This document shows, in pieces, positions 1-64,000 of a DNA stretch of 64,000 nt. Source of the DNA: Candidatus Sulfurimonas marisnigri (GTDB lineage Bacteria > Campylobacterota > Campylobacteria > Campylobacterales > Sulfurimonadaceae); assembly GCF_015265475.1 (NCBI RefSeq), contig NZ_CP054493.1, positions 1,364,001-1,428,000 of the forward strand, in the 5' to 3' direction. Made by a program: the position numbers and the translations under genes. Within the stretch, counting starts at the first letter, position 1, and every line of letters begins with the position of its first letter. Under the pieces are notes generated by a model. That model searched no databases and was not told where the DNA came from. It saw nothing but the letters and a program-made list of their open reading frames with translations.

Positions 1-271
1 CCAAAGCCATCTCTTTTTCAACCAAGTCTGCATGTTCGTACACTCTAAGAACAGGAATAAGTTTATGCAGCTGTTTCGTAATCTGCTCTATTACTCTTAT
101 AGAACCTGATGTAACAATAGTAAGTCTAGAATATCTACTATCAGGTATTGGAGCAACAGTTAAAGATGTAATGTTGTACCCACGACCAGAGAAAAGATCC
201 GTAATACGAGATAAAACACTAGCCTCGTTTACTACAATAACAGAGATAACTCTTCTTTCACTAGCTTCCAT
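1..271 (-). CDS. ilvN: acetolactate synthase small (regulatory) subunit, partial
   Basis: This is the regulatory subunit of acetohydroxyacid synthase. It binds IlvB and carries branched-chain amino acid feedback control. Only the first 90 residues are present; the 3' end runs off the left edge. The protein opens MEASERRVISVIV and contains RGYNITSLTVAP and SRLTIV, the pattern of the N-terminal ACT domain in this family. Its ATG shares one base with the ilvB stop codon (TAATG), so the two subunits are probably translationally coupled. The identification is firm; completeness cannot be judged here. Confidence 0.93.
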   Translation of the reverse strand, partial: MEASERRVISVIVVNEASVLSRITDLFSGRGYNITSLTVAPIPDSRYSRLTIVTSGSIRVIEQITKQLHKLIPVLRVYEHADLVEKEMAL

Positions 272-1965
272 TATTTCTCCTTCTTCTCTAATAACATCAT
301 GTTAAACAGTGATCCACCAGATGGAACCATTGGCATAACGTTTTCCATTCTTTCAACAACAACATCTATAAATGCAACTATGTTTTTCTCAACAGCATCT
401 TTTAAAGCTGCATCAAATTCATCTTTTGTCTTAACTCTGTATCCGATTCCACCAAATGCTTCAGAAAGCTTTACAAAGTCAGGCTGAACACTTAAATCAG
501 TCTCACTATGTCTTTTATCGTAAAACATTGTTTGCCACTGACGAACCATTCCAAGAAAATTATTGTTAAGAATGATATTTATAACCGGAAGTTTTTGCTC
601 AACCGCAGTCATCAACTCTTGACAATTCATAAGGATTGAGCCATCTCCTGTAAAGTTAACACTTATCTTTTCGGGACAAGCTGATTTTACACCTATAGCC
701 GCAGGAAAACCAAAACCCATAGTACCTAGTCCACCAGAACTAATCCACTGACGAGGTCTTGTGAACGGATAAAATTGTGCAGACCACATCTGGTGCTGCC
801 CAACATCAGTAGAGATATTTGCACTATCACCAAGAAGTTCACCAACACGTTCTATAACCCACTGAGGTTTAATTCTATCTGTATCTTCATGGTATGCTAA
901 TGGATGTAATTCATCAAATTGGTTTATTGTATCTCTCCAAGATGAATACTTTTCAGATTTAATTTCAGATGATAACTCTAACATCTCTTTTACAACATTT
1001 TTAACATCACCAACGATTGGATAATCAGCATTTACAAGTTTAGAAATAGATGCAGGGTCTATATCTACATGTATAACTCCAGCATTTTTAGCAAATTCAG
1101 AAAGTTTACCAGTTACACGATCATCAAATCTAGCACCAAGTCCTATCACTAAATCAGTTTCACTCATAGCCATATTAGCAGCGTATGAACCATGCATGCC
1201 AAGCATAGATATAAGTAAATCATCATCGTGACTAAGAGTACCTCTAGCCATAAAAGTCTCAACAGCAGGAATTCCAGTTTTGTGAACTAAATCTCTAACT
1301 TCATAAGCAGCATCTGCATTTATAATACCGCCTCCAAGATAAAATAGTGGTCTTTTAGCTTTTGAGATAGCTTCCATAGCTTTTTTAATTTGACGAGGAT
1401 TACCTTTAACATGAGGCTTGTAAGTCTCAAGATTAAGCTCTAAAGAATAATCAAATTCAGCTATCTGAGCAGTAACATCTTTTGGGATATCTACGTGCAC
1501 AGGACCTGGACGACCAGTTGATGCAATATGAAATGCTTCTTTGAGTATACGACCTAAATCTTTAGCGTCTGTTACAAGATAGTTATGCTTAGTACATGAA
1601 CGACTTATACCAACGGCATCAATCTCTTGAAATGCATCGGTACCAATAAGACTCATCGGAACCTGTCCGCTAATTACAACTAATGGAATTGAGTCCATAT
1701 ATGCATCAGCTAAACCAGTTACAGCATTTGTAAAACCAGGTCCACTAGTAATCATTGCAACACCAACTTTACCACTAGCTTTTGAGTAGCCCTCAGCAGC
1801 ATGTACAGAAGCTTGTTCGTGTCTTGTCAAAATATGTTTAAAGTCATTTTGCTTATAAATCTCATCATAGACATTCATGATAGCTCCGCCTGGGTAGCCA
1901 AACACTGTGTCAACGCCCTCTGCGATTAAAGCCTCAATGACCATTTGTGCGCCATTTATTTGCAT
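271..1965 (-). CDS. ilvB: acetolactate synthase large (catalytic) subunit
   Basis: This ThDP- and FAD-dependent enzyme condenses two pyruvates, or pyruvate and 2-oxobutyrate, in the first common step of branched-chain amino acid synthesis. The 564 residues match the usual length. Visible marks are the catalytic glutamate in RHEQ (residues 48-51), the central FAD-binding domain, and the ThDP/Mg motif that starts GDGS at 440-443 and ends in NNN at 467-469. A strong GAGGAG ribosome site precedes the ATG. ilvN follows with a one-base overlap, and ilvA, which supplies 2-oxobutyrate, lies two genes upstream. Nothing unusual is seen. Confidence 0.97.
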   Translation of the reverse strand: MQINGAQMVIEALIAEGVDTVFGYPGGAIMNVYDEIYKQNDFKHILTRHEQASVHAAEGYSKASGKVGVAMITSGPGFTNAVTGLADAYMDSIPLVVISGQVPMSLIGTDAFQEIDAVGISRSCTKHNYLVTDAKDLGRILKEAFHIASTGRPGPVHVDIPKDVTAQIAEFDYSLELNLETYKPHVKGNPRQIKKAMEAISKAKRPLFYLGGGIINADAAYEVRDLVHKTGIPAVETFMARGTLSHDDDLLISMLGMHGSYAANMAMSETDLVIGLGARFDDRVTGKLSEFAKNAGVIHVDIDPASISKLVNADYPIVGDVKNVVKEMLELSSEIKSEKYSSWRDTINQFDELHPLAYHEDTDRIKPQWVIERVGELLGDSANISTDVGQHQMWSAQFYPFTRPRQWISSGGLGTMGFGFPAAIGVKSACPEKISVNFTGDGSILMNCQELMTAVEQKLPVINIILNNNFLGMVRQWQTMFYDKRHSETDLSVQPDFVKLSEAFGGIGYRVKTKDEFDAALKDAVEKNIVAFIDVVVERMENVMPMVPSGGSLFNMMLLEKKEK

Positions 1966-1994
1966 GAAAGTCTCCTCTAATAAAAAATTTGCTT

Positions 1995-2000
1995 ATTATA
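1995..2000 (-). promoter_or_regulatory. probable -10 element upstream of ilvBN
   Basis: A perfect TATAAT on the minus strand lies about 30 bases upstream of the ilvB start, in the 77-base gap after the WD40 gene. No good -35 sits 17 bases upstream, which is common in Campylobacterota promoters. Transcription could also read in from upstream. Confidence 0.4.
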
Positions 2001-2042
2001 CCTACCTTCCCTATATTTTACTTTAAAGAAGTCAATATATTT

Positions 2043-4166
2043 CTATTCTATTATTGATTTAACAATCATTGAGGGTCTCCATTTATTTATAGAACCTTCG
2101 GTTTGAGACTCTAAATTTAATTTTGTTTTAGGATGGTTTCTTTTAAATTTCTCAAAAAAAGTAAAAATCTTATCCTCTAACCCATAATATAAAATATAAT
2201 TTTTAATGCCATTTTCAATATATAATTGTTCTTTTCTCTCTCTTATACTTGCTTCGAGTTGAACAATATAGCAACGTGCAAAAACATTAGCGATTGGAAG
2301 AATTTTTGAATTAATTTTCATATATTTATCTAAATTTTTTTTAATTTTAATTGCATCGCCTCTAAATACATATTCGCTTACAGCATATAAATCATAATCC
2401 CATAATTTTTGAAGATTTTCACCCTCTATAGTGTTTTGCAAATCATTATAACTCTCTAAAAGATTATATGCTACTGTAATGTCATTATCTCTTATAGCGT
2501 TAAAAAATTTATGCCTACTCTCTATTTCGATTATAATATCTTTCGCCTCATTTTTAAAATCTTCAAAATCAAGTAAAATTCTAAGAAGTTTTACCGCAGA
2601 GTGAGTGTCATTTTTTTCAATAAATTTTTGTGAGTTTATGTACAAATTGTCGGCGTATTTACTTAAAGAATCATATTCAGAGTACTCTTTTAAAAATGGG
2701 TGTATTTTCAGTAGTTCATATACAAGTTTAAAATCTTTTTGAGCAATTGCAATTTTAAACCTTCTATGAATTTGGGCATTAGTTAACAAAGCCTGGATAT
2801 GTTTTGACTTTTCGCTTATCCCCCGATATGGAGCTAAAATTTCATTAACTTTATCTGCAGCTTTTGGCTCAAGTATATACTTCTGCGCCAACATAAATGA
2901 TTTTTTCCAATTTAATTCCAGCGATTTATAAACAGGTGTCTCTTCGTATAGTGGGTGTTTTTTTGCCAGCGTATAAGCCTGTGTTATTTTGCCATGCTTT
3001 ACAAGCAGAACAAACTTATCAAACTCTTCATACTCTTTAATAAGATTATTCATTATCTGTTTTTTACTTGGAATTGTTACAAAATTTCCAAATATACCAA
3101 CTGCTCTTTTTTTATCACTTTTTCCAAATAATTCTTTTGCTCTTTGTACTGTTTTTTTCCATAAAGTATCTAAAATCAGGTAAGTCTCTGTATATTTTAA
3201 AAGTGGATTTTTTTCAATCTCTGCATATATCTGGACGTAATTTTTTTCTCGCAGAAACTGAGTTAATTTATTTTCACCAAGATATATTTCATATAAAATC
3301 AACTCTCCACTATCTGAACCAATGATAAGATGCTTGTTGTTTTCATCAAAGTTTATTGAAGTAATTTTATTATTAAGTTTAATATATCTTCTTGATATCA
3401 ACTTATAACTATGTAAATCGTACACTAAAACATATCCAAGTATACTTGCTAAAAATAAAAATTTATCATCACCAACAGCAACTTGCGTAATGTCGTCATG
3501 AATCCCATCAAGTCTTGTGATTATTTTACCGTTATTTGTGTCCCATATTATTGCACTGTTGTTTTTATCAATGCTAAAGAGTCTGTTTTTACTTAAAAAC
3601 TTAAGTTTCATAACAGGAGCTGAGTGAGCTCTTAACTTATGTATTAATTTCATTGTATTCAAACTAGATATATGTATATTTTTATCATAACTAGCAGTTG
3701 CGACCAATTGTGCATTATCACTAAATGATATGTCGTTTACGCAATCAATATGACTAGTAAGGGTAAATGCAAGCTGTCCACTTTCAACATCGGATACAAA
3801 AATTTTACCATCATCGCCACCAGAGAACATATATCTGTCTTGAGGGTCAAGTGCGACAGAAGAGACATCTCCGTGATGCCTATCTATCTTAGAGATAATT
3901 TTTTTTGTTTTTATGTCATAAAGCCTAGACTCTTTGCAATCAGAACTTATAACAACAAAATATTTTGCATTAGAGCTAAAACCAAAAACATCAGAGCTGT
4001 ATCTAAAGTGGACTATATTGCACTTAAGCACACTCTTCACATTGAGTGTGCCTATGTCTAAATAGTGCATCGCAGTGGCTGAGTCAACAACTAAAACACT
4101 ATTCTCATTTATAACTTTAGTATATACGACTGCTTCACTAAAACTACTACTTTTAACAGGTAACAT
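2043..4166 (-). CDS. WD40-repeat protein with helical C-terminal half, function unknown
   Basis: I do not recognise a named family. Residues from about 1 to 295 read as successive WD40-type blades, for example the stretch around FSGGDDGKIFVSD and the following TASYDKNIHI, so a beta-propeller is likely. Residues from about 300 to 700 are charged and helix-rich, with recurring units containing short patterns such as AYTLAKKHPLYEE and VYELLKIHPFLKEY, which suggests TPR-like repeats. No signal peptide, transmembrane segment or catalytic motif is visible, so a cytoplasmic scaffold is the best inference. It lies 6 bases after ilvA and 77 bases before ilvB, splitting the ilv genes. Confidence 0.72.
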   Translation of the reverse strand: MLPVKSSSFSEAVVYTKVINENSVLVVDSATAMHYLDIGTLNVKSVLKCNIVHFRYSSDVFGFSSNAKYFVVISSDCKESRLYDIKTKKIISKIDRHHGDVSSVALDPQDRYMFSGGDDGKIFVSDVESGQLAFTLTSHIDCVNDISFSDNAQLVATASYDKNIHISSLNTMKLIHKLRAHSAPVMKLKFLSKNRLFSIDKNNSAIIWDTNNGKIITRLDGIHDDITQVAVGDDKFLFLASILGYVLVYDLHSYKLISRRYIKLNNKITSINFDENNKHLIIGSDSGELILYEIYLGENKLTQFLREKNYVQIYAEIEKNPLLKYTETYLILDTLWKKTVQRAKELFGKSDKKRAVGIFGNFVTIPSKKQIMNNLIKEYEEFDKFVLLVKHGKITQAYTLAKKHPLYEETPVYKSLELNWKKSFMLAQKYILEPKAADKVNEILAPYRGISEKSKHIQALLTNAQIHRRFKIAIAQKDFKLVYELLKIHPFLKEYSEYDSLSKYADNLYINSQKFIEKNDTHSAVKLLRILLDFEDFKNEAKDIIIEIESRHKFFNAIRDNDITVAYNLLESYNDLQNTIEGENLQKLWDYDLYAVSEYVFRGDAIKIKKNLDKYMKINSKILPIANVFARCYIVQLEASIRERKEQLYIENGIKNYILYYGLEDKIFTFFEKFKRNHPKTKLNLESQTEGSINKWRPSMIVKSIIE

Positions 4167-4172
4167 TATATA

Positions 4173-5375
4173 TTAGTCCCTTATGTAGCCCTCTTGTTTT
4201 AAAACATTATGAATATCAGCTTGATGCTGCTCACCTTTAGTCTCTACATGTACGGTTACATTTGCATCACCATAGTCAAGTGAAATCGATGTTCTATCAT
4301 ATGAAATATGAACAATATTGGCATTTAATTCTTGAAGAAGCTGTGTAAAATGCATAAGAGAACCAGGTTTATCAATTAGAGTAACGGTCAATTTCATCTT
4401 TCTTCCAGACTTCAAAAGACCTTTTTCAATAATAACAGAAAGAAGTGTAACATCCATATTTCCGCCGCTTAGAACTACTGCTACTTTTTTACCTTTTAAA
4501 TACTCTAACTTTTTATGAAGTAAAGCAGCTACACCAACAGCACCTGCACCTTCAACAACAAGTTTTTGTTTCTCTAGTAAAAACAAAATTGCACTGGCAA
4601 TCTCTTCATCATCTACGCTGATAAACTTGTCTACGCTACCAAGCATGTATTCTAACGTGATAGGTGAAGTATCACGAACTGCTATCCCGTCAGCTATCGT
4701 CCTAACACTGAGTGAATCAACAACTTTTTTAAGATCGTATGAATTTTTAAGGGCTGGAGCACCGGTGGCACTAACACCTATAACTTCAATATTTGAATTT
4801 ATACTTTTTATAGCGCATGCCATTCCAGATATAAGTCCTCCCCCGCCAACTGGGATGATTACAGCATCCAAATCTTCACATTTATCCAGAATATCTAAAG
4901 CCAATGTCCCCTGTCCGGCGATAACCTCTTCATCTTCAAAAGGGTGAATAAATGTTAAAGAGTTTTTCTTTCCATACTCTGTTGCGTATGCATAAGCTTC
5001 GTCATAATTACTTCCGGCGAGAATAACTTCTGCACCATAATATTTAACACCATTTACTTTTGTAAGAGGCGTTGATTCAGGCATAATAATCACAGCTTTA
5101 ATATTAAACTTTAGTGCTGAGAAGGCAACACCCTGTGCATGGTTTCCAGCACTTGCCGCAACAACACCACCAGCTCTTTGCTCATCATTTAATGATGCTA
5201 TTTTATTGTAAGCACCTCTTATCTTAAATGCGCCGGTTATTTGCAGATTCTCTTTTTTTAAGTAAACTTCACATGCAGATATTTTGCTTAAATATGGTGC
5301 ATATGATAGAGGTGTATCAACTACAATATCTTTTATACGCTCTTGTGCCTCATATATCTTTTTTATATCTAACAA
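4173..5375 (-). CDS. ilvA: threonine ammonia-lyase (threonine dehydratase)
   Basis: This PLP enzyme deaminates threonine to 2-oxobutyrate, the isoleucine precursor. The 400-residue form has the fold-type II catalytic domain with the PLP lysine in GAFKIRGA (Lys51), a phosphate-binding PVGGGGLISG loop near residue 176, and a C-terminal ACT-like domain from about residue 328 (MKLTVTLIDKPGSL). This is the short IlvA/TdcB-like architecture, not the 500-residue E. coli IlvA. The start is TTG, preceded by AAGGAAAG at suitable spacing. Close linkage to ilvBN supports a biosynthetic role, although a catabolic TdcB-like role cannot be excluded. Confidence 0.9.
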   Translation of the reverse strand: MLDIKKIYEAQERIKDIVVDTPLSYAPYLSKISACEVYLKKENLQITGAFKIRGAYNKIASLNDEQRAGGVVAASAGNHAQGVAFSALKFNIKAVIIMPESTPLTKVNGVKYYGAEVILAGSNYDEAYAYATEYGKKNSLTFIHPFEDEEVIAGQGTLALDILDKCEDLDAVIIPVGGGGLISGMACAIKSINSNIEVIGVSATGAPALKNSYDLKKVVDSLSVRTIADGIAVRDTSPITLEYMLGSVDKFISVDDEEIASAILFLLEKQKLVVEGAGAVGVAALLHKKLEYLKGKKVAVVLSGGNMDVTLLSVIIEKGLLKSGRKMKLTVTLIDKPGSLMHFTQLLQELNANIVHISYDRTSISLDYGDANVTVHVETKGEQHQADIHNVLKQEGYIRD

Positions 5376-5385
5376 TAAACTTTCC

Positions 5386-5811
5386 TTACAGAGCTTTATG
5401 CTCTATCATACTACACATATTTTGAACAACCATCATTCCAGCATTTTTTGCTCTTTGTGCCGCATCATTATTAACAATCTCTTTTTGAGCCCAAAAAACT
5501 TTTACATCTTTGCGTTTTATGCAGGCATCAGCAACATTATCCAGCTCTTTTGATTTTCTAAATATATCAACCATATCTATTGCAAAAGGTATCTCTTCAA
5601 GTGAGCGATAAACTTTTTCACCCAAAATCTCATCCTCTTTTGGATAAACCGGAACTATTTTAAACCCTTGTTCTTGAAGATATTTAGCGACTCTATGACT
5701 TGCCTTTGAAGCATCAGGAGAAAGCCCTAAAACTGCAATAGTTTTTACACTGCTAAAAATATCTTTTATCTCTTGCTTATTTGAATTAACAGAAGGGAAT
5801 TCACACTCCAT
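5386..5811 (-). CDS. CoA-binding (YccU-like) protein
   Basis: This 141-residue cytoplasmic protein is one Rossmann-like CoA_binding domain. The glycine-containing loop in IAVLGLSPDASKASHRVAKY (from about residue 24) and the following VPVYPKEDEILGEKVYRSLEEIP are typical of the stand-alone YccU type. These proteins bind CoA or nucleotide, but no specific reaction is established. The gene ends 10 bases before ilvA and probably shares its transcript. The family is clear; the role is unknown. Confidence 0.85.
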   Translation of the reverse strand: MECEFPSVNSNKQEIKDIFSSVKTIAVLGLSPDASKASHRVAKYLQEQGFKIVPVYPKEDEILGEKVYRSLEEIPFAIDMVDIFRKSKELDNVADACIKRKDVKVFWAQKEIVNNDAAQRAKNAGMMVVQNMCSMIEHKAL

Positions 5812-5864
5812 AAAAGTTCCTTATTATTTAATATATTTGAGTGATTATATCAAAAAAGAACCAT

Positions 5865-6644
5865 TTATACATCAATTTTCTCTTGACCTATCCTGTATAA
5901 AGCAAAGTCATATTTCAACGGATCATTATTATCAAAAGATTTTAAAGTTTGAGTCAGCTCTATAGCCGCTTGAAGATCATAACTTTTTCTTTGCAAAAGT
6001 CCAAGTTTTAGAGAGACATTAAATGTATGCGTATCAAGTGGCATAATTAAGTCTGCTTTATCAATTCCATGCCATAAACCCATATCGATATTATCATCTC
6101 TTACCATCCATCTTAAAAACATCATCCACCTCTTAAGTGCACCTGCTCCTTTTGTTTTACTGGTAATTTTTCCTATTAAAAAGTTATAACCTTGTGACTG
6201 ATGCGGATACTCCACATGTAGAGTTTTTATAAGTTCATTTATTCCATCAATTACACTGTTATTCTTAGTGTAGCCACTCTTAAATATAGCCTCTAGAGTA
6301 CTTTTTTCATTTAATCTTTTAAGGGCAATAAACAGGGCAATAACATCTTCGCTTTTTTGAAATCTATAGTAGTGATTTTTTAAAGACTCTTTTATCTCAT
6401 CATCACTTTTTTGTAAAATAGAGAAGTCAAGTGAGTCCAAAAACTTAACTATCTGCTTTACATTTCCATAAGCAAAAAGAGCGCATACCAAAGAGATATT
6501 GGGGTCTTTGTAGCGGTGTGCAACTAAAATCGGATCTAGCTTATCATAAGATATCTCACTTGTGCTGTTTCTTTTAAGAACTTCTAAGTCAAGTCTTTTT
6601 TTAATGTAAATAATAGAGTTTTTTCCTCTCGCTTGAACCTGCAA
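5865..6644 (-). CDS. TIGR02757 family protein
   Basis: This 259-residue protein belongs to a conserved family of unknown function, recognisable from the NPDLRFH-like VAHRYKDPNISLVCALFAYG stretch near the start and from RWMMFLRWMVRDDNIDMGLW followed by PLDTHTF. The composition suggests a helical HhH/DNA-glycosylase-like fold, but this is inference. The only standard start is TTG at 6644, inside the end of rpoN, giving a 44-base overlap. Family members usually begin near LDLEVLKRN, so the true start may be a rare codon after residue 10. It follows rpoN and precedes the CoA-binding gene by 53 bases. Confidence 0.8.
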   Translation of the reverse strand: MQVQARGKNSIIYIKKRLDLEVLKRNSTSEISYDKLDPILVAHRYKDPNISLVCALFAYGNVKQIVKFLDSLDFSILQKSDDEIKESLKNHYYRFQKSEDVIALFIALKRLNEKSTLEAIFKSGYTKNNSVIDGINELIKTLHVEYPHQSQGYNFLIGKITSKTKGAGALKRWMMFLRWMVRDDNIDMGLWHGIDKADLIMPLDTHTFNVSLKLGLLQRKSYDLQAAIELTQTLKSFDNNDPLKYDFALYRIGQEKIDV

Positions 6645-7869
6645 TGTTTAACTGTTTTCTATACTTTGCAATTGTCCTTCTAACCATTGTTACTTTGAAT
6701 TTTTCTTGAATCATATCTAGTAGTTTCATATCACTGAGTGGTTTATTATGATTCTCTCTCTTAACTATAGTAACCAAGAACTCTTTTATTGCTGCATTTG
6801 AAACATCTTCATCTATAGCAGTTGTAAAGAACTCTTTCATTGCAAAAACACCTCTGTTACATGCTATATACTTATTTGCGATTGCTCTTGAAATAGTAGA
6901 GGGGTTGTGTCCAAACTCATCTGCCAAAGTCTTCAGAGTAAGAGGCATTATCGCACCGCCTGTAAAAAACTCATACTGATACTCAACTATCATAAGCCCC
7001 ACTTTATACAAGGTAGCTTTTCTCATGTCAAGTGCGTCAACAAGGCTCTTTGCCTCTTTAATTTTTTGCGAAATAAATTCATGCTCAACCGCATAACTTG
7101 TGTCTATAAGAATAGTCGGATAATAGGCATCATTTAGCTTGACCTCTATGGCTTCATCATCATTAAAAAATATCATCAAATCTGGAATAATCTGAGCTGA
7201 ATCCTCTTGGTACTCTATTGCCGGAGGATTTTTAAATGTTCCAAGAACACGCATAACTTCACTGAAGTGTTCTTTTCTTGAATAGCTGTGAATATCCTCC
7301 ATATTATTAATAACTTCCACACACAGAGGATAGGCCTCTTCACTTATGTCTGAACTCTCCAGCTGAAACACAAATGACTCTGCCAAATCTTTTGCAGCAA
7401 CACCAATTGGCTCTACATGTGAGAACCTCAAACGAACTTTTTCAAACTCCGAGATATCAATATTTTTGATTTTACAAAACGCTTCACTGTCACCTTCATA
7501 GTAACCATTTTCATCCAGATTAGCCACTACAAATGAGGCAATAGATTGCGATATAGGCGTTGGAAACAGTGGCGCTTCTAACTGCTCATCTAAGACATCA
7601 TAAAGAGATCTTTTTTGAATAGTCAATGCTTCTATCTGCTCAGTTCTAGAGTTGCTTACCTGACCTGAAATTATTTTTCTAGGAATCTTTTTTTCAAAAT
7701 TTTCTTCATATCCTGACTTTACTTCCACAACCGGATTTGCATCAATAAAAGGGGACATGGCTTCACCCAAGTCGCTTAAGCTAGAGTGTAAAATAGGCAA
7801 CCAATTACGAAGTGTATTTGAGAGCTTATGCTTATTCTCTACGCTTTGATTTTGCCTTAATGCTGCCAT
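6601..7869 (-). CDS. rpoN: RNA polymerase sigma-54 factor
   Basis: RpoN recognises GG/GC (-24/-12) promoters and depends on AAA+ activators. In Campylobacterota it drives the middle flagellar genes. The C-terminus carries the RpoN box as VRRTIAKYRKQLNI, and a helix-turn-helix lies before it (LADEFGHNPSTISRAIANKY). The core-binding region is recognisable from VEPIGVAAKDLAESF. Region I is shorter and less glutamine-rich than in E. coli, so the total is 422 residues, as is usual in this lineage. It follows lptB by 27 bases, a neighbour often found next to rpoN in proteobacteria. Confidence 0.95.
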   Translation of the reverse strand: MAALRQNQSVENKHKLSNTLRNWLPILHSSLSDLGEAMSPFIDANPVVEVKSGYEENFEKKIPRKIISGQVSNSRTEQIEALTIQKRSLYDVLDEQLEAPLFPTPISQSIASFVVANLDENGYYEGDSEAFCKIKNIDISEFEKVRLRFSHVEPIGVAAKDLAESFVFQLESSDISEEAYPLCVEVINNMEDIHSYSRKEHFSEVMRVLGTFKNPPAIEYQEDSAQIIPDLMIFFNDDEAIEVKLNDAYYPTILIDTSYAVEHEFISQKIKEAKSLVDALDMRKATLYKVGLMIVEYQYEFFTGGAIMPLTLKTLADEFGHNPSTISRAIANKYIACNRGVFAMKEFFTTAIDEDVSNAAIKEFLVTIVKRENHNKPLSDMKLLDMIQEKFKVTMVRRTIAKYRKQLNIAGSSERKKLYYLH

Positions 7870-7896
7870 TTATCTACAATCCATTGAATTTAAGCT

Positions 7897-8619
7897 CTAA
7901 AGCTTAAAGTCCTCACCAAGATAGTGCTTACGTACATCGCTATTTTTCCCTATCTCTTCGCTTGTTCCGCTGGCGAGTAACTCACCGGACTTGATTACAT
8001 ATGCTCTGTCACATACGTCCAATGTTTCACGAACATTATGGTCTGTAATAAGAACTCCTATCCCGTAAGATACAAGCTGTTTTATAACAGTTTGTATATC
8101 CAAAACAGCAATAGGATCAACTCCGGCAAAAGGCTCATCAAGAAGTAAAAATTTAGGCGCATTTACAAGTGCTCTTGCTATCTCAACACGACGGCGCTCG
8201 CCACCGCTTAAACTAATACCTTTGCGAAAACGGATCGGTTCAATATTAAACATATCCAAAAGTTCCAATATTCTAACCTCTTGGTCTTTTTTATCTTTTA
8301 TACCAACTTGAGCGGCAATCATCAAGTTCTCTTCAACGGTTAAATCTTTAAAGATAGAAGCCTCTTGGGGGAGATAACCAATTCCTTTTAAGGCTCTTAG
8401 ATGTAGTGGCATTCCAGACAAATTTTCTTCATCATAATAGACCTCTCCGTCACTTGCCTCTACAAGTCCGCAAATCATATAAAAGGTAGTTGTTTTTCCA
8501 GCTCCATTCGGACCAAGAAGTCCAACTACCTCTCCGCTAGAAACCTCTAGACTCATACCTTTTACTATCTCTAAATCTTTTATTTTTTTCTTTAAATTAA
8601 TTGCCCTAAGCGTATGCAT
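7897..8619 (-). CDS. lptB: LPS export ABC transporter ATPase LptB
   Basis: This is the cytoplasmic ATPase that powers extraction of lipopolysaccharide from the inner membrane with LptFG and LptC. The 240 residues contain Walker A (GPNGAGKTT near residue 36), the Q-loop (LPQEASIF), the signature [15 protein letters not shown] and Walker [13 protein letters not shown] followed by the switch histidine in ITDHN. These strings, and the pairing with rpoN, are typical of LptB rather than of a generic importer ATPase. It overlaps the end of tsaE by 14 bases. Confidence 0.94.
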
Positions 8620-9025
8620 AATCTACCTTATATTGTCTAATTTCATCTGAGACTTTTTCTATATCTACAATTAATGTACTTATACCTGCAGAGTTTAAAA
8701 TCCTAACTAGTTCATCATCACCCCACTCTACAAAATGGAGGCCATCTTTGTCCAGCTCCTCCAACATTCCAAGTGATATAAAATGATCTAAACCGTGGTT
8801 ATACATGTCATAGTGAAAAACCATCTCCCCGTAACACTGTTGCAAAGAGAATGTAGGAGAGGTTACATCATCTGCTAGCCCTAAAAATTTAACAAACTCT
8901 TTTACAAAAGTAGTTTTTCCAGCCGCAAGATCACCTCTTAATATAATTACACCGGAACTAAATTTTTTCCCAATATCTTCAACTAAAGTATTAAGTTCTT
9001 CTAATTTAAGCTTATAAATAATCAT
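8606..9025 (-). CDS. tsaE: tRNA threonylcarbamoyladenosine synthesis ATPase TsaE
   Basis: TsaE is the small ATPase that works with TsaB and TsaD to make t6A37 in ANN-decoding tRNAs. The 139-residue protein shows the Walker A loop [14 protein letters not shown] near residue 31, the family [11 protein letters not shown] string and the late FVEWGDDE motif. Its ATG overlaps the trpD stop (ATGA), and its end overlaps lptB by 14 bases, so it belongs to a tight run of housekeeping genes. The start is fixed by the overlap. Confidence 0.92.
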
Positions 9026-10008
9026 AGTTTATTTGATATTTCAATGATATTTTTCAGCTTTTCTTTGGCTTTTCCTGTTTTAAGAGCTTTTTGTGCAATT
9101 TCTAAACCATCTTGAATATCTCTAGCTAATCCATCAACCACTAAGGCAGATGCAGCATTAATAAGCACTATGTCTCTTTGAGCATCCGTAGCCTTGTTAT
9201 CAAAAATATTATGTAAAATCAAGGCATTATCTTTTGCATCTCCACCCATTATTGCTCTAAGAGGAACTCTTTTAATTGCATATTCTTCGGGATCTATTTC
9301 AAACTCGTGAACCAAACCGTCACGAAGTATAGAGGCATAAGTTATATCGCTTATACTAATCTCATCCATCCCCTCCCGTGAGCTAACAACCATAGTAGAC
9401 GTTGCACCGTTAATTTTAAGTGCTTCTGCCATCTTTGAAACGAAGTTCTTATCAAATACACCAAGAAGGGATTTTTTTGCTCCTGCGGGGTTTGTAAGAG
9501 GTCCTAGAATATTAAATATTGTCTTATCAGGTATCGTCTTTCTGATTGGAACTATGAAACTCATTGCTGGATGATGATTCTGTGCAAACATAAAAGTAAA
9601 ACCTGACTCTTCCAAGAGTCTAGCACTGTTTTTAATACTTAAATTAAGTCTAATACCCAGCTCTTCAAACATATCTGCACTGCCAGATTTTGAAGTTATA
9701 GAACGACTTCCGTGTTTTGCGACAATACTTCCACAAGATGCAACTAATAGTGCAACAGTTGAAGATATGTTGAAACTTCCAATTTTGTCTCCACCGGTCC
9801 CAACAACATCAAGAGCCTTCATGCTAAGTTCATTTGAAATAGGAAGAGGCATAGAAAAAGAGCGCATTACTTCTGCCGCTGCTGCTATTGACTCAACAGA
9901 GGTGTAGTCGTCTAACTTCATACTTAACAAAAACTCTATCATAGCTTCATCACTCATCTCATGATTAAAAAGTGAAGTAAACTCTTTTTTTGTTTCATTA
10001 TAAGTCAC
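9022..10008 (-). CDS. trpD: anthranilate phosphoribosyltransferase
   Basis: TrpD transfers phosphoribose from PRPP to anthranilate, the second step of tryptophan synthesis. The 328 residues include the PRPP-binding glycine loop VGTGGD (near residue 69), the KHGSRSITSKSGSADMFEELG segment binding anthranilate and metal, and the LGPLTNPAGA string. It starts with GTG overlapping the S4 gene stop (GTGA) and is followed at once by tsaE. No other trp gene is in the window, so trpD here is separated from the rest of the pathway. Confidence 0.94.
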   Translation of the reverse strand: MTYNETKKEFTSLFNHEMSDEAMIEFLLSMKLDDYTSVESIAAAAEVMRSFSMPLPISNELSMKALDVVGTGGDKIGSFNISSTVALLVASCGSIVAKHGSRSITSKSGSADMFEELGIRLNLSIKNSARLLEESGFTFMFAQNHHPAMSFIVPIRKTIPDKTIFNILGPLTNPAGAKKSLLGVFDKNFVSKMAEALKINGATSTMVVSSREGMDEISISDITYASILRDGLVHEFEIDPEEYAIKRVPLRAIMGGDAKDNALILHNIFDNKATDAQRDIVLINAASALVVDGLARDIQDGLEIAQKALKTGKAKEKLKNIIEISNKL

Positions 10009-10253
10009 GACAACTCCTTGATATACTCTGCTTGTAGAGATTTTGGGGTAGATTTAGTGGTAGGAATCTTTATTACTTCATATTTTTTTGTTTCATTAAG
10101 ATAGTTAATAGTTAAAATATTCCCAACATCAATATTTTTACTAGCCTTAACCACTACATTGTTTATTAAGACCACACTGTTGCTTATCATATCTTGTGCA
10201 ACCGATCTTCTTTTTGTAATATTTACTGAATTTAAAAATTTGTCTATTCTCAT
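10005..10253 (-). CDS. small S4-domain RNA-binding protein
   Basis: This 82-residue protein is essentially one S4 RNA-binding domain: MRIDKFLNSVNITKRRSVAQDMI, then a VLINNVVVKASKNIDVGNILTI strand-turn pattern as in HslR and related ribosome-associated factors. The C-terminal tail is basic and probably disordered. It heads the run S4-trpD-tsaE-lptB. The 5' leader contains a perfect 9-base inverted repeat that overlaps part of the ribosome site (separate entry), so translation may be regulated, possibly by the protein itself. The RNA target is unknown. Confidence 0.85.
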   Translation of the reverse strand: MRIDKFLNSVNITKRRSVAQDMISNSVVLINNVVVKASKNIDVGNILTINYLNETKKYEVIKIPTTKSTPKSLQAEYIKELS

Positions 10254-10255
10254 GA

Positions 10256-10299
10256 TTAATACTCTTAAAATAATATTTTTTCATATTGTAGAGTATTAA
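10256..10299 (-). promoter_or_regulatory. leader hairpin overlapping the S4-protein ribosome site
   Basis: On the minus strand TTAATACTC (10299-10291) and GAGTATTAA (10264-10256) form a perfect 9-base inverted repeat that ends two bases before the ATG at 10253. A second stem, AATAT/ATATT, fits inside the 26-base loop. The likely Shine-Dalgarno AAGAG (10266-10262) is partly in the 3' arm. Folding would hide the start region. This is sequence geometry only; regulation is inferred. Confidence 0.4.
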
Positions 10300-10319
10300 A
10301 ACTGAAAGGGATGTAAGAG

Positions 10320-10337
10320 TTGGAACATTTTTTGCAT
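10320..10337 (+). promoter_or_regulatory. sigma-54-type -24/-12 promoter match
   Basis: The plus-strand sequence TTGGAACATTTTTTGCAT has GG and GC exactly 10 bases apart, with TTGG and TTTGCAT as in the sigma-54 consensus. It lies between two leftward genes and points into the 3' end of the GGDEF/EAL gene. It could therefore only make an antisense or short non-coding RNA. No rightward reading frame begins here. It may be a chance match. Confidence 0.3.
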
Positions 10338-10376
10338 TATATAGTGCCTATTATCAAAAAAAATATTTTTATACTC

Positions 10377-12335
10377 TTAAATAATCTCTTTTGTTGGTGC
10401 ACCTAAGTAATACCCTTGAGCATAATCTATATTAAGTTCAACAAGCTTATCATACACACTTTTGGAATGAACGAATTCTGCTATAGTTTTTATTCCCATT
10501 TTTTTAGCAAACTCAGCAATAGTTTCTACTACCATTTGTGAGTTAACATCTCTATCAATAGTCTTTATCATAGAACCGTCAATTTTTATATAATCAACTT
10601 TTAGTTTCATAAGGTATTCAAAATTTGAGTATCCAGTGCCAAAGTCATCAATAGAGATACTACACCCATAATGTTTTACTTGCTCTATAAATTCAATTAC
10701 TGCTTCAAAATTTTCTATGCCCTCTGATTCTAGTATTTCAAAAGAGACATATTTCCCTATTCCAGTTGATTCTAACTTTTCAATAATTAATTCTACTACT
10801 TCAACATGTGAAATATCTTCTACTGAGATATTTATAGAAAAATGGTATGGCTTTTTTTCAAATTTGGCAAATGTTTTTCTAATCATAATTTTTGTCAATT
10901 CATGATAAATTCTATTTTTCTTAGATAATGCAAGAAAATAAATTGGAGGAATATAATCGCCATTTTCATCTTCTATTCTCATTAGTGACTCATATTTAAC
11001 AATTTCCTGAGTTTTACAATCAACAATTTGTTGATAAAATGGAACTACCATATCATTTTCAACTGCAAATTTAAGTTTTTTTGTCCATTTTAAATTATTT
11101 TCATATTCTTGTGTCTTTTTCATATTTGATTCATACATTAAGTATTTTTTCTTCTCTTTTTTTGCAACTCGTAAGGCCATATCTGCTTGTGTCAACAGAT
11201 ACGAATCTCCATAAGACATACCTATGGTTACATTTATATAAACACCATTGTCTTTTTCTATTGAAAAATACTCTTTTGTTATACTGTCTACAATATGCAA
11301 GGCAATACCTTCCAACTCTTCTAAATCAAACTTCTTAACACAATATAGCACATATTCATCTGCATGTAATTTATAAAATTGATTCTCTACATCTATCATG
11401 CTTTTTATTGAAGTAGCCAGTTTCTTCAAAACAGTATCACCTATATCATGACCATATAGATTATTAATTTCCTGAAAGCCATCAATATTAACAATCATAA
11501 GAAGTGCTTCTTCTTTACGTTCTAAAACGTCCAATAACCTTCTTCTGTTTGGTAAGCCTGTAAGTGCATCATTGTAAAATTGATTTTCTAAACTATCTAG
11601 CATATTGTTAAAAACATTTTGCATAGAGTTGATCTCTGTTATATTATTTTCCAGTGTTAATCGCTTACTGATGTCACTATCATTAGATATTGAGTCTACT
11701 GTTAATATAAAATTTTTAATAGGCTTAATTAGGTATTGATTAAATTTAAAGAAGAGCAGAATAAATATAAAAAATGTAAAAAATACTATAAATAAAACAA
11801 AGAAATTTGTCATTTTCGCCAAAGATACTTTTACGTCAACAATTGGATATGAGATTTCAATAACACCTAAAACATCTTGTTTTTGTGCATTTGTATGGCA
11901 TTTTAGACACTCTTGTGTTGCAATAACTGGGTAGTGAAACTGAATAATATCGTCTTTTGTAATTTCTAAAATTTCTTCGCCTTTGAAAGCTTTTGCAAGA
12001 GAATTTAAATTTGTATTTTCTTTTTCATTTTCATTTTTTCCAAAAATTTCTGCAACTTTTTTACTCCTAAAAACATTTATATTCATATTTTTATCAATCT
12101 CATTGAGCCTAGAGATCGTATTGTCAATATCTTCCTTCGTCCACCCTTTGGCCATGCCAGAGTAAAGAGATTCAAAAATCAACATACTGGTTTTTTTTGC
12201 ATCATCTTTGGAGAGACTTAGAATAGCTTGTTTTTTCATATATGTGCTATAAAAAAATACTGATATAAGAGTAATTGTTAATGACGCAAGAATAACGCTG
12301 CCAATAACTTTTGTATAGCTTGTTCTTTTTTTCAA
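10377..12335 (-). CDS. membrane c-di-GMP protein: haem-type sensor, HAMP, degenerate GGDEF, EAL
   Basis: The protein has an N-terminal membrane anchor (about 11-31) and a periplasmic DUF3365/Tll0287-like domain with a CLKCH haem-attachment motif at 143-147. A second membrane segment (about 177-197), a HAMP-like linker, a GGDEF domain (about 252-400) and an EAL domain (about 415-652) follow. The GGDEF signature reads HADEY at 324-328, so cyclase activity is unlikely. The EAL signature reads ESLMR (449-453) and keeps the glutamate; SINIS, DDFGTG and YIKIDGS are also intact, so it is probably a phosphodiesterase. Redox or gas sensing through c-type haem is inferred. Confidence 0.88.
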   Translation of the reverse strand: MKKRTSYTKVIGSVILASLTITLISVFFYSTYMKKQAILSLSKDDAKKTSMLIFESLYSGMAKGWTKEDIDNTISRLNEIDKNMNINVFRSKKVAEIFGKNENEKENTNLNSLAKAFKGEEILEITKDDIIQFHYPVIATQECLKCHTNAQKQDVLGVIEISYPIVDVKVSLAKMTNFFVLFIVFFTFFIFILLFFKFNQYLIKPIKNFILTVDSISNDSDISKRLTLENNITEINSMQNVFNNMLDSLENQFYNDALTGLPNRRRLLDVLERKEEALLMIVNIDGFQEINNLYGHDIGDTVLKKLATSIKSMIDVENQFYKLHADEYVLYCVKKFDLEELEGIALHIVDSITKEYFSIEKDNGVYINVTIGMSYGDSYLLTQADMALRVAKKEKKKYLMYESNMKKTQEYENNLKWTKKLKFAVENDMVVPFYQQIVDCKTQEIVKYESLMRIEDENGDYIPPIYFLALSKKNRIYHELTKIMIRKTFAKFEKKPYHFSINISVEDISHVEVVELIIEKLESTGIGKYVSFEILESEGIENFEAVIEFIEQVKHYGCSISIDDFGTGYSNFEYLMKLKVDYIKIDGSMIKTIDRDVNSQMVVETIAEFAKKMGIKTIAEFVHSKSVYDKLVELNIDYAQGYYLGAPTKEII

Positions 12336-12415
12336 ATTAATACCTAATTATAAATATAATACTGCGTAATACTATTAAATATTTCATTAAAGACTGATTA
12401 AAGACTTTTTTAACG

Positions 12416-14191
12416 TTATGAAGCAAATCCACTAGAAAAGCTATCTTTCTCAACAACGATGGCCTTTTGCTTCTCTTTTCTTTTTGTGTCTTTTTCAACA
12501 AATATTTTTTTACGAGTTTTTGGGTCCATCTCGGTATAGTACATAACTGCGGAGTATGTTCCTGGAGTTGGGGTAAATACCTGCGCCTGTTCTGGATTCA
12601 TTTTCAACTCATCAGTTGTAAATCTTTTTAATTCATGCATATCTTTCTCCTCACACCCAGGGTGAGCTGCTATAAGATAATAAGTTAAAAACTGATTTTT
12701 ACCCTCTTCTCTATTTAATTTATCATACATCTTTTTAAAATCTATAAGTGTTTGCTTACCTGGTTTTCCCATAAGTTCAAGTACATGCTGCTGTGTATGC
12801 TCAGGAGCCACCTTCATCTGCCCTGATATATGATGTTTAACCATCTCTTTTAGGTAAGAGTACCCATGCTTCTTATCTGCAGTAATCAAGTCATATCTAA
12901 CGCCAGAAGCTACAAAAGCTTTTCTTACTCCATCAACTTCTCTAACTTTTCTAAGAAGATCTATATTTCTACTATGATCTACATGCATTACCTTACAGAG
13001 TCTATCTGCATCAACACAACGTATATCATCACATGTACCTTTTTTAAGCTTTTTACCACACTCATATCCGTACATATTAGCAGTTGGTCCACCTACATCA
13101 GAGATAATTCCTTTATAATCTTTATACTTGTTGAAATCTTTTGCTTCTTCTAATATATTGCCTTCACTTCTAGTTCTAATTGTTCTGCCTTGATGCACAC
13201 CAATGGCACAAAAGTTACACTCTCCCCAGCATCCATGATGTGTCATAATAGAAAATTTTATAGTCTCTAAACACTTCACTTTACCCATTTTTGCATAGTA
13301 TGGGTGAAGTTCTCTTGTAAAAGGAAGATTTGAATTTGCATCCATTTCAGGTTCATCCAAGTAATGACATGGAGGGTTTTGAATTAGAAAACGGCTATCT
13401 ACAGGTTGACAAAGTCCATTAGCGGAAACAGGGTCATTATTATCATAAAAATCATCAAATAGATCTATATATTTTTCTTTCTCATCCAAACACTCCTGAT
13501 GTGATGGAAGCTGTATAAACTCATGCTTAGGCTCTTTTGCTATGTAACAGAGACCTCTTACATCTGTATAATCTTTGCCATCATCCAAAGCTTTTGTTAA
13601 CTCTTCAAGGGCTATTTCACCCATTCCGTAAATTAAAATATCTGCTTTTGAATCAAAAAGAATTGGCTTTTTAAGCTTATTTGACCAATAGTCATAATGA
13701 GTTACTCTTCTTAAACTAGCTTCAATTCCTCCAAGAACAATAGGGGCTGTACTTTTATAATATCTTCTAATTAAGTTGCAGTAGACGCTCAGTGCGCGGT
13801 CTGGTCTTTTGTCATTTTTCCCACCAGGTGTATAATCATCAGAGTTTCTGAATTTTTTAGTTGCTGTATAATTACTAACCATACTATCAACGCTTCCTCC
13901 ACTAACACCCCAATAAAGTCTAGGTTCACCAAGCCTTTTAATATCTACATCACTATTAATATCAGGCTGACCAATCATTCCAACTTTATAACCCTTTCTC
14001 TCCAACATACGACCAACCATTGCAACGCCAATAAAAGGTGAATCTATGTAGGCATCTCCACTAACTAAGATAATATCACACTGGCTCCAACCTTTTGCAT
14101 TCATCTCTTCTTTTGTTGTAGGAAGAAAGTCTTTATTTGTAAATATTATAGTATCTCTTTTAATATCTTTTGTCTTACTTCTTCTACTCAA
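12416..14191 (-). CDS. YgiQ family radical SAM protein
   Basis: This 591-residue cytoplasmic protein belongs to the YgiQ/UPF0313 radical SAM family, of unknown substrate. The cluster-binding motif is in HHGCWGECNFCAIGVHQGR (CxxxCxxC), near the middle of the protein. An N-terminal cobalamin-binding-like Rossmann region (DIILVSGDAYIDSPFIGVAMVGRML) precedes it, and the VAPEHTQQHVLELMGKPG and FTPTPGTYSAVMYYT strings are family hallmarks. It is divergent from the following acyl-CoA synthetase gene. The family assignment is firm; the reaction is not known. Confidence 0.93.
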   Translation of the reverse strand: MSRRSKTKDIKRDTIIFTNKDFLPTTKEEMNAKGWSQCDIILVSGDAYIDSPFIGVAMVGRMLERKGYKVGMIGQPDINSDVDIKRLGEPRLYWGVSGGSVDSMVSNYTATKKFRNSDDYTPGGKNDKRPDRALSVYCNLIRRYYKSTAPIVLGGIEASLRRVTHYDYWSNKLKKPILFDSKADILIYGMGEIALEELTKALDDGKDYTDVRGLCYIAKEPKHEFIQLPSHQECLDEKEKYIDLFDDFYDNNDPVSANGLCQPVDSRFLIQNPPCHYLDEPEMDANSNLPFTRELHPYYAKMGKVKCLETIKFSIMTHHGCWGECNFCAIGVHQGRTIRTRSEGNILEEAKDFNKYKDYKGIISDVGGPTANMYGYECGKKLKKGTCDDIRCVDADRLCKVMHVDHSRNIDLLRKVREVDGVRKAFVASGVRYDLITADKKHGYSYLKEMVKHHISGQMKVAPEHTQQHVLELMGKPGKQTLIDFKKMYDKLNREEGKNQFLTYYLIAAHPGCEEKDMHELKRFTTDELKMNPEQAQVFTPTPGTYSAVMYYTEMDPKTRKKIFVEKDTKRKEKQKAIVVEKDSFSSGFAS

Positions 14192-14238
14192 AATCTAGCC
14201 TTTTGTACATTTAAAAATTATAATTTATCTTTTATGAG

Positions 14239-14244
14239 TATAAT
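14239..14244 (+). promoter_or_regulatory. probable -10 element for the acyl-CoA synthetase/FliL-like pair
   Basis: A TATAAT lies 33 bases before the ATG at 14278, in the 86-base divergent gap. No clear -35 is seen. A weak AAGAGA ribosome site precedes the start. Confidence 0.4.
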
Positions 14245-14277
14245 CATACTAAATCAATTTGAAATAAGAGATTACGT

Positions 14278-15969
14278 ATGACTTACCCCTATAATAATTT
14301 AGAAAACTTTACACTTCATAGCCTGCTAAACCGCTCAATTAAACTCTATGAATATGAGCCATCATTTGGCATGGTTGGAGAAAAAGCCATGAGCTATAGT
14401 GAGTTTATGCAAAAAATAAACAAAACAATAGAGCTTCTTAGAAAAAATGGAATTTCAAAGGGTGATAAAGTAGTATTACTTAGTGAAAATATGCCTAATT
14501 GGAGTGTTGCATACTTTGCAGTAACATATTTCGGTGGTGTAATTGTTCCAGTACTTGTCGATTTTCACCCATCAGAAGTTCACCATATTATCAGACATTC
14601 AGAAGCAAAAGCAGTTTTTGTATCAGATAAGCATATATCGACAATGGAAGAGTGTGAGAATACAGATGTAGAGTTTGTCATAAAACTTGATAATCTTAGG
14701 ATAGTTGATGAATTAACTACTAAAGATTATCTCTCACAAATAAAGCAAAAAACAAAAGAGCTTACTCAACAAATCTATAAATCTGCAAACGAACTTACAA
14801 AACCTAATGAAGAAGATTTATGTGCCATCATATACACTTCCGGAACTACTGGGCACTCTAAAGGAGTAATGCTTTCACATAAAAATTTGGTAACTAACGC
14901 TATGTCAATGCATACAAAAGCTACTATATTGAAAAGTGATGTGCTTTTATCAATTTTGCCACTTGCACACACTTTTGAGTGCACTGTAGGACTTATTGTC
15001 CCTGTTCTTCACGGATGTAGCGTTTACTACATAGATAAAGCGCCAACGCCAAGCGTACTTATAAAATCATTTGATATAGTAAAACCTACTATTATAATAA
15101 GCGTGCCATTAATAATTGAAAAGATTTATAAAAACAAAATTTTGCCAAACTTCACAAACTCATGTATTGTAAAAAATCTATATAAAGCTTCTTTTGTACG
15201 AAAAAAGCTAAATAAAATAGCTGGTAAAAAGCTTATTAAAAAATTTGGTGGAAAACTCAGACTGTTTGCAATTGGTGGAGCAGCTCTATCTCCGTCAGTA
15301 GAAAAATTTTTAATAGAGGCAGAATTTCCTTATTTAGTTGGATATGGCTTAACAGAAACTTCCCCTATGCTTGCTGCTTCTGCTTTAGGAGAAACAATTA
15401 AGCTAAAATCAACTGGAACTGTAATGGCAGGTGTTGAGTTAAAAATCAAAAATCAAAATTCTGATACTGGCGAGGGTGAAATTCTTGCATTATCTCCAAG
15501 CATTATGATGGGATATTACAAAGATGAAGAGAAGAGTAAAGAAATTATGGAGGATGGATGGCTTTTAACTGGAGATTTAGGCTACATTGATAAAGATGGC
15601 TTTTTATTTATAAGTGGGAGAAGTAAGAACGTAATCATTGGTTCTGGTGGAAAAAATATTTATCCAGAACAGATAGAGGCTGTCATAAATCAAAACGAAG
15701 CGGTTTTAGATTCTTTAGTTATGGAACAAAGATCTCAACTTATAGCTAAGATACATCTAAATTATGAGTTCTTAGATAAGAAGTTCAAAGCTTATAATAC
15801 TTCTGATACTAAAGCAGCAGATGATATAGCAAATTTTTTAGAAGAGATGAGGATTGATGTAAATTCTCAAGTGTCATCTTTTTCTAGGATAATTAAATTT
15901 ATTGAGCAGAGAGATCCTTTTATAAAAACACCAACTAAAAAAATAAAAAGATATATTTATGAAAATTAA
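14278..15969 (+). CDS. AMP-binding long-chain acyl-CoA synthetase
   Basis: This 563-residue member of the ANL adenylating superfamily activates a fatty acid with ATP and CoA. The P-loop-like motif IYTSGTTGHSKGVMLSHKN (from about residue 184), the GYGLTETSP motif and the TGDLGYIDKDGFLFISGRSKNVI hinge are intact. Hydrophobic patches suggest membrane association, as in FadD. The chain-length preference cannot be read. The FliL-like gene starts 11 bases before this gene ends, so the two are probably co-translated; the functional link is not obvious. Confidence 0.9.
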   Translation: MTYPYNNLENFTLHSLLNRSIKLYEYEPSFGMVGEKAMSYSEFMQKINKTIELLRKNGISKGDKVVLLSENMPNWSVAYFAVTYFGGVIVPVLVDFHPSEVHHIIRHSEAKAVFVSDKHISTMEECENTDVEFVIKLDNLRIVDELTTKDYLSQIKQKTKELTQQIYKSANELTKPNEEDLCAIIYTSGTTGHSKGVMLSHKNLVTNAMSMHTKATILKSDVLLSILPLAHTFECTVGLIVPVLHGCSVYYIDKAPTPSVLIKSFDIVKPTIIISVPLIIEKIYKNKILPNFTNSCIVKNLYKASFVRKKLNKIAGKKLIKKFGGKLRLFAIGGAALSPSVEKFLIEAEFPYLVGYGLTETSPMLAASALGETIKLKSTGTVMAGVELKIKNQNSDTGEGEILALSPSIMMGYYKDEEKSKEIMEDGWLLTGDLGYIDKDGFLFISGRSKNVIIGSGGKNIYPEQIEAVINQNEAVLDSLVMEQRSQLIAKIHLNYEFLDKKFKAYNTSDTKAADDIANFLEEMRIDVNSQVSSFSRIIKFIEQRDPFIKTPTKKIKRYIYEN

Positions 15970-16498
15970 TATTAATGCAATAACCCTACGTAATTTCGTT
16001 AAAAAAACAATATTTGCCGTAATTTCTCTTATAATCCTTTTGTTAATTATTATAGGTGTTAGACAATCAGATTTCACTAATATCAAAAAATATGATAGTG
16101 ATGATAAATCACCCAGAGAAGTAGTCTATAATCCTAATAAAATAACTTTAAATTATTACACTACAAAAGTTACTTTAAATAATGAAAACTCATTAGCAAA
16201 CCTTGGTGACTTTGTATTTAATGTTGCAGGAGATAGAAAACTAATTGCAAATATTTCATTAAAGTATAAATCAAATAACACTTCTGAAAACTGGATTCAA
16301 AGTGATAATAACGCAGGAGAAGAGATTGTTAAAAAAAGTGTAGTGCTTAGAGATGCAATAATAAATACCATGATTGGAAACCATAATGCAACTGTCAATA
16401 GTAAAAAAATGAGAAATGATTTAAAAGAGAATATAAACAAGAACTTATCAAGTGGTGAAATCGAAGAAGTTTATTTTAATTCATTTATACTTCAATAA
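15959..16498 (+). CDS. FliL-like membrane protein
   Basis: The 179-residue protein has one N-terminal membrane segment (about 14-33) and a periplasmic domain resembling the flagellar basal-body protein FliL. The likeness is in LANLGDFVFNVAGDRKLIANISLKYK, then KKSVVLRDAIINTMIGN, then KENINKNLSSGEIEEVYFNSFILQ, matching the order of conserved strands and the helix-plus-final-strand in FliL. The start is ATG overlapping the previous gene by 11 bases. It sits next to an acyl-CoA synthetase rather than flagellar genes, so it may be a FliL paralogue with another stator or membrane role. Confidence 0.65.
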   Translation: MKININAITLRNFVKKTIFAVISLIILLLIIIGVRQSDFTNIKKYDSDDKSPREVVYNPNKITLNYYTTKVTLNNENSLANLGDFVFNVAGDRKLIANISLKYKSNNTSENWIQSDNNAGEEIVKKSVVLRDAIINTMIGNHNATVNSKKMRNDLKENINKNLSSGEIEEVYFNSFILQ

Positions 16499-16559
16499 TA
16501 AATATAATGCTAGAGATTGAAATATTTTATATCAAACAATCCAACTCTAAAGGGTACAT

Positions 16560-17039
16560 ATGGTCAATATAGAAAAAATAATGCATAAAAATGAGTCTGT
16601 GCTTGTAAAAGCTGAAATATCAAAAACTTTTTACACTGGTATAGTATCACTTTATGCTCTTGGTGCACTGCTTCTTTTTATTGGCTATGAGTATGAGATT
16701 GGAGTAATAGGTATTGTACTTATTATACGAACATTTTATGTCCATCTACAAGAGATTAAAGAGAAAAAATCATATCAGTGTTTACTTACACAAAATCGAC
16801 TCATAATTTTAAAAGGGCATAAAAAAAGGGAAATATTTCCAATAAATCTAAAAGATATAAGAACTATTTATATCAAACCAATAAATAATTATTTAAAAAA
16901 CATTATTGATATTGGAACGCTAGAGGTAATAACAACCAGTGGTGGCAGATATGTGATTAGTAATATCAAAAAACCATATACCTACCATCGAGCAATAATT
17001 GGAGATATTGTAAGCGCTACACACTACTCCAATAAATAG
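16560..17039 (+). CDS. membrane protein with PH-like (YdbS/YdbT-type) domain
   Basis: This 159-residue protein begins with a short cytoplasmic region and two closely spaced hydrophobic segments (about 27-43 and 47-58). A strand-rich region follows, CLLTQNRLIILKGHKKREIFPINLKDIRTIYIK, which is the pattern of bacterial PH-like domains attached to paired membrane helices. No catalytic residues are visible. It ends 4 bases before the convergent pyrophosphatase gene. The function is unknown. Confidence 0.65.
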   Translation: MVNIEKIMHKNESVLVKAEISKTFYTGIVSLYALGALLLFIGYEYEIGVIGIVLIIRTFYVHLQEIKEKKSYQCLLTQNRLIILKGHKKREIFPINLKDIRTIYIKPINNYLKNIIDIGTLEVITTSGGRYVISNIKKPYTYHRAIIGDIVSATHYSNK

Positions 17040-17043
17040 AAAA

Positions 17044-17961
17044 TTAAAACTGTCGTTGAAGAAAAGGTATAACCTGTTTTTTACGGCTTAAAACTCCATC
17101 AAGCCAAACTTCTGAATTTTCAAGTTTACATTCAAAAGCAGACTCTACTTTACTCTCATCATCACTCACAACTAAAAGTTGTGAGCCTTCCTTCATTATG
17201 TCTGTTAAGAGTATAAGAACAGATTGTAGACCACTCTCATCTTTTAGCTTTTTCATGTCTTTAAATAAATCATATTTAAGATTATCAAATACACTTAAAT
17301 CAACTACTTCAAGCTGCCCTATTCCCAGTCTAGAACCACCCATATCAAACTCTTTGTAATCACGAGTATTCAATTCACGGGCTGTAGCACCTACCACTGC
17401 AGATTTAACTATAAACATCTCCATACCAAGTGCTTTATAGTCTTCTATTTCGGCAATTTTAGCAAGCTCTTTACAGACCTTAGTATCTGTTTTAGTACAT
17501 GTAGGTGATTTGAAAATTACAGTATCACTTAAAATTGCACATAGCATCATCCCTGCAATATCTTTTGGGATCTCCACTCCATGGTAATCGTACATTTCTT
17601 TTATAACTGTGTTTGTACACCCTATAGGGCGAATCCAGCACTCTAAAGGGGTATCAGTAGTTAAATCACCTAATTTATGATGATCAACTATTCCTAAGAT
17701 TGTAGCTTCCATAATATCTTTTGGAGCTTGAGCTTTATCAGAAAAATCAACTATATAAACTTTTTCCCCTGCAACAGAAGTTTTTAGCTCTGGCAATGTT
17801 CCGCCAAACTTATTTAAAATAAACTCTGTTTCTGGAGATATCTCTCCTTGACGAGTAGGTACACACTCTTCACCAAGCTGATTTTTAAGATATGAAAGAG
17901 ATATAGCACCTACAATAGAGTCACTATCTGGATTAGTATGACCAAAAATATACGTTGACAT
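17044..17961 (-). CDS. ppaC: manganese-dependent inorganic pyrophosphatase
   Basis: This family II pyrophosphatase hydrolyses PPi and so drives biosynthetic reactions. The 305-residue protein has the DHH-superfamily signatures: HTNPDSD at residues 8-14 for metal binding, VDFSD, and IVDHHKLGD near residue 95. A C-terminal DHHA2 domain carries SRKKQVIP near the end. Length and motifs match the stand-alone enzyme without CBS domains. The start is ATG, facing away from a small secreted-protein gene. Confidence 0.95.
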   Translation of the reverse strand: MSTYIFGHTNPDSDSIVGAISLSYLKNQLGEECVPTRQGEISPETEFILNKFGGTLPELKTSVAGEKVYIVDFSDKAQAPKDIMEATILGIVDHHKLGDLTTDTPLECWIRPIGCTNTVIKEMYDYHGVEIPKDIAGMMLCAILSDTVIFKSPTCTKTDTKVCKELAKIAEIEDYKALGMEMFIVKSAVVGATARELNTRDYKEFDMGGSRLGIGQLEVVDLSVFDNLKYDLFKDMKKLKDESGLQSVLILLTDIMKEGSQLLVVSDDESKVESAFECKLENSEVWLDGVLSRKKQVIPFLQRQF

Positions 17962-18036
17962 TTAATAACCTTTAATTTTTTTCGCAATTATACTAAAATT
18001 TTACATTTAAAAAGTTATATTCTTGTTATTAGTTGA

Positions 18037-18042
18037 TATAAT
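18037..18042 (+). promoter_or_regulatory. probable -10 element for the small secreted protein gene
   Basis: TATAAT lies 24 bases before the ATG at 18066, in a 104-base divergent gap. The -35 is weak. An AAAAAAGG ribosome site follows. Confidence 0.4.
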
Positions 18043-18065
18043 ACATTAAAAAAAAAGGTTCTTTA

Positions 18066-18323
18066 ATGAAAAAAATTACATTTGCCATAATAATGACTTT
18101 TACCTTTACCGGAAGTATTTATGCTAACGAGTGTTTAGAATCACTTAATAAATATAATGAATATTCTGACTTATCAAAAGATGCAACAGATAACAAAATA
18201 AAACTAAAACATGAGAGTGCATCAATGGATTATTTAAAAAAAGTTTCTATATATTGTGACCACCTTAAAGAGGAAGAGAGAGAAGATATTGAACAAGTTT
18301 TAGAAGATTATAAGAAAAAATAG
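18066..18323 (+). CDS. small exported helical protein, function unknown
   Basis: The 85-residue product has a clear signal peptide (MKKITFAIIMTFTFTGSIYA), predicted to be cleaved before NECLES. The mature part of about 64 residues is charged and helical and contains two cysteines, one near the N-terminus and one in SIYCDHL, which could form a disulfide in the periplasm. I recognise no family. It has its own -10 element and ribosome site, and a strong hairpin lies downstream, so it is likely a real single-gene unit. Confidence 0.7.
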   Translation: MKKITFAIIMTFTFTGSIYANECLESLNKYNEYSDLSKDATDNKIKLKHESASMDYLKKVSIYCDHLKEEEREDIEQVLEDYKKK

Positions 18324-18340
18324 TTTTAAAAAACATATCT

Positions 18341-18367
18341 CTTCTTTGGGTTATATCCCCAAAGAAG
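18341..18367. terminator. hairpin between convergent genes
   Basis: CTTCTTTGGG (18341-18350) and CCCAAAGAAG (18358-18367) form a perfect 10-base stem with a 7-base loop. On the minus strand a T-rich run (GTTTTTT) follows soon after, so it should terminate the chemoreceptor transcript. It may also stop the small secreted-protein transcript in the other direction. Confidence 0.75.
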
Positions 18368-18380
18368 GTAGTGCACAAGA

Positions 18381-20192
18381 TTAATTAGCCTCTTCAACCA
18401 TTTCATCCAATATACTAAACAGCTCCATAGATACTTTTTCTGTTTTAATAAAATCATCTATTATCATGTTATCTGTATTTTTATCTCTATCTCTGGCTAC
18501 ATTCAGAGCAATCGCATTGTTTATATTTGTATGAACTGTTGCATGAGGTATTTTTATCTGTAAGTAAGCTTTAGTCTTACCAAAGAACTCTTTTCCTTCA
18601 CCTTCATACCATTTGCCAAACCTGCAGCTATGGTGATCTGAGAGAAGCTTATCTTCATTGTTAAACACAGTTCTGTATCCATTTATTTTAAATAGAACAT
18701 GATCTAGTTCAGCAAGCGTAATAAATACTTTATTTGCAATATAACTACTGCTATGGTTTAATTCTTCTACAGTTTGTGCCATCTCAACAAAACTATCTTG
18801 AAAACCATCAACTTTATCTTTTGCCTCACTTGATACTTTCTCCATAGTTTCACTCTGCTCAAGCATAGTTGATGAGCTTTGATTTACAACACCAATACTT
18901 ACTTCTATCTCACCTGTAGCTTTTTGAGTTCTCTCAGCTAGTTTTCTTACTTCATCAGCAACTACTGCAAATCCTCTACCATGCTCACCAGCTCTTGCTG
19001 CTTCAATAGCCGCATTAAGTGCAAGAAGGTTTGTCTGGTCTGCAATCTCCTTAATGAGCTCTACTACTGCTGATATTGAAGCTATGTTTTCATTAAGTTC
19101 ATCTGAACTTCTTTTAGTCTCCGAAGATGCTTCCACAATATTTTCAAGTGCCTGATGCAATCCACTGTTATTTTCTCTAAGTTCGCTAATACCTTGAGAG
19201 CTTTTTGAATTAAGTTCAGACATAACTTTTATTTCAGCTAGGTTGCTCTCTGTGCTTGATTGAACTTTTTGTATACTATCTTTTGCTCCTGAAGAGAAAA
19301 CATTACCCAACTCTACAACAAATTTATTTCTTAAAAGAGAGTGTTCAACTTCAATAGTTTTTTCTTTTGCAGCCTCTGTTGCTTGTTTATTCTCTTCAAT
19401 TGACTCTTTTACTCTAACAACCAACTGATTAATACCTCTACCAATTGAAGCAATCTCATTTTTTCCTTTCATATTACAAACACTTTCAAAATTACTATCT
19501 GCAAGTGTGGAGAGATAATTTTTTAGTTTATCTACAGACAAAAGAATATTAACAACAAAAAGCATGCCAATACCTGCAATAATAACTAACATAAGAGACG
19601 AAATAGCAACCTCCGCATCTGCTACCTTTAGTGAATGATTCATCTCTTCCATAATTAAAAGGTTATTATTTATATGTTCAGATACCCAATTTTCAATTTT
19701 TTCATATAGCTTTTGTGTGCTGACATCAACTTTAGGCATATAAATATTACCTGCATCTGTACCATTATTTACATATTCATCAGTCATCTTAAGGGTTAAA
19801 TCATAATAGTTTTTCAACTCTATTCTAAATGTTTTTAAATCACTAACCATATCCGATTGTTTGTCGCTCTTATGATATTCTATTAATTCATCTAATCTAT
19901 TATTTGCTTCATTAAAATGTTTTTTTGCCTCTACATAACCTTCATCAAGACCATCTTTAGCCCTTGTTGCAGCTGCGTCCGTAAGCCACTGCTGAATTTG
20001 TATAACATTAACTTGTAATTTTGTAAGATTAAATGCGTGCGGTAAAACCTTCTCAGCAGAATTTTCTATCGTTCTCTCAACACTCGCTATATTTGAATGA
20101 TTTAAGAAAGCCGTTACAGACATTGAAATAAAGACAACAATCCCCACTGTTGTTAAAATTTGTTTAATACTAAAGTTCTTTGCAAAATTCAT
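18381..20192 (-). CDS. methyl-accepting chemotaxis protein with C-terminal CZB domain
   Basis: This 603-residue chemoreceptor has a membrane segment at about 11-27, a periplasmic helical ligand domain up to about residue 190 and a second membrane segment at about 192-213. The signalling hairpin follows, with the conserved tip [23 protein letters not shown] chemoreceptor zinc-binding (CZB) domain ends the protein, seen in [23 protein letters not shown] and HATVHTNI, which supply His/Cys zinc ligands. CZB receptors are known to sense zinc or chlorine oxidants; the periplasmic ligand cannot be read. It appears to be a single-gene unit with a 177-base upstream gap. Confidence 0.93.
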
Positions 20193-20261
20193 ATCTACAT
20201 TCCTTAATTTAAATTAACATATAATAACTAATTAATTATTAAAGGGCAAGTTAAAATAGAT

Positions 20262-20319
20262 TATTGTTCTAATATGTTAAACAAATAACAATATTATTGC
20301 AAATATGTTACTATTGTTC
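20262..20319. repeat. paired repeat words upstream of the chemoreceptor gene
   Basis: TATTGTTC (20262-20269) is followed by AATATGTTA (20271-20279), and the same two words recur in reverse order as AATATGTTA (20302-20310) then TATTGTTC (20312-20319). They lie 70-127 bases upstream of the chemoreceptor start and could be a regulator site. The region is very AT-rich, which weakens the case. Confidence 0.35.
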
Positions 20320-20369
20320 ACATATTTAGCATAATAGAATAGTAGTATTTTGTTATTAACATTTTAATA

Positions 20370-21239
20370 TTAGTTAAATTTTGTACGGTACAAACAGTGA
20401 CGACATAAATCTTCAACTACATCACCATTTTTAAATCCATTAGTAATAGCTTTAGAACGTTCTTTATTTATAATGTCAGAAATAGATTCATCTTTAACAT
20501 TGCCCAAATTTATTTTTGCTTCATAGTCAAAACAACATGGCACAACTTCTCCACTGCTTAAAATTGCCATTTGAGAACTTAACCCATGACAATAACCTTT
20601 TTCACTAACAAATTGGGCCTCTAGTGATGGCCAAGAAAAAAGAGAATCAAAATTAAATAAAACTTTAGAAATTACACGCATTTTTTTAGTCATATCTCCT
20701 GTAGACAGCAATTTGGAACCAAGTTTATTAAATATTATAGATATTACTTCATTGTTATAATCTTTATGAGAGTTGTCACTATCTTCATTCCACAGTCTGT
20801 AATTAATAAAAGATTTATTATTGAGAGCACGAAAAGCAAGTGTAAATTCAGCTATTTTAGTAAGGTAAACTTCTAAAGAGATTGGGAGTGTATTTGCTCG
20901 GTAACTGTTGAGAGAGAAGTTAATCTGCTTTATGGCTGGATGATTTAACACTTCTACATGTAGAGGTTTAAGATAGTATCCAGCAGTTGTAATATGGACA
21001 TTAAGACCCGCTTTATAGCTAATATCAAGATACTCTTTTATATTTTCAACTAAAAGCGGGTCACCGACAACATGGTATGCTATATCGTCAGTAAAGAATT
21101 TTGCCTCAATATTTACTTTTTCAAACAGTCTCTTATCCATATTTGAGATAACCCTGTTTGAAGATGGACAAAAGTCACATGACAATCCACATTTAGATGT
21201 GAGTTCAATGTAGACTTTGTGCATTCTCTTTTTTGACAT
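20370..21239 (-). CDS. radical SAM/SPASM-type protein
   Basis: The 289-residue cytoplasmic protein has the radical SAM motif ELTSKCGLSCDFCPSS (Cys17, 21, 24) at the start. A SPASM-like C-terminal region has cysteines in EKGYCHGLS, VVPCCFDYEAKINLGNV and EDLCRHCLY. These families mature peptides or modify enzymes, or act in cofactor synthesis, but no partner peptide is apparent nearby. It lies 22 bases downstream of the ADP-ribosylglycohydrolase gene and may be co-transcribed with it. Confidence 0.85.
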   Translation of the reverse strand: MSKKRMHKVYIELTSKCGLSCDFCPSSNRVISNMDKRLFEKVNIEAKFFTDDIAYHVVGDPLLVENIKEYLDISYKAGLNVHITTAGYYLKPLHVEVLNHPAIKQINFSLNSYRANTLPISLEVYLTKIAEFTLAFRALNNKSFINYRLWNEDSDNSHKDYNNEVISIIFNKLGSKLLSTGDMTKKMRVISKVLFNFDSLFSWPSLEAQFVSEKGYCHGLSSQMAILSSGEVVPCCFDYEAKINLGNVKDESISDIINKERSKAITNGFKNGDVVEDLCRHCLYRTKFN

Positions 21240-21261
21240 TTACCCTCTTTTTTTCTAAATA

Positions 21262-22326
21262 TTAACTTTTTAGCAATGGTAGCTGATTTAGTAAACTTTC
21301 ACAATACTCCCACTGATCAAGGGTATTTTTCCATTCATTTGGTACTGCATCTACACCCTTATAAGCACCAAGAACCATACCGATGGCAATAGCGCGTGAA
21401 GCATTGTCCCCACCAACCATAGCATTTGCTTGAAGAGCCCTCTTAAGTCCATCTTCTTCGTCTGCATATTTTAGTATAAAGTAAACTGCCCCGGGAAGTG
21501 TCCCTTCCGTTGGGCTGGCTTTTCCTACTTTTATTGGCTCAGAACGACCTACGTCCCAAAGTCTAGCCATGCTTGTGATAGCCAAGTCATCACTAAACTT
21601 TTCTCTTGAGAGAGATGAATCAGGGTCAGCCTCTTCTTTATACTTGTCAATGGCTTGAGCAACCTTAGTGTCATAAAAGCCACCCATCTGTAGTCCGACA
21701 TTCTCTATTGCATCAATTGGTTTTTCTCCATTAATAACTCTGTGGGTAACACGGGCAAAAAACTCTCCACCACCTAAAGCTTCAGCATTTATATGTGTAA
21801 ACATTGCCTTTCTTGCAACATCAACAACTTCTTCTTCTGTATCGTAGTATCCATGGGCAGCTACATGTCGAATTGCCATAGCATTTGAAAAACCTCCAAG
21901 ACGCTCAACCGGGACCCCTTTTTTCACCTGAGCGTATGTCTCTTTTGTCATAGTACATATCCATGACCCCCACCCATTTTCCAGTCTATTCATCCAGTGA
22001 GGAATCATATTGGCAACACTAAAAGGGCGTACTTCATCACTTATGGTAGCCAAATGCTCTAAAACTAAAATATTATAATCGCCATAGTCAGTAGTTCCAC
22101 CAGCTTTTTTACCTGGATGGTAATTTCTCTCTCCCCATCCTATTCCATGTGTTTGTCCACCCATCATCTCTCCTGGTGACATAAACTTTTCTATTGGCTG
22201 GCTTCCATATGCTTCATGAATCTTTTTTGCATCATATTCGTAATGACTTCCAAGACAAAGTGCATCCCCAACTATTGAGGCAAAAAAAGCCCCTTTTATT
22301 CTCTCTTGTTTTGTAATAGTACTCAT
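21262..22326 (-). CDS. ADP-ribosylglycohydrolase family protein
   Basis: This 354-residue protein belongs to the DraG/ARH fold, which removes ADP-ribose from proteins or small molecules using two Mg ions. The start GAFFASIVGDALCLGSHYEY and the late VGGDNASRAIAIGMVLGAYKG stretch carry the acidic metal ligands typical of the family. No DraT-type transferase or nitrogenase gene is in the window, so the substrate is unknown. It is divergent from the AEC carrier and is followed by a radical SAM gene. Confidence 0.88.
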   Translation of the reverse strand: MSTITKQERIKGAFFASIVGDALCLGSHYEYDAKKIHEAYGSQPIEKFMSPGEMMGGQTHGIGWGERNYHPGKKAGGTTDYGDYNILVLEHLATISDEVRPFSVANMIPHWMNRLENGWGSWICTMTKETYAQVKKGVPVERLGGFSNAMAIRHVAAHGYYDTEEEVVDVARKAMFTHINAEALGGGEFFARVTHRVINGEKPIDAIENVGLQMGGFYDTKVAQAIDKYKEEADPDSSLSREKFSDDLAITSMARLWDVGRSEPIKVGKASPTEGTLPGAVYFILKYADEEDGLKRALQANAMVGGDNASRAIAIGMVLGAYKGVDAVPNEWKNTLDQWEYCESLLNQLPLLKS

Positions 22327-22500
22327 AATTTCTACCTATTTTTTACTTAATTCTAACTAAGTAATATTTAGGCTGGCTATAAATTTTAAGTGCATGTAAT
22401 AGTTTATAATTTCATAAGGTTTTAATAAACATAGTATTGTTATAGAAGTTATAATATAAATAAAATATTATATACTTACAAACTCAATTAAACAATAGGG

Positions 22501-23415
22501 ATGATTAAACAAATAATGGAGAATTTTGCGTTAATACTTGTGTCAATTATTATTGGTTATTTTATAAATAAATTAAAAATATTTCCTAAAGAGACCCCTA
22601 TTATATTAAATCAGTTTGTTTTGTATATTTCATTGCCGGCAATGATTTTACTCCAGATTCCTAAACTAACATTTTCAATAGAAGTAATTATACCAGTTGT
22701 TGTAGCCTGGATAGTTATTAGCGTAAGTGCCATAATTATACTATTTACATCTAAGATGTTAAACTTTTCAAAAGAGATCACAGGTGCACTACTGCTTGTA
22801 GCTGTATTAGGAAATACATCATTTGTTGGAATTCCTATAATTAATGCCTACCTCGGTGAATCTGCTCTTGCCTATGTTTTAATCTATGATCAATTGGGTT
22901 CTTTTATAATTTTATCAACATATGGAACTTTCATTGCCTCTTACTACTCAATAACAAGCGAATTAAATATTAAAATTATTCTAATTAAAATATTAACTTT
23001 TCCAGCATTTATTGCGTTAGTCATAGCACTCTTTTTTATAGGAACTACTTTTCATCCGGTAGTAACTAGTGTTTTATCCTCACTAGCTGTCACTATTGTT
23101 CCAATTGCCTTGGTCGCGGTTGGCTTACAGCTTAGATTCAGACTTCCATATGAAGATATAAAACCTTTTAGTGTTGCTTTGATTACAAAACTTATTATTG
23201 CCCCTTTAATAGCATACTTAGTATGTTATATATTTTCATGGGATAATCAAGCCTCATTAGTCTCCATAATGGAGTCAGGTATGGGACCAATGATAACAGC
23301 GGGTGTCATAGCTTCTATGGCAGGTCTAGCACCAAGACTAAGCTCCGCTATTGTCGGATACGGAATACTTATATCATTTTTCACAACAGCAATTTTATTT
23401 AAACTTATAACCTAA
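22501..23415 (+). CDS. AEC family transporter
   Basis: This 304-residue inner-membrane protein has about ten hydrophobic segments. It shows the auxin efflux carrier (AEC) pattern, with GYFINKLKIFPKETPIILNQFVLYISLPAMIL near the start and the broken central helix around GNTSFVGIPI. Bacterial members carry dicarboxylates such as malate or malonate; the substrate here is not determinable. It ends 10 bases from the convergent uvrA end, with no visible terminator between them. Confidence 0.9.
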   Translation: MIKQIMENFALILVSIIIGYFINKLKIFPKETPIILNQFVLYISLPAMILLQIPKLTFSIEVIIPVVVAWIVISVSAIIILFTSKMLNFSKEITGALLLVAVLGNTSFVGIPIINAYLGESALAYVLIYDQLGSFIILSTYGTFIASYYSITSELNIKIILIKILTFPAFIALVIALFFIGTTFHPVVTSVLSSLAVTIVPIALVAVGLQLRFRLPYEDIKPFSVALITKLIIAPLIAYLVCYIFSWDNQASLVSIMESGMGPMITAGVIASMAGLAPRLSSAIVGYGILISFFTTAILFKLIT

Positions 23416-23425
23416 CATATAGATA

Positions 23426-26257
23426 CTAGTTATTATGTAAAGCTAACTCTTTTTTCAGATACTCACCTGTATAGCTTCCTGTTTTTTCATACTCATCTGC
23501 TAGTGTTTCTGGTGAGCCTTGCGCAATAATAAGTCCTCCGCCAGAACCACCTTCAGGTCCCATGTCTATTACCCAGTCAGCATTTTTTATCATGTCTAGA
23601 TTATGTTCAATTATTAGTACACTGTTTCCAAGTTCAACAAACTGATGCAATACATCTGTAAGTCTATCTACATCTGCAAAGTGAAGTCCCGTCGTAGGTT
23701 CATCCAAAATATAGAGAGTCTGTCCTGTGTCTTTACGGCTCAACTCTTTACTTAGTTTAATTCTTTGAGCTTCACCACCTGAGAGTGTAACAGCATTTTG
23801 ACCAAGCGAGATATAACCAAGTCCAACATCTACAAGAGTTTTCATTTTTTGGTGTATTTTAGGAATAGGTTTAAAGAACTCAAAAGCTTCATCCACACTC
23901 ATATTTAACACATCAGATATAGTCTTGCCTTTATAAAATACTTCTAAAGTCTGTTGGTTATACCTTGTACCATGACATGTATCACACTTCACCATGATGT
24001 CTGGCAAAAAGTGCATCTCTATTTTGATTTGACCCTCACCTTGACACTTCTCACATCTTCCGCCCTTAACATTAAAACTAAACCTTGACGTTGTATATCC
24101 TCGTATTTGTGACTCTTTTGTTTTAGAAAACAGATCTCTAATTTCATCCATTACACCAGTATATGTTGCCGGATTACTTCTTGGAGTCCTCCCTATTGGG
24201 CTTTGATCAAGATATATAACCTTGTCTACATGTTGAAGTCCGGTTATCTCTACACCTGCTACTTTTTTTACTTTTCGTGCATGATTAAGAAGCTCTCTTG
24301 CAGTAGGGAGAAGTGTTTGAAGCATAAGTGAACTTTTTCCACTTCCACTCACACCTGTAATACATACAAAGTTATTAAGTGGTATTTTTGCACTTAAATT
24401 CTCAATATTATTGATAGTGACATTTTTTATCTCTATATATTTATCTTGTTCGCGTCTGTAAAAGTACTCTATCTTTTTTCTACCATAAAGATAATCAGCA
24501 GTAAGTGTTTTAGCTTTTTTTAGCTTATCTAATGTACCGCTAAACACAACCTCTCCACCAAACTTCCCTGCCCCACTACCTATGTCAACTATAAAGTCGG
24601 CATTTTCAATAGTCTCTTTGTCATGCTCAACTACAATAACGCTGTTGCCTTTCTCTTGAAGACTTCTGAGAGTACGAATTAGCTTTAGAGTGTCTCTCTC
24701 GTGAAGACCAATACTTGGTTCATCTAAAACATATAAAACACCTGTTAATCCACTGCCGATTTGTGAAGCTATACGAATTCTTTGAGCCTCGCCGCCACTA
24801 ATAGTTCTAGCATCCCGACCTAGAGTAATATAAGCGAGTCCAACATCAAACAAAAAGTAAAGTCTCTCTCTTATCTCATTTAAAATAGGTGCTGCTACTT
24901 GCGTATCTTGAGTGTTCATATGGGTAAAGTTCTCTTTGTTATTAAACCATTCGTATGTTTTTCCTATAGGCATATCCAAAAGCTCTGCTATCCCTTTATC
25001 TGCAACTCTGACAGCCAGTGATTCTCTCTTAAGTCTGTGTGAGTCACAAATATTACAAACTTTTTCGCTCATATAGTCTGCTAATTCTTTCTCATCTTTA
25101 AACATGTCATATGCAATTCTAATAATTCCAGGCCAGACTCTTTTCACTTCATGATTTTTCCAAAGAAATGGAACTTCTTCTATACCACCATGTAAAATAG
25201 CTTTCTTCTGGTGCTCTGGTAATTCAGAGTAAGCAATTTTAATATCTATCTTGTTTGCCGCACAAAATCCCTTTAAAAATGTAAAATAGTATCCTTTGTT
25301 AAAGCCATATACTATTTTAACCGCACCTTTTTCTACACATAAGTCACTATCTATAATTTTTTCATGGTCAAGTGCATAACGAAGTCCAAGTCCATCACAT
25401 TCAGGGCAAGCGCCCTTAGGTGAATTAAACGAGAAAGAGAGAGGCTCTAGCGGTTCAAAGCTTATCTTACAATCAAAACAAGCATTGTGCTCACTATAGT
25501 GAATTTGTTGCGCTTGTATACCTAACTCTTTATGGTTTAATATATCTATCTCTAACTCACCATAACTCTCTTTTAAAGCTTTTTCAACATCTGCTGCTAT
25601 ACGCTCTTTGTTTTCAGGCTTTACTACAACTCTGTCTATAACAACTTTAATGGTATGTTTTTTAGTTTTACTAAGTTCTATATCTTCATCTAGCCTAACC
25701 ATAACACCATCTATCATTGCCCTTACATAACCTTTATGAACAAGGGATTCCAACATGTCTGCATAAGAGCCTTTTTTCTCATTTACAAGCGGAGCTAAAA
25801 GGACCAACTTTGCACCCTCAGGGAGCTTTGCAACTTCACTAATTATATCTGATGCACTCATTTGTGAAATTACTTTTTTACACTTATGACAGTGCTGAAC
25901 TCCAACACGTGCATATAAAAGTCTAAAGTAATCATAAATTTCTGTTATTGTTCCAACAGTTGAACGAGGATTTTTAGAAGTAGTTTTTTGATCAATTGCT
26001 ATGGCAGGGGTCAAGCCCTCTATTTTGTCAACATCCGGTTTTCCAACACGGTCAAGAAACTGTCTTGCATAAGAAGAGAGTGACTCCATATATCGTCTTT
26101 GTCCCTCTGCATACAGAGTGTCAAAAGCTAAAGTAGATTTACCGCTTCCACTTAGACCTGTAAAAACAACTAATTCATTTTTTGGGATTGTTAAGTTTAT
26201 ATTTTTTAAATTATTTTCTCTTGCACCAGTTATCGTAATTACATCTTTTTTAGCCAT
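23426..26257 (-). CDS. uvrA: excinuclease ABC subunit A
   Basis: UvrA is the damage-scanning ATPase of nucleotide excision repair. The 943 residues contain two ABC modules. Walker A loops are GLSGSGKS (near residue 34) and GVSGSGKSS (near 640), signatures are TISGGEAQRI and TLSGGEAQRI, and zinc ligands include CPECDGLG and CEKCQGEG/CDTCHG. The first zinc module (CHKC) is also present. It overlaps the TSUP carrier gene start region by 8 bases at its 5' end. This is an ordinary full-length copy. Confidence 0.98.
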   Translation of the reverse strand: MAKKDVITITGARENNLKNINLTIPKNELVVFTGLSGSGKSTLAFDTLYAEGQRRYMESLSSYARQFLDRVGKPDVDKIEGLTPAIAIDQKTTSKNPRSTVGTITEIYDYFRLLYARVGVQHCHKCKKVISQMSASDIISEVAKLPEGAKLVLLAPLVNEKKGSYADMLESLVHKGYVRAMIDGVMVRLDEDIELSKTKKHTIKVVIDRVVVKPENKERIAADVEKALKESYGELEIDILNHKELGIQAQQIHYSEHNACFDCKISFEPLEPLSFSFNSPKGACPECDGLGLRYALDHEKIIDSDLCVEKGAVKIVYGFNKGYYFTFLKGFCAANKIDIKIAYSELPEHQKKAILHGGIEEVPFLWKNHEVKRVWPGIIRIAYDMFKDEKELADYMSEKVCNICDSHRLKRESLAVRVADKGIAELLDMPIGKTYEWFNNKENFTHMNTQDTQVAAPILNEIRERLYFLFDVGLAYITLGRDARTISGGEAQRIRIASQIGSGLTGVLYVLDEPSIGLHERDTLKLIRTLRSLQEKGNSVIVVEHDKETIENADFIVDIGSGAGKFGGEVVFSGTLDKLKKAKTLTADYLYGRKKIEYFYRREQDKYIEIKNVTINNIENLSAKIPLNNFVCITGVSGSGKSSLMLQTLLPTARELLNHARKVKKVAGVEITGLQHVDKVIYLDQSPIGRTPRSNPATYTGVMDEIRDLFSKTKESQIRGYTTSRFSFNVKGGRCEKCQGEGQIKIEMHFLPDIMVKCDTCHGTRYNQQTLEVFYKGKTISDVLNMSVDEAFEFFKPIPKIHQKMKTLVDVGLGYISLGQNAVTLSGGEAQRIKLSKELSRKDTGQTLYILDEPTTGLHFADVDRLTDVLHQFVELGNSVLIIEHNLDMIKNADWVIDMGPEGGSGGGLIIAQGSPETLADEYEKTGSYTGEYLKKELALHNN

Positions 26258-26987
26258 TTATAAAAATCCTATTTATTAAATATATCACTACAAAAAGGTA
26301 AAACCCAACTAAAAGTTTTTTTTGCAGCTCTGAATTTACTCTATCTTTTAAAACTATTCCTACATATACACCAAATAGTGATGCTAATCCAACAATAAGT
26401 CCACTCTCAAAATCTACATGTTTACTTAACGATTGAGAAATCAATCCTGCTACTGATGAGAAAACAACAAAAAAAAGCCCAGCTGAAATAGCTTTTTTTA
26501 ATTCTACATGTAGAAATCCCACCAAGATTGGAACAAGCATAATACTTCCGCCAACACCAATAGCCATACTAACAGCACCCAATACAAAGCCAATTATAAA
26601 TAGTAGAACTCTGTTTAATTCTTTTTGCGGCATATTTTGCACTGTTTTAAAAAATAGCCTGAGAAGTGCAAAAATTGCAAAAGCCAAGAAAATAATTTCT
26701 AAAGTTTTATCATCAAAACTTGAAGTTATTTTTCCACTAAGTAGTGCTCCAAAAAAGCCGCCAGACCCAATCACAATAACCATAGGCACATCAAGTGTAC
26801 CTTTTTTATTGTTTAAGTAACTACCATACACAGAACTAAAAACCATCTGCACAACCGATATGCCTATCGCAGATTTGGTACTATAGCCTAATAGCAGTAA
26901 CAGAGGAACTAAAATAGTTCCACCACCAATACCAAAAAAGCCGGATAAAGTACCAACACCAATACCTAAAAAAATTAATTCAATCAT
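26250..26987 (-). CDS. TSUP (TauE/SafE) family carrier
   Basis: This 245-residue inner-membrane protein has about eight hydrophobic segments in two halves, each with the glycine-rich family motif: GIGVGTLSGFFGIGGGTILV at the start and AIGVGGSIMLVPILVGF in the middle. TSUP proteins export or import sulfite, sulfonates or other small sulfur and carbon anions. In a probable sulfur oxidiser a sulfur anion is plausible, but this is inference. Its stop overlaps uvrA by 8 bases. Confidence 0.9.
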   Translation of the reverse strand: MIELIFLGIGVGTLSGFFGIGGGTILVPLLLLLGYSTKSAIGISVVQMVFSSVYGSYLNNKKGTLDVPMVIVIGSGGFFGALLSGKITSSFDDKTLEIIFLAFAIFALLRLFFKTVQNMPQKELNRVLLFIIGFVLGAVSMAIGVGGSIMLVPILVGFLHVELKKAISAGLFFVVFSSVAGLISQSLSKHVDFESGLIVGLASLFGVYVGIVLKDRVNSELQKKLLVGFYLFVVIYLINRIFING

Positions 26988-27087
26988 ATATTAAAACTTT
27001 TTGGGAATTATACTCAACATACACTTTAGAGTAGTTTTATGTAAGATTATACACTATTGTTTAATTTTATTTTGAGATTCAATAAAG

Positions 27088-27093
27088 TATAAT
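27088..27093 (+). promoter_or_regulatory. probable -10 element for the cheX-like/fliN/fliO-like block
   Basis: TATAAT lies 26 bases before the ATG at 27119. It overlaps the alternative ATG at 27092, which argues that translation begins at 27119. The -35 region is weak. Confidence 0.45.
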
Positions 27094-27118
27094 GACTGCA
27101 ATTAAGGGATTATATAAA

Positions 27119-27544
27119 ATGTTAAAAACGATTATACAAGCTTCGGAAAATTTTTGTATCCATCAAGTAAGGGAGCCTTATGAAATACATAACAACATTA
27201 TTAAAACGAGAACACTTATTGCTTATATAGACATAGAAGCTTCAAATAATGTAATGTATAGGGTTTATCTAGCCATATCACCTAGTTTTGCTCAAAGAAT
27301 ATCTACACTTATGATAGAAGAAGATGAGAGTGATGAGAACACTCTAATAGATATGACTTTAGAAACTGCAAATTTGATTGTTGGCAGTGCTAAAGTCCTT
27401 GCTGAAGAATCAGGAAAAAACCAATTCAACATCAGTGTTCCTCATTTTGAAAAACTTGATGTATTTGACTTTGAGTATGATTATGCAAAAGTCGTTAAGA
27501 TACAAAAAGATGAGATGATCATTGCAATTAAGGAACTAAATTGA
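27119..27544 (+). CDS. CheX-like chemotaxis phosphatase-domain protein
   Basis: The 141-residue protein resembles the CheC/CheX/FliY family of CheY-P phosphatases. The short motif ETANLIVGSA fits the family ExxNxxxG signature on the active helix. I choose the ATG at 27119, which has AAGGGAT upstream, over the one at 27092, which overlaps a TATAAT and lacks a ribosome site. It is followed at once by fliN, with the fliN TTG overlapping its stop (TTGA). The position suggests it tunes CheY-P at the flagellar switch. Only one signature is visible, so activity is inferred. Confidence 0.75.
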   Translation: MLKTIIQASENFCIHQVREPYEIHNNIIKTRTLIAYIDIEASNNVMYRVYLAISPSFAQRISTLMIEEDESDENTLIDMTLETANLIVGSAKVLAEESGKNQFNISVPHFEKLDVFDFEYDYAKVVKIQKDEMIIAIKELN

Positions 27545-27885
27545 GCAAAAACAAAAATCGCAATCCATATGGAGAGAAACCAGCAGTATATAATCCAGAA
27601 GAAGAGTTGTCATGGATGAATTATGGCGGTCTTTTAGACATGGAAGTGGAGTTTGTATCAATTTTAGGTGAAACAGAACTAACAGTTGGAGAAGTTCTAA
27701 AGTTAACAAAAGGTTCTCTTATTGATTTAAAAAAACCAGCAGGTGAAAGTGTTGAATCTTATGTCAATGGGCGTATCTTAGGCAAAGGTGAAGTAATGGT
27801 TTATGAAAAAAACCTAGCTATTCGTATAAATGAAATTTTAGATTCAAGTGCTGTTTTATATCACCTGTCAAAAGAGAAGCTATGA
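27541..27885 (+). CDS. fliN: flagellar motor switch protein FliN
   Basis: FliN forms the lower C-ring of the flagellar motor and binds CheY-P and export substrates. The 114-residue protein has the SpoA/FliN domain in its last 80 residues: DMEVEFVSILGETELTVGEVLKLTKGSLIDL, followed by VNGRILGKGEVMVYEKNLAIRI. The start is TTG within TTGA, overlapping the cheX-like stop. Its end overlaps the next gene by 4 bases. It has ordinary length for the short FliN. Confidence 0.95.
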   Translation: MSKNKNRNPYGEKPAVYNPEEELSWMNYGGLLDMEVEFVSILGETELTVGEVLKLTKGSLIDLKKPAGESVESYVNGRILGKGEVMVYEKNLAIRINEILDSSAVLYHLSKEKL

Positions 27886-28775
27886 ATAAACTTTTTCTTA
27901 TTTTTTTACTTCCCCTCTCCTTATATAGCTCAAAAATTTTAAGTTACAATATTTATGAAAGAACAGACAGAGTAGATGTTATGATAACGTTTGATACACC
28001 ATATGATGGAATAATAAAGCAAAGTATTGGCAAATCAACAATTACTATTAAACTTGAAGACGCAACGATAGAGTCAAGAAAATTAAAACAACTATCTTCA
28101 GACTATATAAGATCTTTAAGCATAACACCAATGGAAGGATATACCAAAATAGTTGCATCGGTTCCTTCATCTGTAATTATAAAAGCTTCAAAAACATCTG
28201 ATGCTTATGGACTAAGACTTAGATTTACGACTAAAGCAGAAGTAATAAAAAAATCTTCAACTACAACTAAAGCCGAAAACTTACCATTTGGTTCACTTCC
28301 AACAAAAAAAGATACTGGCATGTCTAAAAGTTACTTTATTGTTACTGCAATACTAATACTTGGAATTATCATACTACTGTTTATTAAAAACAAAGTTGCT
28401 CCAAAGAATAGTAAGCAAAAACAAACTTCATCTTGGTTGTTTAAAGAGAATTTAGAATCTCAAAATGAGATTTCTCAGCACTCAGATGATGTTAGCATAA
28501 GGTTTCAAAGTTCAATAGATAAAGAAAACAGTGTTGTAATGCTTGATTTTGGTGAACAGAGTTACCTTGTTCTAATGGGTAAAAGCAATGTACTTCTTGA
28601 TAAGTTCAAAGAGAATAAACCTGTTACTCAAGATGATTTTGATACTATTTTACAAAACAGACATAAAGAACTTGATGATTTTCTGCATTCAAATGATGGA
28701 GCTAATAGTGCAATAGCAAAAGAACCGCTTCAAGCATATAAAGAGAGAGCAGCTTCTATAGCTTACGAGGCTTAG
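27882..28775 (+). CDS. fliO: probable FliO-like flagellar export protein with large periplasmic domain
   Basis: The 297-residue protein has a signal peptide (about 1-17) and an AMIN-like beta-rich periplasmic region (about 20-120). One membrane helix follows (about 147-166), then a cytoplasmic tail. The tail segment VSIRFQSSIDKENSVVMLDFGEQSYLVLMGKSNVLLDKF fits the FliO pattern, and the fliN neighbourhood matches. As known for Helicobacter pylori, FliO in this phylum can have an extended N-terminal region. FliO aids assembly of the FliPQR export gate. The fliO name rests on context and a weak motif. Confidence 0.65.
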   Translation: MNKLFLIFLLPLSLYSSKILSYNIYERTDRVDVMITFDTPYDGIIKQSIGKSTITIKLEDATIESRKLKQLSSDYIRSLSITPMEGYTKIVASVPSSVIIKASKTSDAYGLRLRFTTKAEVIKKSSTTTKAENLPFGSLPTKKDTGMSKSYFIVTAILILGIIILLFIKNKVAPKNSKQKQTSSWLFKENLESQNEISQHSDDVSIRFQSSIDKENSVVMLDFGEQSYLVLMGKSNVLLDKFKENKPVTQDDFDTILQNRHKELDDFLHSNDGANSAIAKEPLQAYKERAASIAYEA

Positions 28776-29905
28776 GAATCTCTTTCAAATCGCTCTCTTA
28801 AAAGCTTTTTTATTGTTTTAATATTTGAATTATTTAATTTATATTCATCATTCATCATTTTATCTATATGATAAACTTCCGTAACTGTTATCCCATAAGG
28901 GTCTTTTTTTTCTTTAACAACTTTATTATCATCAAAAGAGTACAAATATAAGTTTTTACGAGTAAGTTGCACATAAAATGTAACTACTATCTCATTAGTA
29001 TGTTTCTTCTCAATTGCTACAACTACTCTTTGAGTATCACTATACTTTGAATCTAAACCTAATTCATCTCTAACATCAATAGCATTAATAAAGCCTACAT
29101 AAAACTTATTATACAAATCGAGGTATCTTTGAGTATTTACACTCATTAAAAAGTTCATATCAATTATATGTTTAGCATGGCTTCTTATGCTTTTAGTAAT
29201 CCAGGACATTGTGTTATAGTATCTAAATTGATAGTTCCTTAGTGAATGAGCTTCTATCATCTTTAGTGAATTTACTTTTTGCTTTGGTAATAGCTCTCTT
29301 GGATGCTTGTCCACAATATAGTCAAGTACATTTTGAGCTGAGAACTCCTCTGTAACCCAAACTTTACAATAATCAGGAAATTGCTTAATGCCAGTAGCAC
29401 CAGCATTTAAAATGATTAGAGCTTTTATATCATAATCTGGGAATATTATTTCCAAAAGAGCTTTTTTCTTTCTAAGCCTTTTTCTTAATTTTAACACAGA
29501 TTTCACAAGTGTCATCTCTACAAAATATAACTCTTTGTCTTTCGTAACAAGCATAGCATCAAATTCACTAATCTCTCTGCTTTTTGTTCTATAAACAATC
29601 TGTTGCTTTTCACTTATAGAGAGGGTATTTGCATATGCTTTAAATTTATTTTGATGAAAACCTTTTAATATAAACTTATCTATATATTGGTTTTCTTGAG
29701 CATATCTTAATAGCTTTTCATATATAAAATTTTCAAATACTTCGCCCTCAAAAGAGCGGTAGGAGCTTAAGAATAGTGGATCTTCTCTGTCCATCCCTTT
29801 TTCTATAAGAGAAAGAAGATGCTTAACATTGTACTCATAGTGGAATAAATTATCACCTATATCTCTATCGTCTAATACTTTTATTGAATTACTTATCTCT
29901 AACAT
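28772..29905 (-). CDS. uncharacterised protein with PD-(D/E)XK-like N-terminal region
   Basis: I do not recognise the family. Residues from about 48 to 170 have the layout of a restriction-endonuclease-like fold: an acidic helix SFEGEVFENFIYEKLL, then EFDAMLVTKDKELYFVEMTLVK, then a basic helix LRKRLRKKKALLEIIFPDY and IKALIILN. In the usual PD-(D/E)XK core the second segment reads D...ExK; here it reads D...ExT, with lysine three residues later. The C-terminal 180 residues show no known domain. The protein is cytoplasmic with no membrane segment. Its gene is convergent with the fliO-like gene (4-base overlap) and precedes no obvious partner. Confidence 0.65.
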   Translation of the reverse strand: MLEISNSIKVLDDRDIGDNLFHYEYNVKHLLSLIEKGMDREDPLFLSSYRSFEGEVFENFIYEKLLRYAQENQYIDKFILKGFHQNKFKAYANTLSISEKQQIVYRTKSREISEFDAMLVTKDKELYFVEMTLVKSVLKLRKRLRKKKALLEIIFPDYDIKALIILNAGATGIKQFPDYCKVWVTEEFSAQNVLDYIVDKHPRELLPKQKVNSLKMIEAHSLRNYQFRYYNTMSWITKSIRSHAKHIIDMNFLMSVNTQRYLDLYNKFYVGFINAIDVRDELGLDSKYSDTQRVVVAIEKKHTNEIVVTFYVQLTRKNLYLYSFDDNKVVKEKKDPYGITVTEVYHIDKMMNDEYKLNNSNIKTIKKLLRERFERDS

Positions 29906-29915
29906 ATATTAATCA

Positions 29916-30869
29916 TCAAGTTAACAACTCACTATTTTTAAAAAAGTCATCTATTACAGCGCGATATTCTTCTATATTGCTAATACTATTTACGCTGTTT
30001 CTAAGTGCTGATGCACCTCTATAACCTTTAGAGTAAGTATGGGTATGCTTTCTAAACATTGCAACACCATATGAATCATAAAACTCTATCATTTTGTCAA
30101 AGTGCTCCATGATTATATCATGCTTAATATTTTTGTCAATATCCTTAGTTCCTGTTCGAAGTTGATGAAAAATCCAAGGAGCACCAACAGCACCACGTCC
30201 AATCATAATTCCATCAACTCCAGTGTGATCTAAAACCCATTTTGCTTTGTCGAATGAGTCTATATCTCCATTTGCAATCACTGGAATATTAACAGCTCTT
30301 TTTATCTCCGCTATTGCATCATAATCAACAGCAGACTTAAATTTTCCAGCCCTTGTTCTACCATGAACAGCTAAAAAGTCAGCCCCACTATCTTCAACCA
30401 TTTTCGCAATCTCTATATGATTTTTTTCTTCAAAGCCAAGTCTAATTTTTACACTTGTTAAGCTTTTATTTGACGTTTCTTTTATAGTTTTTATTATATC
30501 ACCCATAAGTGGCAAGTTTAAAAGCAATGAACTTCCACTTCCATGCCCAACCACCTTTGGAACAGGGCATCCGCAGTTTAAATCAATGATATCAATTCCA
30601 TCATACTCATTTAAAATCTCTACTGCCTGCTTAACTACATCGACATCAGAACCAGAAATTTGAACAGAATAAGGATCTTCTATAGGGGATTTTTCTAACA
30701 TGTGCAGAGTTTTTTTAGAACCATGAGCTAAAGCATTAGAACTAAGCATTTCACTAACAGTGAGGTCAGCTCCAAATTTTTTAGTAACACTCCTAAAAGG
30801 TAGGTCTGTAAATCCAGCAAGTGGAGCTAACACATATATTGGTTTATCAAAGGATAAGTTTTTTAACAT
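29916..30869 (-). CDS. dusB: tRNA-dihydrouridine synthase (DusB-like)
   Basis: This FMN-dependent enzyme reduces uridines in the tRNA D-loop. The 317-residue TIM-barrel shows LAPLAGFTDLPFRSVTKKFGAD at the start, the catalytic cysteine in NCGCPVPKVVGHGSGS, the VHGRTRAGKF strand and the phosphate-binding GDIDS and GIMIGRGAVGAPW loops. These fit DusB better than DusA or DusC. It lies 15 bases downstream of an unknown membrane-protein gene. The neighbour upstream of its start is likely in the same transcript. Confidence 0.92.
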   Translation of the reverse strand: MLKNLSFDKPIYVLAPLAGFTDLPFRSVTKKFGADLTVSEMLSSNALAHGSKKTLHMLEKSPIEDPYSVQISGSDVDVVKQAVEILNEYDGIDIIDLNCGCPVPKVVGHGSGSSLLLNLPLMGDIIKTIKETSNKSLTSVKIRLGFEEKNHIEIAKMVEDSGADFLAVHGRTRAGKFKSAVDYDAIAEIKRAVNIPVIANGDIDSFDKAKWVLDHTGVDGIMIGRGAVGAPWIFHQLRTGTKDIDKNIKHDIIMEHFDKMIEFYDSYGVAMFRKHTHTYSKGYRGASALRNSVNSISNIEEYRAVIDDFFKNSELLT

Positions 30870-30884
30870 TTTAACATTTTGGTA

Positions 30885-31901
30885 TTATAAGAATAGATTA
30901 ATGTCAAAATATTTACCACACTCTCTTAATGAGCTATACGCTTTGAAATAAGTATAATCATTATCTTGAGAATTATCTAGTATCTCTTGTGCAGGTGCCA
31001 ACATCTCTAAATCGAATAGGGTATAGAGATATGCCTCCATAATCTTGTCATCTTTAGTACTAAGTGTCTCAAAAAGTATAATTCTTTGATCTGGAACCAT
31101 TGTTTTTGAAAGTACTTGAGATACTTTCATATAGTCATCTGAAGTTAAATCTAAATTACTAAAGAGAGAAATCAAAGAATCATTAGAAATCTCTAAAGTA
31201 TTTTCATCAGCATTTACTCTAGATAAAATTACAAATAATGACTCTTTAGTTAATGAACTTTTATACTTTTCTATAGCATTCAATGGTGCATCTTTTACAA
31301 AATCAACATAAACTTCTCTACCTAAAGAGTCATCATGTTTACTCATATTACTCAGTATATCTTCGTGTGTCAATTCACCATTTTTATATTTATTTCTAGT
31401 ATTTTGAATTACAAACTTATTAAATGATGGAAGTGAATATTTTTTAAGTTCCACCGATTCACCACATTTAATTTTATTGATAATAGTAAGAACTTCACTA
31501 ACCTTACTGTTGTCAATATTGGAATCTAGGCCGCCATTAGGAAGAATAGCTGCATTATCAACAAGTGCCCCCAGAAGCTTGTATCTTTCTGTTTTAAAGC
31601 TATGAGAACGGTTTTCTTTACCAAGGTAAGCATCTACAATTGCGTCTACAATTTTTTCATAATCTTTATCATACTTACGAAGTTTAAAACTCCCTAAAAG
31701 TGCATAAAATGACATATGTGCAACAGTTGCAATATACAATACAATTAAAGGTACAATAACCAGTATAGCTATAGAAATTGATGGTAATTCAACACCAAAC
31801 AAGATAATATTGGCACTCTCTTGTGTTATAAAAGCATAAACATACCAACCCACTAAAACAATTAATATAAATGCTGATATTGTGTATCTTTTTATGTACA
31901 T
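30885..31901 (-). CDS. membrane-anchored protein, function unknown
   Basis: This 338-residue protein has two hydrophobic segments at about 8-24 and 42-67, then a long cytoplasmic helical region. Short patterns such as LVDNAAILPNGGLDSN and NGELTHEDILSNMSKHD are visible, but I recognise no domain. The region from about residue 230 reads like irregular helical repeats. It sits 13 bases after dksA and 15 before dusB. Homologues are likely restricted to related Campylobacterota, but this needs a search. Confidence 0.65.
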   Translation of the reverse strand: MYIKRYTISAFILIVLVGWYVYAFITQESANIILFGVELPSISIAILVIVPLIVLYIATVAHMSFYALLGSFKLRKYDKDYEKIVDAIVDAYLGKENRSHSFKTERYKLLGALVDNAAILPNGGLDSNIDNSKVSEVLTIINKIKCGESVELKKYSLPSFNKFVIQNTRNKYKNGELTHEDILSNMSKHDDSLGREVYVDFVKDAPLNAIEKYKSSLTKESLFVILSRVNADENTLEISNDSLISLFSNLDLTSDDYMKVSQVLSKTMVPDQRIILFETLSTKDDKIMEAYLYTLFDLEMLAPAQEILDNSQDNDYTYFKAYSSLRECGKYFDINLFL

Positions 31902-31914
31902 TAATAAACTCCTA

Positions 31915-32265
31915 TTATCTAGTTTTTTCTACTATTTCCCTACAGTCAATACAGTATATCGCGTGTGGTTTAACCTTCAGTCTTTGAAAGCCTATAGGTT
32001 CTTCACACATTTCACATGTTCCATAATCACGAGTTGATATTTTTCCTAATGTTACATTAATCTCTCTTAATTCTTGCTCTTGCTGTCTTACTATCGCGCT
32101 CTCTACCATTGAGCTATTGCCTACAGATGCATGATCTGCCTCATCATTTAACTCTAGCGAATTAAGCTGGTCAAGCTCATCATTAAAGCCTGAAATATTT
32201 TTCATTATTTGTACTTTTCTACCCTCTAAAATCTCTTTGAAATAATTAAATTCGCTTTCTTGCAC
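31915..32265 (-). CDS. dksA: DksA/TraR-type RNA polymerase-binding regulator
   Basis: DksA enters the secondary channel of RNA polymerase and works with ppGpp. The 116-residue form has a coiled-coil N-terminal part with acidic tip residues (LELNDEADHAS) and a C4 zinc finger made by CEMC and CIDC near the C-terminus. It is shorter than E. coli DksA (151 residues), as is usual in Campylobacterota. The start is GTG. It lies 17 bases after rlmH. Confidence 0.9.
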   Translation of the reverse strand: MQESEFNYFKEILEGRKVQIMKNISGFNDELDQLNSLELNDEADHASVGNSSMVESAIVRQQEQELREINVTLGKISTRDYGTCEMCEEPIGFQRLKVKPHAIYCIDCREIVEKTR

Positions 32266-32282
32266 TGATATTCCCTTTTATG

Positions 32283-32741
32283 TTATTTATGATATGGATG
32301 GTTACTAAGTATAGAAAAACCTCTATAAATCTGTTCAAGCAAAACTACTTTTGCTATTTTATGACTCATAGTCATATTTCCAAGACTTATTACAGCGTCG
32401 CTTTGTTTTAAAAAACTATCCTCAAAGCCGTAAGCACCACCTATAAAAAATTTAATCGCAATTTTACCATCTAATAGCTTACTAAACTCATAACTATCGA
32501 TTATTTTTCCATCAGGATGTAAACTTACACTAAATCCTTTGTTTATGTGTGGATTCAAAAGCTTTGTATATGCCTGCTTTGAGGCCATTGATGAAATAGT
32601 GTGTGCTTTTGTTACATCTTTGTTGAAAAGTTCAATATCTTTAACTTTGGCAAAGCGAGAAATCATTTTAGTAAGCTCTTTGTACAATGGGTCATAAGTT
32701 GAATGCTCTTTTTTTGCAATTGAGACTATATCTATATTCAC
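32283..32741 (-). CDS. rlmH: 23S rRNA pseudouridine-1915 N3-methyltransferase
   Basis: RlmH methylates pseudouridine 1915 in helix 69 of 23S rRNA. The 152-residue SPOUT protein has the knot region with FFIGGAYGF near residue 100 and [34 protein letters not shown] at the end, which closely follows the family C-terminus (LLEQIYRA...HPYHK). The start is GTG, four bases inside the end of thiE. Nothing unusual is seen. Confidence 0.95.
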
Positions 32742-33301
32742 TTTATAAGTCCGCTTCCAATAACATGATAAGTGACATGAAGAAAATCATCATCAGATGT
32801 AACGCCTCCAATAGCACCAACTAAATGTTTTGATTTTGAAGCAATCTCATCAAGTCTGCTCCCAAGAACTGTTGAGATACCCTCTTTGGTATTTGTTTCC
32901 CTAAAAGCTCCTAAGCCTATATAGTTTAGATCCATATTATTTGCTTGCAAAACCTCTTCTTCATTATGGGTAGATATACCTAATATTTTATCTTCTTTTA
33001 TAACACTTCTTAAAATTTTAACAGCTTTAAAGACATTCTCATCTATAGCTTTGAGATCTTCTTGTCCTACATGTACACCATCGCAAAACTCAATAAGTTC
33101 ATAAGAGTCATTTACAATTAAAAATCCGTCATAAATTTTCCTTATTTTAATTAACTGTTGCTTTATAAATGTAATATCTGCATTTTTATTTCTATACTGA
33201 ATAATCTCTGCTTTTTGATTTCTAGCAAGTTCTACAAATTTTTCTAATGAAAGGCCTTCTCTATCTAGAAGGTCCTGATCGCAAAGTGCATAAAGTCGCA
33301 T
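32738..33301 (-). CDS. thiE: thiamine phosphate synthase-like protein
   Basis: ThiE joins HMP-pyrophosphate and thiazole phosphate to form thiamine monophosphate. The 187-residue TIM-barrel shows [49 protein letters not shown] and [11 protein letters not shown], the order of ligand-binding loops in the family. It is slightly shorter than typical ThiE (about 210) and could be a TenI-like relative. Its ATG shares one base with the accD stop (TAATG), and rlmH overlaps its end by 4 bases. Confidence 0.82.
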
Positions 33302-34146
33302 TAAGCAACTTTAAATAGTGCTAGAAGGTCTGAAAGTGTGTTTTTTAAATTATTTCTATTAACTATCATATCAATAGAACCTTTTTCAAGTAAGAACTCT
33401 GCTCTTTGAAATCCATCAGGAAGAGCTGAACCGATTGTTTGTTCTATTACTCTCTGTCCTGCAAAACCTACAAGTGCTCCAGGCTCTGCAATAATAATAT
33501 CTCCAAGTGTTGCAAAAGATGCGCTTACACCACCCATTGTTGGGTCAGTTAAAACAGAAATATATGGTAAGTTGTGCTTTGCTAATTTTGCAAGAGCGGC
33601 AGATGTTTTACTCATTTGCAAAAGTGAAAATGTACTCTCTTGCATTCTAGCTCCACCACTAGCACTTAAAATTACAACACCATGTCTTTTATCAATAGCA
33701 CGCTCTATTGCTCGAACAATTTTTTCACCCTCAACTGAGCCTAATGATCCGCCCATAAAAGCAAAATCAAATATAACAACCTGAACAGGCACGCCATTCA
33801 TCTTGCACTCACCGCTAACTACTGATGAAGTTTTACCAGTCTTTTTTGTAGCCTCTTCAATTCTCTGTTTATAAGACTTTTTATCTGAAAATTTTAGTGG
33901 ATCAACAGGTTTTAAATTACTATCAAACTCTATAAATGTGCCCTCGTCTGCTAAAAGTTCAATGCGCTCTTGCACACCTATTCGTATATGATAGCCACAC
34001 TTTGGACAAACATGTTTTTGTTTTTCAACCTCTTTGTAAAACATTAGAGAGTGACAAGATTTACACTTCACCCAATGAGATGGTGCTTCACTTTTTATTG
34101 GCTGTTTTTTTTCTGAGTTAAAAGAGAAAATGCTTAAGAGGTTCAA
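33301..34146 (-). CDS. accD: acetyl-CoA carboxylase carboxyltransferase subunit beta
   Basis: AccD forms the carboxyltransferase with AccA and makes malonyl-CoA for fatty acid synthesis. The 281-residue protein has the N-terminal zinc ribbon ([10 protein letters not shown]...HVCPKCGYH) and the crotonase-fold core with [42 protein letters not shown] and [13 protein letters not shown]. The start is TTG after AAGGAT. It heads the run accD-thiE-rlmH-dksA. Confidence 0.96.
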
Positions 34147-34238
34147 AATGTATCCTTATATTATAAATAATCGGGATTATATCTAATTTTGACTTTACTT
34201 ATATAATTTATAGTGATTTTACATTAAAAAGGTAAGCT

Positions 34239-34275
34239 GTTTTTCTACATGTAGACTATCCACATGTAGAAAAAC
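34239..34275 (-). terminator. hairpin downstream of gltD
   Basis: GTTTTTCTACATGT (34239-34252) pairs perfectly with ACATGTAGAAAAAC (34262-34275), giving a 14-base stem with a 9-base loop, 9 bases beyond the gltD stop. T-runs are present in the arm and just beyond it (TTTTTA). The left arm contains one of the CTACATGTAG palindromes found throughout the window. Confidence 0.7.
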
Positions 34276-34283
34276 TATTGTAA

Positions 34284-35668
34284 TTATTTAAGTAAAGATT
34301 TTATAATATTTCTTGCAGCTTCACGACCATCATATGCTGCTGTAACAACTAAATCAGCACCTCTATAGCAGTCTCCACCAGCATAGATGCCAGCAGTTGT
34401 AGTTTCGTGGGTATCTTCATTTACGATTATTTCACCCCACTTATTTGTATCAATTCCGTTTTCTGCTAAAAAGGCTGGAACTTCTGGATCAAAACCTAAT
34501 GACATAATTACTATGTCAGCATTAACCCTAAACTCACTACCTTTTAATTCTTCCATTTTTTGACGACCGCTATCATCTTTGACTCCTAAAGTGGTTTTAA
34601 CAACTTCAACAGATACAGCTTTGCCATCTTCATTTAAAATAATTTCTTTTGGGGATGTTAAAAAAGTAAAATTAACACCCTCTTCCATAGCATTTTTATA
34701 CTCTTTTTGACTTCCAGGCATATTATGTGCATCACGACGATAAAGACAAGTTACAGATTTTGCACCTTCTCTTTTTGCAGTTCTAAGACAGTCCATAGCT
34801 GTATCTCCACCACCAATAACAACAACATCTTTATCTTTAAAATCAAACTTTTTATCATATGGTGTTTTAAAATTCTTCTTTTGAATTGATGTCAAATAAT
34901 CCATAGCACCATAAACATTAACAGCATTTTCACCTGCTAACGATGCACTTTTAGCCTTTGTTGAACCAACGCCGATAAATATTGTATCATGGGTATTTGC
35001 AATATCTTCAAAGGCAATATCTTTTCCAACTTCACAATTTAAAATAAGCTCCATACCTGCTTCTTGTAAAAAATTTACGCGACGATTAACTATTTTTTTG
35101 TCTAGTTTAAAGTTAGGAATACCATATGTTAAAAGTCCACCAGCTCTGTCACTTCTCTCATACATAGTAACAGCAATTCCGGAACGTAAAAGATAAGTTG
35201 CTGCAGACAATCCAGCAGGACCACTTCCTATCACAGCTACTTTTTTATTCGAGGTAATTCCTGGAAATTCTGGCTTAAAGCCTTGTTTAAATCCCTCTTC
35301 TGTTATATGTGTCTCAATTGAACCAATTGTGATAGCTCCATGCCCATCATTCAGCGTACAATCACCTTCACAGAGTCTATCATGTGGACATACTCTACCC
35401 ATTACTTCTGGAAATGGAGATGGCTCATTTGACAATTTAAATGCAAACTCTAAATCTTTTTCACTAATAGCCTTTAACCACTGAGGAACATAATTATGCA
35501 AAGGACATTTATTTAGACAAAATGGGTCTCCACATTGAATACATCTATCACTCTGACTTGCTGCTTCACCACGCTCGAAAACTTCATAAATTTCACTAAA
35601 ATCTTTTGTTCTCTCAACGACTAATCTTTTTTTGCTTCTATTCTATCAATTGTTAAAAATTCTCTCAT
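34284..35668 (-). CDS. gltD: glutamate synthase small subunit, interrupted by a one-base frameshift
   Basis: GltD passes electrons from NADPH to GltB through FAD and iron-sulfur clusters. The 405-residue open frame from the TTG at 35501 holds the FAD loop (VIGSGPAGLSAATYLLR), the NADPH loop (VVIGGGDTAMDC) and the C-terminal GGDCYRGADLV, but lacks the family N-terminus. An ATG at 35668, two bases after gltB, reads MREFLTIDRIEAKKD and stops. In the next frame the missing part continues (RLVVERTKDFSEIYEVF, then the cysteine-rich RCIQCGDPFCLNKCP). The break is an A7 tract (35627-35633); one more A would restore a protein of about 461 residues. Assembly error, slippage or programmed -1 frameshift are all possible. 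Confidence 0.88.
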
Positions 35669-35670
35669 GA

Positions 35671-38600
35671 TTAATCTCCGATCTCTAAATTCATAGGTAA
35701 TTTAGTTAAATTTTTAGGTTTTACCAACCAGAAATTTCTTACCTCTATTCTAAAGTTATCAAGTAACTCTTTTGCTTTTTTACTACCAGTTTCTACTACG
35801 TAGTCTTTTAATAATTTTTTCAAGTAGTGTCTAGCCTCATCGCCATCATCTGTATCAATTCGAATAGACTCAACTAACTCACGGTTTACATTCTCAACAA
35901 AGCTATGACCTTCATCATAAACAAAAGAAATACCACCAGTCATACCAGCACCAAAATTTATTCCAGTACGGCCAAGAATAACAACTATACCACCTGTCAT
36001 ATATTCACAAGCATTGTCACCTGTACCTTCAACTATAGAGATTGCACCAGAGTTACGAACAGCAAACCTCTCACCTACACAGCCAGATATATAAAGTTTA
36101 CCGCCTGTAGCACCATATAGACAAGTATTACCGCCAGCACTAAAATTTTCACCCTCGTTCTTAGAGGTAATAATAATCTTGCCACCATGCATACCTTTAC
36201 CAATATAGTCATTTGCTACACCATTCAAGTAAATAGATACTCCTGGAATTAAAAATGCACCCAAGGCTTGTCCTGCAATACCATTTAAATTAATTTCGAT
36301 AGTATCAGTTTTAAGTCCTGTATCACCATAATATTGAGCTATTTCACCACTGATGAGTGCACCAAAACTTCTATGCACATTAGTAATGTCTCTATTTATT
36401 CTAATAGGATGTTCTGGATGTTTAATAGCACTCATAGCCTCTTTTAAAACATCTTTTTCAAAAGCATTGTCATCAAAGGGGTGATTAAATTTTTGCTGAT
36501 GAGTATCAACACCATCTTCATGATGAAGAACAGAACTAAAGTCAAACTTTTGCGCAAAAGGGTCTTTAACAACCTTTAGTAAATCAACACGACCAACCAT
36601 CTCCTCCATAGTAGAAAAACCTAAAGTTGCCATAATAGATCTAATATCTTCAGCCATATGAGTAAAATAGTTTATAATTTGATCAACGTGTCCTTTGAAA
36701 AATTCTTCTCTAAGCTTTTCATTTTGTGTTGCAATACCAACAGAACACTTATTTACATGGCAAATTCTCAACATCTTACAACCAACAATAGTAAGGACTC
36801 CTGTACCAAATGCGTAAGATTCAGCACCTAAAAGTGCAGCCTTTACAACGTCCAATCCAGTTTTTAAACCACCATCAGCTTGAACTTCGACTAATCCTCT
36901 AAGGTTATTAGCTTTAAGAGCATTATGTGCTTCTGATAGACCTAATTCCCATGGGTTACCCGCAAACTTAATAGAAGTAAGTGGGGCAGCACCTGTACCG
37001 CCATCTCCACCAGAAATAATAATTTTATCAGCGTATGCTTTTGCAACACCAGCCGCAATTGTACCGACACCGATAGTTGAAACCAGCTTAACAGCTACTC
37101 TAGCTTTTGGATTAACCTGTTTAATATCAAAAATAAGTTGTGCTAAATCTTCAATAGAGTAAATATCGTGGTGTGGAGGTGGTGAAATGAGTGTAACACC
37201 TGGAACTGTATGACGAAGTTTACCAATAAGCGCAGAGACTTTGTGACCTGGGAGTTGACCACCTTCACCTGGTTTTGCGCCCTGAGCAACTTTAATTTGT
37301 ATCTCTTCAGCTGAACGGAGATAAGCTGGCGTTACACCAAATCTACCAGATGCAACTTGTTTAATTTTAGAATTTCTCTCAGTACCAAAACGAGCTACAT
37401 CTTCTCCGCCCTCACCAGAGTTTGACTGAGCACCTAGTCTATTCATTGCTATAGCTATTGTCTCATGTGCTTCTGGTGAGATAGAACCAAGGCTCATAGC
37501 TGCTGATGCAAATCTTTTAAATATTTCTTCTTTAGGTTCAACTTCAGATATATCAATAGATTTTCTATCAGATTTCAGCTCAAAGAAATCACGTATAAAC
37601 TTCAGACCGCGTTTGTTTACTAAATCTCTTAATTTATCATAATCTTTCTTCTTGCCACTCTGGGCAACTGCATGTATAGCATGAATAACAGCAGGACCAA
37701 AGTCGTGGTGCTCTTGTCCATTATAAAACTTATAAAATCCACCAATATTAAGCGGGAAAATCTTATTGAAACCACTCTCTTCAAAAGCATCTTTATGGTA
37801 CTTTGTAAGTCTTTCATCTATATCACTATAACTTAAGCCATGTAGTACTGAATTTGAACTCTCAAAACACTCTCCAACAATCTCTCTACTAAGTCCAATA
37901 ACATCAAATAGTCCAGCATTACGGTAAGATGCAATAGTTGCTATACCCATTTTTGACATAATTTTAAGAAGTCCACCATTAAGAGCACTGTGAACTGATT
38001 TTAGAGCTTCACAACACTCTATTTTAACAACATTAGATTTTTTCACATGCGCTGCTGTCGTTGAAAATAGAAGATTTGGATATATAGCACTAGCTCCATA
38101 GCCAATAAGCACTGCTGCACCATGAGAATCAATTACTTCTCCTGTAACTGCAATCATAGAGACAAGATAACGAACACCAGCTTTTAGCAGTGCCAAATTA
38201 AGACGACCTATGACCATAGCCATAGGAATAATTTTATTTGACTTATTAAAATCATGATCATCTAAAATAATTATTCTAGAACCATCATTTTTAACTGATT
38301 CAACTACATTTATAACCAATAAGTCCAGTGCTGCTTTCAATTCACTACTATAAGCTGTTGAGAATGTTTTGTTGTGATAAAAAGCTTGGTAACTAGGTGA
38401 TTTTTTATCTCCAAATGATTTTAATACATCTAATTTTTCACTAGTAATAATTGGGGAGATAGCTTTGAGTCTATGTGCATGAGTTGGAATCTCATCTAAA
38501 ATATTATGAACTTCACCAAAACCAGTGTTTAAACTCATAACAACTTTTTCACGAATAGGGTCAATAGGCGGGTTTGTTACTTGAGCGAATTTTTGTTTAA

Positions 38601-40116
38601 AATAGTCTGTAAAATTTCTCTGCTTATTCGAAAAAGCTGCTAAAGGAGTGTCATCGCCCATAGATCCTACTGGCTCTTTAGCTTCACTAATCATTGGTTC
38701 AACAATTTGTTCTATTACTTCTTGAGTAATATTAAAATATCTTTGTCTATTTATTAGATCCTCGTCTTCAAAATCACACTGAGACATATACTGCTCTTCA
38801 ACATGTTCTTGCAGATAAATCATATGCTCATTTAACCACTTCATGTACGGATTTGAGCTTTTTAAATAATTGTCAATTTCATCACTTTTAAGAATTTTTC
38901 CAAACTTTAAATCAAGTCCTAGCATCTCACCAGATTGTAATCTGCCGCGCTCTTTAATCTCATCCTCTGCAATATCAACTACACCATATTCACTAGCAAT
39001 AAGAAGATTATCATCTTTTGTAACTATATACTTTGATGGGCGAAGACCATTTCTATCTAAAACACATCCAATGTAGCGACCATCAGTTACCGAAAATGCT
39101 GCAGGACCATCCCACGCTTCAAATACTGTTGAGTGATATTCATAGAATGCACGAAGCTCTGGATCCATATGTGGTGAATTTTGCCAAGCACTTGGAATAA
39201 CTGCGCGAACTGCTTTAAAAAAGTCCATACCGTTTACGATTAAAAATTCAAAGAAATTATCAGCACTTGCGCTATCTGAAGAGTTCAACTGAAGAATTGG
39301 TAAAATTCTTTTTATCTCTTCATCTGTAAAAACTTCACTTTTAATTGATTCTGATTTTATCTCAACATTTATACGATTTCCCTCCACAGAGTTAATCTCT
39401 CCATTGTGAGCAACAGCACGAAATGGTTGCGCAAGTCTCCATTCAGGAAGTGTATTTGTTGAAAACCTTTGGTGGAAGAGAGAAAAAGATATTTTAAAGT
39501 TCTCATTTTGTAAATCTTTGTAAAATTCTTTAATATGAGTAGGCATAACTAGCCCTTTATATGAAAGAACTGTTGAACTCATCGATGCTATGTAAAAATT
39601 TCTATCATCTACTAATTTATGTTCACACTCTTTACGAGAAAGATATAAAAGTGCATCAAATCTATTTGTTGCCATAATAGAATTTGGAGTAATAAATAGT
39701 TGAATGATATTTGGTAATGATTCTAAAGCTTGTTTACCTAGTGCATTTGTGTCAACAGGTACCTCACGTCTAAATACAACTTTTAAATCATTGTTAATAC
39801 AAATTGATTCGATTATGTCTAGATGAGCCAACTCTTTTGTAAAAACAGATGCTACTGCGAATTGCTTTGGCAATTCAATACCATTTATAGATGCCTCATT
39901 ACGAAGAAAATCTTCTGGTAAAGAGAGAAGTAATCCACTACCGTCACCTGTTTTCCCATCAGCTGCAACTGCACCACGATGCATCATTCTCTCCAACGCT
40001 GTTACAGCGTCGTTTAAAACTTTATGAGAAGCTTTATTCTTAATGTTGGCTACAAGCCCAAAACCACAATTATCTTTGAATGATCTTAACAAATCATGAT
40101 ATTCAACCATATTCAC
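35671..40116 (-). CDS. gltB: glutamate synthase large subunit
   Basis: GltB makes glutamate from 2-oxoglutarate and the amide of glutamine. The 1481 residues follow the bacterial NADPH-type order: a glutaminase domain whose nucleophile is Cys17 after a short propeptide (KDNCGFGLVANI), then a central domain, then an FMN barrel with SGGDGGTGAAP and the 3Fe-4S cysteines in CKMLRICHVNKCSVG. A C-terminal beta-helix domain carries repeated GGK/GGI turns. gltD follows after 2 bases. A possible TAAAAT -10 lies upstream, but the 170-base gap shows no certain operator. Confidence 0.97.
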   Translation of the reverse strand: MNMVEYHDLLRSFKDNCGFGLVANIKNKASHKVLNDAVTALERMMHRGAVAADGKTGDGSGLLLSLPEDFLRNEASINGIELPKQFAVASVFTKELAHLDIIESICINNDLKVVFRREVPVDTNALGKQALESLPNIIQLFITPNSIMATNRFDALLYLSRKECEHKLVDDRNFYIASMSSTVLSYKGLVMPTHIKEFYKDLQNENFKISFSLFHQRFSTNTLPEWRLAQPFRAVAHNGEINSVEGNRINVEIKSESIKSEVFTDEEIKRILPILQLNSSDSASADNFFEFLIVNGMDFFKAVRAVIPSAWQNSPHMDPELRAFYEYHSTVFEAWDGPAAFSVTDGRYIGCVLDRNGLRPSKYIVTKDDNLLIASEYGVVDIAEDEIKERGRLQSGEMLGLDLKFGKILKSDEIDNYLKSSNPYMKWLNEHMIYLQEHVEEQYMSQCDFEDEDLINRQRYFNITQEVIEQIVEPMISEAKEPVGSMGDDTPLAAFSNKQRNFTDYFKQKFAQVTNPPIDPIREKVVMSLNTGFGEVHNILDEIPTHAHRLKAISPIITSEKLDVLKSFGDKKSPSYQAFYHNKTFSTAYSSELKAALDLLVINVVESVKNDGSRIIILDDHDFNKSNKIIPMAMVIGRLNLALLKAGVRYLVSMIAVTGEVIDSHGAAVLIGYGASAIYPNLLFSTTAAHVKKSNVVKIECCEALKSVHSALNGGLLKIMSKMGIATIASYRNAGLFDVIGLSREIVGECFESSNSVLHGLSYSDIDERLTKYHKDAFEESGFNKIFPLNIGGFYKFYNGQEHHDFGPAVIHAIHAVAQSGKKKDYDKLRDLVNKRGLKFIRDFFELKSDRKSIDISEVEPKEEIFKRFASAAMSLGSISPEAHETIAIAMNRLGAQSNSGEGGEDVARFGTERNSKIKQVASGRFGVTPAYLRSAEEIQIKVAQGAKPGEGGQLPGHKVSALIGKLRHTVPGVTLISPPPHHDIYSIEDLAQLIFDIKQVNPKARVAVKLVSTIGVGTIAAGVAKAYADKIIISGGDGGTGAAPLTSIKFAGNPWELGLSEAHNALKANNLRGLVEVQADGGLKTGLDVVKAALLGAESYAFGTGVLTIVGCKMLRICHVNKCSVGIATQNEKLREEFFKGHVDQIINYFTHMAEDIRSIMATLGFSTMEEMVGRVDLLKVVKDPFAQKFDFSSVLHHEDGVDTHQQKFNHPFDDNAFEKDVLKEAMSAIKHPEHPIRINRDITNVHRSFGALISGEIAQYYGDTGLKTDTIEINLNGIAGQALGAFLIPGVSIYLNGVANDYIGKGMHGGKIIITSKNEGENFSAGGNTCLYGATGGKLYISGCVGERFAVRNSGAISIVEGTGDNACEYMTGGIVVILGRTGINFGAGMTGGISFVYDEGHSFVENVNRELVESIRIDTDDGDEARHYLKKLLKDYVVETGSKKAKELLDNFRIEVRNFWLVKPKNLTKLPMNLEIGD

Positions 40117-40285
40117 TCCTAAATTTTACAATTTATGCAAATTTTTTCAAATTTTAATCTCTTTTTAATATAACTTAGTCTATTTAGAGATAGGTCTTGT
40201 ATTGTACTATTTAAAGGTTTAAGAAAGTATAATATCAGTAATATTTTTTTAATAAATTTCAATTATGTAGGGAAAAGAAGCAAAT

Positions 40286-40903
40286 ATGCAAGGTTTCATT
40301 TTAAATCTTAATAAAGTTAAAGATGAAGATTTGATAGTTACAATACTATCAAGAGATAGCTTAGATACTCTTTATAGATTCTATGGAGCAAGACATGGAG
40401 TTATAAATCTTGGTTTTAAAATTGACTACGAAAAAGACAGCTCTGCAAAATCAACTATTTCAAGATTGAAAGATGTGATCCATATAGGTTTTAAATGGTT
40501 AAATGATTATAAATTATTAAGAGTTTGGCAAGATTTTTTGGCACTTTTTTACAAACACCTAAAAGATGCAGAAGATATTGATGAATTTTATTTTAATTTG
40601 ATAGAGAATGCTTCACAAAATTGGAATAAACAAAACCCAAAAAGGGTAGCAATAGAATCTTATATAAAAATGCTAGAGTATGAGGGAAGACTACATGTAG
40701 AGCTTGAGTGCTTTTTGTGTTCGCTACCTATAAAAGATGATATATCGCTTATACGTGCATTTCTACCAACTCACAAAGGTTGCTCTCATACCTTAAGCAT
40801 AAAAGAAGCAGCATTCAATGAGTTGTTTCAAAACAAGTCTACTCTATTTCTAAACGATAAAGAAGTAAATAGACTTTGGCATGTTTTACTTGAAGGACTT
40901 TAG
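40286..40903 (+). CDS. recO: epsilon-type RecO recombination mediator
   Basis: RecO helps RecR load RecA onto SSB-covered DNA. The 205-residue protein opens MQGFILNLNKVKDEDLIVTILSR, a small OB-fold region like that in RecO, and keeps the helical body and four cysteines of a degenerate zinc site (CFLCSLP and HKGCSH). It is shorter than E. coli RecO (242) and fits the divergent RecO of Campylobacter and Helicobacter. It has its own TATAAT about 55 bases upstream and a clear GGGAAAAG ribosome site. It ends 4 bases from the convergent tpx. Confidence 0.8.
   Translation: MQGFILNLNKVKDEDLIVTILSRDSLDTLYRFYGARHGVINLGFKIDYEKDSSAKSTISRLKDVIHIGFKWLNDYKLLRVWQDFLALFYKHLKDAEDIDEFYFNLIENASQNWNKQNPKRVAIESYIKMLEYEGRLHVELECFLCSLPIKDDISLIRAFLPTHKGCSHTLSIKEAAFNELFQNKSTLFLNDKEVNRLWHVLLEGL
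40691..40700. repeat. CTACATGTAG palindrome (representative of eight copies)
   Basis: I find exact copies at 20954, 26504, 34245, 40691, 47676, 53912, 59897 and 61468 (start positions). Six lie in genes in the frame Leu-His-Val, one is in another frame (47676), and one is intergenic (34245). Near-copies occur at 6215, 44461 and 53743. The role is unknown. Confidence 0.6.
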
Positions 40904-40907
40904 ATAT

Positions 40908-41480
40908 TTATAACAATTCAGCAGTATCAATAGCATTCATCACTTTATTATAATTAGGATGCATTCCAATATCTGGCACAATTTCTTGATACATAATCTT
41001 GCCATCTTTATCTATTACAAAAATTGCACGAATCAACAAGCCTTTTAACTCACCGTCTGTAATAACAACACCATATTTTTCACCAACTTCTCTATGAGCA
41101 AAATCTGAAGAAACATCAATATTTTTTATGCCACGTCCTTCACAAAAACGGTCATCTGCAAAAGGAAGGTCCATCGAAACAACAGTCATATCAACATTTG
41201 GATAATTCTTAATCTCATCATCAAACCTCTTTGATTCCAAAGAGCATACAGGTGTATCGATTGATGGAACTGTTGCTATCACTTGTACTCTGCCACTTTT
41301 ACCGCCTATCGTTTTAATAGACATATCCGTCTTTACAACACGTGCTATTGGTGCATCTTGACCAATTACTGGAAAGTTTCCTTTAAACTTTAATAGCTTT
41401 CCTTCACTTTTAACGACTACGCTAGAAGCAATTAAAAGTGTAGTTGCTAGAATTAGTAGTAATACTGTGACTTTTTTCAT
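40908..41480 (-). CDS. tpx: thiol peroxidase, apparently exported
   Basis: Tpx reduces hydroperoxides with a peroxidatic cysteine, seen in ATVPSIDTPVCSLESKRF, and a resolving cysteine, seen in FCEGRGI. The usual Tpx is about 165 residues and cytoplasmic or periplasmic without an obvious leader. This 190-residue version begins with a typical signal peptide or anchor (KKVTVLLLILATTLLIASSVV), so it is likely periplasmic. How it would be re-reduced there is not clear from the window. It is a single gene, convergent with recO. Confidence 0.92.
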   Translation of the reverse strand: MKKVTVLLLILATTLLIASSVVVKSEGKLLKFKGNFPVIGQDAPIARVVKTDMSIKTIGGKSGRVQVIATVPSIDTPVCSLESKRFDDEIKNYPNVDMTVVSMDLPFADDRFCEGRGIKNIDVSSDFAHREVGEKYGVVITDGELKGLLIRAIFVIDKDGKIMYQEIVPDIGMHPNYNKVMNAIDTAELL

Positions 41481-41520
41481 TAGATTGTACCTTTTATTTT
41501 AAATATAAAAATGTTTTGAA

Positions 41521-42075
41521 CTAGGACTTTTTAGCAACCAAAGAAGCAATCTTAACTCTTTCACCCTTTAAGTTTGTGTCAATTCTCTCTTCATAGTAGA
41601 TTATATCCATCCCAATAAAAGAGTGTAAAAGTTCATTTTTTCTCAAAAGATAGTCTAAGTTTGTAGTTGGTAAATTAAAGTCACCGTGAGCCACTATAAA
41701 TGTCTCAAATACAACCACTCCTCCTGTCTTTAATGCATCTTTCATTTGAGAGACTAAGCGACGATTTAAATAGTTTATATTGACAATTAAATCATACTTA
41801 TTTGGTGTTATGTTATATTTATCTAAATCAGTGTCAAGCTTGTTTATTGTAGAGCTGTTTTTAACACGATCCAGCGCATAGTCTGAAATATCAATAGCAT
41901 CAACATAAAAACCCAAATCAGCTAAATAATGAGTGTTTCTACCTGTGCCGCATGCCACATCAAGAGCTTCCCCAATCTTTACATGTTCTATATATTTTTC
42001 AAGTAAAGGAGAAACTGCTTGAGGCATAGGGTTTTCTAAATATCTATCATTCCATCTTTTTTTATCTTCTAACAT
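41521..42075 (-). CDS. class I SAM-dependent methyltransferase
   Basis: The 184-residue cytoplasmic protein has the SAM-binding motif I in ALDVACGTGRNTHYLADLG, motif II around VDAIDISDYALD, and motif IV in YDLIVNINYLN. It resembles the small TehB/UbiE-like methyltransferases, but the substrate cannot be read from the sequence. It lies 10 bases downstream of the GGDEF/EAL gene and 40 bases before the tpx start, so the three could share a transcript. Confidence 0.85.
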   Translation of the reverse strand: MLEDKKRWNDRYLENPMPQAVSPLLEKYIEHVKIGEALDVACGTGRNTHYLADLGFYVDAIDISDYALDRVKNSSTINKLDTDLDKYNITPNKYDLIVNINYLNRRLVSQMKDALKTGGVVVFETFIVAHGDFNLPTTNLDYLLRKNELLHSFIGMDIIYYEERIDTNLKGERVKIASLVAKKS

Positions 42076-42085
42076 GTGAGGCCTT

Positions 42086-44371
42086 TTATTTGTTATGTTT
42101 TAAATATTGTAGCAGATTATTATTAGAAAGTGGTTTTGAGAAGTAATAACCTTGAAAAATATCACACATGTGATTTTTCAACACCGCTACCTGTTCCTCT
42201 GTTTCAACTCCCTCCGCAAGAGTTTTCATATTGAAATTTTTTCCTATGTTAATAATACTTTGAACCAAAGCTTTTTGTCCTGTATCATATAATATTTCAT
42301 CAATAAAACTTTTGTCTATTTTAAGTTCATTTATTGGTAATTTTTTCAAAATACTAAGCGATGAATATCCTGTACCAAAATCATCTAATGATATTTCTAT
42401 TCCATTCTCCCTTATAGCAAGTAAAAGTGGTAAAACTTCATCTAAATCCTCTATAGACAGGCTCTCTGTAATCTCTAAAGTCAACATAGATTTATCAAAT
42501 TTTTCATTTTCTATCAACTGTAGAATATGTTCTAAAAAATCAGCTTCCATAAGTTGAACTACAGAGATATTTATTGACAAATTAAACATTATATTTAATT
42601 CAGATTGAATTTTTTTGATATCTCTTAATGAAGTAGTTATAATAAACTCTCCAAGCCCTCTCATAAGTCCTGTCTCTTCAGCAACCACAATAAATTTATC
42701 AGGCCCGACAAAACCAAGCTTTTCATTTTCCCATCTTGCCAATGCTTCTACTCCATGAATGGAACCATCTACATTTATTTGTGGCTGATAAGCCATCCAA
42801 AGTTCATTTTTTTCTATTGCCGAACGAAGCTCTTGTTCAATATCAGCTTTTAAAATATTATTATGACGCATTTTTTCTGAGAAAAAGCAGTATGAATTTT
42901 TTCTTTTTTTAGCCTCATACATTGCTGTGTCAGCCAAACTCAATAACTCTTCAATAGTTTGTGCATCTTTAGGATATACAGAAATTCCAATACTAAGACC
43001 TACTCTAAATTCTTTATTGTCAATATGATATGTTTTAGATATTTCATTGATTAATTCTAAAAATTTGCTATCTAATATTTTTTCATTTTTACACTTTTTT
43101 AAAATAATAAACTCATCCCCGCCTTGACGTACAATCATCTCACCTTCAGTAAAATAAGATCGAAGTCTATTTGCCACTTCTACTAAAATATCATCGCCAA
43201 TCATATGACCCAACTTATCATTTATATTTTTAAAATTATCCAAATCAATAAATAGCACATAATATCCATTTGTAGTATAACGGCTCCATCTATTAATATT
43301 TTTATACATGTAACTTCTGTTTGGCAATAGAGTCAATGTATCATGTAGTGTCTGAAAAACCAATGCATCATTTTTTCTTTTTTCTGATGTAGCAATGTTC
43401 TTAAAAAGTAAATAAAACACAATAAAGCTAAAAATAAAAATTAGTGAATAGACTATTAAAACCGACAAGAATTCACTATATATTTCATTAGATCTATTTT
43501 TTACTAAACACCACAATCTATATTTTTTGTTATATGTCAAACCAATAATAGCTTCCTTTTCCATCATATCTTTTATTTTGAAAACAATTATTTGGTTTGT
43601 ATTTCTCAAGTCATCTATTGAAAGATTATACTTTTTTTCAATGCTTTTAATTGATGAGTTAATGATTTTTTTTGAAATAACTCTACTATATAGAAACTCA
43701 TCATCTACAGTGTTTTTACTGCTGTCATACAGCTTATAAAAACCTTTTGTATCAACAGAATCTTTGATAATCATTACAGATTTATTTTTTGCTGATGTTA
43801 AATTACTTAAAAAATTGTATTCACTGTTATGATCCATCGCAGCGTTTATCACACCTATAATATTTCCATTTGTATCTCTTATCGCTTTTCTTAATGGAAT
43901 AACCCACTTACTAAGAGATTTCATAAACATAGCTCTGCCAACTACTATACTATCACTATACAGTACTTCTTTAAAAGAATCTTTTGTTGTTTCATTTTTT
44001 AATAAATTTGCATTTTTTGGCAACTTAATATTTGTACTTGTCAAAAGAATATTACCTTCAATATCCGCTAATCCAAATCCTAGTAATAGTGAGTCTTTTA
44101 TCAATAAACTATCTAATATCTTTTTACTATCTTCTACATTTTTATAAGCACTATTTTTCAGAAGTTGATTGCCTAAAGTATTTAACAGCATCTCTTCTTG
44201 AGTGAAAATTGAGTTTGTAGCTTGAGCTATAATTTCTGTATAGTATTTATACGATAGTAGGCGTCTATCCTCAATTTCATAATATCTGAAATATAAGAGT
44301 AACGAGTAAAAGGAAAAGGCAACAATAAATATAAAGTAAAATATTATCCATACATTTTTTTTAAAAATCAT
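42086..44371 (-). CDS. membrane GGDEF/EAL c-di-GMP enzyme with Cache-type sensor
   Basis: This 761-residue protein has a first membrane segment at about 7-27, a periplasmic sensor of about 270 residues resembling a double Cache domain (GFGLADIEGNILLTS and VIPLRKAIRDTNGNIIGVIN), and a second segment at about 301-323. The cyclase signature RQGGDEF is intact at 417-421 and the EAL signature at 542-544. NISVVQ, DDFGTGYSSL and ELKIDKSFI are also intact, so both activities are possible. No RxxD inhibitory site is seen before GGDEF. The sensed ligand is unknown. Confidence 0.93.
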   Translation of the reverse strand: MIFKKNVWIIFYFIFIVAFSFYSLLLYFRYYEIEDRRLLSYKYYTEIIAQATNSIFTQEEMLLNTLGNQLLKNSAYKNVEDSKKILDSLLIKDSLLLGFGLADIEGNILLTSTNIKLPKNANLLKNETTKDSFKEVLYSDSIVVGRAMFMKSLSKWVIPLRKAIRDTNGNIIGVINAAMDHNSEYNFLSNLTSAKNKSVMIIKDSVDTKGFYKLYDSSKNTVDDEFLYSRVISKKIINSSIKSIEKKYNLSIDDLRNTNQIIVFKIKDMMEKEAIIGLTYNKKYRLWCLVKNRSNEIYSEFLSVLIVYSLIFIFSFIVFYLLFKNIATSEKRKNDALVFQTLHDTLTLLPNRSYMYKNINRWSRYTTNGYYVLFIDLDNFKNINDKLGHMIGDDILVEVANRLRSYFTEGEMIVRQGGDEFIILKKCKNEKILDSKFLELINEISKTYHIDNKEFRVGLSIGISVYPKDAQTIEELLSLADTAMYEAKKRKNSYCFFSEKMRHNNILKADIEQELRSAIEKNELWMAYQPQINVDGSIHGVEALARWENEKLGFVGPDKFIVVAEETGLMRGLGEFIITTSLRDIKKIQSELNIMFNLSINISVVQLMEADFLEHILQLIENEKFDKSMLTLEITESLSIEDLDEVLPLLLAIRENGIEISLDDFGTGYSSLSILKKLPINELKIDKSFIDEILYDTGQKALVQSIINIGKNFNMKTLAEGVETEEQVAVLKNHMCDIFQGYYFSKPLSNNNLLQYLKHNK

Positions 44372-44410
44372 AGTTGGATTATATCAAAATAATTTTGTGA
44401 CAATATCTAT

Positions 44411-45562
44411 TTATGAAAGTCTATTTTTATATTCTTCATAACCAAACTCTTTTGTTACATGTAGGGTATTATCTTCTTTCAATATTACCAATGATGGAAG
44501 TTTTATTCCATTAAAAGTAGTGTTTTTTACAAAGGTATAGTGGATTTGGTCTTCAAATATTATTTTATCTCCAACTTTTAATGGTTCATCAAAAGAGTAA
44601 TCACCCATAATATCACCAGCTAAGCAAGTGTTGCCACCAAGTCTATAATTATATTTTTTTTCACCGGCTTCACCGCTTCCTCTTACATCTGCACGATAAG
44701 GCATAGCTAATGTGTCAGGCATATGTGCTTCTGCTGAAGTATCAAGTATCGCTATATCTATACCATTGTGGACTATATCTAAAACTGTACTGACCAATAC
44801 TCCTGTCTCCCATCCAACAGCTTCGCCCGGTTCTAAATACACTTCTACATCATACTTTGCTTTAAACTCTTTTATAATTCTAATTAATTTCTCAATATCA
44901 TAACCTTTTTTGGTTATATGGTGTCCACCGCCAAAATTTATATATTTTAAACCTTTAAAATATTTTGAAAAGTTTTCTTTAAAAGCTACTAAAACCTCTT
45001 CTAGAGCATCAACATTTTGCTCACATAGTGCATGAAAATTTAAGCCATCTATATACTCTAAAACACCCTCATCAAAGTTTGCTAGAGTTGTCCCTAAACG
45101 GCTATAAGTTCCGCATGGATTGTAAATATCTTTTGGAGATGATGATACTTCCGGATTTATTCTAAGAGATATACTCACATATGGATTTATATTTTTAACT
45201 CTATTGCAATATCTAAACAGTTGTTTTGGTGAGTTAAAAACAATATGGTCTGAAATTCTTGCAATCTCATCTATATCCTCATCTTTAAAGGCTGGAGAGT
45301 ATGTATGAACTTCTTTCGTTTTGTCATCTTTGGCAAACTCTTCTCTGGCTAGAAGTGCTTCATGAAGTCCGCTTGCTGTACAGCCTTTAAGGTATTGTTT
45401 TACCAAAGGGAATGTACTCCACATAGCAAAACCCTTAAGTGCTAAAATAATTTTAGCACCGCTTTGTTTTTGTACATAATCAAGTAATTCAAGGTTATTT
45501 CTTAAAAGTTTTTCTTCACATATATAACATGGTGTTTTTATGGATGAGTCGTAAAATATCAT
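44411..45562 (-). CDS. nspC: carboxynorspermidine/carboxyspermidine decarboxylase
   Basis: NspC decarboxylates carboxy(nor)spermidine in the aspartate-semialdehyde route to spermidine-type polyamines. The 383-residue PLP enzyme (alanine-racemase fold) has the lysine in LALKGFAMWS near residue 43, HALCEQ, YINFGGGHHITK, YLEPGEAVGWETG and the substrate loop GNTCLAGDIMGDY. The partner dehydrogenase is encoded upstream at 46709-47893. The 84-residue unknown gene ends 11 bases before the nspC start, so all are probably in one operon. Confidence 0.94.
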   Translation of the reverse strand: MIFYDSSIKTPCYICEEKLLRNNLELLDYVQKQSGAKIILALKGFAMWSTFPLVKQYLKGCTASGLHEALLAREEFAKDDKTKEVHTYSPAFKDEDIDEIARISDHIVFNSPKQLFRYCNRVKNINPYVSISLRINPEVSSSPKDIYNPCGTYSRLGTTLANFDEGVLEYIDGLNFHALCEQNVDALEEVLVAFKENFSKYFKGLKYINFGGGHHITKKGYDIEKLIRIIKEFKAKYDVEVYLEPGEAVGWETGVLVSTVLDIVHNGIDIAILDTSAEAHMPDTLAMPYRADVRGSGEAGEKKYNYRLGGNTCLAGDIMGDYSFDEPLKVGDKIIFEDQIHYTFVKNTTFNGIKLPSLVILKEDNTLHVTKEFGYEEYKNRLS

Positions 45563-45573
45563 ATCTATCTCAT

Positions 45574-45828
45574 TTATAATTTTAGTGGATATATTTCATT
45601 ATTTTTCTCAATTTCATATATACAGTACAACTCTAGTTCTTTATTAAGTTTAACTGATGTCTGTATACCTTTACTTCTGCAATAATCTCTAACTACAAGC
45701 AACTCTTGATTGTCATGAAATGTTAACTTTAATATATCTGCACCTTCATAACCTTTATAGGTATGTATATTTTTAACCTCATAGTCCATAGATTTTTCAA
45801 TAATTTCACGCATATTATCATTATACAT
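45574..45828 (-). CDS. small protein of unknown function
   Basis: This 84-residue cytoplasmic protein lies between the HDOD gene and nspC, 11 bases before nspC. It alternates short helices and strands (MREIIEKSMDYEVKNIHTYKG, then ILKLTFHDNQELLVVRDYC, then LYCIYEIE) and contains two cysteines. I recognise no family. Its position in a tight operon and its ribosome site make it a likely real gene; its role in polyamine metabolism is only suggested by position. Confidence 0.6.
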   Translation of the reverse strand: MYNDNMREIIEKSMDYEVKNIHTYKGYEGADILKLTFHDNQELLVVRDYCRSKGIQTSVKLNKELELYCIYEIEKNNEIYPLKL

Positions 45829-45864
45829 ATTTACATCCTTTAATACATTAGCTCTATGTTCTAA

Positions 45865-46707
45865 CTAAACTTCCAACTCTTTTGCAGCAACATATGACTC
45901 TTTTACTCTATACGCTATTTCTTCAAAGTCGGAGACATCCATTCCCATCTTTTTTACGATTTCTGAAGCTTTTTTAATAGACTTATCTGATAAGATTTCT
46001 TTCACATTTATGGCAGTTTTAATAACTTTTAGTACATTTTCATACTCTTTCATTTTAAAATCACCATCTTGTTCAAAATCTATTCCTTTTAAAATATCTA
46101 TATATAAAGGTTCTAAGTTCCAATGTTCAAATAGTAAAGCACTTACATAAAAGGATGTAGTTTCAAACAGTTCTTTCTCATACTCTTCAATATCTTCACA
46201 CTGATATAGGCCACTTAAATACTCCTGCAGATAATCACTGTATTTAATTTCTTGTTCTAAGATTAATTTTCCTGTTTCCATCATTAAGACCAATGGAGCC
46301 AAAAATTGAGCATCTCGTATATTTATTCTAGAGTACCATCTAAGTATTAAATTTCTCTGTAAATGACACATTTCATTAAAAGAAGAACCTGATAAACCAT
46401 AAATTCCAGTATCTGACCTTAGATGTTCATTAATTGCATACTTAAGAACTACCCCGTAAATAGTATTTATTCCAAACAGTGCTACAGCCTGTGAAATAGA
46501 AGATATTTTGTAAGATAATCCATAATGTGGGACATTTATCATCTTTAATATATTTGCTGTTAAAATAGCGTCTGATTCTATAGTTTTTACAAGCTCTCTC
46601 GTATTTACATTATATGCACCATTTGCAAACAGCCTTTGAATTGAAATAGCAACATCAGAAAGCGGTGGAAGTGATTCGATGCTAGCTACTAAATTCTTAA
46701 ATGTCAT
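45865..46707 (-). CDS. HDOD domain protein
   Basis: HDOD proteins are regulators related to HD hydrolases that lack the metal-dependent activity. The 280-residue protein has the domain in its first 200 residues: LPPLSDVAISIQRLF, SDAILTANILKMINVPHYGLSYKISSISQAVALFGINTIYGVVLK. No other domain is visible. Its gene starts 1 base after the dehydrogenase gene ends, inside the polyamine cluster. A link between polyamines and signalling is suggested only by position. Confidence 0.85.
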   Translation of the reverse strand: MTFKNLVASIESLPPLSDVAISIQRLFANGAYNVNTRELVKTIESDAILTANILKMINVPHYGLSYKISSISQAVALFGINTIYGVVLKYAINEHLRSDTGIYGLSGSSFNEMCHLQRNLILRWYSRINIRDAQFLAPLVLMMETGKLILEQEIKYSDYLQEYLSGLYQCEDIEEYEKELFETTSFYVSALLFEHWNLEPLYIDILKGIDFEQDGDFKMKEYENVLKVIKTAINVKEILSDKSIKKASEIVKKMGMDVSDFEEIAYRVKESYVAAKELEV

Positions 46708-46708
46708 A

Positions 46709-47893
46709 CTAAGCTTCTAACTCTTCAACTTTCCAAGGAAGACCTTGAGTATTCATCTCAACCATAAATGGATCTGGGTCTAATTGTTCAATATTAAACA
46801 CTCCTTGTCCACTCCATATGCCTTTTAACATAAGTTTAGCCCCTATCATAGCAGGAACACCTGTTGTATATGAAACACCTTGGGAGTTTGTCTCTTTGTA
46901 GCACTCTTCATGGTCTTTTACTTGATAGATATAGATTTTTTTCTTAACTCCATCTTTTATGCCCTCAGCGACGATACCTATATTTGTCTTACCTTTAGTT
47001 CTTGGTCCCAAAGATGCAGGGTCTGGCAAAAGAGTCTTTAAAAATTCCATAGGAACTATCTTCTGTCCCTTATGTTCAACCTCTTTAATGCCCAACATTC
47101 CGACATTTTCTAAACACTTCATATGTGTTAAATAACTTTGACCAAAAGTCATAAAAAATCGTATTCTCTTAAGACCCTTAATGTGTTTAACAAGTGACTC
47201 CAACTCTTCATGATAAAGTAGATATGAATCTTTTGGTCCAACTTCCGGATAGTCCCAAACCATTTTAATCTCCATAGGTTCTGTCTCTATCCACTCCCCA
47301 TTTTCCCAATAACGACCTTTTGAGCTAACTTCTCTAAGATTTATCTCCGGGTTGAAGTTTGTAGCAAATGCATAGCCGTGATCACCAGCGTTACAGTCTA
47401 AAATATCTATAGTATGGATCTCATCGAAGTAGTGTTTTTGAGCATAGGCACAAAACATATTTGTAGCACCTGGGTCAAATCCGCTTCCAAGCAAGCCCAT
47501 AATACCGGCCTCTTTAAATTTTTCGTCTCTTTCCCACTGAAGTTTATACTCAAACTTTGCCTCATCAGGGTGTTCATAGTTTGCTGTATCCAAATAAGGT
47601 GTCTTAGTAGCAATACATGCATCCATAATGGTTAAATCTTGGTACGGAAGAGCTACATTTATAACAATATCAGCTCTACATGTAGAGATAAGTTTTACTA
47701 ACTCTTCAACACTGTCTGCATCAACTTGAGCAACTTCAATATTTGCATCTGGTAGTTCATTTTTTATATCTTCACATTTAGAAAGAGTTCTGCTAGCAAG
47801 TACAATTTTGCCAAATACATCACTGTTTTGTACACATTTGTGCACAACTACACGGCTAACTCCGCCTGCTCCAACAATAAGTGTTGTTTTCAT
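46709..47893 (-). CDS. saccharopine-dehydrogenase-like carboxynorspermidine dehydrogenase
   Basis: This 394-residue NADPH enzyme condenses putrescine or diaminopropane with aspartate semialdehyde to carboxy(nor)spermidine. The N-terminal Rossmann loop is LIVGAGGVSRVVVHKC, and GLLGSGFDPGATNMFCAYAQKHYFDEIHTIDILDCNAGDHG and the SYTTGVPAMIGAKLML stretch are typical of the carboxynorspermidine type rather than lysine-pathway enzymes. nspC is close by, which supports this reading. Its ATG shares one base with the end of the MFS-acyltransferase gene. Confidence 0.9.
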   Translation of the reverse strand: MKTTLIVGAGGVSRVVVHKCVQNSDVFGKIVLASRTLSKCEDIKNELPDANIEVAQVDADSVEELVKLISTCRADIVINVALPYQDLTIMDACIATKTPYLDTANYEHPDEAKFEYKLQWERDEKFKEAGIMGLLGSGFDPGATNMFCAYAQKHYFDEIHTIDILDCNAGDHGYAFATNFNPEINLREVSSKGRYWENGEWIETEPMEIKMVWDYPEVGPKDSYLLYHEELESLVKHIKGLKRIRFFMTFGQSYLTHMKCLENVGMLGIKEVEHKGQKIVPMEFLKTLLPDPASLGPRTKGKTNIGIVAEGIKDGVKKKIYIYQVKDHEECYKETNSQGVSYTTGVPAMIGAKLMLKGIWSGQGVFNIEQLDPDPFMVEMNTQGLPWKVEELEA

Positions 47894-49713
47894 TACTTAT
47901 ATCCCTTTAACTTAATAATTTTATTTCTAAGCTCATCTGCTTTAATTTCATCTGAGATAGGCTTTCCAAAGTGAACAGTTATTTCTCTTTTTTTGAAAAA
48001 ACTTTTTTTTGTTTTGCCCTTGTGTCTTGAAAATATACTTCCAAAAACACCGTCTATATAAAAAGGCACTATATCTGCACCATCTCTCTCAATAAATTCA
48101 TAGCCTCTGTAAAATTTTGAAACATCAGAATTCCTAGATATTTCACCTTCTGGAAATATTGCTATTATTTTACCATTTTTTAGTCTATTTGAAGCCTCAA
48201 AAAAAGAATTTTTAGATGCTTTTGATGAAAGTGGTATTAAGTCGGCTTTTTTAAATATAGCGTTAAAATAGTTCCAGTTATAAATATCTTTATCTATCAT
48301 ATAATTTATTCTTCGCTCTATTGGAAGTTGAACAATAAACCAATCTACCCAGCTTACATGATTTCCCAAAAGAAGCACACCTTTATCTTTTGGAATATTT
48401 TCCAATCCTACATATTTATAACTGTGACGACTCTTTAACATTAGTTCAAAAACAACCCAAAACAGCATTACAAAATATCGTCTAAAAAGCATTACACTCA
48501 GAAAAAGACCAACAATAGCCATAATATAAAAAAGTATCTTTGCATTAGCACCAAAGTATGCAAATAGTGTTGTAATTATTAAAAATATAAACATAAAAAT
48601 AGTTTGTATAAAATTATTTCCGGCGAGTATAGTGCCCAGATGTACATTAGGTGATAAATACTGAATTTTTGCATTGAGAGGAACCATCAAGAGTCCAGAA
48701 AAAAGACCAAAAAGCATAAACTCAATCGCTAAAAATATAACCGAAGTTGTAAATGGAATTGACAGTACCACAATTGTGACTCCAACAGCACTAAGAGCCG
48801 ACAGCCCTGTATTTATATAATATTTTGAAAAGTTTGCGGCCAGTATTGAACCAAACACTATCCCAAACACTGCCAATGACATAATGCCTTGAACAACCAA
48901 CGCATTAGTGATGCCAAGCGCACTCTTTGCGTACTCACCGAAAATTGCTAAGATAACTTGAGAGATAGACCAAAAGAGACCAAGAGCTATAATGTTGTCA
49001 AATATCTCTTTTTTTCTTTTTATCATCATTATATTTTTCTTTAAATATGCACCAAATATATATCTCTTAAATCTAAACGCTCTTAAACTTTTTTCTGCCA
49101 TTTTATTTGGCAGTTTAGAAGCTAAATACCATTCAATAACTGAACCCAAAACTAAGAGCCACCCTAGAGGTGCTATTACTTTTAAAATCTCCTCTTTTGT
49201 GTAAGCAACATCGCCAATCATACCTTCAAAGAGTGCGGTGTAAAAAATAATGCCTATCAGTATTGCTGATGTAGTTATGGCTTGAACCGCCCCATTTCCA
49301 GCACTTATAAACTTTAGGCCGACCAGCTCTTTTATATACCCATATTTGGCAGGTCCATATATTGCACTTTGTAGAGCCAATAAAAAAGTCAAAGCGAATG
49401 CAGCTAAAAACCACCCTTGGTAGTACGAGTAGGTAATCAAAAGTGTTATAAAAACGGCAGAGATTGAAGCGTATTTCATGATTAAATTTTTAGGAAACTT
49501 ATCTGCCAAAAAACCTGCTGGTGAAAACATTAAGATAAAAGGAAGGAGCATAAGTGAATTTACTATTGCTGTTAAGACTATCTGAGTGCTTCCGTCATAA
49601 ACTTTAAAGACAGTATTTTGAACTATTATTTTATGTCCTAAATCTGTAAAAGCATTTAAAAATATAACTAAAAGATAGTTTACAACACCTGCAATTCTAA
49701 ACATATCTCTCAT
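47893..49713 (-). CDS. MFS transporter fused to lysophospholipid acyltransferase
   Basis: Residues from about 1 to 415 form a 12-helix major facilitator domain. Residues from about 420 to 606 are a PlsC-type acyltransferase with GNHVSWVDWFIVQ (NHxxxxD), the FPEGEISRN motif and VPFYIDGVFGS. The arrangement resembles LplT-Aas proteins, which flip and re-acylate lysophospholipids, but the adenylating domain of Aas is absent. It is in the inner membrane. It heads the run with the dehydrogenase, HDOD and nspC genes, with a one-base overlap. A link with polyamines is not evident. Confidence 0.9.
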   Translation of the reverse strand: MRDMFRIAGVVNYLLVIFLNAFTDLGHKIIVQNTVFKVYDGSTQIVLTAIVNSLMLLPFILMFSPAGFLADKFPKNLIMKYASISAVFITLLITYSYYQGWFLAAFALTFLLALQSAIYGPAKYGYIKELVGLKFISAGNGAVQAITTSAILIGIIFYTALFEGMIGDVAYTKEEILKVIAPLGWLLVLGSVIEWYLASKLPNKMAEKSLRAFRFKRYIFGAYLKKNIMMIKRKKEIFDNIIALGLFWSISQVILAIFGEYAKSALGITNALVVQGIMSLAVFGIVFGSILAANFSKYYINTGLSALSAVGVTIVVLSIPFTTSVIFLAIEFMLFGLFSGLLMVPLNAKIQYLSPNVHLGTILAGNNFIQTIFMFIFLIITTLFAYFGANAKILFYIMAIVGLFLSVMLFRRYFVMLFWVVFELMLKSRHSYKYVGLENIPKDKGVLLLGNHVSWVDWFIVQLPIERRINYMIDKDIYNWNYFNAIFKKADLIPLSSKASKNSFFEASNRLKNGKIIAIFPEGEISRNSDVSKFYRGYEFIERDGADIVPFYIDGVFGSIFSRHKGKTKKSFFKKREITVHFGKPISDEIKADELRNKIIKLKGYK

Positions 49714-49718
49714 TCTAT

Positions 49719-50429
49719 CTAGCTTTGAGTCTCAACTAAGGTTGTACTCCAAAGTTCGTACTCTCCATGTTCTTCTTTTATAAACTCCAATAATGGAGCT
49801 ATCACCTCTCTTAGGTCATCTTCATTTAGAGTATGCTCTTTTGTTAATGCCACTCCATACTCAAGTTCATCACTGCTAATATCATCTTTAAAAGTAAATC
49901 CGCATGTCAAAGCTTTTTTAATAAATCTCTCTTTTTGTGTAAAAGTATCAAATGAAGCATAATGTTCTACCTCTCTGGAGATAGATTTATCATCACCCTC
50001 CTCTTGCATAAGAGAGATTATATGCTGACTCTGCATTAAACATAATTCTAAATCAGTTGGAAAAATATTAAAATCAAAGAACTGCCAATCTTTATCTCGT
50101 GCAGCATTACTCTCATATATGTAGCCTGTCGGTTTTAATATTTCTGTCACGACAGAATCCAATTTCTTTGAATCAGATGCATAAAAATAGACCTCACTCC
50201 ACTCACCAACTATTCTGTTTCCAACATAATATGCTCTGTTTTCAAGCTCCAATGCAATAATAAGAGACTCTTTAGTCTCAAAAAATGAATCAAGTTCATC
50301 ATTAATTGCGTCAAACTTTATAAAAACACTAAATATCCAAGGACAATCCTCTTTATGCTCTTTGGCATCCAAATATACTTCTATATGAACAACTTCATTA
50401 TCTTCTAATCTACTAAATGTTTCTCTCAT
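49719..50429 (-). CDS. DUF695 plus RraB-like protein
   Basis: This 236-residue acidic cytoplasmic protein looks like two domains. The first 125 residues resemble DUF695 (DCPWIFSVFIKFDAINDEL and AYYVGNRIVGEWSEVYFYA). The last 90 resemble the RNase E inhibitor RraB (FIKKALTCGFTFKDD, then a helix with LNEDDLREVIAPLLEFIKEEHGEYELWSTTLV). Campylobacterota are not known to have RNase E, so the partner must differ. It is divergent from the porin gene, with a Fur-like box between them, and lies 5 bases before the MFS-acyltransferase gene. Confidence 0.72.
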   Translation of the reverse strand: MRETFSRLEDNEVVHIEVYLDAKEHKEDCPWIFSVFIKFDAINDELDSFFETKESLIIALELENRAYYVGNRIVGEWSEVYFYASDSKKLDSVVTEILKPTGYIYESNAARDKDWQFFDFNIFPTDLELCLMQSQHIISLMQEEGDDKSISREVEHYASFDTFTQKERFIKKALTCGFTFKDDISSDELEYGVALTKEHTLNEDDLREVIAPLLEFIKEEHGEYELWSTTLVETQS

Positions 50430-50496
50430 ATTTCACTTCATTTATTTTTTATTTATTATAACAAACTTAGACATAAAATATAGAATTAACTCTTAT

Positions 50497-50511
50497 CGAT
50501 AACAATTATCA
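50497..50511. promoter_or_regulatory. Fur-box-like palindrome in a divergent promoter region
   Basis: CGATAACAATTATCA matches the 7-1-7 Fur consensus TGATAATnATTATCA at 12 of 14 arm positions. It overlaps a second palindrome, TTATCGATAA (50493-50502). A TATAAT for the porin begins at 50541 and a minus-strand TATAAT for the DUF695 gene at 50460, so the box could control either or both. Iron control is inferred. Confidence 0.5.
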
Positions 50512-50602
50512 TTTTAATATTCATTTAAGAATATTTAATATATAATTCTTCTACAACAATAAATTAAGACAACATTTGTTTTAATCATTAAAAAGGAAAA
50601 TT

Positions 50603-51844
50603 ATGAAATTATTAAATAACAAACTAGGATTAAGTGTAGCAACAACACTTTTACTATCAACTTCGGCATTTGCAGATACAGCTTCAGATATAGCAGAACT
50701 TAGAAAAGAGATAGCAGATCTTAAAGAGCTTTCAAGAACTTTGGTTGATGAGACAAGTGATCTTAAAACTGGTTTTAACTATACTAAAGTAGATTCTACT
50801 AAATCATACAGCGGTATGGGTGCAGCAGCTTCTAAAGTATACTACTCTAAATCTCCACTAAGTATAGGTGGTTATGGTGAAATGTATTACGCTCATACTT
50901 CAAATGAAGGTGCTACTAATTCCGATGTTATTGATGTTTATAGATTTATTCCATATATTGGTTATAAATTTAGTGACAACATCATCTTAAATGTCGAGTT
51001 AGAATTCGAACATGGTGGTGGCGGAGACAATGCATCTGGGGATGGTTATGTTATTGTTGAGTTTATGTACCTTGATTTTCTTTTCAACGAAAACATAAAC
51101 GCAAGAGTTGGTAATATGTTAATGCCAATGGGTCTAATCAATGAGAGACATGAACCAACATTATTTACTACTGTTCAAAGACCGAACACATCTAAGAGGC
51201 TAATTCCATCTACATGGCATGAAAATGGTGTTATGGCTTATGGAAATATAACTGATAGTTTGTCATATAAAGTTGGTGCATTTTCAGCTCTAGATTTAAC
51301 TTCTGGAGCAGGAGAAGGTGATGACTGGATGAGAAAAAGTCGTATTGGCTCATATAGAAATCAAAATAGATTAGGATTGGCTGGTGTTGCAAGAATAGAC
51401 TATACTGGAATTAACGGTCTTTTAATAGGTGCATCAACATATATGGATTCAGATTTAACAATGATTGATACACATGTTGATTATAATCTTGATGCTCTTC
51501 GAATTTATGGTGTTTTAACTCAAACAAGCCGTTCTAGTACTCCAATTGGTGAGCCTAAAAAAGCAAAAGGTGGCTTTTTAAATGTTGGTTATGATTTACT
51601 GTCATTTACTACATCTAAAAATAAAATGCCTGTTTTTATTCAGTATGAGAGTGTAGATGCTCAAGATGAAGTAGTTCTTCCTGCAACATCTTCTGATTCA
51701 ACTGAAACTATGAATACAACAACAGTAGGCATTAATTACTTTCCACATGAACAAGTTGTACTTAAAGCTGATTATGCGATGCAAACACAAAATGGATCAT
51801 CGGATAAAGATGTCTTTAGTCTTTCTATGGGTTTCATTTTCTAA
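50603..51844 (+). CDS. outer-membrane porin
   Basis: The 413-residue protein has a signal peptide ending TSAFA and a short coiled coil (DIAELRKEIADLKELSRTLVDET). A beta-rich body with alternating polar/hydrophobic strands follows, and the C-terminus ends in phenylalanine (FSLSMGFIF), as outer-membrane barrels do. The coiled coil is a feature of trimeric porins of this phylum. Ligand specificity cannot be read. AAAAAGGAAAA precedes the ATG, and a Fur-like box lies about 100 bases upstream, so iron-linked expression is possible. Confidence 0.85.
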   Translation: MKLLNNKLGLSVATTLLLSTSAFADTASDIAELRKEIADLKELSRTLVDETSDLKTGFNYTKVDSTKSYSGMGAAASKVYYSKSPLSIGGYGEMYYAHTSNEGATNSDVIDVYRFIPYIGYKFSDNIILNVELEFEHGGGGDNASGDGYVIVEFMYLDFLFNENINARVGNMLMPMGLINERHEPTLFTTVQRPNTSKRLIPSTWHENGVMAYGNITDSLSYKVGAFSALDLTSGAGEGDDWMRKSRIGSYRNQNRLGLAGVARIDYTGINGLLIGASTYMDSDLTMIDTHVDYNLDALRIYGVLTQTSRSSTPIGEPKKAKGGFLNVGYDLLSFTTSKNKMPVFIQYESVDAQDEVVLPATSSDSTETMNTTTVGINYFPHEQVVLKADYAMQTQNGSSDKDVFSLSMGFIF

Positions 51845-51865
51845 AAAGTTTTATTATCCTTTTGT

Positions 51866-51897
51866 GGCGCTCCTTTTCTCTCCTGTTTTGGAGCGCT
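51866..51897 (+). terminator. hairpin after the porin gene
   Basis: GGCGCTCC (51866-51873) and GGAGCGCT (51890-51897) form a GC-rich 7-base stem plus a G-T pair, with a 16-base loop. No T-run follows directly, so termination may be incomplete or stabilise the 3' end. Confidence 0.5.
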
Positions 51898-51919
51898 ATA
51901 CAAATCTTTACTAAAATTA

Positions 51920-51948
51920 TTGACAAAAAAACTATTATTCTATACAAT
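51920..51948 (+). promoter_or_regulatory. consensus sigma-70 promoter for the FMN-binding protein gene
   Basis: TTGACA (51920-51925) and TACAAT (51943-51948) are 17 bases apart, 27 bases before the ATG at 51975. This is one of the two best promoters in the window. A separate promoter from the porin gene implies separate control. Confidence 0.6.
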
Positions 51949-51974
51949 CAGCAAAAAATTAAAGAGACCCACCT

Positions 51975-52502
51975 ATGAAAAAAATTATTATATTAGCTTT
52001 TCTACTTTTATCAATACAACTAAGTGCTCAAATGCTTATTTCGCCTTATGATGCAATGAAAGCTGCTTATGGTGAAACAAGTGAAATAAGTAAAAAAAAC
52101 ATTGTATTAAAAAACACTCAAGCTAAAAAAATCTCTCAAGATGCAAAAGTTAAACTTTATAGCAAAATCACTAGAGTTTTTACAGCTAAAAAAGAGAATG
52201 AGCTACTAGGACATGGCATCTTAATAAGCAGAACTATGAGAACAAAAACCGTAGTAGTTTTATATATAATCACTAAAGATTCTGTTTTAAAAAGTAGTGA
52301 AATAATCGCTTTTAATGAACCAATGGAGTATCTTCCTTCAAAAACTTGGCTTGAGCAGTTTGAAAATCTATCTACTGATAAAAGACTTAGAGTCTCTAAA
52401 GATATCCCTACCATTACTGGTGCTACACTGACTGCTAGAGGTTTAGTGGATGGTTCAAGAGTCGCCTTTGCTTTTTATGAAGAGATTATAAAAGGTAAAT
52501 AA
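51975..52502 (+). CDS. exported FMN-binding domain protein
   Basis: The 175-residue protein has a signal peptide (LAFLLLSIQLSAQ) and a C-terminal FMN-binding domain with the attachment motif TITGATLTARGLV, close to the D/SGATxT site at which ApbE links FMN to threonine. The rest is a small alpha/beta domain (LYSKITRVFTAKKENELLGHGIL). It probably carries covalent flavin in the periplasm. Two membrane proteins follow, one with a 1-base overlap, and apbE lies convergent beyond them, so the group looks like a flavin electron-transfer set. Confidence 0.85.
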   Translation: MKKIIILAFLLLSIQLSAQMLISPYDAMKAAYGETSEISKKNIVLKNTQAKKISQDAKVKLYSKITRVFTAKKENELLGHGILISRTMRTKTVVVLYIITKDSVLKSSEIIAFNEPMEYLPSKTWLEQFENLSTDKRLRVSKDIPTITGATLTARGLVDGSRVAFAFYEEIIKGK

Positions 52503-52975
52503 TGAAATTTACACTTATCAACAATATAGAAAAAGATAGTGCTATGAGTCTTATATTAAAAGGCTTTTTGATTTTTATATTTTTATATTTAATAGCAGAT
52601 GTTTTAGTTATGAAATCAAGTTTTGGCATATCTATTGAAACAATTAATACAACACTTTTTGGTAACGAAGAAACATACGCAGACCCCTTAACAGAGTCTG
52701 CTTTTTTAGAGTTTTGGCATACACAAATATTTTTTATAATGATGGTTTTACTGACACTTAACGCTATATTTATTAGAGTTGCAAAAAGAAGTAGAGTTAT
52801 TTTAACGAATATGCTTATGATTAGCGCAATAAGCTCTCTAATCTCATTAGCTCTAGCTTTTTACATGTCAAATATATTTGTAAATATATATTTATTCACT
52901 TTTTCAACTTGGCACGCAGTAGCTGTTTATATGATTTTCTACTCATTTTGGAAACTAAATGCAAAAAGTATATAA
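52502..52975 (+). CDS. small four-helix membrane protein, function unknown
   Basis: The 157-residue product has about four hydrophobic segments (about 20-37, 73-92, 101-120 and 125-150). It has two tryptophan-flanked histidines (FWHTQIF and TWHAVAV) that could bind haem, but this is speculation. I recognise no family. It starts 1 base inside the FMN-protein gene end and is itself overlapped by 17 bases by the next gene, so all three are co-translated. Confidence 0.7.
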   Translation: MKFTLINNIEKDSAMSLILKGFLIFIFLYLIADVLVMKSSFGISIETINTTLFGNEETYADPLTESAFLEFWHTQIFFIMMVLLTLNAIFIRVAKRSRVILTNMLMISAISSLISLALAFYMSNIFVNIYLFTFSTWHAVAVYMIFYSFWKLNAKSI

Positions 52976-53405
52976 ACTCTCCATACTTTACTATCTACTC
53001 TTTTCACTGCTTCTTATTGCAAGTTCTGTTATGTTGTTCGAGCAAAAAATAGGTTTTAGTTTTAACAATGTTTTAGATTATTACCTTGGCAATGAAGATA
53101 AGTTTATTCCTGCTAAAAACAGTGGTGCAATTTTAAAAACAATATTGCCGCATATCTTTGTATTTGGACTGATTACTATGGTTCTTACACACTTTTTAGT
53201 TTTTACAAGACTTCGCTACAAAAAGAGTACATTAATTCTAATTTATCTAACTTTTATAACTTCTTTTTTAGAGATGGCTACTCCATTTTTAATAGTTAAC
53301 GGGTTTGAGTTTTTTGCTTACGTAAAGATACTATCTTTTTTTCTTTTCTTAGCGCTTATTCTATATATATCTTGGCTAATTTTTCACAGCATTGTTTACG
53401 AGTAG
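52959..53405 (+). CDS. small membrane protein, function unknown
   Basis: This 148-residue protein has about four hydrophobic segments (about 5-23, 61-81, 89-110 and 119-144). Two histidines lie in the second segment (LPHIFVFGLITMVLTHFLVF) and another in the last (LIFHSIVYE), positions compatible with cofactor binding. It resembles the preceding protein in size and layout, and the two may form a pair. Its 3' end overlaps apbE, on the other strand, by 30 bases. Confidence 0.7.
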   Translation: MQKVYKLSILYYLLFSLLLIASSVMLFEQKIGFSFNNVLDYYLGNEDKFIPAKNSGAILKTILPHIFVFGLITMVLTHFLVFTRLRYKKSTLILIYLTFITSFLEMATPFLIVNGFEFFAYVKILSFFLFLALILYISWLIFHSIVYE

Positions 53406-54326
53406 ATTTTTTGTAAACTTAGATATATTTTCACTTATTATAATCTTCTTATCACACTGCATAACTATATAACCTACACCAAGAGAGTTTAAAAACTCAT
53501 ACCCTTTCTTAGTCGGCATTACGCTAGCAGCTGTAGCATAAGCGTCTAAATCAGCACTAGGCATACTTCCAATCAATGTTATAGATATAAACTTAGTTTG
53601 TGGTGCTTTTAGCTTTGGATTTATTAGGTGATTATTCTTAGTAGTTCCAACATATCTGTTATAGTTTCCGCTTGTTGTTATCCCCAAATCATTTTTACTT
53701 GTCTCAAATGATAGCAAATGACCTTCGCTAAATGGGTCTTGCACATGTAGCATACATGTAGAGAGACATCTTATATCTCCGCTAGCGCGAATAGTTGCAT
53801 TTACAACGTCCTTATTTCTAAAATACTCTGCCACTTTATCAACAGCAAAACCTTTGCCCATTCCACCCAAATCAACCTGCATACCATATTCCATACAGGC
53901 TTTTTCTTTTTCTACATGTAGCCCTTGTATTTTAACTATTGCACCACTTAACTCTTTGCTTGTCGGCACTCTTTGTTCTTCTCCAAATTTGTAAAGTTTT
54001 TTAGTAACTGAACCAATTGTAATATCAAAATAGCCATCTGTCCGTTTATAATATCTTTGGCTTAGTGTGAGTGCTTCGTAGCTATACTTATCTAAACCTA
54101 TTTTGAATAAATTTTTATTAAGTTGATAAATTATAGAATTTGGATTATATGAAGATATAGAATTGTCAACATCTTTTATGATATTAAAGGCATCTTCAAT
54201 GTAGTTTTTATTTTCTTCTTCTACTGAGACAGTTACAAATGTTGACATAATTATTTGAGTGCGAGAGATTGTTTTAGCCTCTAAAGAGAGCACTAAAACA
54301 AAGAAAAGTAAAACTATTTTAGACAT
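53376..54326 (-). CDS. apbE: FAD:protein FMN transferase
   Basis: ApbE moves FMN from FAD to a threonine in flavoprotein targets. The 316-residue protein has a signal peptide (LLFFVLVLSLEAKT), the QVDLGGMGKGFAVDKVAEYFR motif near residue 150 and the metal-binding region around SADLDAYATAASVMPT. Acting in the periplasm, it could flavinylate the convergent FMN-binding protein. Its end overlaps the last gene of that group by 30 bases. It lies 3 bases after ribBA, which makes a flavin precursor, so the two are probably co-transcribed. Confidence 0.93.
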   Translation of the reverse strand: MSKIVLLFFVLVLSLEAKTISRTQIIMSTFVTVSVEEENKNYIEDAFNIIKDVDNSISSYNPNSIIYQLNKNLFKIGLDKYSYEALTLSQRYYKRTDGYFDITIGSVTKKLYKFGEEQRVPTSKELSGAIVKIQGLHVEKEKACMEYGMQVDLGGMGKGFAVDKVAEYFRNKDVVNATIRASGDIRCLSTCMLHVQDPFSEGHLLSFETSKNDLGITTSGNYNRYVGTTKNNHLINPKLKAPQTKFISITLIGSMPSADLDAYATAASVMPTKKGYEFLNSLGVGYIVMQCDKKIIISENISKFTKNLLVNNAVKN

Positions 54327-54329
54327 AAG

Positions 54330-55358
54330 CTATATATCAATTACCTCATTTACCTCTAATCCAAAACCGCCCAAACCTACAAACTCTGCCTGTTTTAGAG
54401 ATGTAAGCAAGTTCATTTTAGAAATCCCTAAAGATTTTAAAATCTGAGCACCAGTTCCTATCTCTTTCATAGCAGCATTATCTTGATGATTTGTTTTATT
54501 TATAAATACTAGAACTCCACTGTTTAGTTTTAAATACTCTATAGAAGACACAAGATTATTATATTTTTTTTGATTCAAAAGAAGTTCTATATCTGGTACA
54601 ACATTGTGAACTCTAACATTTGCAACAGCTCCGGCATTGTGAAATACAATAGCAGTATGTTCTACTTTATCGTGGTCTGTAAAAGTATGTTGCTTAACTT
54701 TAGTGCCAAAAAATTCCATTTCTTGAACATTAGTCTCATTAACAAGTCTCTCATTTGCTAAGCGATATTCAACAATATCAGATATGAAAACAGTTTTAAG
54801 ATTATGCTTTTCACCAAAGATATCCAAATCATCACGTCTAGCCATCGTTCCATCTTCTTTAATGATTTCACATATAACAGAAGACTCACTAAGTCCCGCT
54901 AAACGGCATAAATCTACAGAACCCTCTGTATGACCTGTTCTTACTAGTGTACCACCATCTTTGGCGATAAGAGGGAAAATATGACCGGGCTTAACTAAAT
55001 CATCAGCATGACTAATTGGATTTGCTAAAATCTTAATAGTATCATCTCTCTCAGAAGCAGATATACCGGTTAAAGCATTTTTTGCATCAACTGACACAGT
55101 AAAAGCTGTCTCATATGAAGATGTATTTGAACTTATCATTGGATTAAGCTCAAGTCTAGTAGCAATAGTCTTACTAAGAGCAACGCATATAAGTCCTCTC
55201 GCATGTGTTGCCATAAAGTTTACATGTGCAGGGGTTGAAAAAGCCGAGGCATAAACTAAATCACCCTCATTCTCTCTATCTTCATCATCACACATGATGA
55301 CCATTTTACCCTTTTTAATCTCGTCAATTGCTTCTAGTACTCTTTGTATAGGTGTCAT
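54330..55358 (-). CDS. ribBA: 3,4-dihydroxy-2-butanone 4-phosphate synthase with degenerate GTP cyclohydrolase II domain
   Basis: Residues from about 1 to 205 form RibB, which makes the four-carbon unit of riboflavin; DDEDRENEGDLV, RGLICVALS and RTGHTEGSVDL are intact. The remaining 135 residues resemble the RibA fold but lack its zinc cysteines and the usual GTP site, so that half is probably inactive. This split is known in Campylobacterota and others. No FMN riboswitch can be recognised upstream. apbE follows after 3 bases, linking flavin synthesis to flavinylation. Confidence 0.9.
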   Translation of the reverse strand: MTPIQRVLEAIDEIKKGKMVIMCDDEDRENEGDLVYASAFSTPAHVNFMATHARGLICVALSKTIATRLELNPMISSNTSSYETAFTVSVDAKNALTGISASERDDTIKILANPISHADDLVKPGHIFPLIAKDGGTLVRTGHTEGSVDLCRLAGLSESSVICEIIKEDGTMARRDDLDIFGEKHNLKTVFISDIVEYRLANERLVNETNVQEMEFFGTKVKQHTFTDHDKVEHTAIVFHNAGAVANVRVHNVVPDIELLLNQKKYNNLVSSIEYLKLNSGVLVFINKTNHQDNAAMKEIGTGAQILKSLGISKMNLLTSLKQAEFVGLGGFGLEVNEVIDI

Positions 55359-55480
55359 ATATTTTCTCTTTGTGTGAATTAAATAATTTTTTTATTATAT
55401 ATAAAACTTATTTAAAAAGAGTTCAACTGCAACTATGAAACTTACTTTATTGGGAATATTCAAATTTAAGCCTATAACAC

Positions 55481-55509
55481 TTGACAAATAGAAGTAAAAA
55501 ACCTATAAT
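55481..55509 (+). promoter_or_regulatory. consensus promoter of the tRNA operon
   Basis: TTGACA (55481-55486) and TATAAT (55504-55509) are exactly 17 bases apart, and the first tRNA begins 40 bases downstream. Strong stable-RNA promoters often look like this. It contrasts with the weak -35 regions elsewhere in the window. Confidence 0.75.
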
Positions 55510-55548
55510 TCCGCTCCATTAAACGCACTAGTTGCTTTTAATACGTGT

Positions 55549-55625
<77 letters not shown>

Positions 55626-55643
55626 ATTTTATAATACAAATGA

Positions 55644-55718
55644 TGGGGATTCGCCAAGTGGTAAGGCACTAGCTTTTGGTGCTAGCATTCACAGGTTCGA
55701 ATCCTGTATCCCCATCCA
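55644..55718 (+). tRNA. tRNA-Gln (TTG)
   Basis: The 75-base gene folds with anticodon TTG inside the loop TTTTGGT and stem CTAGC/GCTAG. The acceptor stem is TGGGGAT/ATCCCCA with T at the discriminator position before CCA, unlike the G of E. coli tRNA-Gln. Campylobacterota usually charge tRNA-Gln by the indirect glutamate route, which could relax that position; this is inference. The T stem is ACAGG/CCTGT. Confidence 0.96.
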
Positions 55719-55731
55719 CAACTTTCAATGT

Positions 55732-55808
<77 letters not shown>

Positions 55809-55857
55809 ATCAAACACACTTTAAATCCCACGAACAAGTAATTTTATATATTAAGAT

Positions 55858-56640
55858 CTAACTCAAACGATTTGTAATGAATCTTACTACTAAAAATACT
55901 AACATGCTAAATCCTATAATAACTGCTGCCAATGGTGCACTGTAACTAAGCCCATAACTATTGAACCTGTCAAATATAAGCACTGGTGTTGTCATTGGAT
56001 GATAAACTAAGATAACTATTGCACCAAACTCTCCAAGGCCTCTACTCCACATCATTAAAGCACCATTTATTATGTCTTTTTTTGCATTAGGTATTGTAAT
56101 TCTAAAAAATACATTAATAGGAGAAGCCCCTAATGTTCTTGCTGTTTTTTCAAGTTTGACATCTACTTTTCTAAATCCATCTTTTGCGCTATTTATTAAA
56201 AATGGAGCCGATAAGAACATCATAGCTATCATAATTCCGTACTCAGTGCCTATAAACTCTATTCCAAAAAATTTAAAAAACTCACCTATTTCAGTATCTC
56301 CAAAAGTTGTAAGAAGAGCTATACCTGCAGCAGTGTGAGGTATCATAACTGGAATATCTATTAATGACTCAACTAAACTTTTTCCAAAAAAATCATATCT
56401 TGCTATTACATAAGCAAGTGGCAAACCTGTAAAAAGTACAAAAACCATTGCCCACGCAGATACTTTCATAGTAAGGATAATAGAATCAATTGCTTCACCA
56501 TCTTTTATAGTCTCTAGTAGCTTTTCACTTCCCACACCAATAAATATTTTAATGATAGGAATGCTTAGAAAAAACACTATAATAAGCGCTAAGACTATTA
56601 ATGTAATGTTAAATAAATTGCTTTTGTTTATTGCTTTCAC
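55858..56640 (-). CDS. wtpB: tungstate/molybdate ABC transporter permease
   Basis: This is the membrane part of an oxyanion importer. The 260-residue protein has about six hydrophobic segments and the cytoplasmic EAA loop that contacts the ATPase (KLEKTARTLGASPINVFFRITIP). It starts with GTG, 21 bases after the ATPase gene. The binding protein is WtpA-like, so the system is named wtp, but a ModB assignment is equally possible from the permease alone. It ends the formate-dehydrogenase/metal cluster. Confidence 0.88.
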   Translation of the reverse strand: MKAINKSNLFNITLIVLALIIVFFLSIPIIKIFIGVGSEKLLETIKDGEAIDSIILTMKVSAWAMVFVLFTGLPLAYVIARYDFFGKSLVESLIDIPVMIPHTAAGIALLTTFGDTEIGEFFKFFGIEFIGTEYGIMIAMMFLSAPFLINSAKDGFRKVDVKLEKTARTLGASPINVFFRITIPNAKKDIINGALMMWSRGLGEFGAIVILVYHPMTTPVLIFDRFNSYGLSYSAPLAAVIIGFSMLVFLVVRFITNRLS

Positions 56641-56661
56641 TGTACTTCCTTTTTTAATAAT

Positions 56662-57648
56662 CTATATAAAACTAATATCTTTTTTATCAAACCCTATTTG
56701 GATTGTCTTTGTTCTATCTGTATAACACCCTTCATAGTCTCTTTTTAAAATTTTTATAAAAAACTGATGTTGCTTAACTTTTACAAAAAGTTTGTAATGG
56801 TCAACTATCCCCATACATTCATCAACTACTCCCTCAAAAATATAATCAGCTTGAATATCATCATCTTTAGATACTTTAATAACATTTGGATCCACAGAAT
56901 AAACCTTTGTAGAAGATTCATATCCAAGCATTGTTGCCGGAAAAATATTTTTAAAACCTAAAAATTTTGCTACTTCTATATTTGCAGGGTGATTTAAAAC
57001 ATCTTTTGCAGCACCCACTTGTTTAATCTCTCCATCCATAATAATTGCTATTTTATCAGCCAAGTAAGAAGCCTCTCTAAAGTTATGCGTTACATGTATA
57101 GTAATAACGTTATATCTTCTATGAATGTCTTTTAAACTCTTCATAATCGCATTTCTAAATGTTGGGTCAATTGCACTTAATGGCTCGTCCAAAAGTAAAA
57201 TTTTAGGTCTTGAAAATATAGCTCTTGCTATCGCTACACGTTGCTTCTCCCCACCACTTAAGTCTTGAGTATCACGCTCAAGCAAAGTTTCTAATTTTAA
57301 AAATTCAACTATATCTTTAAACAGTTCATCTGATTTTTCTATCTTTTTATATCTAGATGAGAACCTAATATTCTCTTGAACATTCAGATTTGGAAATAGT
57401 GCAAAGTCCTGATATACAAAACCGATATCTCTCTTTTCTGTTGCTACCAAAGAGATCTCTTTACCTTTATAAATTATATTTCCACTACATGTATTTAATC
57501 CGGCAATGGTCTCTAGTAACATAGTCTTTCCACTTCCGCTTTGACCAAGAAGAACAAAATACTCATTATTTTGTATATCTAGGTTTATGTCTTTAAGTGA
57601 AAAGTCACCTCTATTGCTTGATAGATTTTGTATTTTTAAATTATCCAT
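56662..57648 (-). CDS. wtpC: tungstate/molybdate ABC transporter ATPase
   Basis: The 328-residue protein has an ABC domain with Walker A GQSGSGKTMLL near residue 35, signature LSGGEKQRVAIARA, Walker B ILLLDEPLSAIDP and HVTHNF. A C-terminal region of about 100 residues (MLGYESSTKVYS onward) looks like a TOBE-type oxyanion-binding domain, which may give feedback inhibition as in ModC. It follows wtpA by 6 bases and precedes wtpB by 21. Confidence 0.9.
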   Translation of the reverse strand: MDNLKIQNLSSNRGDFSLKDINLDIQNNEYFVLLGQSGSGKTMLLETIAGLNTCSGNIIYKGKEISLVATEKRDIGFVYQDFALFPNLNVQENIRFSSRYKKIEKSDELFKDIVEFLKLETLLERDTQDLSGGEKQRVAIARAIFSRPKILLLDEPLSAIDPTFRNAIMKSLKDIHRRYNVITIHVTHNFREASYLADKIAIIMDGEIKQVGAAKDVLNHPANIEVAKFLGFKNIFPATMLGYESSTKVYSVDPNVIKVSKDDDIQADYIFEGVVDECMGIVDHYKLFVKVKQHQFFIKILKRDYEGCYTDRTKTIQIGFDKKDISFI

Positions 57649-57654
57649 TTTTTA

Positions 57655-58614
57655 TTACTTTCCAATTATGGAAGCATCTCCGGTAATAATTGCTGGAGAT
57701 ACAACTCCCTGACCATTTTTAATCATAATCTCTTGACCTTGCTCTGAAAGTACAAAGTTTACAAACTTGATTGCACCTTCTTTGTTTGCTGGTGACTTTT
57801 TATTTTGTGCAACTGTAATGCCGTAAATCATTGCTCCACCTTTTTTAGTGATGAACTGACCTGGTTTTTTTCCACTTATGTCAAACGAAGCAGTTTCATA
57901 GAACTCTTTAAACTCATTGTCTTTTAAAGAGACTTGCTTTGGCAGAGTAATATACTTTAATCCATGTTGCTCGGCAACTGACTTGTATATGAAAAGATAA
58001 TCATAAGCATTAGCTTCGATTAGTCCTAATAAATCTGTCTCTTTTGGTCTAACTATAACTTTGTTTCTATCTTCTTCACCAACTTCATATGAATCACCAT
58101 ATCCAAACAATTTATCAAAAAAACCTGGAGTTTTATAATGCTTTTCTGCAAGTATTGTTACTAATATTGACCTATATCCACATGGATCCATGTTTGGATT
58201 TGAGTGTCCAACTTTTACACCCTCTCTTAGAAAGATTTCTGGCCAGTTTTGTGCATTTATCTCATCAGCGTATTTAGCTTTTGAGGTATAAGCTATTGCC
58301 ATCTCATTAGTCGCAAATTGTGCGTTAAATTTCGCATGGTTTGGAATAAGCAAGTTGTTTATTACATTGTAATCAGCACTAGCCATTACATCAGCAGCTT
58401 TACCGATTTCAGAGATTTTTCTAGCAGCTGCCCTACTTCCACTAGCTTCTCTTTGTACATCGTACTGTGGATATTTTGCTTCAAATACTTTTTCTATTTC
58501 TGCAAATGGAACAGCTAAACTACCAGCATGAAATACAGTTATTTTCTCTTTTGCTAAAACGTTTGATGCCAATAAAGCACTTAATACTAATGTTAGTAAT
58601 ATTTTTTTATTCAT
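57655..58614 (-). CDS. wtpA: tungstate/molybdate-binding protein WtpA
   Basis: This periplasmic protein captures molybdate or tungstate. The 319-residue product has a signal peptide ending NVLAK and the WtpA/ModA hallmarks VFHAGSLAVPFAEIEKVFEAKYP, REASGSRAAARKI, ADVMASADYNVI and NPNMDPCGYRS. The first of these separates WtpA from classical ModA; tungstate preference of some WtpA proteins is established, but cannot be judged here. It starts 1 base after the moeA stop, within a continuous operon. Confidence 0.93.
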   Translation of the reverse strand: MNKKILLTLVLSALLASNVLAKEKITVFHAGSLAVPFAEIEKVFEAKYPQYDVQREASGSRAAARKISEIGKAADVMASADYNVINNLLIPNHAKFNAQFATNEMAIAYTSKAKYADEINAQNWPEIFLREGVKVGHSNPNMDPCGYRSILVTILAEKHYKTPGFFDKLFGYGDSYEVGEEDRNKVIVRPKETDLLGLIEANAYDYLFIYKSVAEQHGLKYITLPKQVSLKDNEFKEFYETASFDISGKKPGQFITKKGGAMIYGITVAQNKKSPANKEGAIKFVNFVLSEQGQEIMIKNGQGVVSPAIITGDASIIGK

Positions 58615-58615
58615 C

Positions 58616-59854
58616 TTATTTTCCTAAATTAAATAAATCTGTTTTATCTTTTGTATATAGGCAATTAAATTTAATTATCTTTACGCTCTCTTGTTCTGAG
58701 ATTGAAGCTGTTGACTCATCTGTCACAAGAATACAATTGCTTACATGTAAGACTGTAATCATCCCTGAGCCATATTTATTATCTTGGGTAACTCTATACT
58801 CTCCATTTTTATAAAAGCCAAGTACAACATTTACTCGGCCAGCTTTTGTTTTAAAACTTTTGATATTTTTTGCAATATCAATGTCATGAAAAACGCTCAA
58901 AGAGCCTTGCATTTTATTTAAAACGGGAAGTGCAAATAGATGCATGTTTACCATTGCAGTTAGAGGATTTCCCGGTAAGCACATAACGAAAGTTTTTTTC
59001 ATTTTCCCCATCATAATAGGACGACCCGGTTTTATATTTACTCCGTGAAATGCTATATCTAAACCATTTCTCTCGAAGGCCTCTGCCATAAAATCTGCAT
59101 CTCCCATAGAGATACCGCCAGTTGTGATGATTACATCATAGTTTTTAAGAGTGTCTAAAAAAGAGATAGATTTTTCCAAAGAATCAGGCACAACGTTTGT
59201 ATATGTAGCATCAAAACCTTTCTCTTTTAAAAGTGAGATAATTGCATAAGAATTACAGTTGTAAATCTCACTCTCGCTTGCATCTTCCCATGGTTCTTTT
59301 AGCTCGTTTCCAGTAGATACGACAGCTATCTTTAACTTTTTATATACACTGAGCATTGTTATACCTTGAGAGGCTAATATTGCAACCATAGCCGATGTAA
59401 AAACTTCACCTTTATTAAATAATGCATCTTCTAAAGCTTTTTCTTCACCTTTAAATCTTAAACATGAATTTTTTACAACTTTTTCTTTAATTGTAACCTC
59501 ATCATTTTTGTACTCTACAACATCTTCTATAGGGATGATAGTATCTGCATCATTTGGTACTTTTGCACCTGTCATGATTTTATAACACTCATTTTCATTT
59601 AAACACTCTACTGTGTCTTCACCAGCTAAAATTGTTTTGACAACTTTAAGTTTTTTACCTGCATCTGTTGCTTTTATGGCAAAACCATCCATGGCAGAGT
59701 TATTAAAAGATGGTAGATTCTTTATACAGGAAATATCTTGTGCTAAAATTCTTCCAATAGAATCTTGTATATGAACTATCTCCTCTATGCCAGTAATCTC
59801 TGCTATTTCTAGTGACAAAGAAACAGCATCTTTAAAATCTAAATACTTATCCAT
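58616..59854 (-). CDS. moeA: molybdopterin molybdotransferase
   Basis: MoeA inserts molybdate or tungstate into adenylylated molybdopterin to complete the cofactor. The 412 residues contain the family markers SFNNSAMDGFAI, MTGAKVPNDADTIIP, VSTGNEL, TTGGISMGDADFM and LPGNPLTAMV. Domain order is normal and length is typical. Its start overlaps the NifS-like gene end by 8 bases and wtpA follows at once, so cofactor building and metal uptake are coupled. Confidence 0.96.
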   Translation of the reverse strand: MDKYLDFKDAVSLSLEIAEITGIEEIVHIQDSIGRILAQDISCIKNLPSFNNSAMDGFAIKATDAGKKLKVVKTILAGEDTVECLNENECYKIMTGAKVPNDADTIIPIEDVVEYKNDEVTIKEKVVKNSCLRFKGEEKALEDALFNKGEVFTSAMVAILASQGITMLSVYKKLKIAVVSTGNELKEPWEDASESEIYNCNSYAIISLLKEKGFDATYTNVVPDSLEKSISFLDTLKNYDVIITTGGISMGDADFMAEAFERNGLDIAFHGVNIKPGRPIMMGKMKKTFVMCLPGNPLTAMVNMHLFALPVLNKMQGSLSVFHDIDIAKNIKSFKTKAGRVNVVLGFYKNGEYRVTQDNKYGSGMITVLHVSNCILVTDESTASISEQESVKIIKFNCLYTKDKTDLFNLGK

Positions 59855-60827
59855 GTAAAGCCTTTATCTGTCTGTAAGATTTACCTATTTTTGAAGCTAC
59901 ATGTAGAATCTCTTCACTGTTTAAATTTTTGCAAAAAGACAAAGATATAGCTTGTCTGCTTTGTAACTCTGTATAACCCATTGCTTGAATAATTCTAGAA
60001 GGACGAGAGAGACCTAAAGAGCACCCTTCCCCATTTGTTACAAAAATACTTGAAAGACTTAAGTTTCTTATTACTTCTCTCGCTTTAATCCCTTTAAGTC
60101 CAAAGTGAACAACATTATTTAGTGTTAAGTCTGAATCGACAAAGAAGATAATGTCATCTCCTAAACTCTCTTTTAAAGCATTGATAAACTCTTCTTTACA
60201 TGTAACTGCTTCCTTGTCTTTGTTTATGGCATCTGTGATAAGCTTTAGTCCTACAGTATCAATGCTCGCTAAATTTTGCTCTTTAAATAGGTTATTATGA
60301 AGTAATATTGAGTGTGTGAAATAACCGCTAAGTTTATATGCATCAAAATAAGCCACGTCACAGTGATTAGCATCTAATGTTGCTGATATATTAGAGATAA
60401 CAGTTCCACTAAAAACTTCTTTGACCTTTTGTAAATCAACCTTTACAAAAGTATCGATTATGTATGGTGAGACAAACAGATACTCCTCTTTTATAGAGCT
60501 AATCGCCTTGTAGTCAATTGTTCCATCAGGCATAAGGTTTACGTACGTAACACTAAAACCTAATGACTCATAAAGCTCGGCTGCTTGAACTACGGCTTCA
60601 CTCTCACCAAGGCTTACGGCAATGTTTGATTTGAACTCCAGCATTAAACCTAAGAAACCTTCTTTTGAAAAAGAGAAACTATGTAAAGATGAAAAGTTAA
60701 ACCTTGATGTTAAATCTTTACTCATCTCTTCAAATTTCACATTAGAATTTAAAGGCTCAATACTCAGCGTTTTTGATACTGATACATCATTTGCCTGAGG
60801 ATAATTCAAACAGTTTAATTTATACAC
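59847..60827 (-). CDS. degenerate cysteine desulfurase (NifS/IscS-like) protein
   Basis: The 326-residue protein has the outline of a class V aminotransferase but is about 60 residues short. It keeps a lysine at the PLP position (DAYKLSGYF), the loop with the sulfur-carrying cysteine (EGCSLGLSRPSRIIQAMGY) and the C-terminal helix-strand pattern. It lacks the N-terminal YLDNAATT, the usual histidine stacked on PLP (here GESEAV), the MANNE-like stretch and the conserved DAxQ (here NISAT). It starts with GTG, overlapping modE by 8 bases, and overlaps moeA by 8. A role in FdhD sulfuration is a hypothesis. Confidence 0.75.
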   Translation of the reverse strand: MYKLNCLNYPQANDVSVSKTLSIEPLNSNVKFEEMSKDLTSRFNFSSLHSFSFSKEGFLGLMLEFKSNIAVSLGESEAVVQAAELYESLGFSVTYVNLMPDGTIDYKAISSIKEEYLFVSPYIIDTFVKVDLQKVKEVFSGTVISNISATLDANHCDVAYFDAYKLSGYFTHSILLHNNLFKEQNLASIDTVGLKLITDAINKDKEAVTCKEEFINALKESLGDDIIFFVDSDLTLNNVVHFGLKGIKAREVIRNLSLSSIFVTNGEGCSLGLSRPSRIIQAMGYTELQSRQAISLSFCKNLNSEEILHVASKIGKSYRQIKALHG

Positions 60828-61194
60828 TTTGGCTCTCCTTTGTGCAATTTATAGTCTCTCCATCTGCCATAAAAATCTCTTCAAATCTTTTAGTTGAAAA
60901 ATCTCTAACTTCTTTTTCTAAGAGTTTATACTTGAGTATAAGTTCTTTTGCTTTGGGTGTTAGTGCAGTTCCGCCGGAATCTCTTCCTTTTTTAACCACC
61001 ACTAAGTCATCTTCAATATACTCTTGAAGTATCTTTATGTGAGACCAAGCTTTTTTATAGTTCATCCCAACTCTCTTGGAAGCTTCTGAGATAGAACCTG
61101 TTTCATCGATTAGTTCTAAGATTTGAGTTTTACCACCACCAAAGACTAGATGCTCATTGTCATCTTCTATCCAGGTCTTAACTTTTACTACCAT
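60820..61194 (-). CDS. modE: single-domain ModE-type molybdenum regulator
   Basis: ModE-type proteins repress molybdate transport genes when metal is sufficient. The 124-residue product has the winged-helix DNA-binding domain (LELIDETGSISEASKRVGMNYKKAWSHIKIL and GGTALTPKAKELI) and no C-terminal molbindin region. Campylobacter ModE-like proteins also lack a canonical version of it. I choose the ATG at 61194, preceded by AAGGA, over the upstream start at 61269, which would lie deep in the previous gene. It overlaps the previous gene by 17 bases and the NifS-like gene by 8. Confidence 0.88.
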   Translation of the reverse strand: MVVKVKTWIEDDNEHLVFGGGKTQILELIDETGSISEASKRVGMNYKKAWSHIKILQEYIEDDLVVVKKGRDSGGTALTPKAKELILKYKLLEKEVRDFSTKRFEEIFMADGETINCTKESQSV

Positions 61195-61564
61195 GGTGAA
61201 TCCTTGTTCTAAAACATCCAAGTTGACAATATATAACTTCAATGTCACTTTTTTTAGTAGTTGAACCAACTTTATTTAAAGAAAACTCTTGAGCTACCTC
61301 CCAGGCAGCACTACAATCTAGTTTTTTTTGGGCATTAGCTTTTGCAGATAATTTTTCATATATATCATCTCTTGCATCGCCAAAATCTTTACTGCCAAAA
61401 ACACCAAGTTCGCAGTTGTCAATTCTGATACCATGTTTTTTAGTAAGCTCAGCTATCTCTTTTGGTTCTACATGTAGCTCTCTAGCCAATTTAAAAGCAT
61501 CTAAACAATTAATCTTTCCATCATTATTTAGATATTGCTTTAAAATTTGCTCTATGTTATCCAT
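61178..61564 (-). CDS. unrecognised small protein with an internal tandem duplication
   Basis: This 128-residue cytoplasmic protein is two similar halves. Half 1 (INCLDAFKLARELHVEPKEI, then IRIDNCELGVFG) and half 2 (LDCSAAWEVAQEFSLNKVGS, then IEVIYCQLGCF) share (I/L)xCxxAxxxAxE and CxLGxF. The pattern suggests a duplicated winged-helix-like or metal-binding domain; the cysteine pairs could bind metal or sulfur. I choose the ATG at 61564 with GGAAG upstream, over the GTG at 61576. It overlaps fdhD by 8 bases and modE by 17. I recognise no family. Confidence 0.7.
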   Translation of the reverse strand: MDNIEQILKQYLNNDGKINCLDAFKLARELHVEPKEIAELTKKHGIRIDNCELGVFGSKDFGDARDDIYEKLSAKANAQKKLDCSAAWEVAQEFSLNKVGSTTKKSDIEVIYCQLGCFRTRIHHGSKS

Positions 61565-62345
61565 GAACTCTTCCACTGTGTGTATATATGTTCATTTTTC
61601 TTCCTCTAGCAAAGCCTATAAGGGTTATTCCGTGTTTATTGGCTGTTTGTACTCCAAGGTATGTCGGAGCAGTTCTAGATACCACTATGGGGATTCTATG
61701 CATAACTGCTTTTACAACCATCTCAGAACTTAGTCTTCCACTAACAAATAAAACTGATTTTGTTGTGTCAAGTCCATCTATTTTGCACTTACCAACAACT
61801 TTATCTATTGCGTTGTGTCTACCTATGTCTTCGGCAGTTACAACACTTGTATCTTCTAAAAACAGCGTTGCTTTATGAACACAACCTGTCAGTGTATACA
61901 GTTCACTATCAGCATAGAATTTTTTTACTTCATCGCTAATAGTCTCAGGGCTAATCACAAAACTAGTTTGATTAAATGGAATTTCCAGACTTCCGGCAAC
62001 ATTACCGGTAATTCCTCCACCGCAACCGCTTACTAGTGTTTTTTCTTTATATAGGTTTTGTAGTGAGTCTGTATCAACTGCTGCTTTGATATCAACTCTT
62101 AAACCATCTTCACTTACCTCTATGAATTCTACATCACTGATTTGAGTGATTACATTTTCACTCATTAAAAAGCCAATTGCATGAGCCTTTTGATCTTTGG
62201 GTATACACATCATAGATATGATCTTTTCACCATTTAGGTAAACATTTAGTCTTGCTTCTTCAATAGTTACATCTTCTACTTCTGTTATCTCATCACCATT
62301 TACTCTGTCAATGATGATTGTTTTTAAATATTTACTATTTGACAT
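61557..62345 (-). CDS. fdhD: formate dehydrogenase accessory sulfurtransferase FdhD
   Basis: FdhD moves sulfur from a cysteine desulfurase to the molybdenum (or tungsten) centre of formate dehydrogenase. The 262-residue protein contains the conserved loop SGCGGGITG near residue 107, with a single cysteine (E. coli has CxxC), TGCVHKATLF, AEDIGRHNAIDKVVG and SVLFVSGRLSSEMVVKA. It lies just downstream of the cytochrome subunit gene. A perfect 17-base palindrome precedes its ribosome site. It begins the overlapping series toward modE. Confidence 0.95.
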   Translation of the reverse strand: MSNSKYLKTIIIDRVNGDEITEVEDVTIEEARLNVYLNGEKIISMMCIPKDQKAHAIGFLMSENVITQISDVEFIEVSEDGLRVDIKAAVDTDSLQNLYKEKTLVSGCGGGITGNVAGSLEIPFNQTSFVISPETISDEVKKFYADSELYTLTGCVHKATLFLEDTSVVTAEDIGRHNAIDKVVGKCKIDGLDTTKSVLFVSGRLSSEMVVKAVMHRIPIVVSRTAPTYLGVQTANKHGITLIGFARGRKMNIYTHSGRVHG

Positions 62346-62363
62346 TTTGTCCCCTCTCTTAAC

Positions 62364-62380
62364 TATGCAAATTTTGCATA
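62364..62380. promoter_or_regulatory. perfect 8-1-8 palindrome upstream of fdhD
   Basis: TATGCAAATTTTGCATA ends 18 bases before the fdhD ATG. It is a candidate regulator site, or a hairpin in the leader. It does not match the E. coli ModE box, so the binding protein is unknown. It sits between a hairpin and the fdhD ribosome site. Confidence 0.45.
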
Positions 62381-62402
62381 TTTAAAGTCTTTAAAAAGAA
62401 CA

Positions 62403-62418
62403 CTCCACCAAAATGGAG
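62403..62418 (-). terminator. small hairpin with T-run between fdhC and fdhD
   Basis: On the minus strand CTCCA and TGGAG form a 5-base stem with a 6-base loop, followed by TGTTCTTTTTAA. This is a weak terminator or attenuator that could make fdhD and the rest of the cluster less expressed than the structural genes. Confidence 0.4.
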
Positions 62419-62437
62419 GAATGAACTAATTAATATC

Positions 62438-63334
62438 TTAAACTTCACCTTTTTCTTTTAGCTCTCTATAATAAGAACTATGAAGAACTTCAACTTCTTC
62501 TTCTTCTTTATAACCGCTTATCATACTGTGGATAGCACCCTTAATCGCAAATACTGCCATGTAGATATGTACAAAGAAAAGAGCTAAAATAGCTAATCCT
62601 AAAACATTATGAACAATAGCACTTGCTCTTAAAAAGTCAATTTGAGAGATATGGTATGTATTTAGTATTTCAAATCTAAAGTCTTGAAAATACATAGCCA
62701 CACCCGTAACTATCATTAAAAAGCCACCAAGAGTAGCTAACCAATACCAAGTTTTCTGCCCAGCATTAAATCTACCTGCAGGAACCGGCTTTTTGTCTTT
62801 ATTCAAATAACCGCCTACTATCATTAGCCACTTAATGTCATCCCAATGAAGGAACATCCATCTCAGCCACATAAAAAACATAGGTACAATACTTACTATA
62901 AAAAGAAGTGTTGAGATTGCATGAATCTCTTTATTTACTCTTACAAATTCTCCACCACCAAAAGTACTACCAAACATCATAATTAGACCAGTAGGAATAA
63001 GTAAGATAAATGATATACCTGCGATAGTATGAATAACTCTATGAAACAGAGTAAATACATAAATTTTCTTTCTATCGTGAGAGAAAATCATTGGACCAAT
63101 TACCAGATAATGTACAACGAATACAGCTGGTACTCCAAATAAAACACCCAAAAAAAGTGGTTTAAAATATGTACTTTGTAAAATAGTAAAATATTGCCCT
63201 AAATGTAATGAACCTTTTTTATCGTAACCTAGGATATTATCAATTAGATTATCACTCCATACTACACTTTCACTAGCACCAAATGCTAGTGAAGAGAGTG
63301 CGATAAGAGCGATTATGATATATTTAATTTTCAT
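62438..63334 (-). CDS. fdhC: formate dehydrogenase cytochrome b (gamma) subunit
   Basis: This 298-residue membrane subunit carries haem b and passes electrons from formate oxidation to the quinone pool. It has a leader-like N-terminal segment ending SLAFGAS and four main membrane helices. Haem-ligand histidines are expected in the FVVHYLVIGPMIF, FHRVIHTIAGISF and IVHNVLGLAILALFFVHIYM helices, which fit the family. It has a longer N-terminus than E. coli FdnI (217), as is usual for Campylobacterota. It lies 9 bases after fdhB. Confidence 0.93.
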   Translation of the reverse strand: MKIKYIIIALIALSSLAFGASESVVWSDNLIDNILGYDKKGSLHLGQYFTILQSTYFKPLFLGVLFGVPAVFVVHYLVIGPMIFSHDRKKIYVFTLFHRVIHTIAGISFILLIPTGLIMMFGSTFGGGEFVRVNKEIHAISTLLFIVSIVPMFFMWLRWMFLHWDDIKWLMIVGGYLNKDKKPVPAGRFNAGQKTWYWLATLGGFLMIVTGVAMYFQDFRFEILNTYHISQIDFLRASAIVHNVLGLAILALFFVHIYMAVFAIKGAIHSMISGYKEEEEVEVLHSSYYRELKEKGEV

Positions 63335-63343
63335 AATAATGTC

Positions 63344-63952
63344 CTATATCTTAGAACCATATGCTGTTGACCATCCATAAGGTTGTGTTTTTACGCCATG
63401 ACCAACTGACAATACTCTTTCTCTATAGATAGCAGAGATTGCTTCTGAATCACCAACAAGTAATGCTTTAGTAGCACACATAGAAGCACAAACAGGAACT
63501 TTACCCTCTGCAATTCTATTTTGTCCATAAAGCTCTCTTTCTTTATGTGAGTTAGTCTCTTGGGGACCACCAGCACACATAGTACATTTATCCATTACGC
63601 CTTTTACTCCAAAAGCACCATCCTCTGGGAATTGAGGAGCACCAAAAGGACAAGCATATAGACAGTAAGCACAGCCAATACATTTTTCTTTGTCGTGTAA
63701 AACGATACCGTCTTCTCTGATATAAAAACAATCAGTAGGACAAACTTGCTCACAAGGAGCATCTGTACAGTGCATACAAGCAATAGATAAAGAGTATTCT
63801 AATCCAGCAATACCTTCATTCATAGCAATTACTTTTCTTCTATTGATACCTGCTGGTAACTCGTGCGCTTCCGCACAAGCTACAGAACAACCATCACAAG
63901 AAATACATCTATGCTCATCACAAAAAAACTTTAATCTTGCATTTTCACTCAT
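63344..63952 (-). CDS. fdhB: formate dehydrogenase iron-sulfur (beta) subunit
   Basis: This electron-transfer subunit holds four 4Fe-4S clusters. The 202-residue protein shows four cysteine groups: FFCDEHRCISCDGCSVAC, CMHCTDAPCEQVCPTDC, CIGCAYCLYACPFGAP and CTMCAGG with CASMCATKALL. It is shorter than E. coli FdnH and lacks a C-terminal membrane helix. I choose the ATG at 63952 with AAGGAG at ideal spacing, over the TTG at 63958. The probable fdhA end lies 21 bases upstream. Confidence 0.95.
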   Translation of the reverse strand: MSENARLKFFCDEHRCISCDGCSVACAEAHELPAGINRRKVIAMNEGIAGLEYSLSIACMHCTDAPCEQVCPTDCFYIREDGIVLHDKEKCIGCAYCLYACPFGAPQFPEDGAFGVKGVMDKCTMCAGGPQETNSHKERELYGQNRIAEGKVPVCASMCATKALLVGDSEAISAIYRERVLSVGHGVKTQPYGWSTAYGSKI

Positions 63953-63973
63953 AACCAACTCCTTACGCGTATT

Positions 63974-64000
63974 CTATGCGGCATAACCCGCCTTTAGTTT
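63974..64000 (-). CDS. fdhA: probable end of formate dehydrogenase alpha subunit, partial
   Basis: Only eight codons and a TAG stop are present (KLKAGYAA). The frame ends 21 bases before fdhB, exactly where the catalytic selenocysteine/cysteine molybdoprotein gene would be in an fdhABC operon. The assignment rests on position alone; the residues carry no diagnostic motif. Confidence 0.4.
   Translation of the reverse strand, partial: KLKAGYAA

Follow-up and report, generated by a model that had tools for sequence, protein, structure and literature searches.

In the genome of Candidatus Sulfurimonas marisnigri, a predicted flavinylated periplasmic protein and its predicted transferase are encoded together with two small membrane proteins, memA and memB. 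These two constitute a membrane pair without a known family and previously unnamed, and their four near-invariant histidines are arranged as in a two-haem cytochrome b. In the interpretation that we favour, to which we give an even chance, the block is a periplasmic flavin electron chain: electrons would pass from menaquinol through haems in memA and memB to the flavinylated protein, and from there to ferric iron. Reduction of iron when iron is scarce is the most likely purpose. All coordinates below are positions in the window, by which we mean the whole stretch of DNA that was analysed (64,000 nucleotides).

Arrangement of the genes

On the forward strand, the gene for a porin (50603-51844; 413 amino acids) is followed by those for the FMN protein (51975-52502; 175 amino acids), memA (52502-52975; 157 amino acids) and memB (52959-53405; 148 amino acids). 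The FMN gene and memA overlap by one base, and memA and memB by 17 bases. The apbE gene converges on this group from the reverse strand (53376-54326), its 3' end sharing 30 bases with memB. It is preceded, at a spacing of exactly 3 bases, by ribBA on the same strand (54330-55358), which encodes a RibBA-type protein. An earlier note on this DNA, made from the letters alone, had described these positions, overlaps and motifs, and all of them were found where it had placed them.

A predicted flavinylated protein and its transferase

The N-terminus of the FMN protein is signal-peptide-like by eye. Its motif T148-G149-A150-T151 is highly conserved: G149, A150 and T151 are invariant in 24/24 aligned sequences, and position 148 is either serine or threonine. 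While the window protein alone falls below the FMN_bind cut-off (19.3 vs 22 bits), all 24 aligned FMN proteins match the family at E≤1 (best E 4.5e-7), and a search with the profile built from them retrieves structures of RnfG (E 1.4e-10), in which the attachment site aligns with TGAT. The protein is predicted to be an exported, FMN_bind/RnfG-like protein with T151 as its flavinylation site, in agreement with the exported FMN-binding protein with a TGAT-type site that the earlier note had recognized.

The N-terminus of ApbE is likewise signal-peptide-like (by eye). The protein, a FAD:protein FMN transferase, matches PF02424 at 182.8 bits (cut-off 25.6) and transferases of the PDB at E 1.5e-20. 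It is the sole PF02424 match in the genome, and the single FMN_bind match of the whole genome adjoins it. The association recurs in other genomes of the phylum. Thirty-eight of 397 genomes have memA, and ApbE is present in 38/38 of these versus 18/359 of the others; neither is matched in the remaining 341/397. ApbE lies within 5 kb of memA in 36 of the 38 genomes, and 32 of them have a single ApbE match. At the level of loci, 3/41 have no ApbE within the stretch examined. The possible flavin electron-transfer unit of the earlier note is well supported by the co-occurrence of ApbE with memA, by the adjacency of the sole FMN_bind match, by a motif conserved at three of its four positions and by the haem-type histidine signature of the membrane pair (below).

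For RibBA, the RibB half is matched in full; the GTP cyclohydrolase II half is short in its best match and has no cysteine. The position of ribBA directly upstream of apbE, to which attention had been drawn earlier, holds for the window, but elsewhere the adjacency is confined to loci of the same genus (24/41 loci in all).

A porin with a recurrent Fur-type box

Members of six families within the order have the FMN-memA-memB block. Besides the window it is present in 40 loci, all of which were picked for memA or memB matches, and such recurrence is more than chance would give. Nine contigs among the memA-matching loci are named Sulfurimonas, in a contig scan whose query was a single memA protein and which finds close relatives only. 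The porin adjoins the block in 32/41 loci, including all 14 loci of other genera; the porin of L192 is a mere fragment (126 codons).

The porin shows a signal-peptide-like start and a coiled-coil-like stretch (both by eye), C-terminal to which weak family matches indicate a barrel. The assignment is itself weak, as PF07396 reaches 19.8 bits against a cut-off of 20.9. The porin alignment (n=19 sequences) contains 45 invariant columns. That the porin might itself be flavinylated, as DUF3570, was considered and dropped, since it has neither a PF12094 match nor an [S/T]GA[S/T] motif.

A Fur-box-like palindrome, CGATAACAATTATCA (50497-50511, no strand assigned), is located 91 bases 5' of the porin start. 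A lone site of this kind is not significant genome-wide, where the motif is not enriched (77 matches, as against 82 when the pattern is reversed) and where, of ten sites inspected, seven lie within an open frame and one at an open-frame start; we therefore relied on recurrence across loci. A box was called where either of two motifs, or both, reached p≤0.02, the p-values being taken per locus against first-order shuffles, so that the two motifs give a chance of about 4% per locus. By this measure the porin has a Fur-type box ahead of it in 29/31 loci and, in a fuller rerun, in 31/32; the loci are kin, and the latter count is therefore not to be turned into a probability. Control upstream regions contain a box in 2/40 cases for the FMN gene (one shares a divergent region with a porin), 2/41 for memA, 0/24 for RibBA and 3/38 for ApbE (in two of these the divergent region is shared with a porin). 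For feoAB, a box is present in 19/30 loci, with the window's genome among them. In the count over 31 loci, the best 19-base match in L072, L090 and L092 starts 2 bases within the longest open frame; the true start in these three may be further downstream than that of the longest open frame.

The box in its promoter region predicts the porin to be a member of the Fur regulon. A porin with a Fur-like box ahead of the group, as the earlier note had it, is thus both present in the window and recurrent among its relatives, and this recurrence lends indirect support to the suggestion of an iron reductase.

How firmly the porin belongs to the block is a separate matter. In the window, a hairpin, GGCGCTCC...GGAGCGCT (51861-51904, forward strand), lies between porin and FMN gene. 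It has no T run and is not among the entries of a terminator listing of the region; the stretch 51840-51935 folds with z = -4.4. A sigma-70-like promoter, TTGACA-17-TACAAT (51920-51948, forward strand), ends 26 bases 5' of the FMN gene and agrees with the consensus at 11/12 positions, this being a consensus match only, of which the region has 23 against 25.0 expected in shuffles. Across loci (counted without L077, whose porin is divergent), the porin and FMN genes overlap or are at most 13 bases apart in 13/30 and are more than 80 bases apart in 14/30. The porin is missing from 9/41 blocks. Eight of these have an FMN gene, among 40 FMN loci in all, and no box precedes it in any of the eight; L191 has memA, memB and ApbE and no FMN gene. 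The earlier note envisaged porin, FMN protein, membrane pair and ApbE as a single unit. Flavin electron transfer is well supported for it, but its singleness calls for caution in view of the hairpin and promoter-like sequence in the window, the eight FMN loci without porin or box, and L191.

These observations bear on two alternatives. In the first, which we consider possible but not probable, the flavin chain is the same and serves a purpose other than the assimilation of iron, such as periplasmic protein repair or reduction of another small acceptor, and the Fur box concerns the porin only or is an iron-sparing switch. MsrPQ, for example, repairs oxidised periplasmic proteins. A separate promoter-like sequence for the window's FMN gene and the eight FMN loci devoid of both porin and box are in keeping with such a purpose. 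So is a survey of the genes flanking distant loci, in which 82 of 124 candidate proteins were scanned: thioredoxin-like proteins (4) and DsbD (2) are among the 82, and no iron transporter recurs in the 25 of 102 families that were listed. This explanation is less easily reconciled with a box before the porin in nearly every locus, with the 13 loci in which porin and FMN gene overlap or nearly touch, and with a block that holds no other enzyme as a conserved member among the proteins tested for.

The second alternative, which we hold to be doubtful, separates an iron-regulated porin from the flavinylated protein and membrane pair as two independent modules that happen to adjoin. It draws on the hairpin and promoter-like sequence ahead of the window's FMN gene, the wide gaps in 14/30 loci and the nine porin-less blocks, of which eight have an FMN gene. 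Mere adjacency is at odds with the presence of the porin at 32/41 loci, and at 14/14 of those from other genera, and with the overlapping or closely spaced genes in 13/30.

Two paralogous membrane proteins with four conserved histidines

Profile comparison shows the two membrane proteins, memA and memB, to be paralogues (hhalign 95%, E 1.6e-8). The AlphaFold models have four long helices in each, at moderate confidence (mean pLDDT 74 for memA and 82 for memB). In memA the conserved histidines are H73, in the periplasmic third of helix 2, and H138 in helix 4; they occur in 24/24 and 23/24 sequences, respectively, down to about 20% identity, with an equivalent of H138 missing from one distant locus, L081. 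In memB, P64-H65 and H78 of helix 2 are invariant, the two histidines being present in 25/25 sequences and thirteen residues apart. Neither protein of the window has a cysteine. For alignments A1 (memA) and A2 (memB), 6/28 sequences each were left out, as near-identical or frame-shifted in the former and as near-identical or truncated in the latter; L069, near-identical to L068, was omitted from alignments A9 and A10. The models and the four near-invariant histidines corroborate the earlier description of two small four-helix membrane proteins with histidines.

A helix with two invariant histidines at a distance of 13 residues has the classic two-haem spacing, for which the rule is 13-14. The full two-haem pattern, with four conserved histidines of which two lie 13-14 apart on one helix, is provided by memA and memB jointly, and this arrangement is the signature of what would be a two-haem cytochrome b divided between two subunits. 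By residue count from the inner face of the membrane, H138 of memA is about midway between the two histidines of memB, a depth that does not decide the pairing of the putative ligands.

Family searches assign the pair to none of the classes that were searched. Pfam scans of memA, memB and their relatives gave nothing over cut-off, NCBIfam gave no match for either protein of the window, and a sequence search of the PDB gave none at E≤10. PF01794 (MsrQ-like), PF03929 and PF16357 (PepSY-like), PF12801 (NapH-like, with 4Fe-4S ligands) and PF03116 (NQR/RNF-like) are matched neither by 23 memA and 23 memB sequences at E≤1 nor by the wider sets (24 memA, 25 memB) at E≤0.1, and hmmscan found no match to PF14358 (DUF4405) in the memA or memB sets. 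Profile comparison of memB gives 22% against a wide DUF4405 set and 7% against a narrow one, and that of memA with DUF4405 gives 0.6%; hhalign of the pair against b561-type proteins gives 1%. Foldseek and VIA-align returned generic helical bundles only, none of them confident, and absence from these results excludes no family. The match of memB to cytochrome b of the bc1 complex (Z 5.7, rmsd 4.5, 135 aligned) is surpassed in Z by generic helical bundles. PF01292, the b561 profile, is matched below cut-off by two of the 25 memB members (best 18.6 vs 30.1 bits), at model positions 100-173 and 103-167, the helix 3-4 part, with E 0.0017 and 0.0025. Both weak matches fall on the two-histidine helix of memB.

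That memA and memB are haem-free, and instead form a quinone- or metal-ion-binding module whose histidines are proton or metal ligands, for instance in a carrier of Fe2+ or Mn2+ next to the flavin reductase, strikes us as unlikely. The invariant pair of histidines 13 apart on one helix and the PF01292 matches on that same helix speak for haem, and for Fe2+ the genome already has FeoB. What the haem-free explanation has in its favour is the want of confident homology to any haem protein, a depth of memA H138 that matches neither memB histidine by residue count, and genes for Mn efflux pumps among the flanking proteins (3/82).

Proposed electron chain

In the flavin electron chain that we favour, ApbE would be exported and would flavinylate the FMN protein, also exported, at T151, as family and motif suggest. 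Paired as a heterodimer in the cytoplasmic membrane, memA and memB would bind two b-type haems, with memB H65 and H78 and memA H73 and H138 as ligands, and would oxidise menaquinol. We infer the haems and the oxidation of menaquinol from the conservation of the histidines, the two-haem pattern on the helix and a gene set with no NAD(P)H or Fe-S domain; the link to quinone is plausible. Electrons would leave the outer haem for the flavin and then reach a periplasmic acceptor. The likeliest acceptor would be ferric iron that enters through the adjoining porin, and FeoB, encoded in the window's genome, would import the resulting Fe2+. Control by Fur would apply to the porin and would extend to the entire operon in many relatives.

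A more radical arrangement, in which porin and flavinylated protein form a haem-free outer-membrane conduit, a flavin counterpart of porin-cytochrome complexes, with memA and memB, as a new class of split four-histidine cytochrome b, feeding electrons from menaquinol to a flavoprotein docked at or in the porin and ferric iron reduced at or beyond the surface, seems to us very improbable.

If the proposed chain is correct, memA and memB are a new membrane module, to be added to the few by which bacteria supply electrons to periplasmic proteins that carry covalent flavin, and they represent a two-haem cytochrome b built from two small paralogous subunits. Iron reduction in these chemolithotrophs, a major group in marine redoxclines and at vents, would then also have a definite set of genes to which it can be assigned.

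Comparison with known systems

The remark of the earlier note that no such set was familiar agrees with the family searches and with a literature search among open-licence papers, which gave no description of this gene set. The FMN protein of the window shares with RnfG and NqrC the FMN_bind domain and the SGAT/TGAT-type threonine site. Unlike these, it has no membrane helix after its signal-peptide-like start (by eye), and the block has no other Rnf or Nqr subunit.

In Helicobacter pylori and Campylobacter jejuni, of the same phylum as the window's genome, a link exists between the supply of flavin, iron shortage and the reduction of ferric iron outside the cell; a review (PMC6041382) calls the mechanism in C. 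jejuni unknown, and the work that it covers there concerns riboflavin production.

FezC, the ferrosome cytochrome, is described (Huang 2024, PMC10979944) as a small membrane protein whose haem sites are proposed to be completed by pairing with a second copy. The likeness to our pair is by description only, and where FezC would pair with itself, memA and memB are two diverged paralogues.

Also close are the MsrQ-like, PepSY-like and DUF4405 cytochromes associated with flavinylation (Meheust 2021, PMC8238504; Huang 2024, PMC10979944). These likewise accompany ApbE and an extracytosolic flavinylated protein, the most conserved residues of their membrane proteins are histidines in a b-haem arrangement, and they have links to iron, as here. 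None of the Pfam models by which the consulted sections of the flavinylation survey (PMC8238504) delimit its transmembrane classes is matched by memA or memB. In contrast to the systems so described, the present one is without PF01794, PF03929, PF16357 and PF14358, a porin adjoins it in most loci, and its four histidines are shared between two paralogous four-helix subunits.

Gene layout and family assignment

The forward strand of the window carries, in order, a porin gene, the gene of an exported FMN_bind/RnfG-like protein (the FMN protein, with a predicted flavinylation site at T151 in the motif TGAT) and the genes of two four-helix membrane proteins named here memA and memB. On the reverse strand, apbE and ribBA converge on this block. 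The earlier note had read these genes as a possible flavin electron-transfer unit, and its gene set and arrangement are borne out by the gene calls in this genome (one contig, 2.49 Mb). The overlaps are 1 base for FMN/memA, 17 bases for memA/memB and 30 bases for memB/apbE. A Fur-like box (50497-50511) lies before the porin. The porin-FMN gap is 130 bases long and holds a strong hairpin, and a promoter-like sequence precedes the FMN gene; hence FMN-memA-memB may here be transcribed independently of the porin.

The family assignment of ApbE is unambiguous (Pfam), with relatives in the PDB, and that of the porin is weak (Pfam). The window's FMN protein on its own falls slightly under the FMN_bind cut-off of Pfam; all 24 aligned FMN protein sequences match FMN_bind at E<=1 (best E 4.5e-7), and the profile of these sequences finds RnfG (E 1.4e-10) with the flavinylation site in register. 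Residues G149, A150 and T151 are invariant in the 24. As the window's genome has one ApbE match and one FMN_bind match (E<=1), and the two adjoin, the FMN protein is the obvious predicted target of ApbE there.

GTP cyclohydrolase II carries a zinc site, which seems lost from the RibBA-type protein (54330-55358, reverse strand) because its GTP cyclohydrolase II half contains no cysteine; the RibB half alone is probably active. Beyond the start of ribBA, between it and transporter genes, a perfect TTGACA-17-TATAAT promoter-like sequence lies on the forward strand (55481-55509), and no gene directly following it was identified. The transporter genes (55858-58614, reverse strand) encode an ABC set of permease, ATPase and exported binding protein, which judged by eye looks like a molybdate or tungstate uptake system.

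Conservation of the gene set

A single-sequence search found memA in 23 of 60 near relatives. In an evenly drawn phylum sample of 397 genomes, memA occurs in 38 and ApbE in 56; ApbE is present in 38/38 memA genomes and memA in 0/341 genomes lacking ApbE, a co-occurrence whose significance (Fisher) overstates independence, the sampled genomes being akin. It spans several families with varying apbE position. ApbE lies within 5 kb of memA in 36 of the 38 genomes, and 32 of the 38 have a single ApbE match.

Among 41 loci examined, every one fetched for memA or memB matches, we recognized memA and memB in 41, FMN in 40 (absent from L191 only), ApbE in 38 (not found in the sequence stretches of L079, L081 and L088), porin in 32 and RibBA in 24. 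The porin count includes a fragment in L192 and a porin in opposite orientation in L077. The nine loci that were fetched by name come without exception from Sulfurimonas; 14 of the 41 belong to other genera, in six families, and all 14 have the porin. No porin stands beside the FMN gene in eight loci (L029, L032, L034, L074, L087, L188, L189 and L190). The apbE gene is downstream and converging, or upstream and diverging (L071, L072, L074, L075). The proximity of ribBA to apbE, also remarked earlier, holds for the window and fails as a general trait, being confined to part of the same-genus loci.

Several loci depart from the common arrangement. In genome G026 (L015, L191), memA, memB and ApbE are present, the FMN gene and porin are missing between memA and an RraB-like gene, and the flavoprotein gene may have moved or been lost. 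In the single-contig genome G011 (L022, L090) a frame change splits memA, by gene decay or sequencing error; FMN and memB look whole, and RibBA is likewise split in L090. Genome G013 (L192, 5029-5407) retains a 126-codon porin remnant before the FMN gene, with a Fur-type box still ahead of it. The distant block version of L081 has porin, FMN, a memA without its second histidine and a 117-aa memB-like protein, with no ApbE found within the 13 kb searched. In L073 and L076, of one genus, a protein of ~650 aa lies directly beside apbE; DsbD-type domains occur in 2 of 82 flanking proteins scanned, possibly this pair.

A Fur-type box before the porin

Two motifs were used to look for a Fur-type palindrome ahead of the porin: 29 of 31 loci have one at p<=0.02 by one motif or both, and the remaining two reach 0.025. 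The rerun on all 41 loci places the box before 31 of 32 porins, the exception being L071. Control upstream regions carry it in 2/40 cases for FMN (L069, and L077, whose region is shared with a divergent porin), 2/41 for memA, 3/38 for ApbE (L072 and L075 share the divergent region with the porin) and 0/24 for RibBA. For feoAB, the positive comparison, the box is found in 19 of 30 loci, the window's genome among them. The palindrome closely resembles the Helicobacter pylori operator TAATAAT-n-ATTATTA, as given in passages of PMC9696931. Of 30 loci compared, 13 have porin and FMN genes that overlap or are separated by no more than 13 bases, which puts the entire set behind the box there; in 14 of the 30 the gap exceeds 80 bases. 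No box precedes FMN in the eight porin-less loci, no recurrent iron transporter appears among the flanking-protein families listed, and the window's lone box is unremarkable in a genome-wide motif count.

The membrane pair

Neither memA nor memB of the window matches a Pfam or NCBIfam family above cut-off. Judged from hhalign profile comparison, the two are paralogues (93% with near relatives, 95% with wide alignments). In alignments reaching ~20% identity, M1, P64, H65, H78 and F82 of memB are kept in 25/25 sequences, and H73 and H138 of memA in 24/24 and 23/24. By the positive-inside rule, applied by eye, the N- and C-termini of both proteins are predicted to be cytoplasmic. The positions of memB H65 and memA H73 are homologous and fall within helix 2, in its periplasmic third; H78 of memB is on the same helix as H65, 13 residues away and nearer the cytoplasm, and memA H138 lies, in residues counted from the inner face, at a depth between the two. 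Two-haem b cytochromes have a ligand scheme in which one helix provides a pair of histidines 13 residues apart and two other helices provide one each. Such a pair is carried by the helix 3-4 segment of the b561 profile, and 2 of 25 memB members give weak matches to the profile in this segment only. The closest profile comparison, to DUF4405, is weak (22%). None of these resemblances establishes common descent, and fold searches are uninformative.

Proposed mechanism and comparison with known systems

From its family and motif, the FMN protein would be flavinylated by ApbE. The membrane pair would draw electrons from menaquinol, as suggested by histidine conservation and the absence of other partners, the set containing neither an NAD(P)H or Fe-S domain nor any other that could act as donor. 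Ferric iron, or a different acceptor in the periplasm, could then receive the electrons from the flavin, a step suggested by the Fur box and by the porin next to the set. Riboflavin-linked ferric reduction is recorded for Helicobacter and Campylobacter in sections of a review (PMC6041382), which give the mechanism in C. jejuni as unknown.

Meheust et al. 2021 (PMC8238504), in its description of system classes, defines flavinylated systems by key genes and distinguishes NapH-like, MsrQ-like, PepSY-like, DsbD and NQR/RNF-like classes beside characterised systems; a search with the Pfam models that define the membrane parts in that description gave no match to memA or memB, and "Campylobacter" appears in the main text in two references only. 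We found no description of a memA-memB module in the open-licence literature searched. Huang et al. 2024 (PMC10979944), in the sections on four-histidine cytochromes, adds DUF4405 and FezC, the latter proposed to reach four histidines by self-pairing. The proposed working of memA-memB would be alike, yet the pair fails the family tests, which would make memA-memB a new membrane module in an already known type of system.
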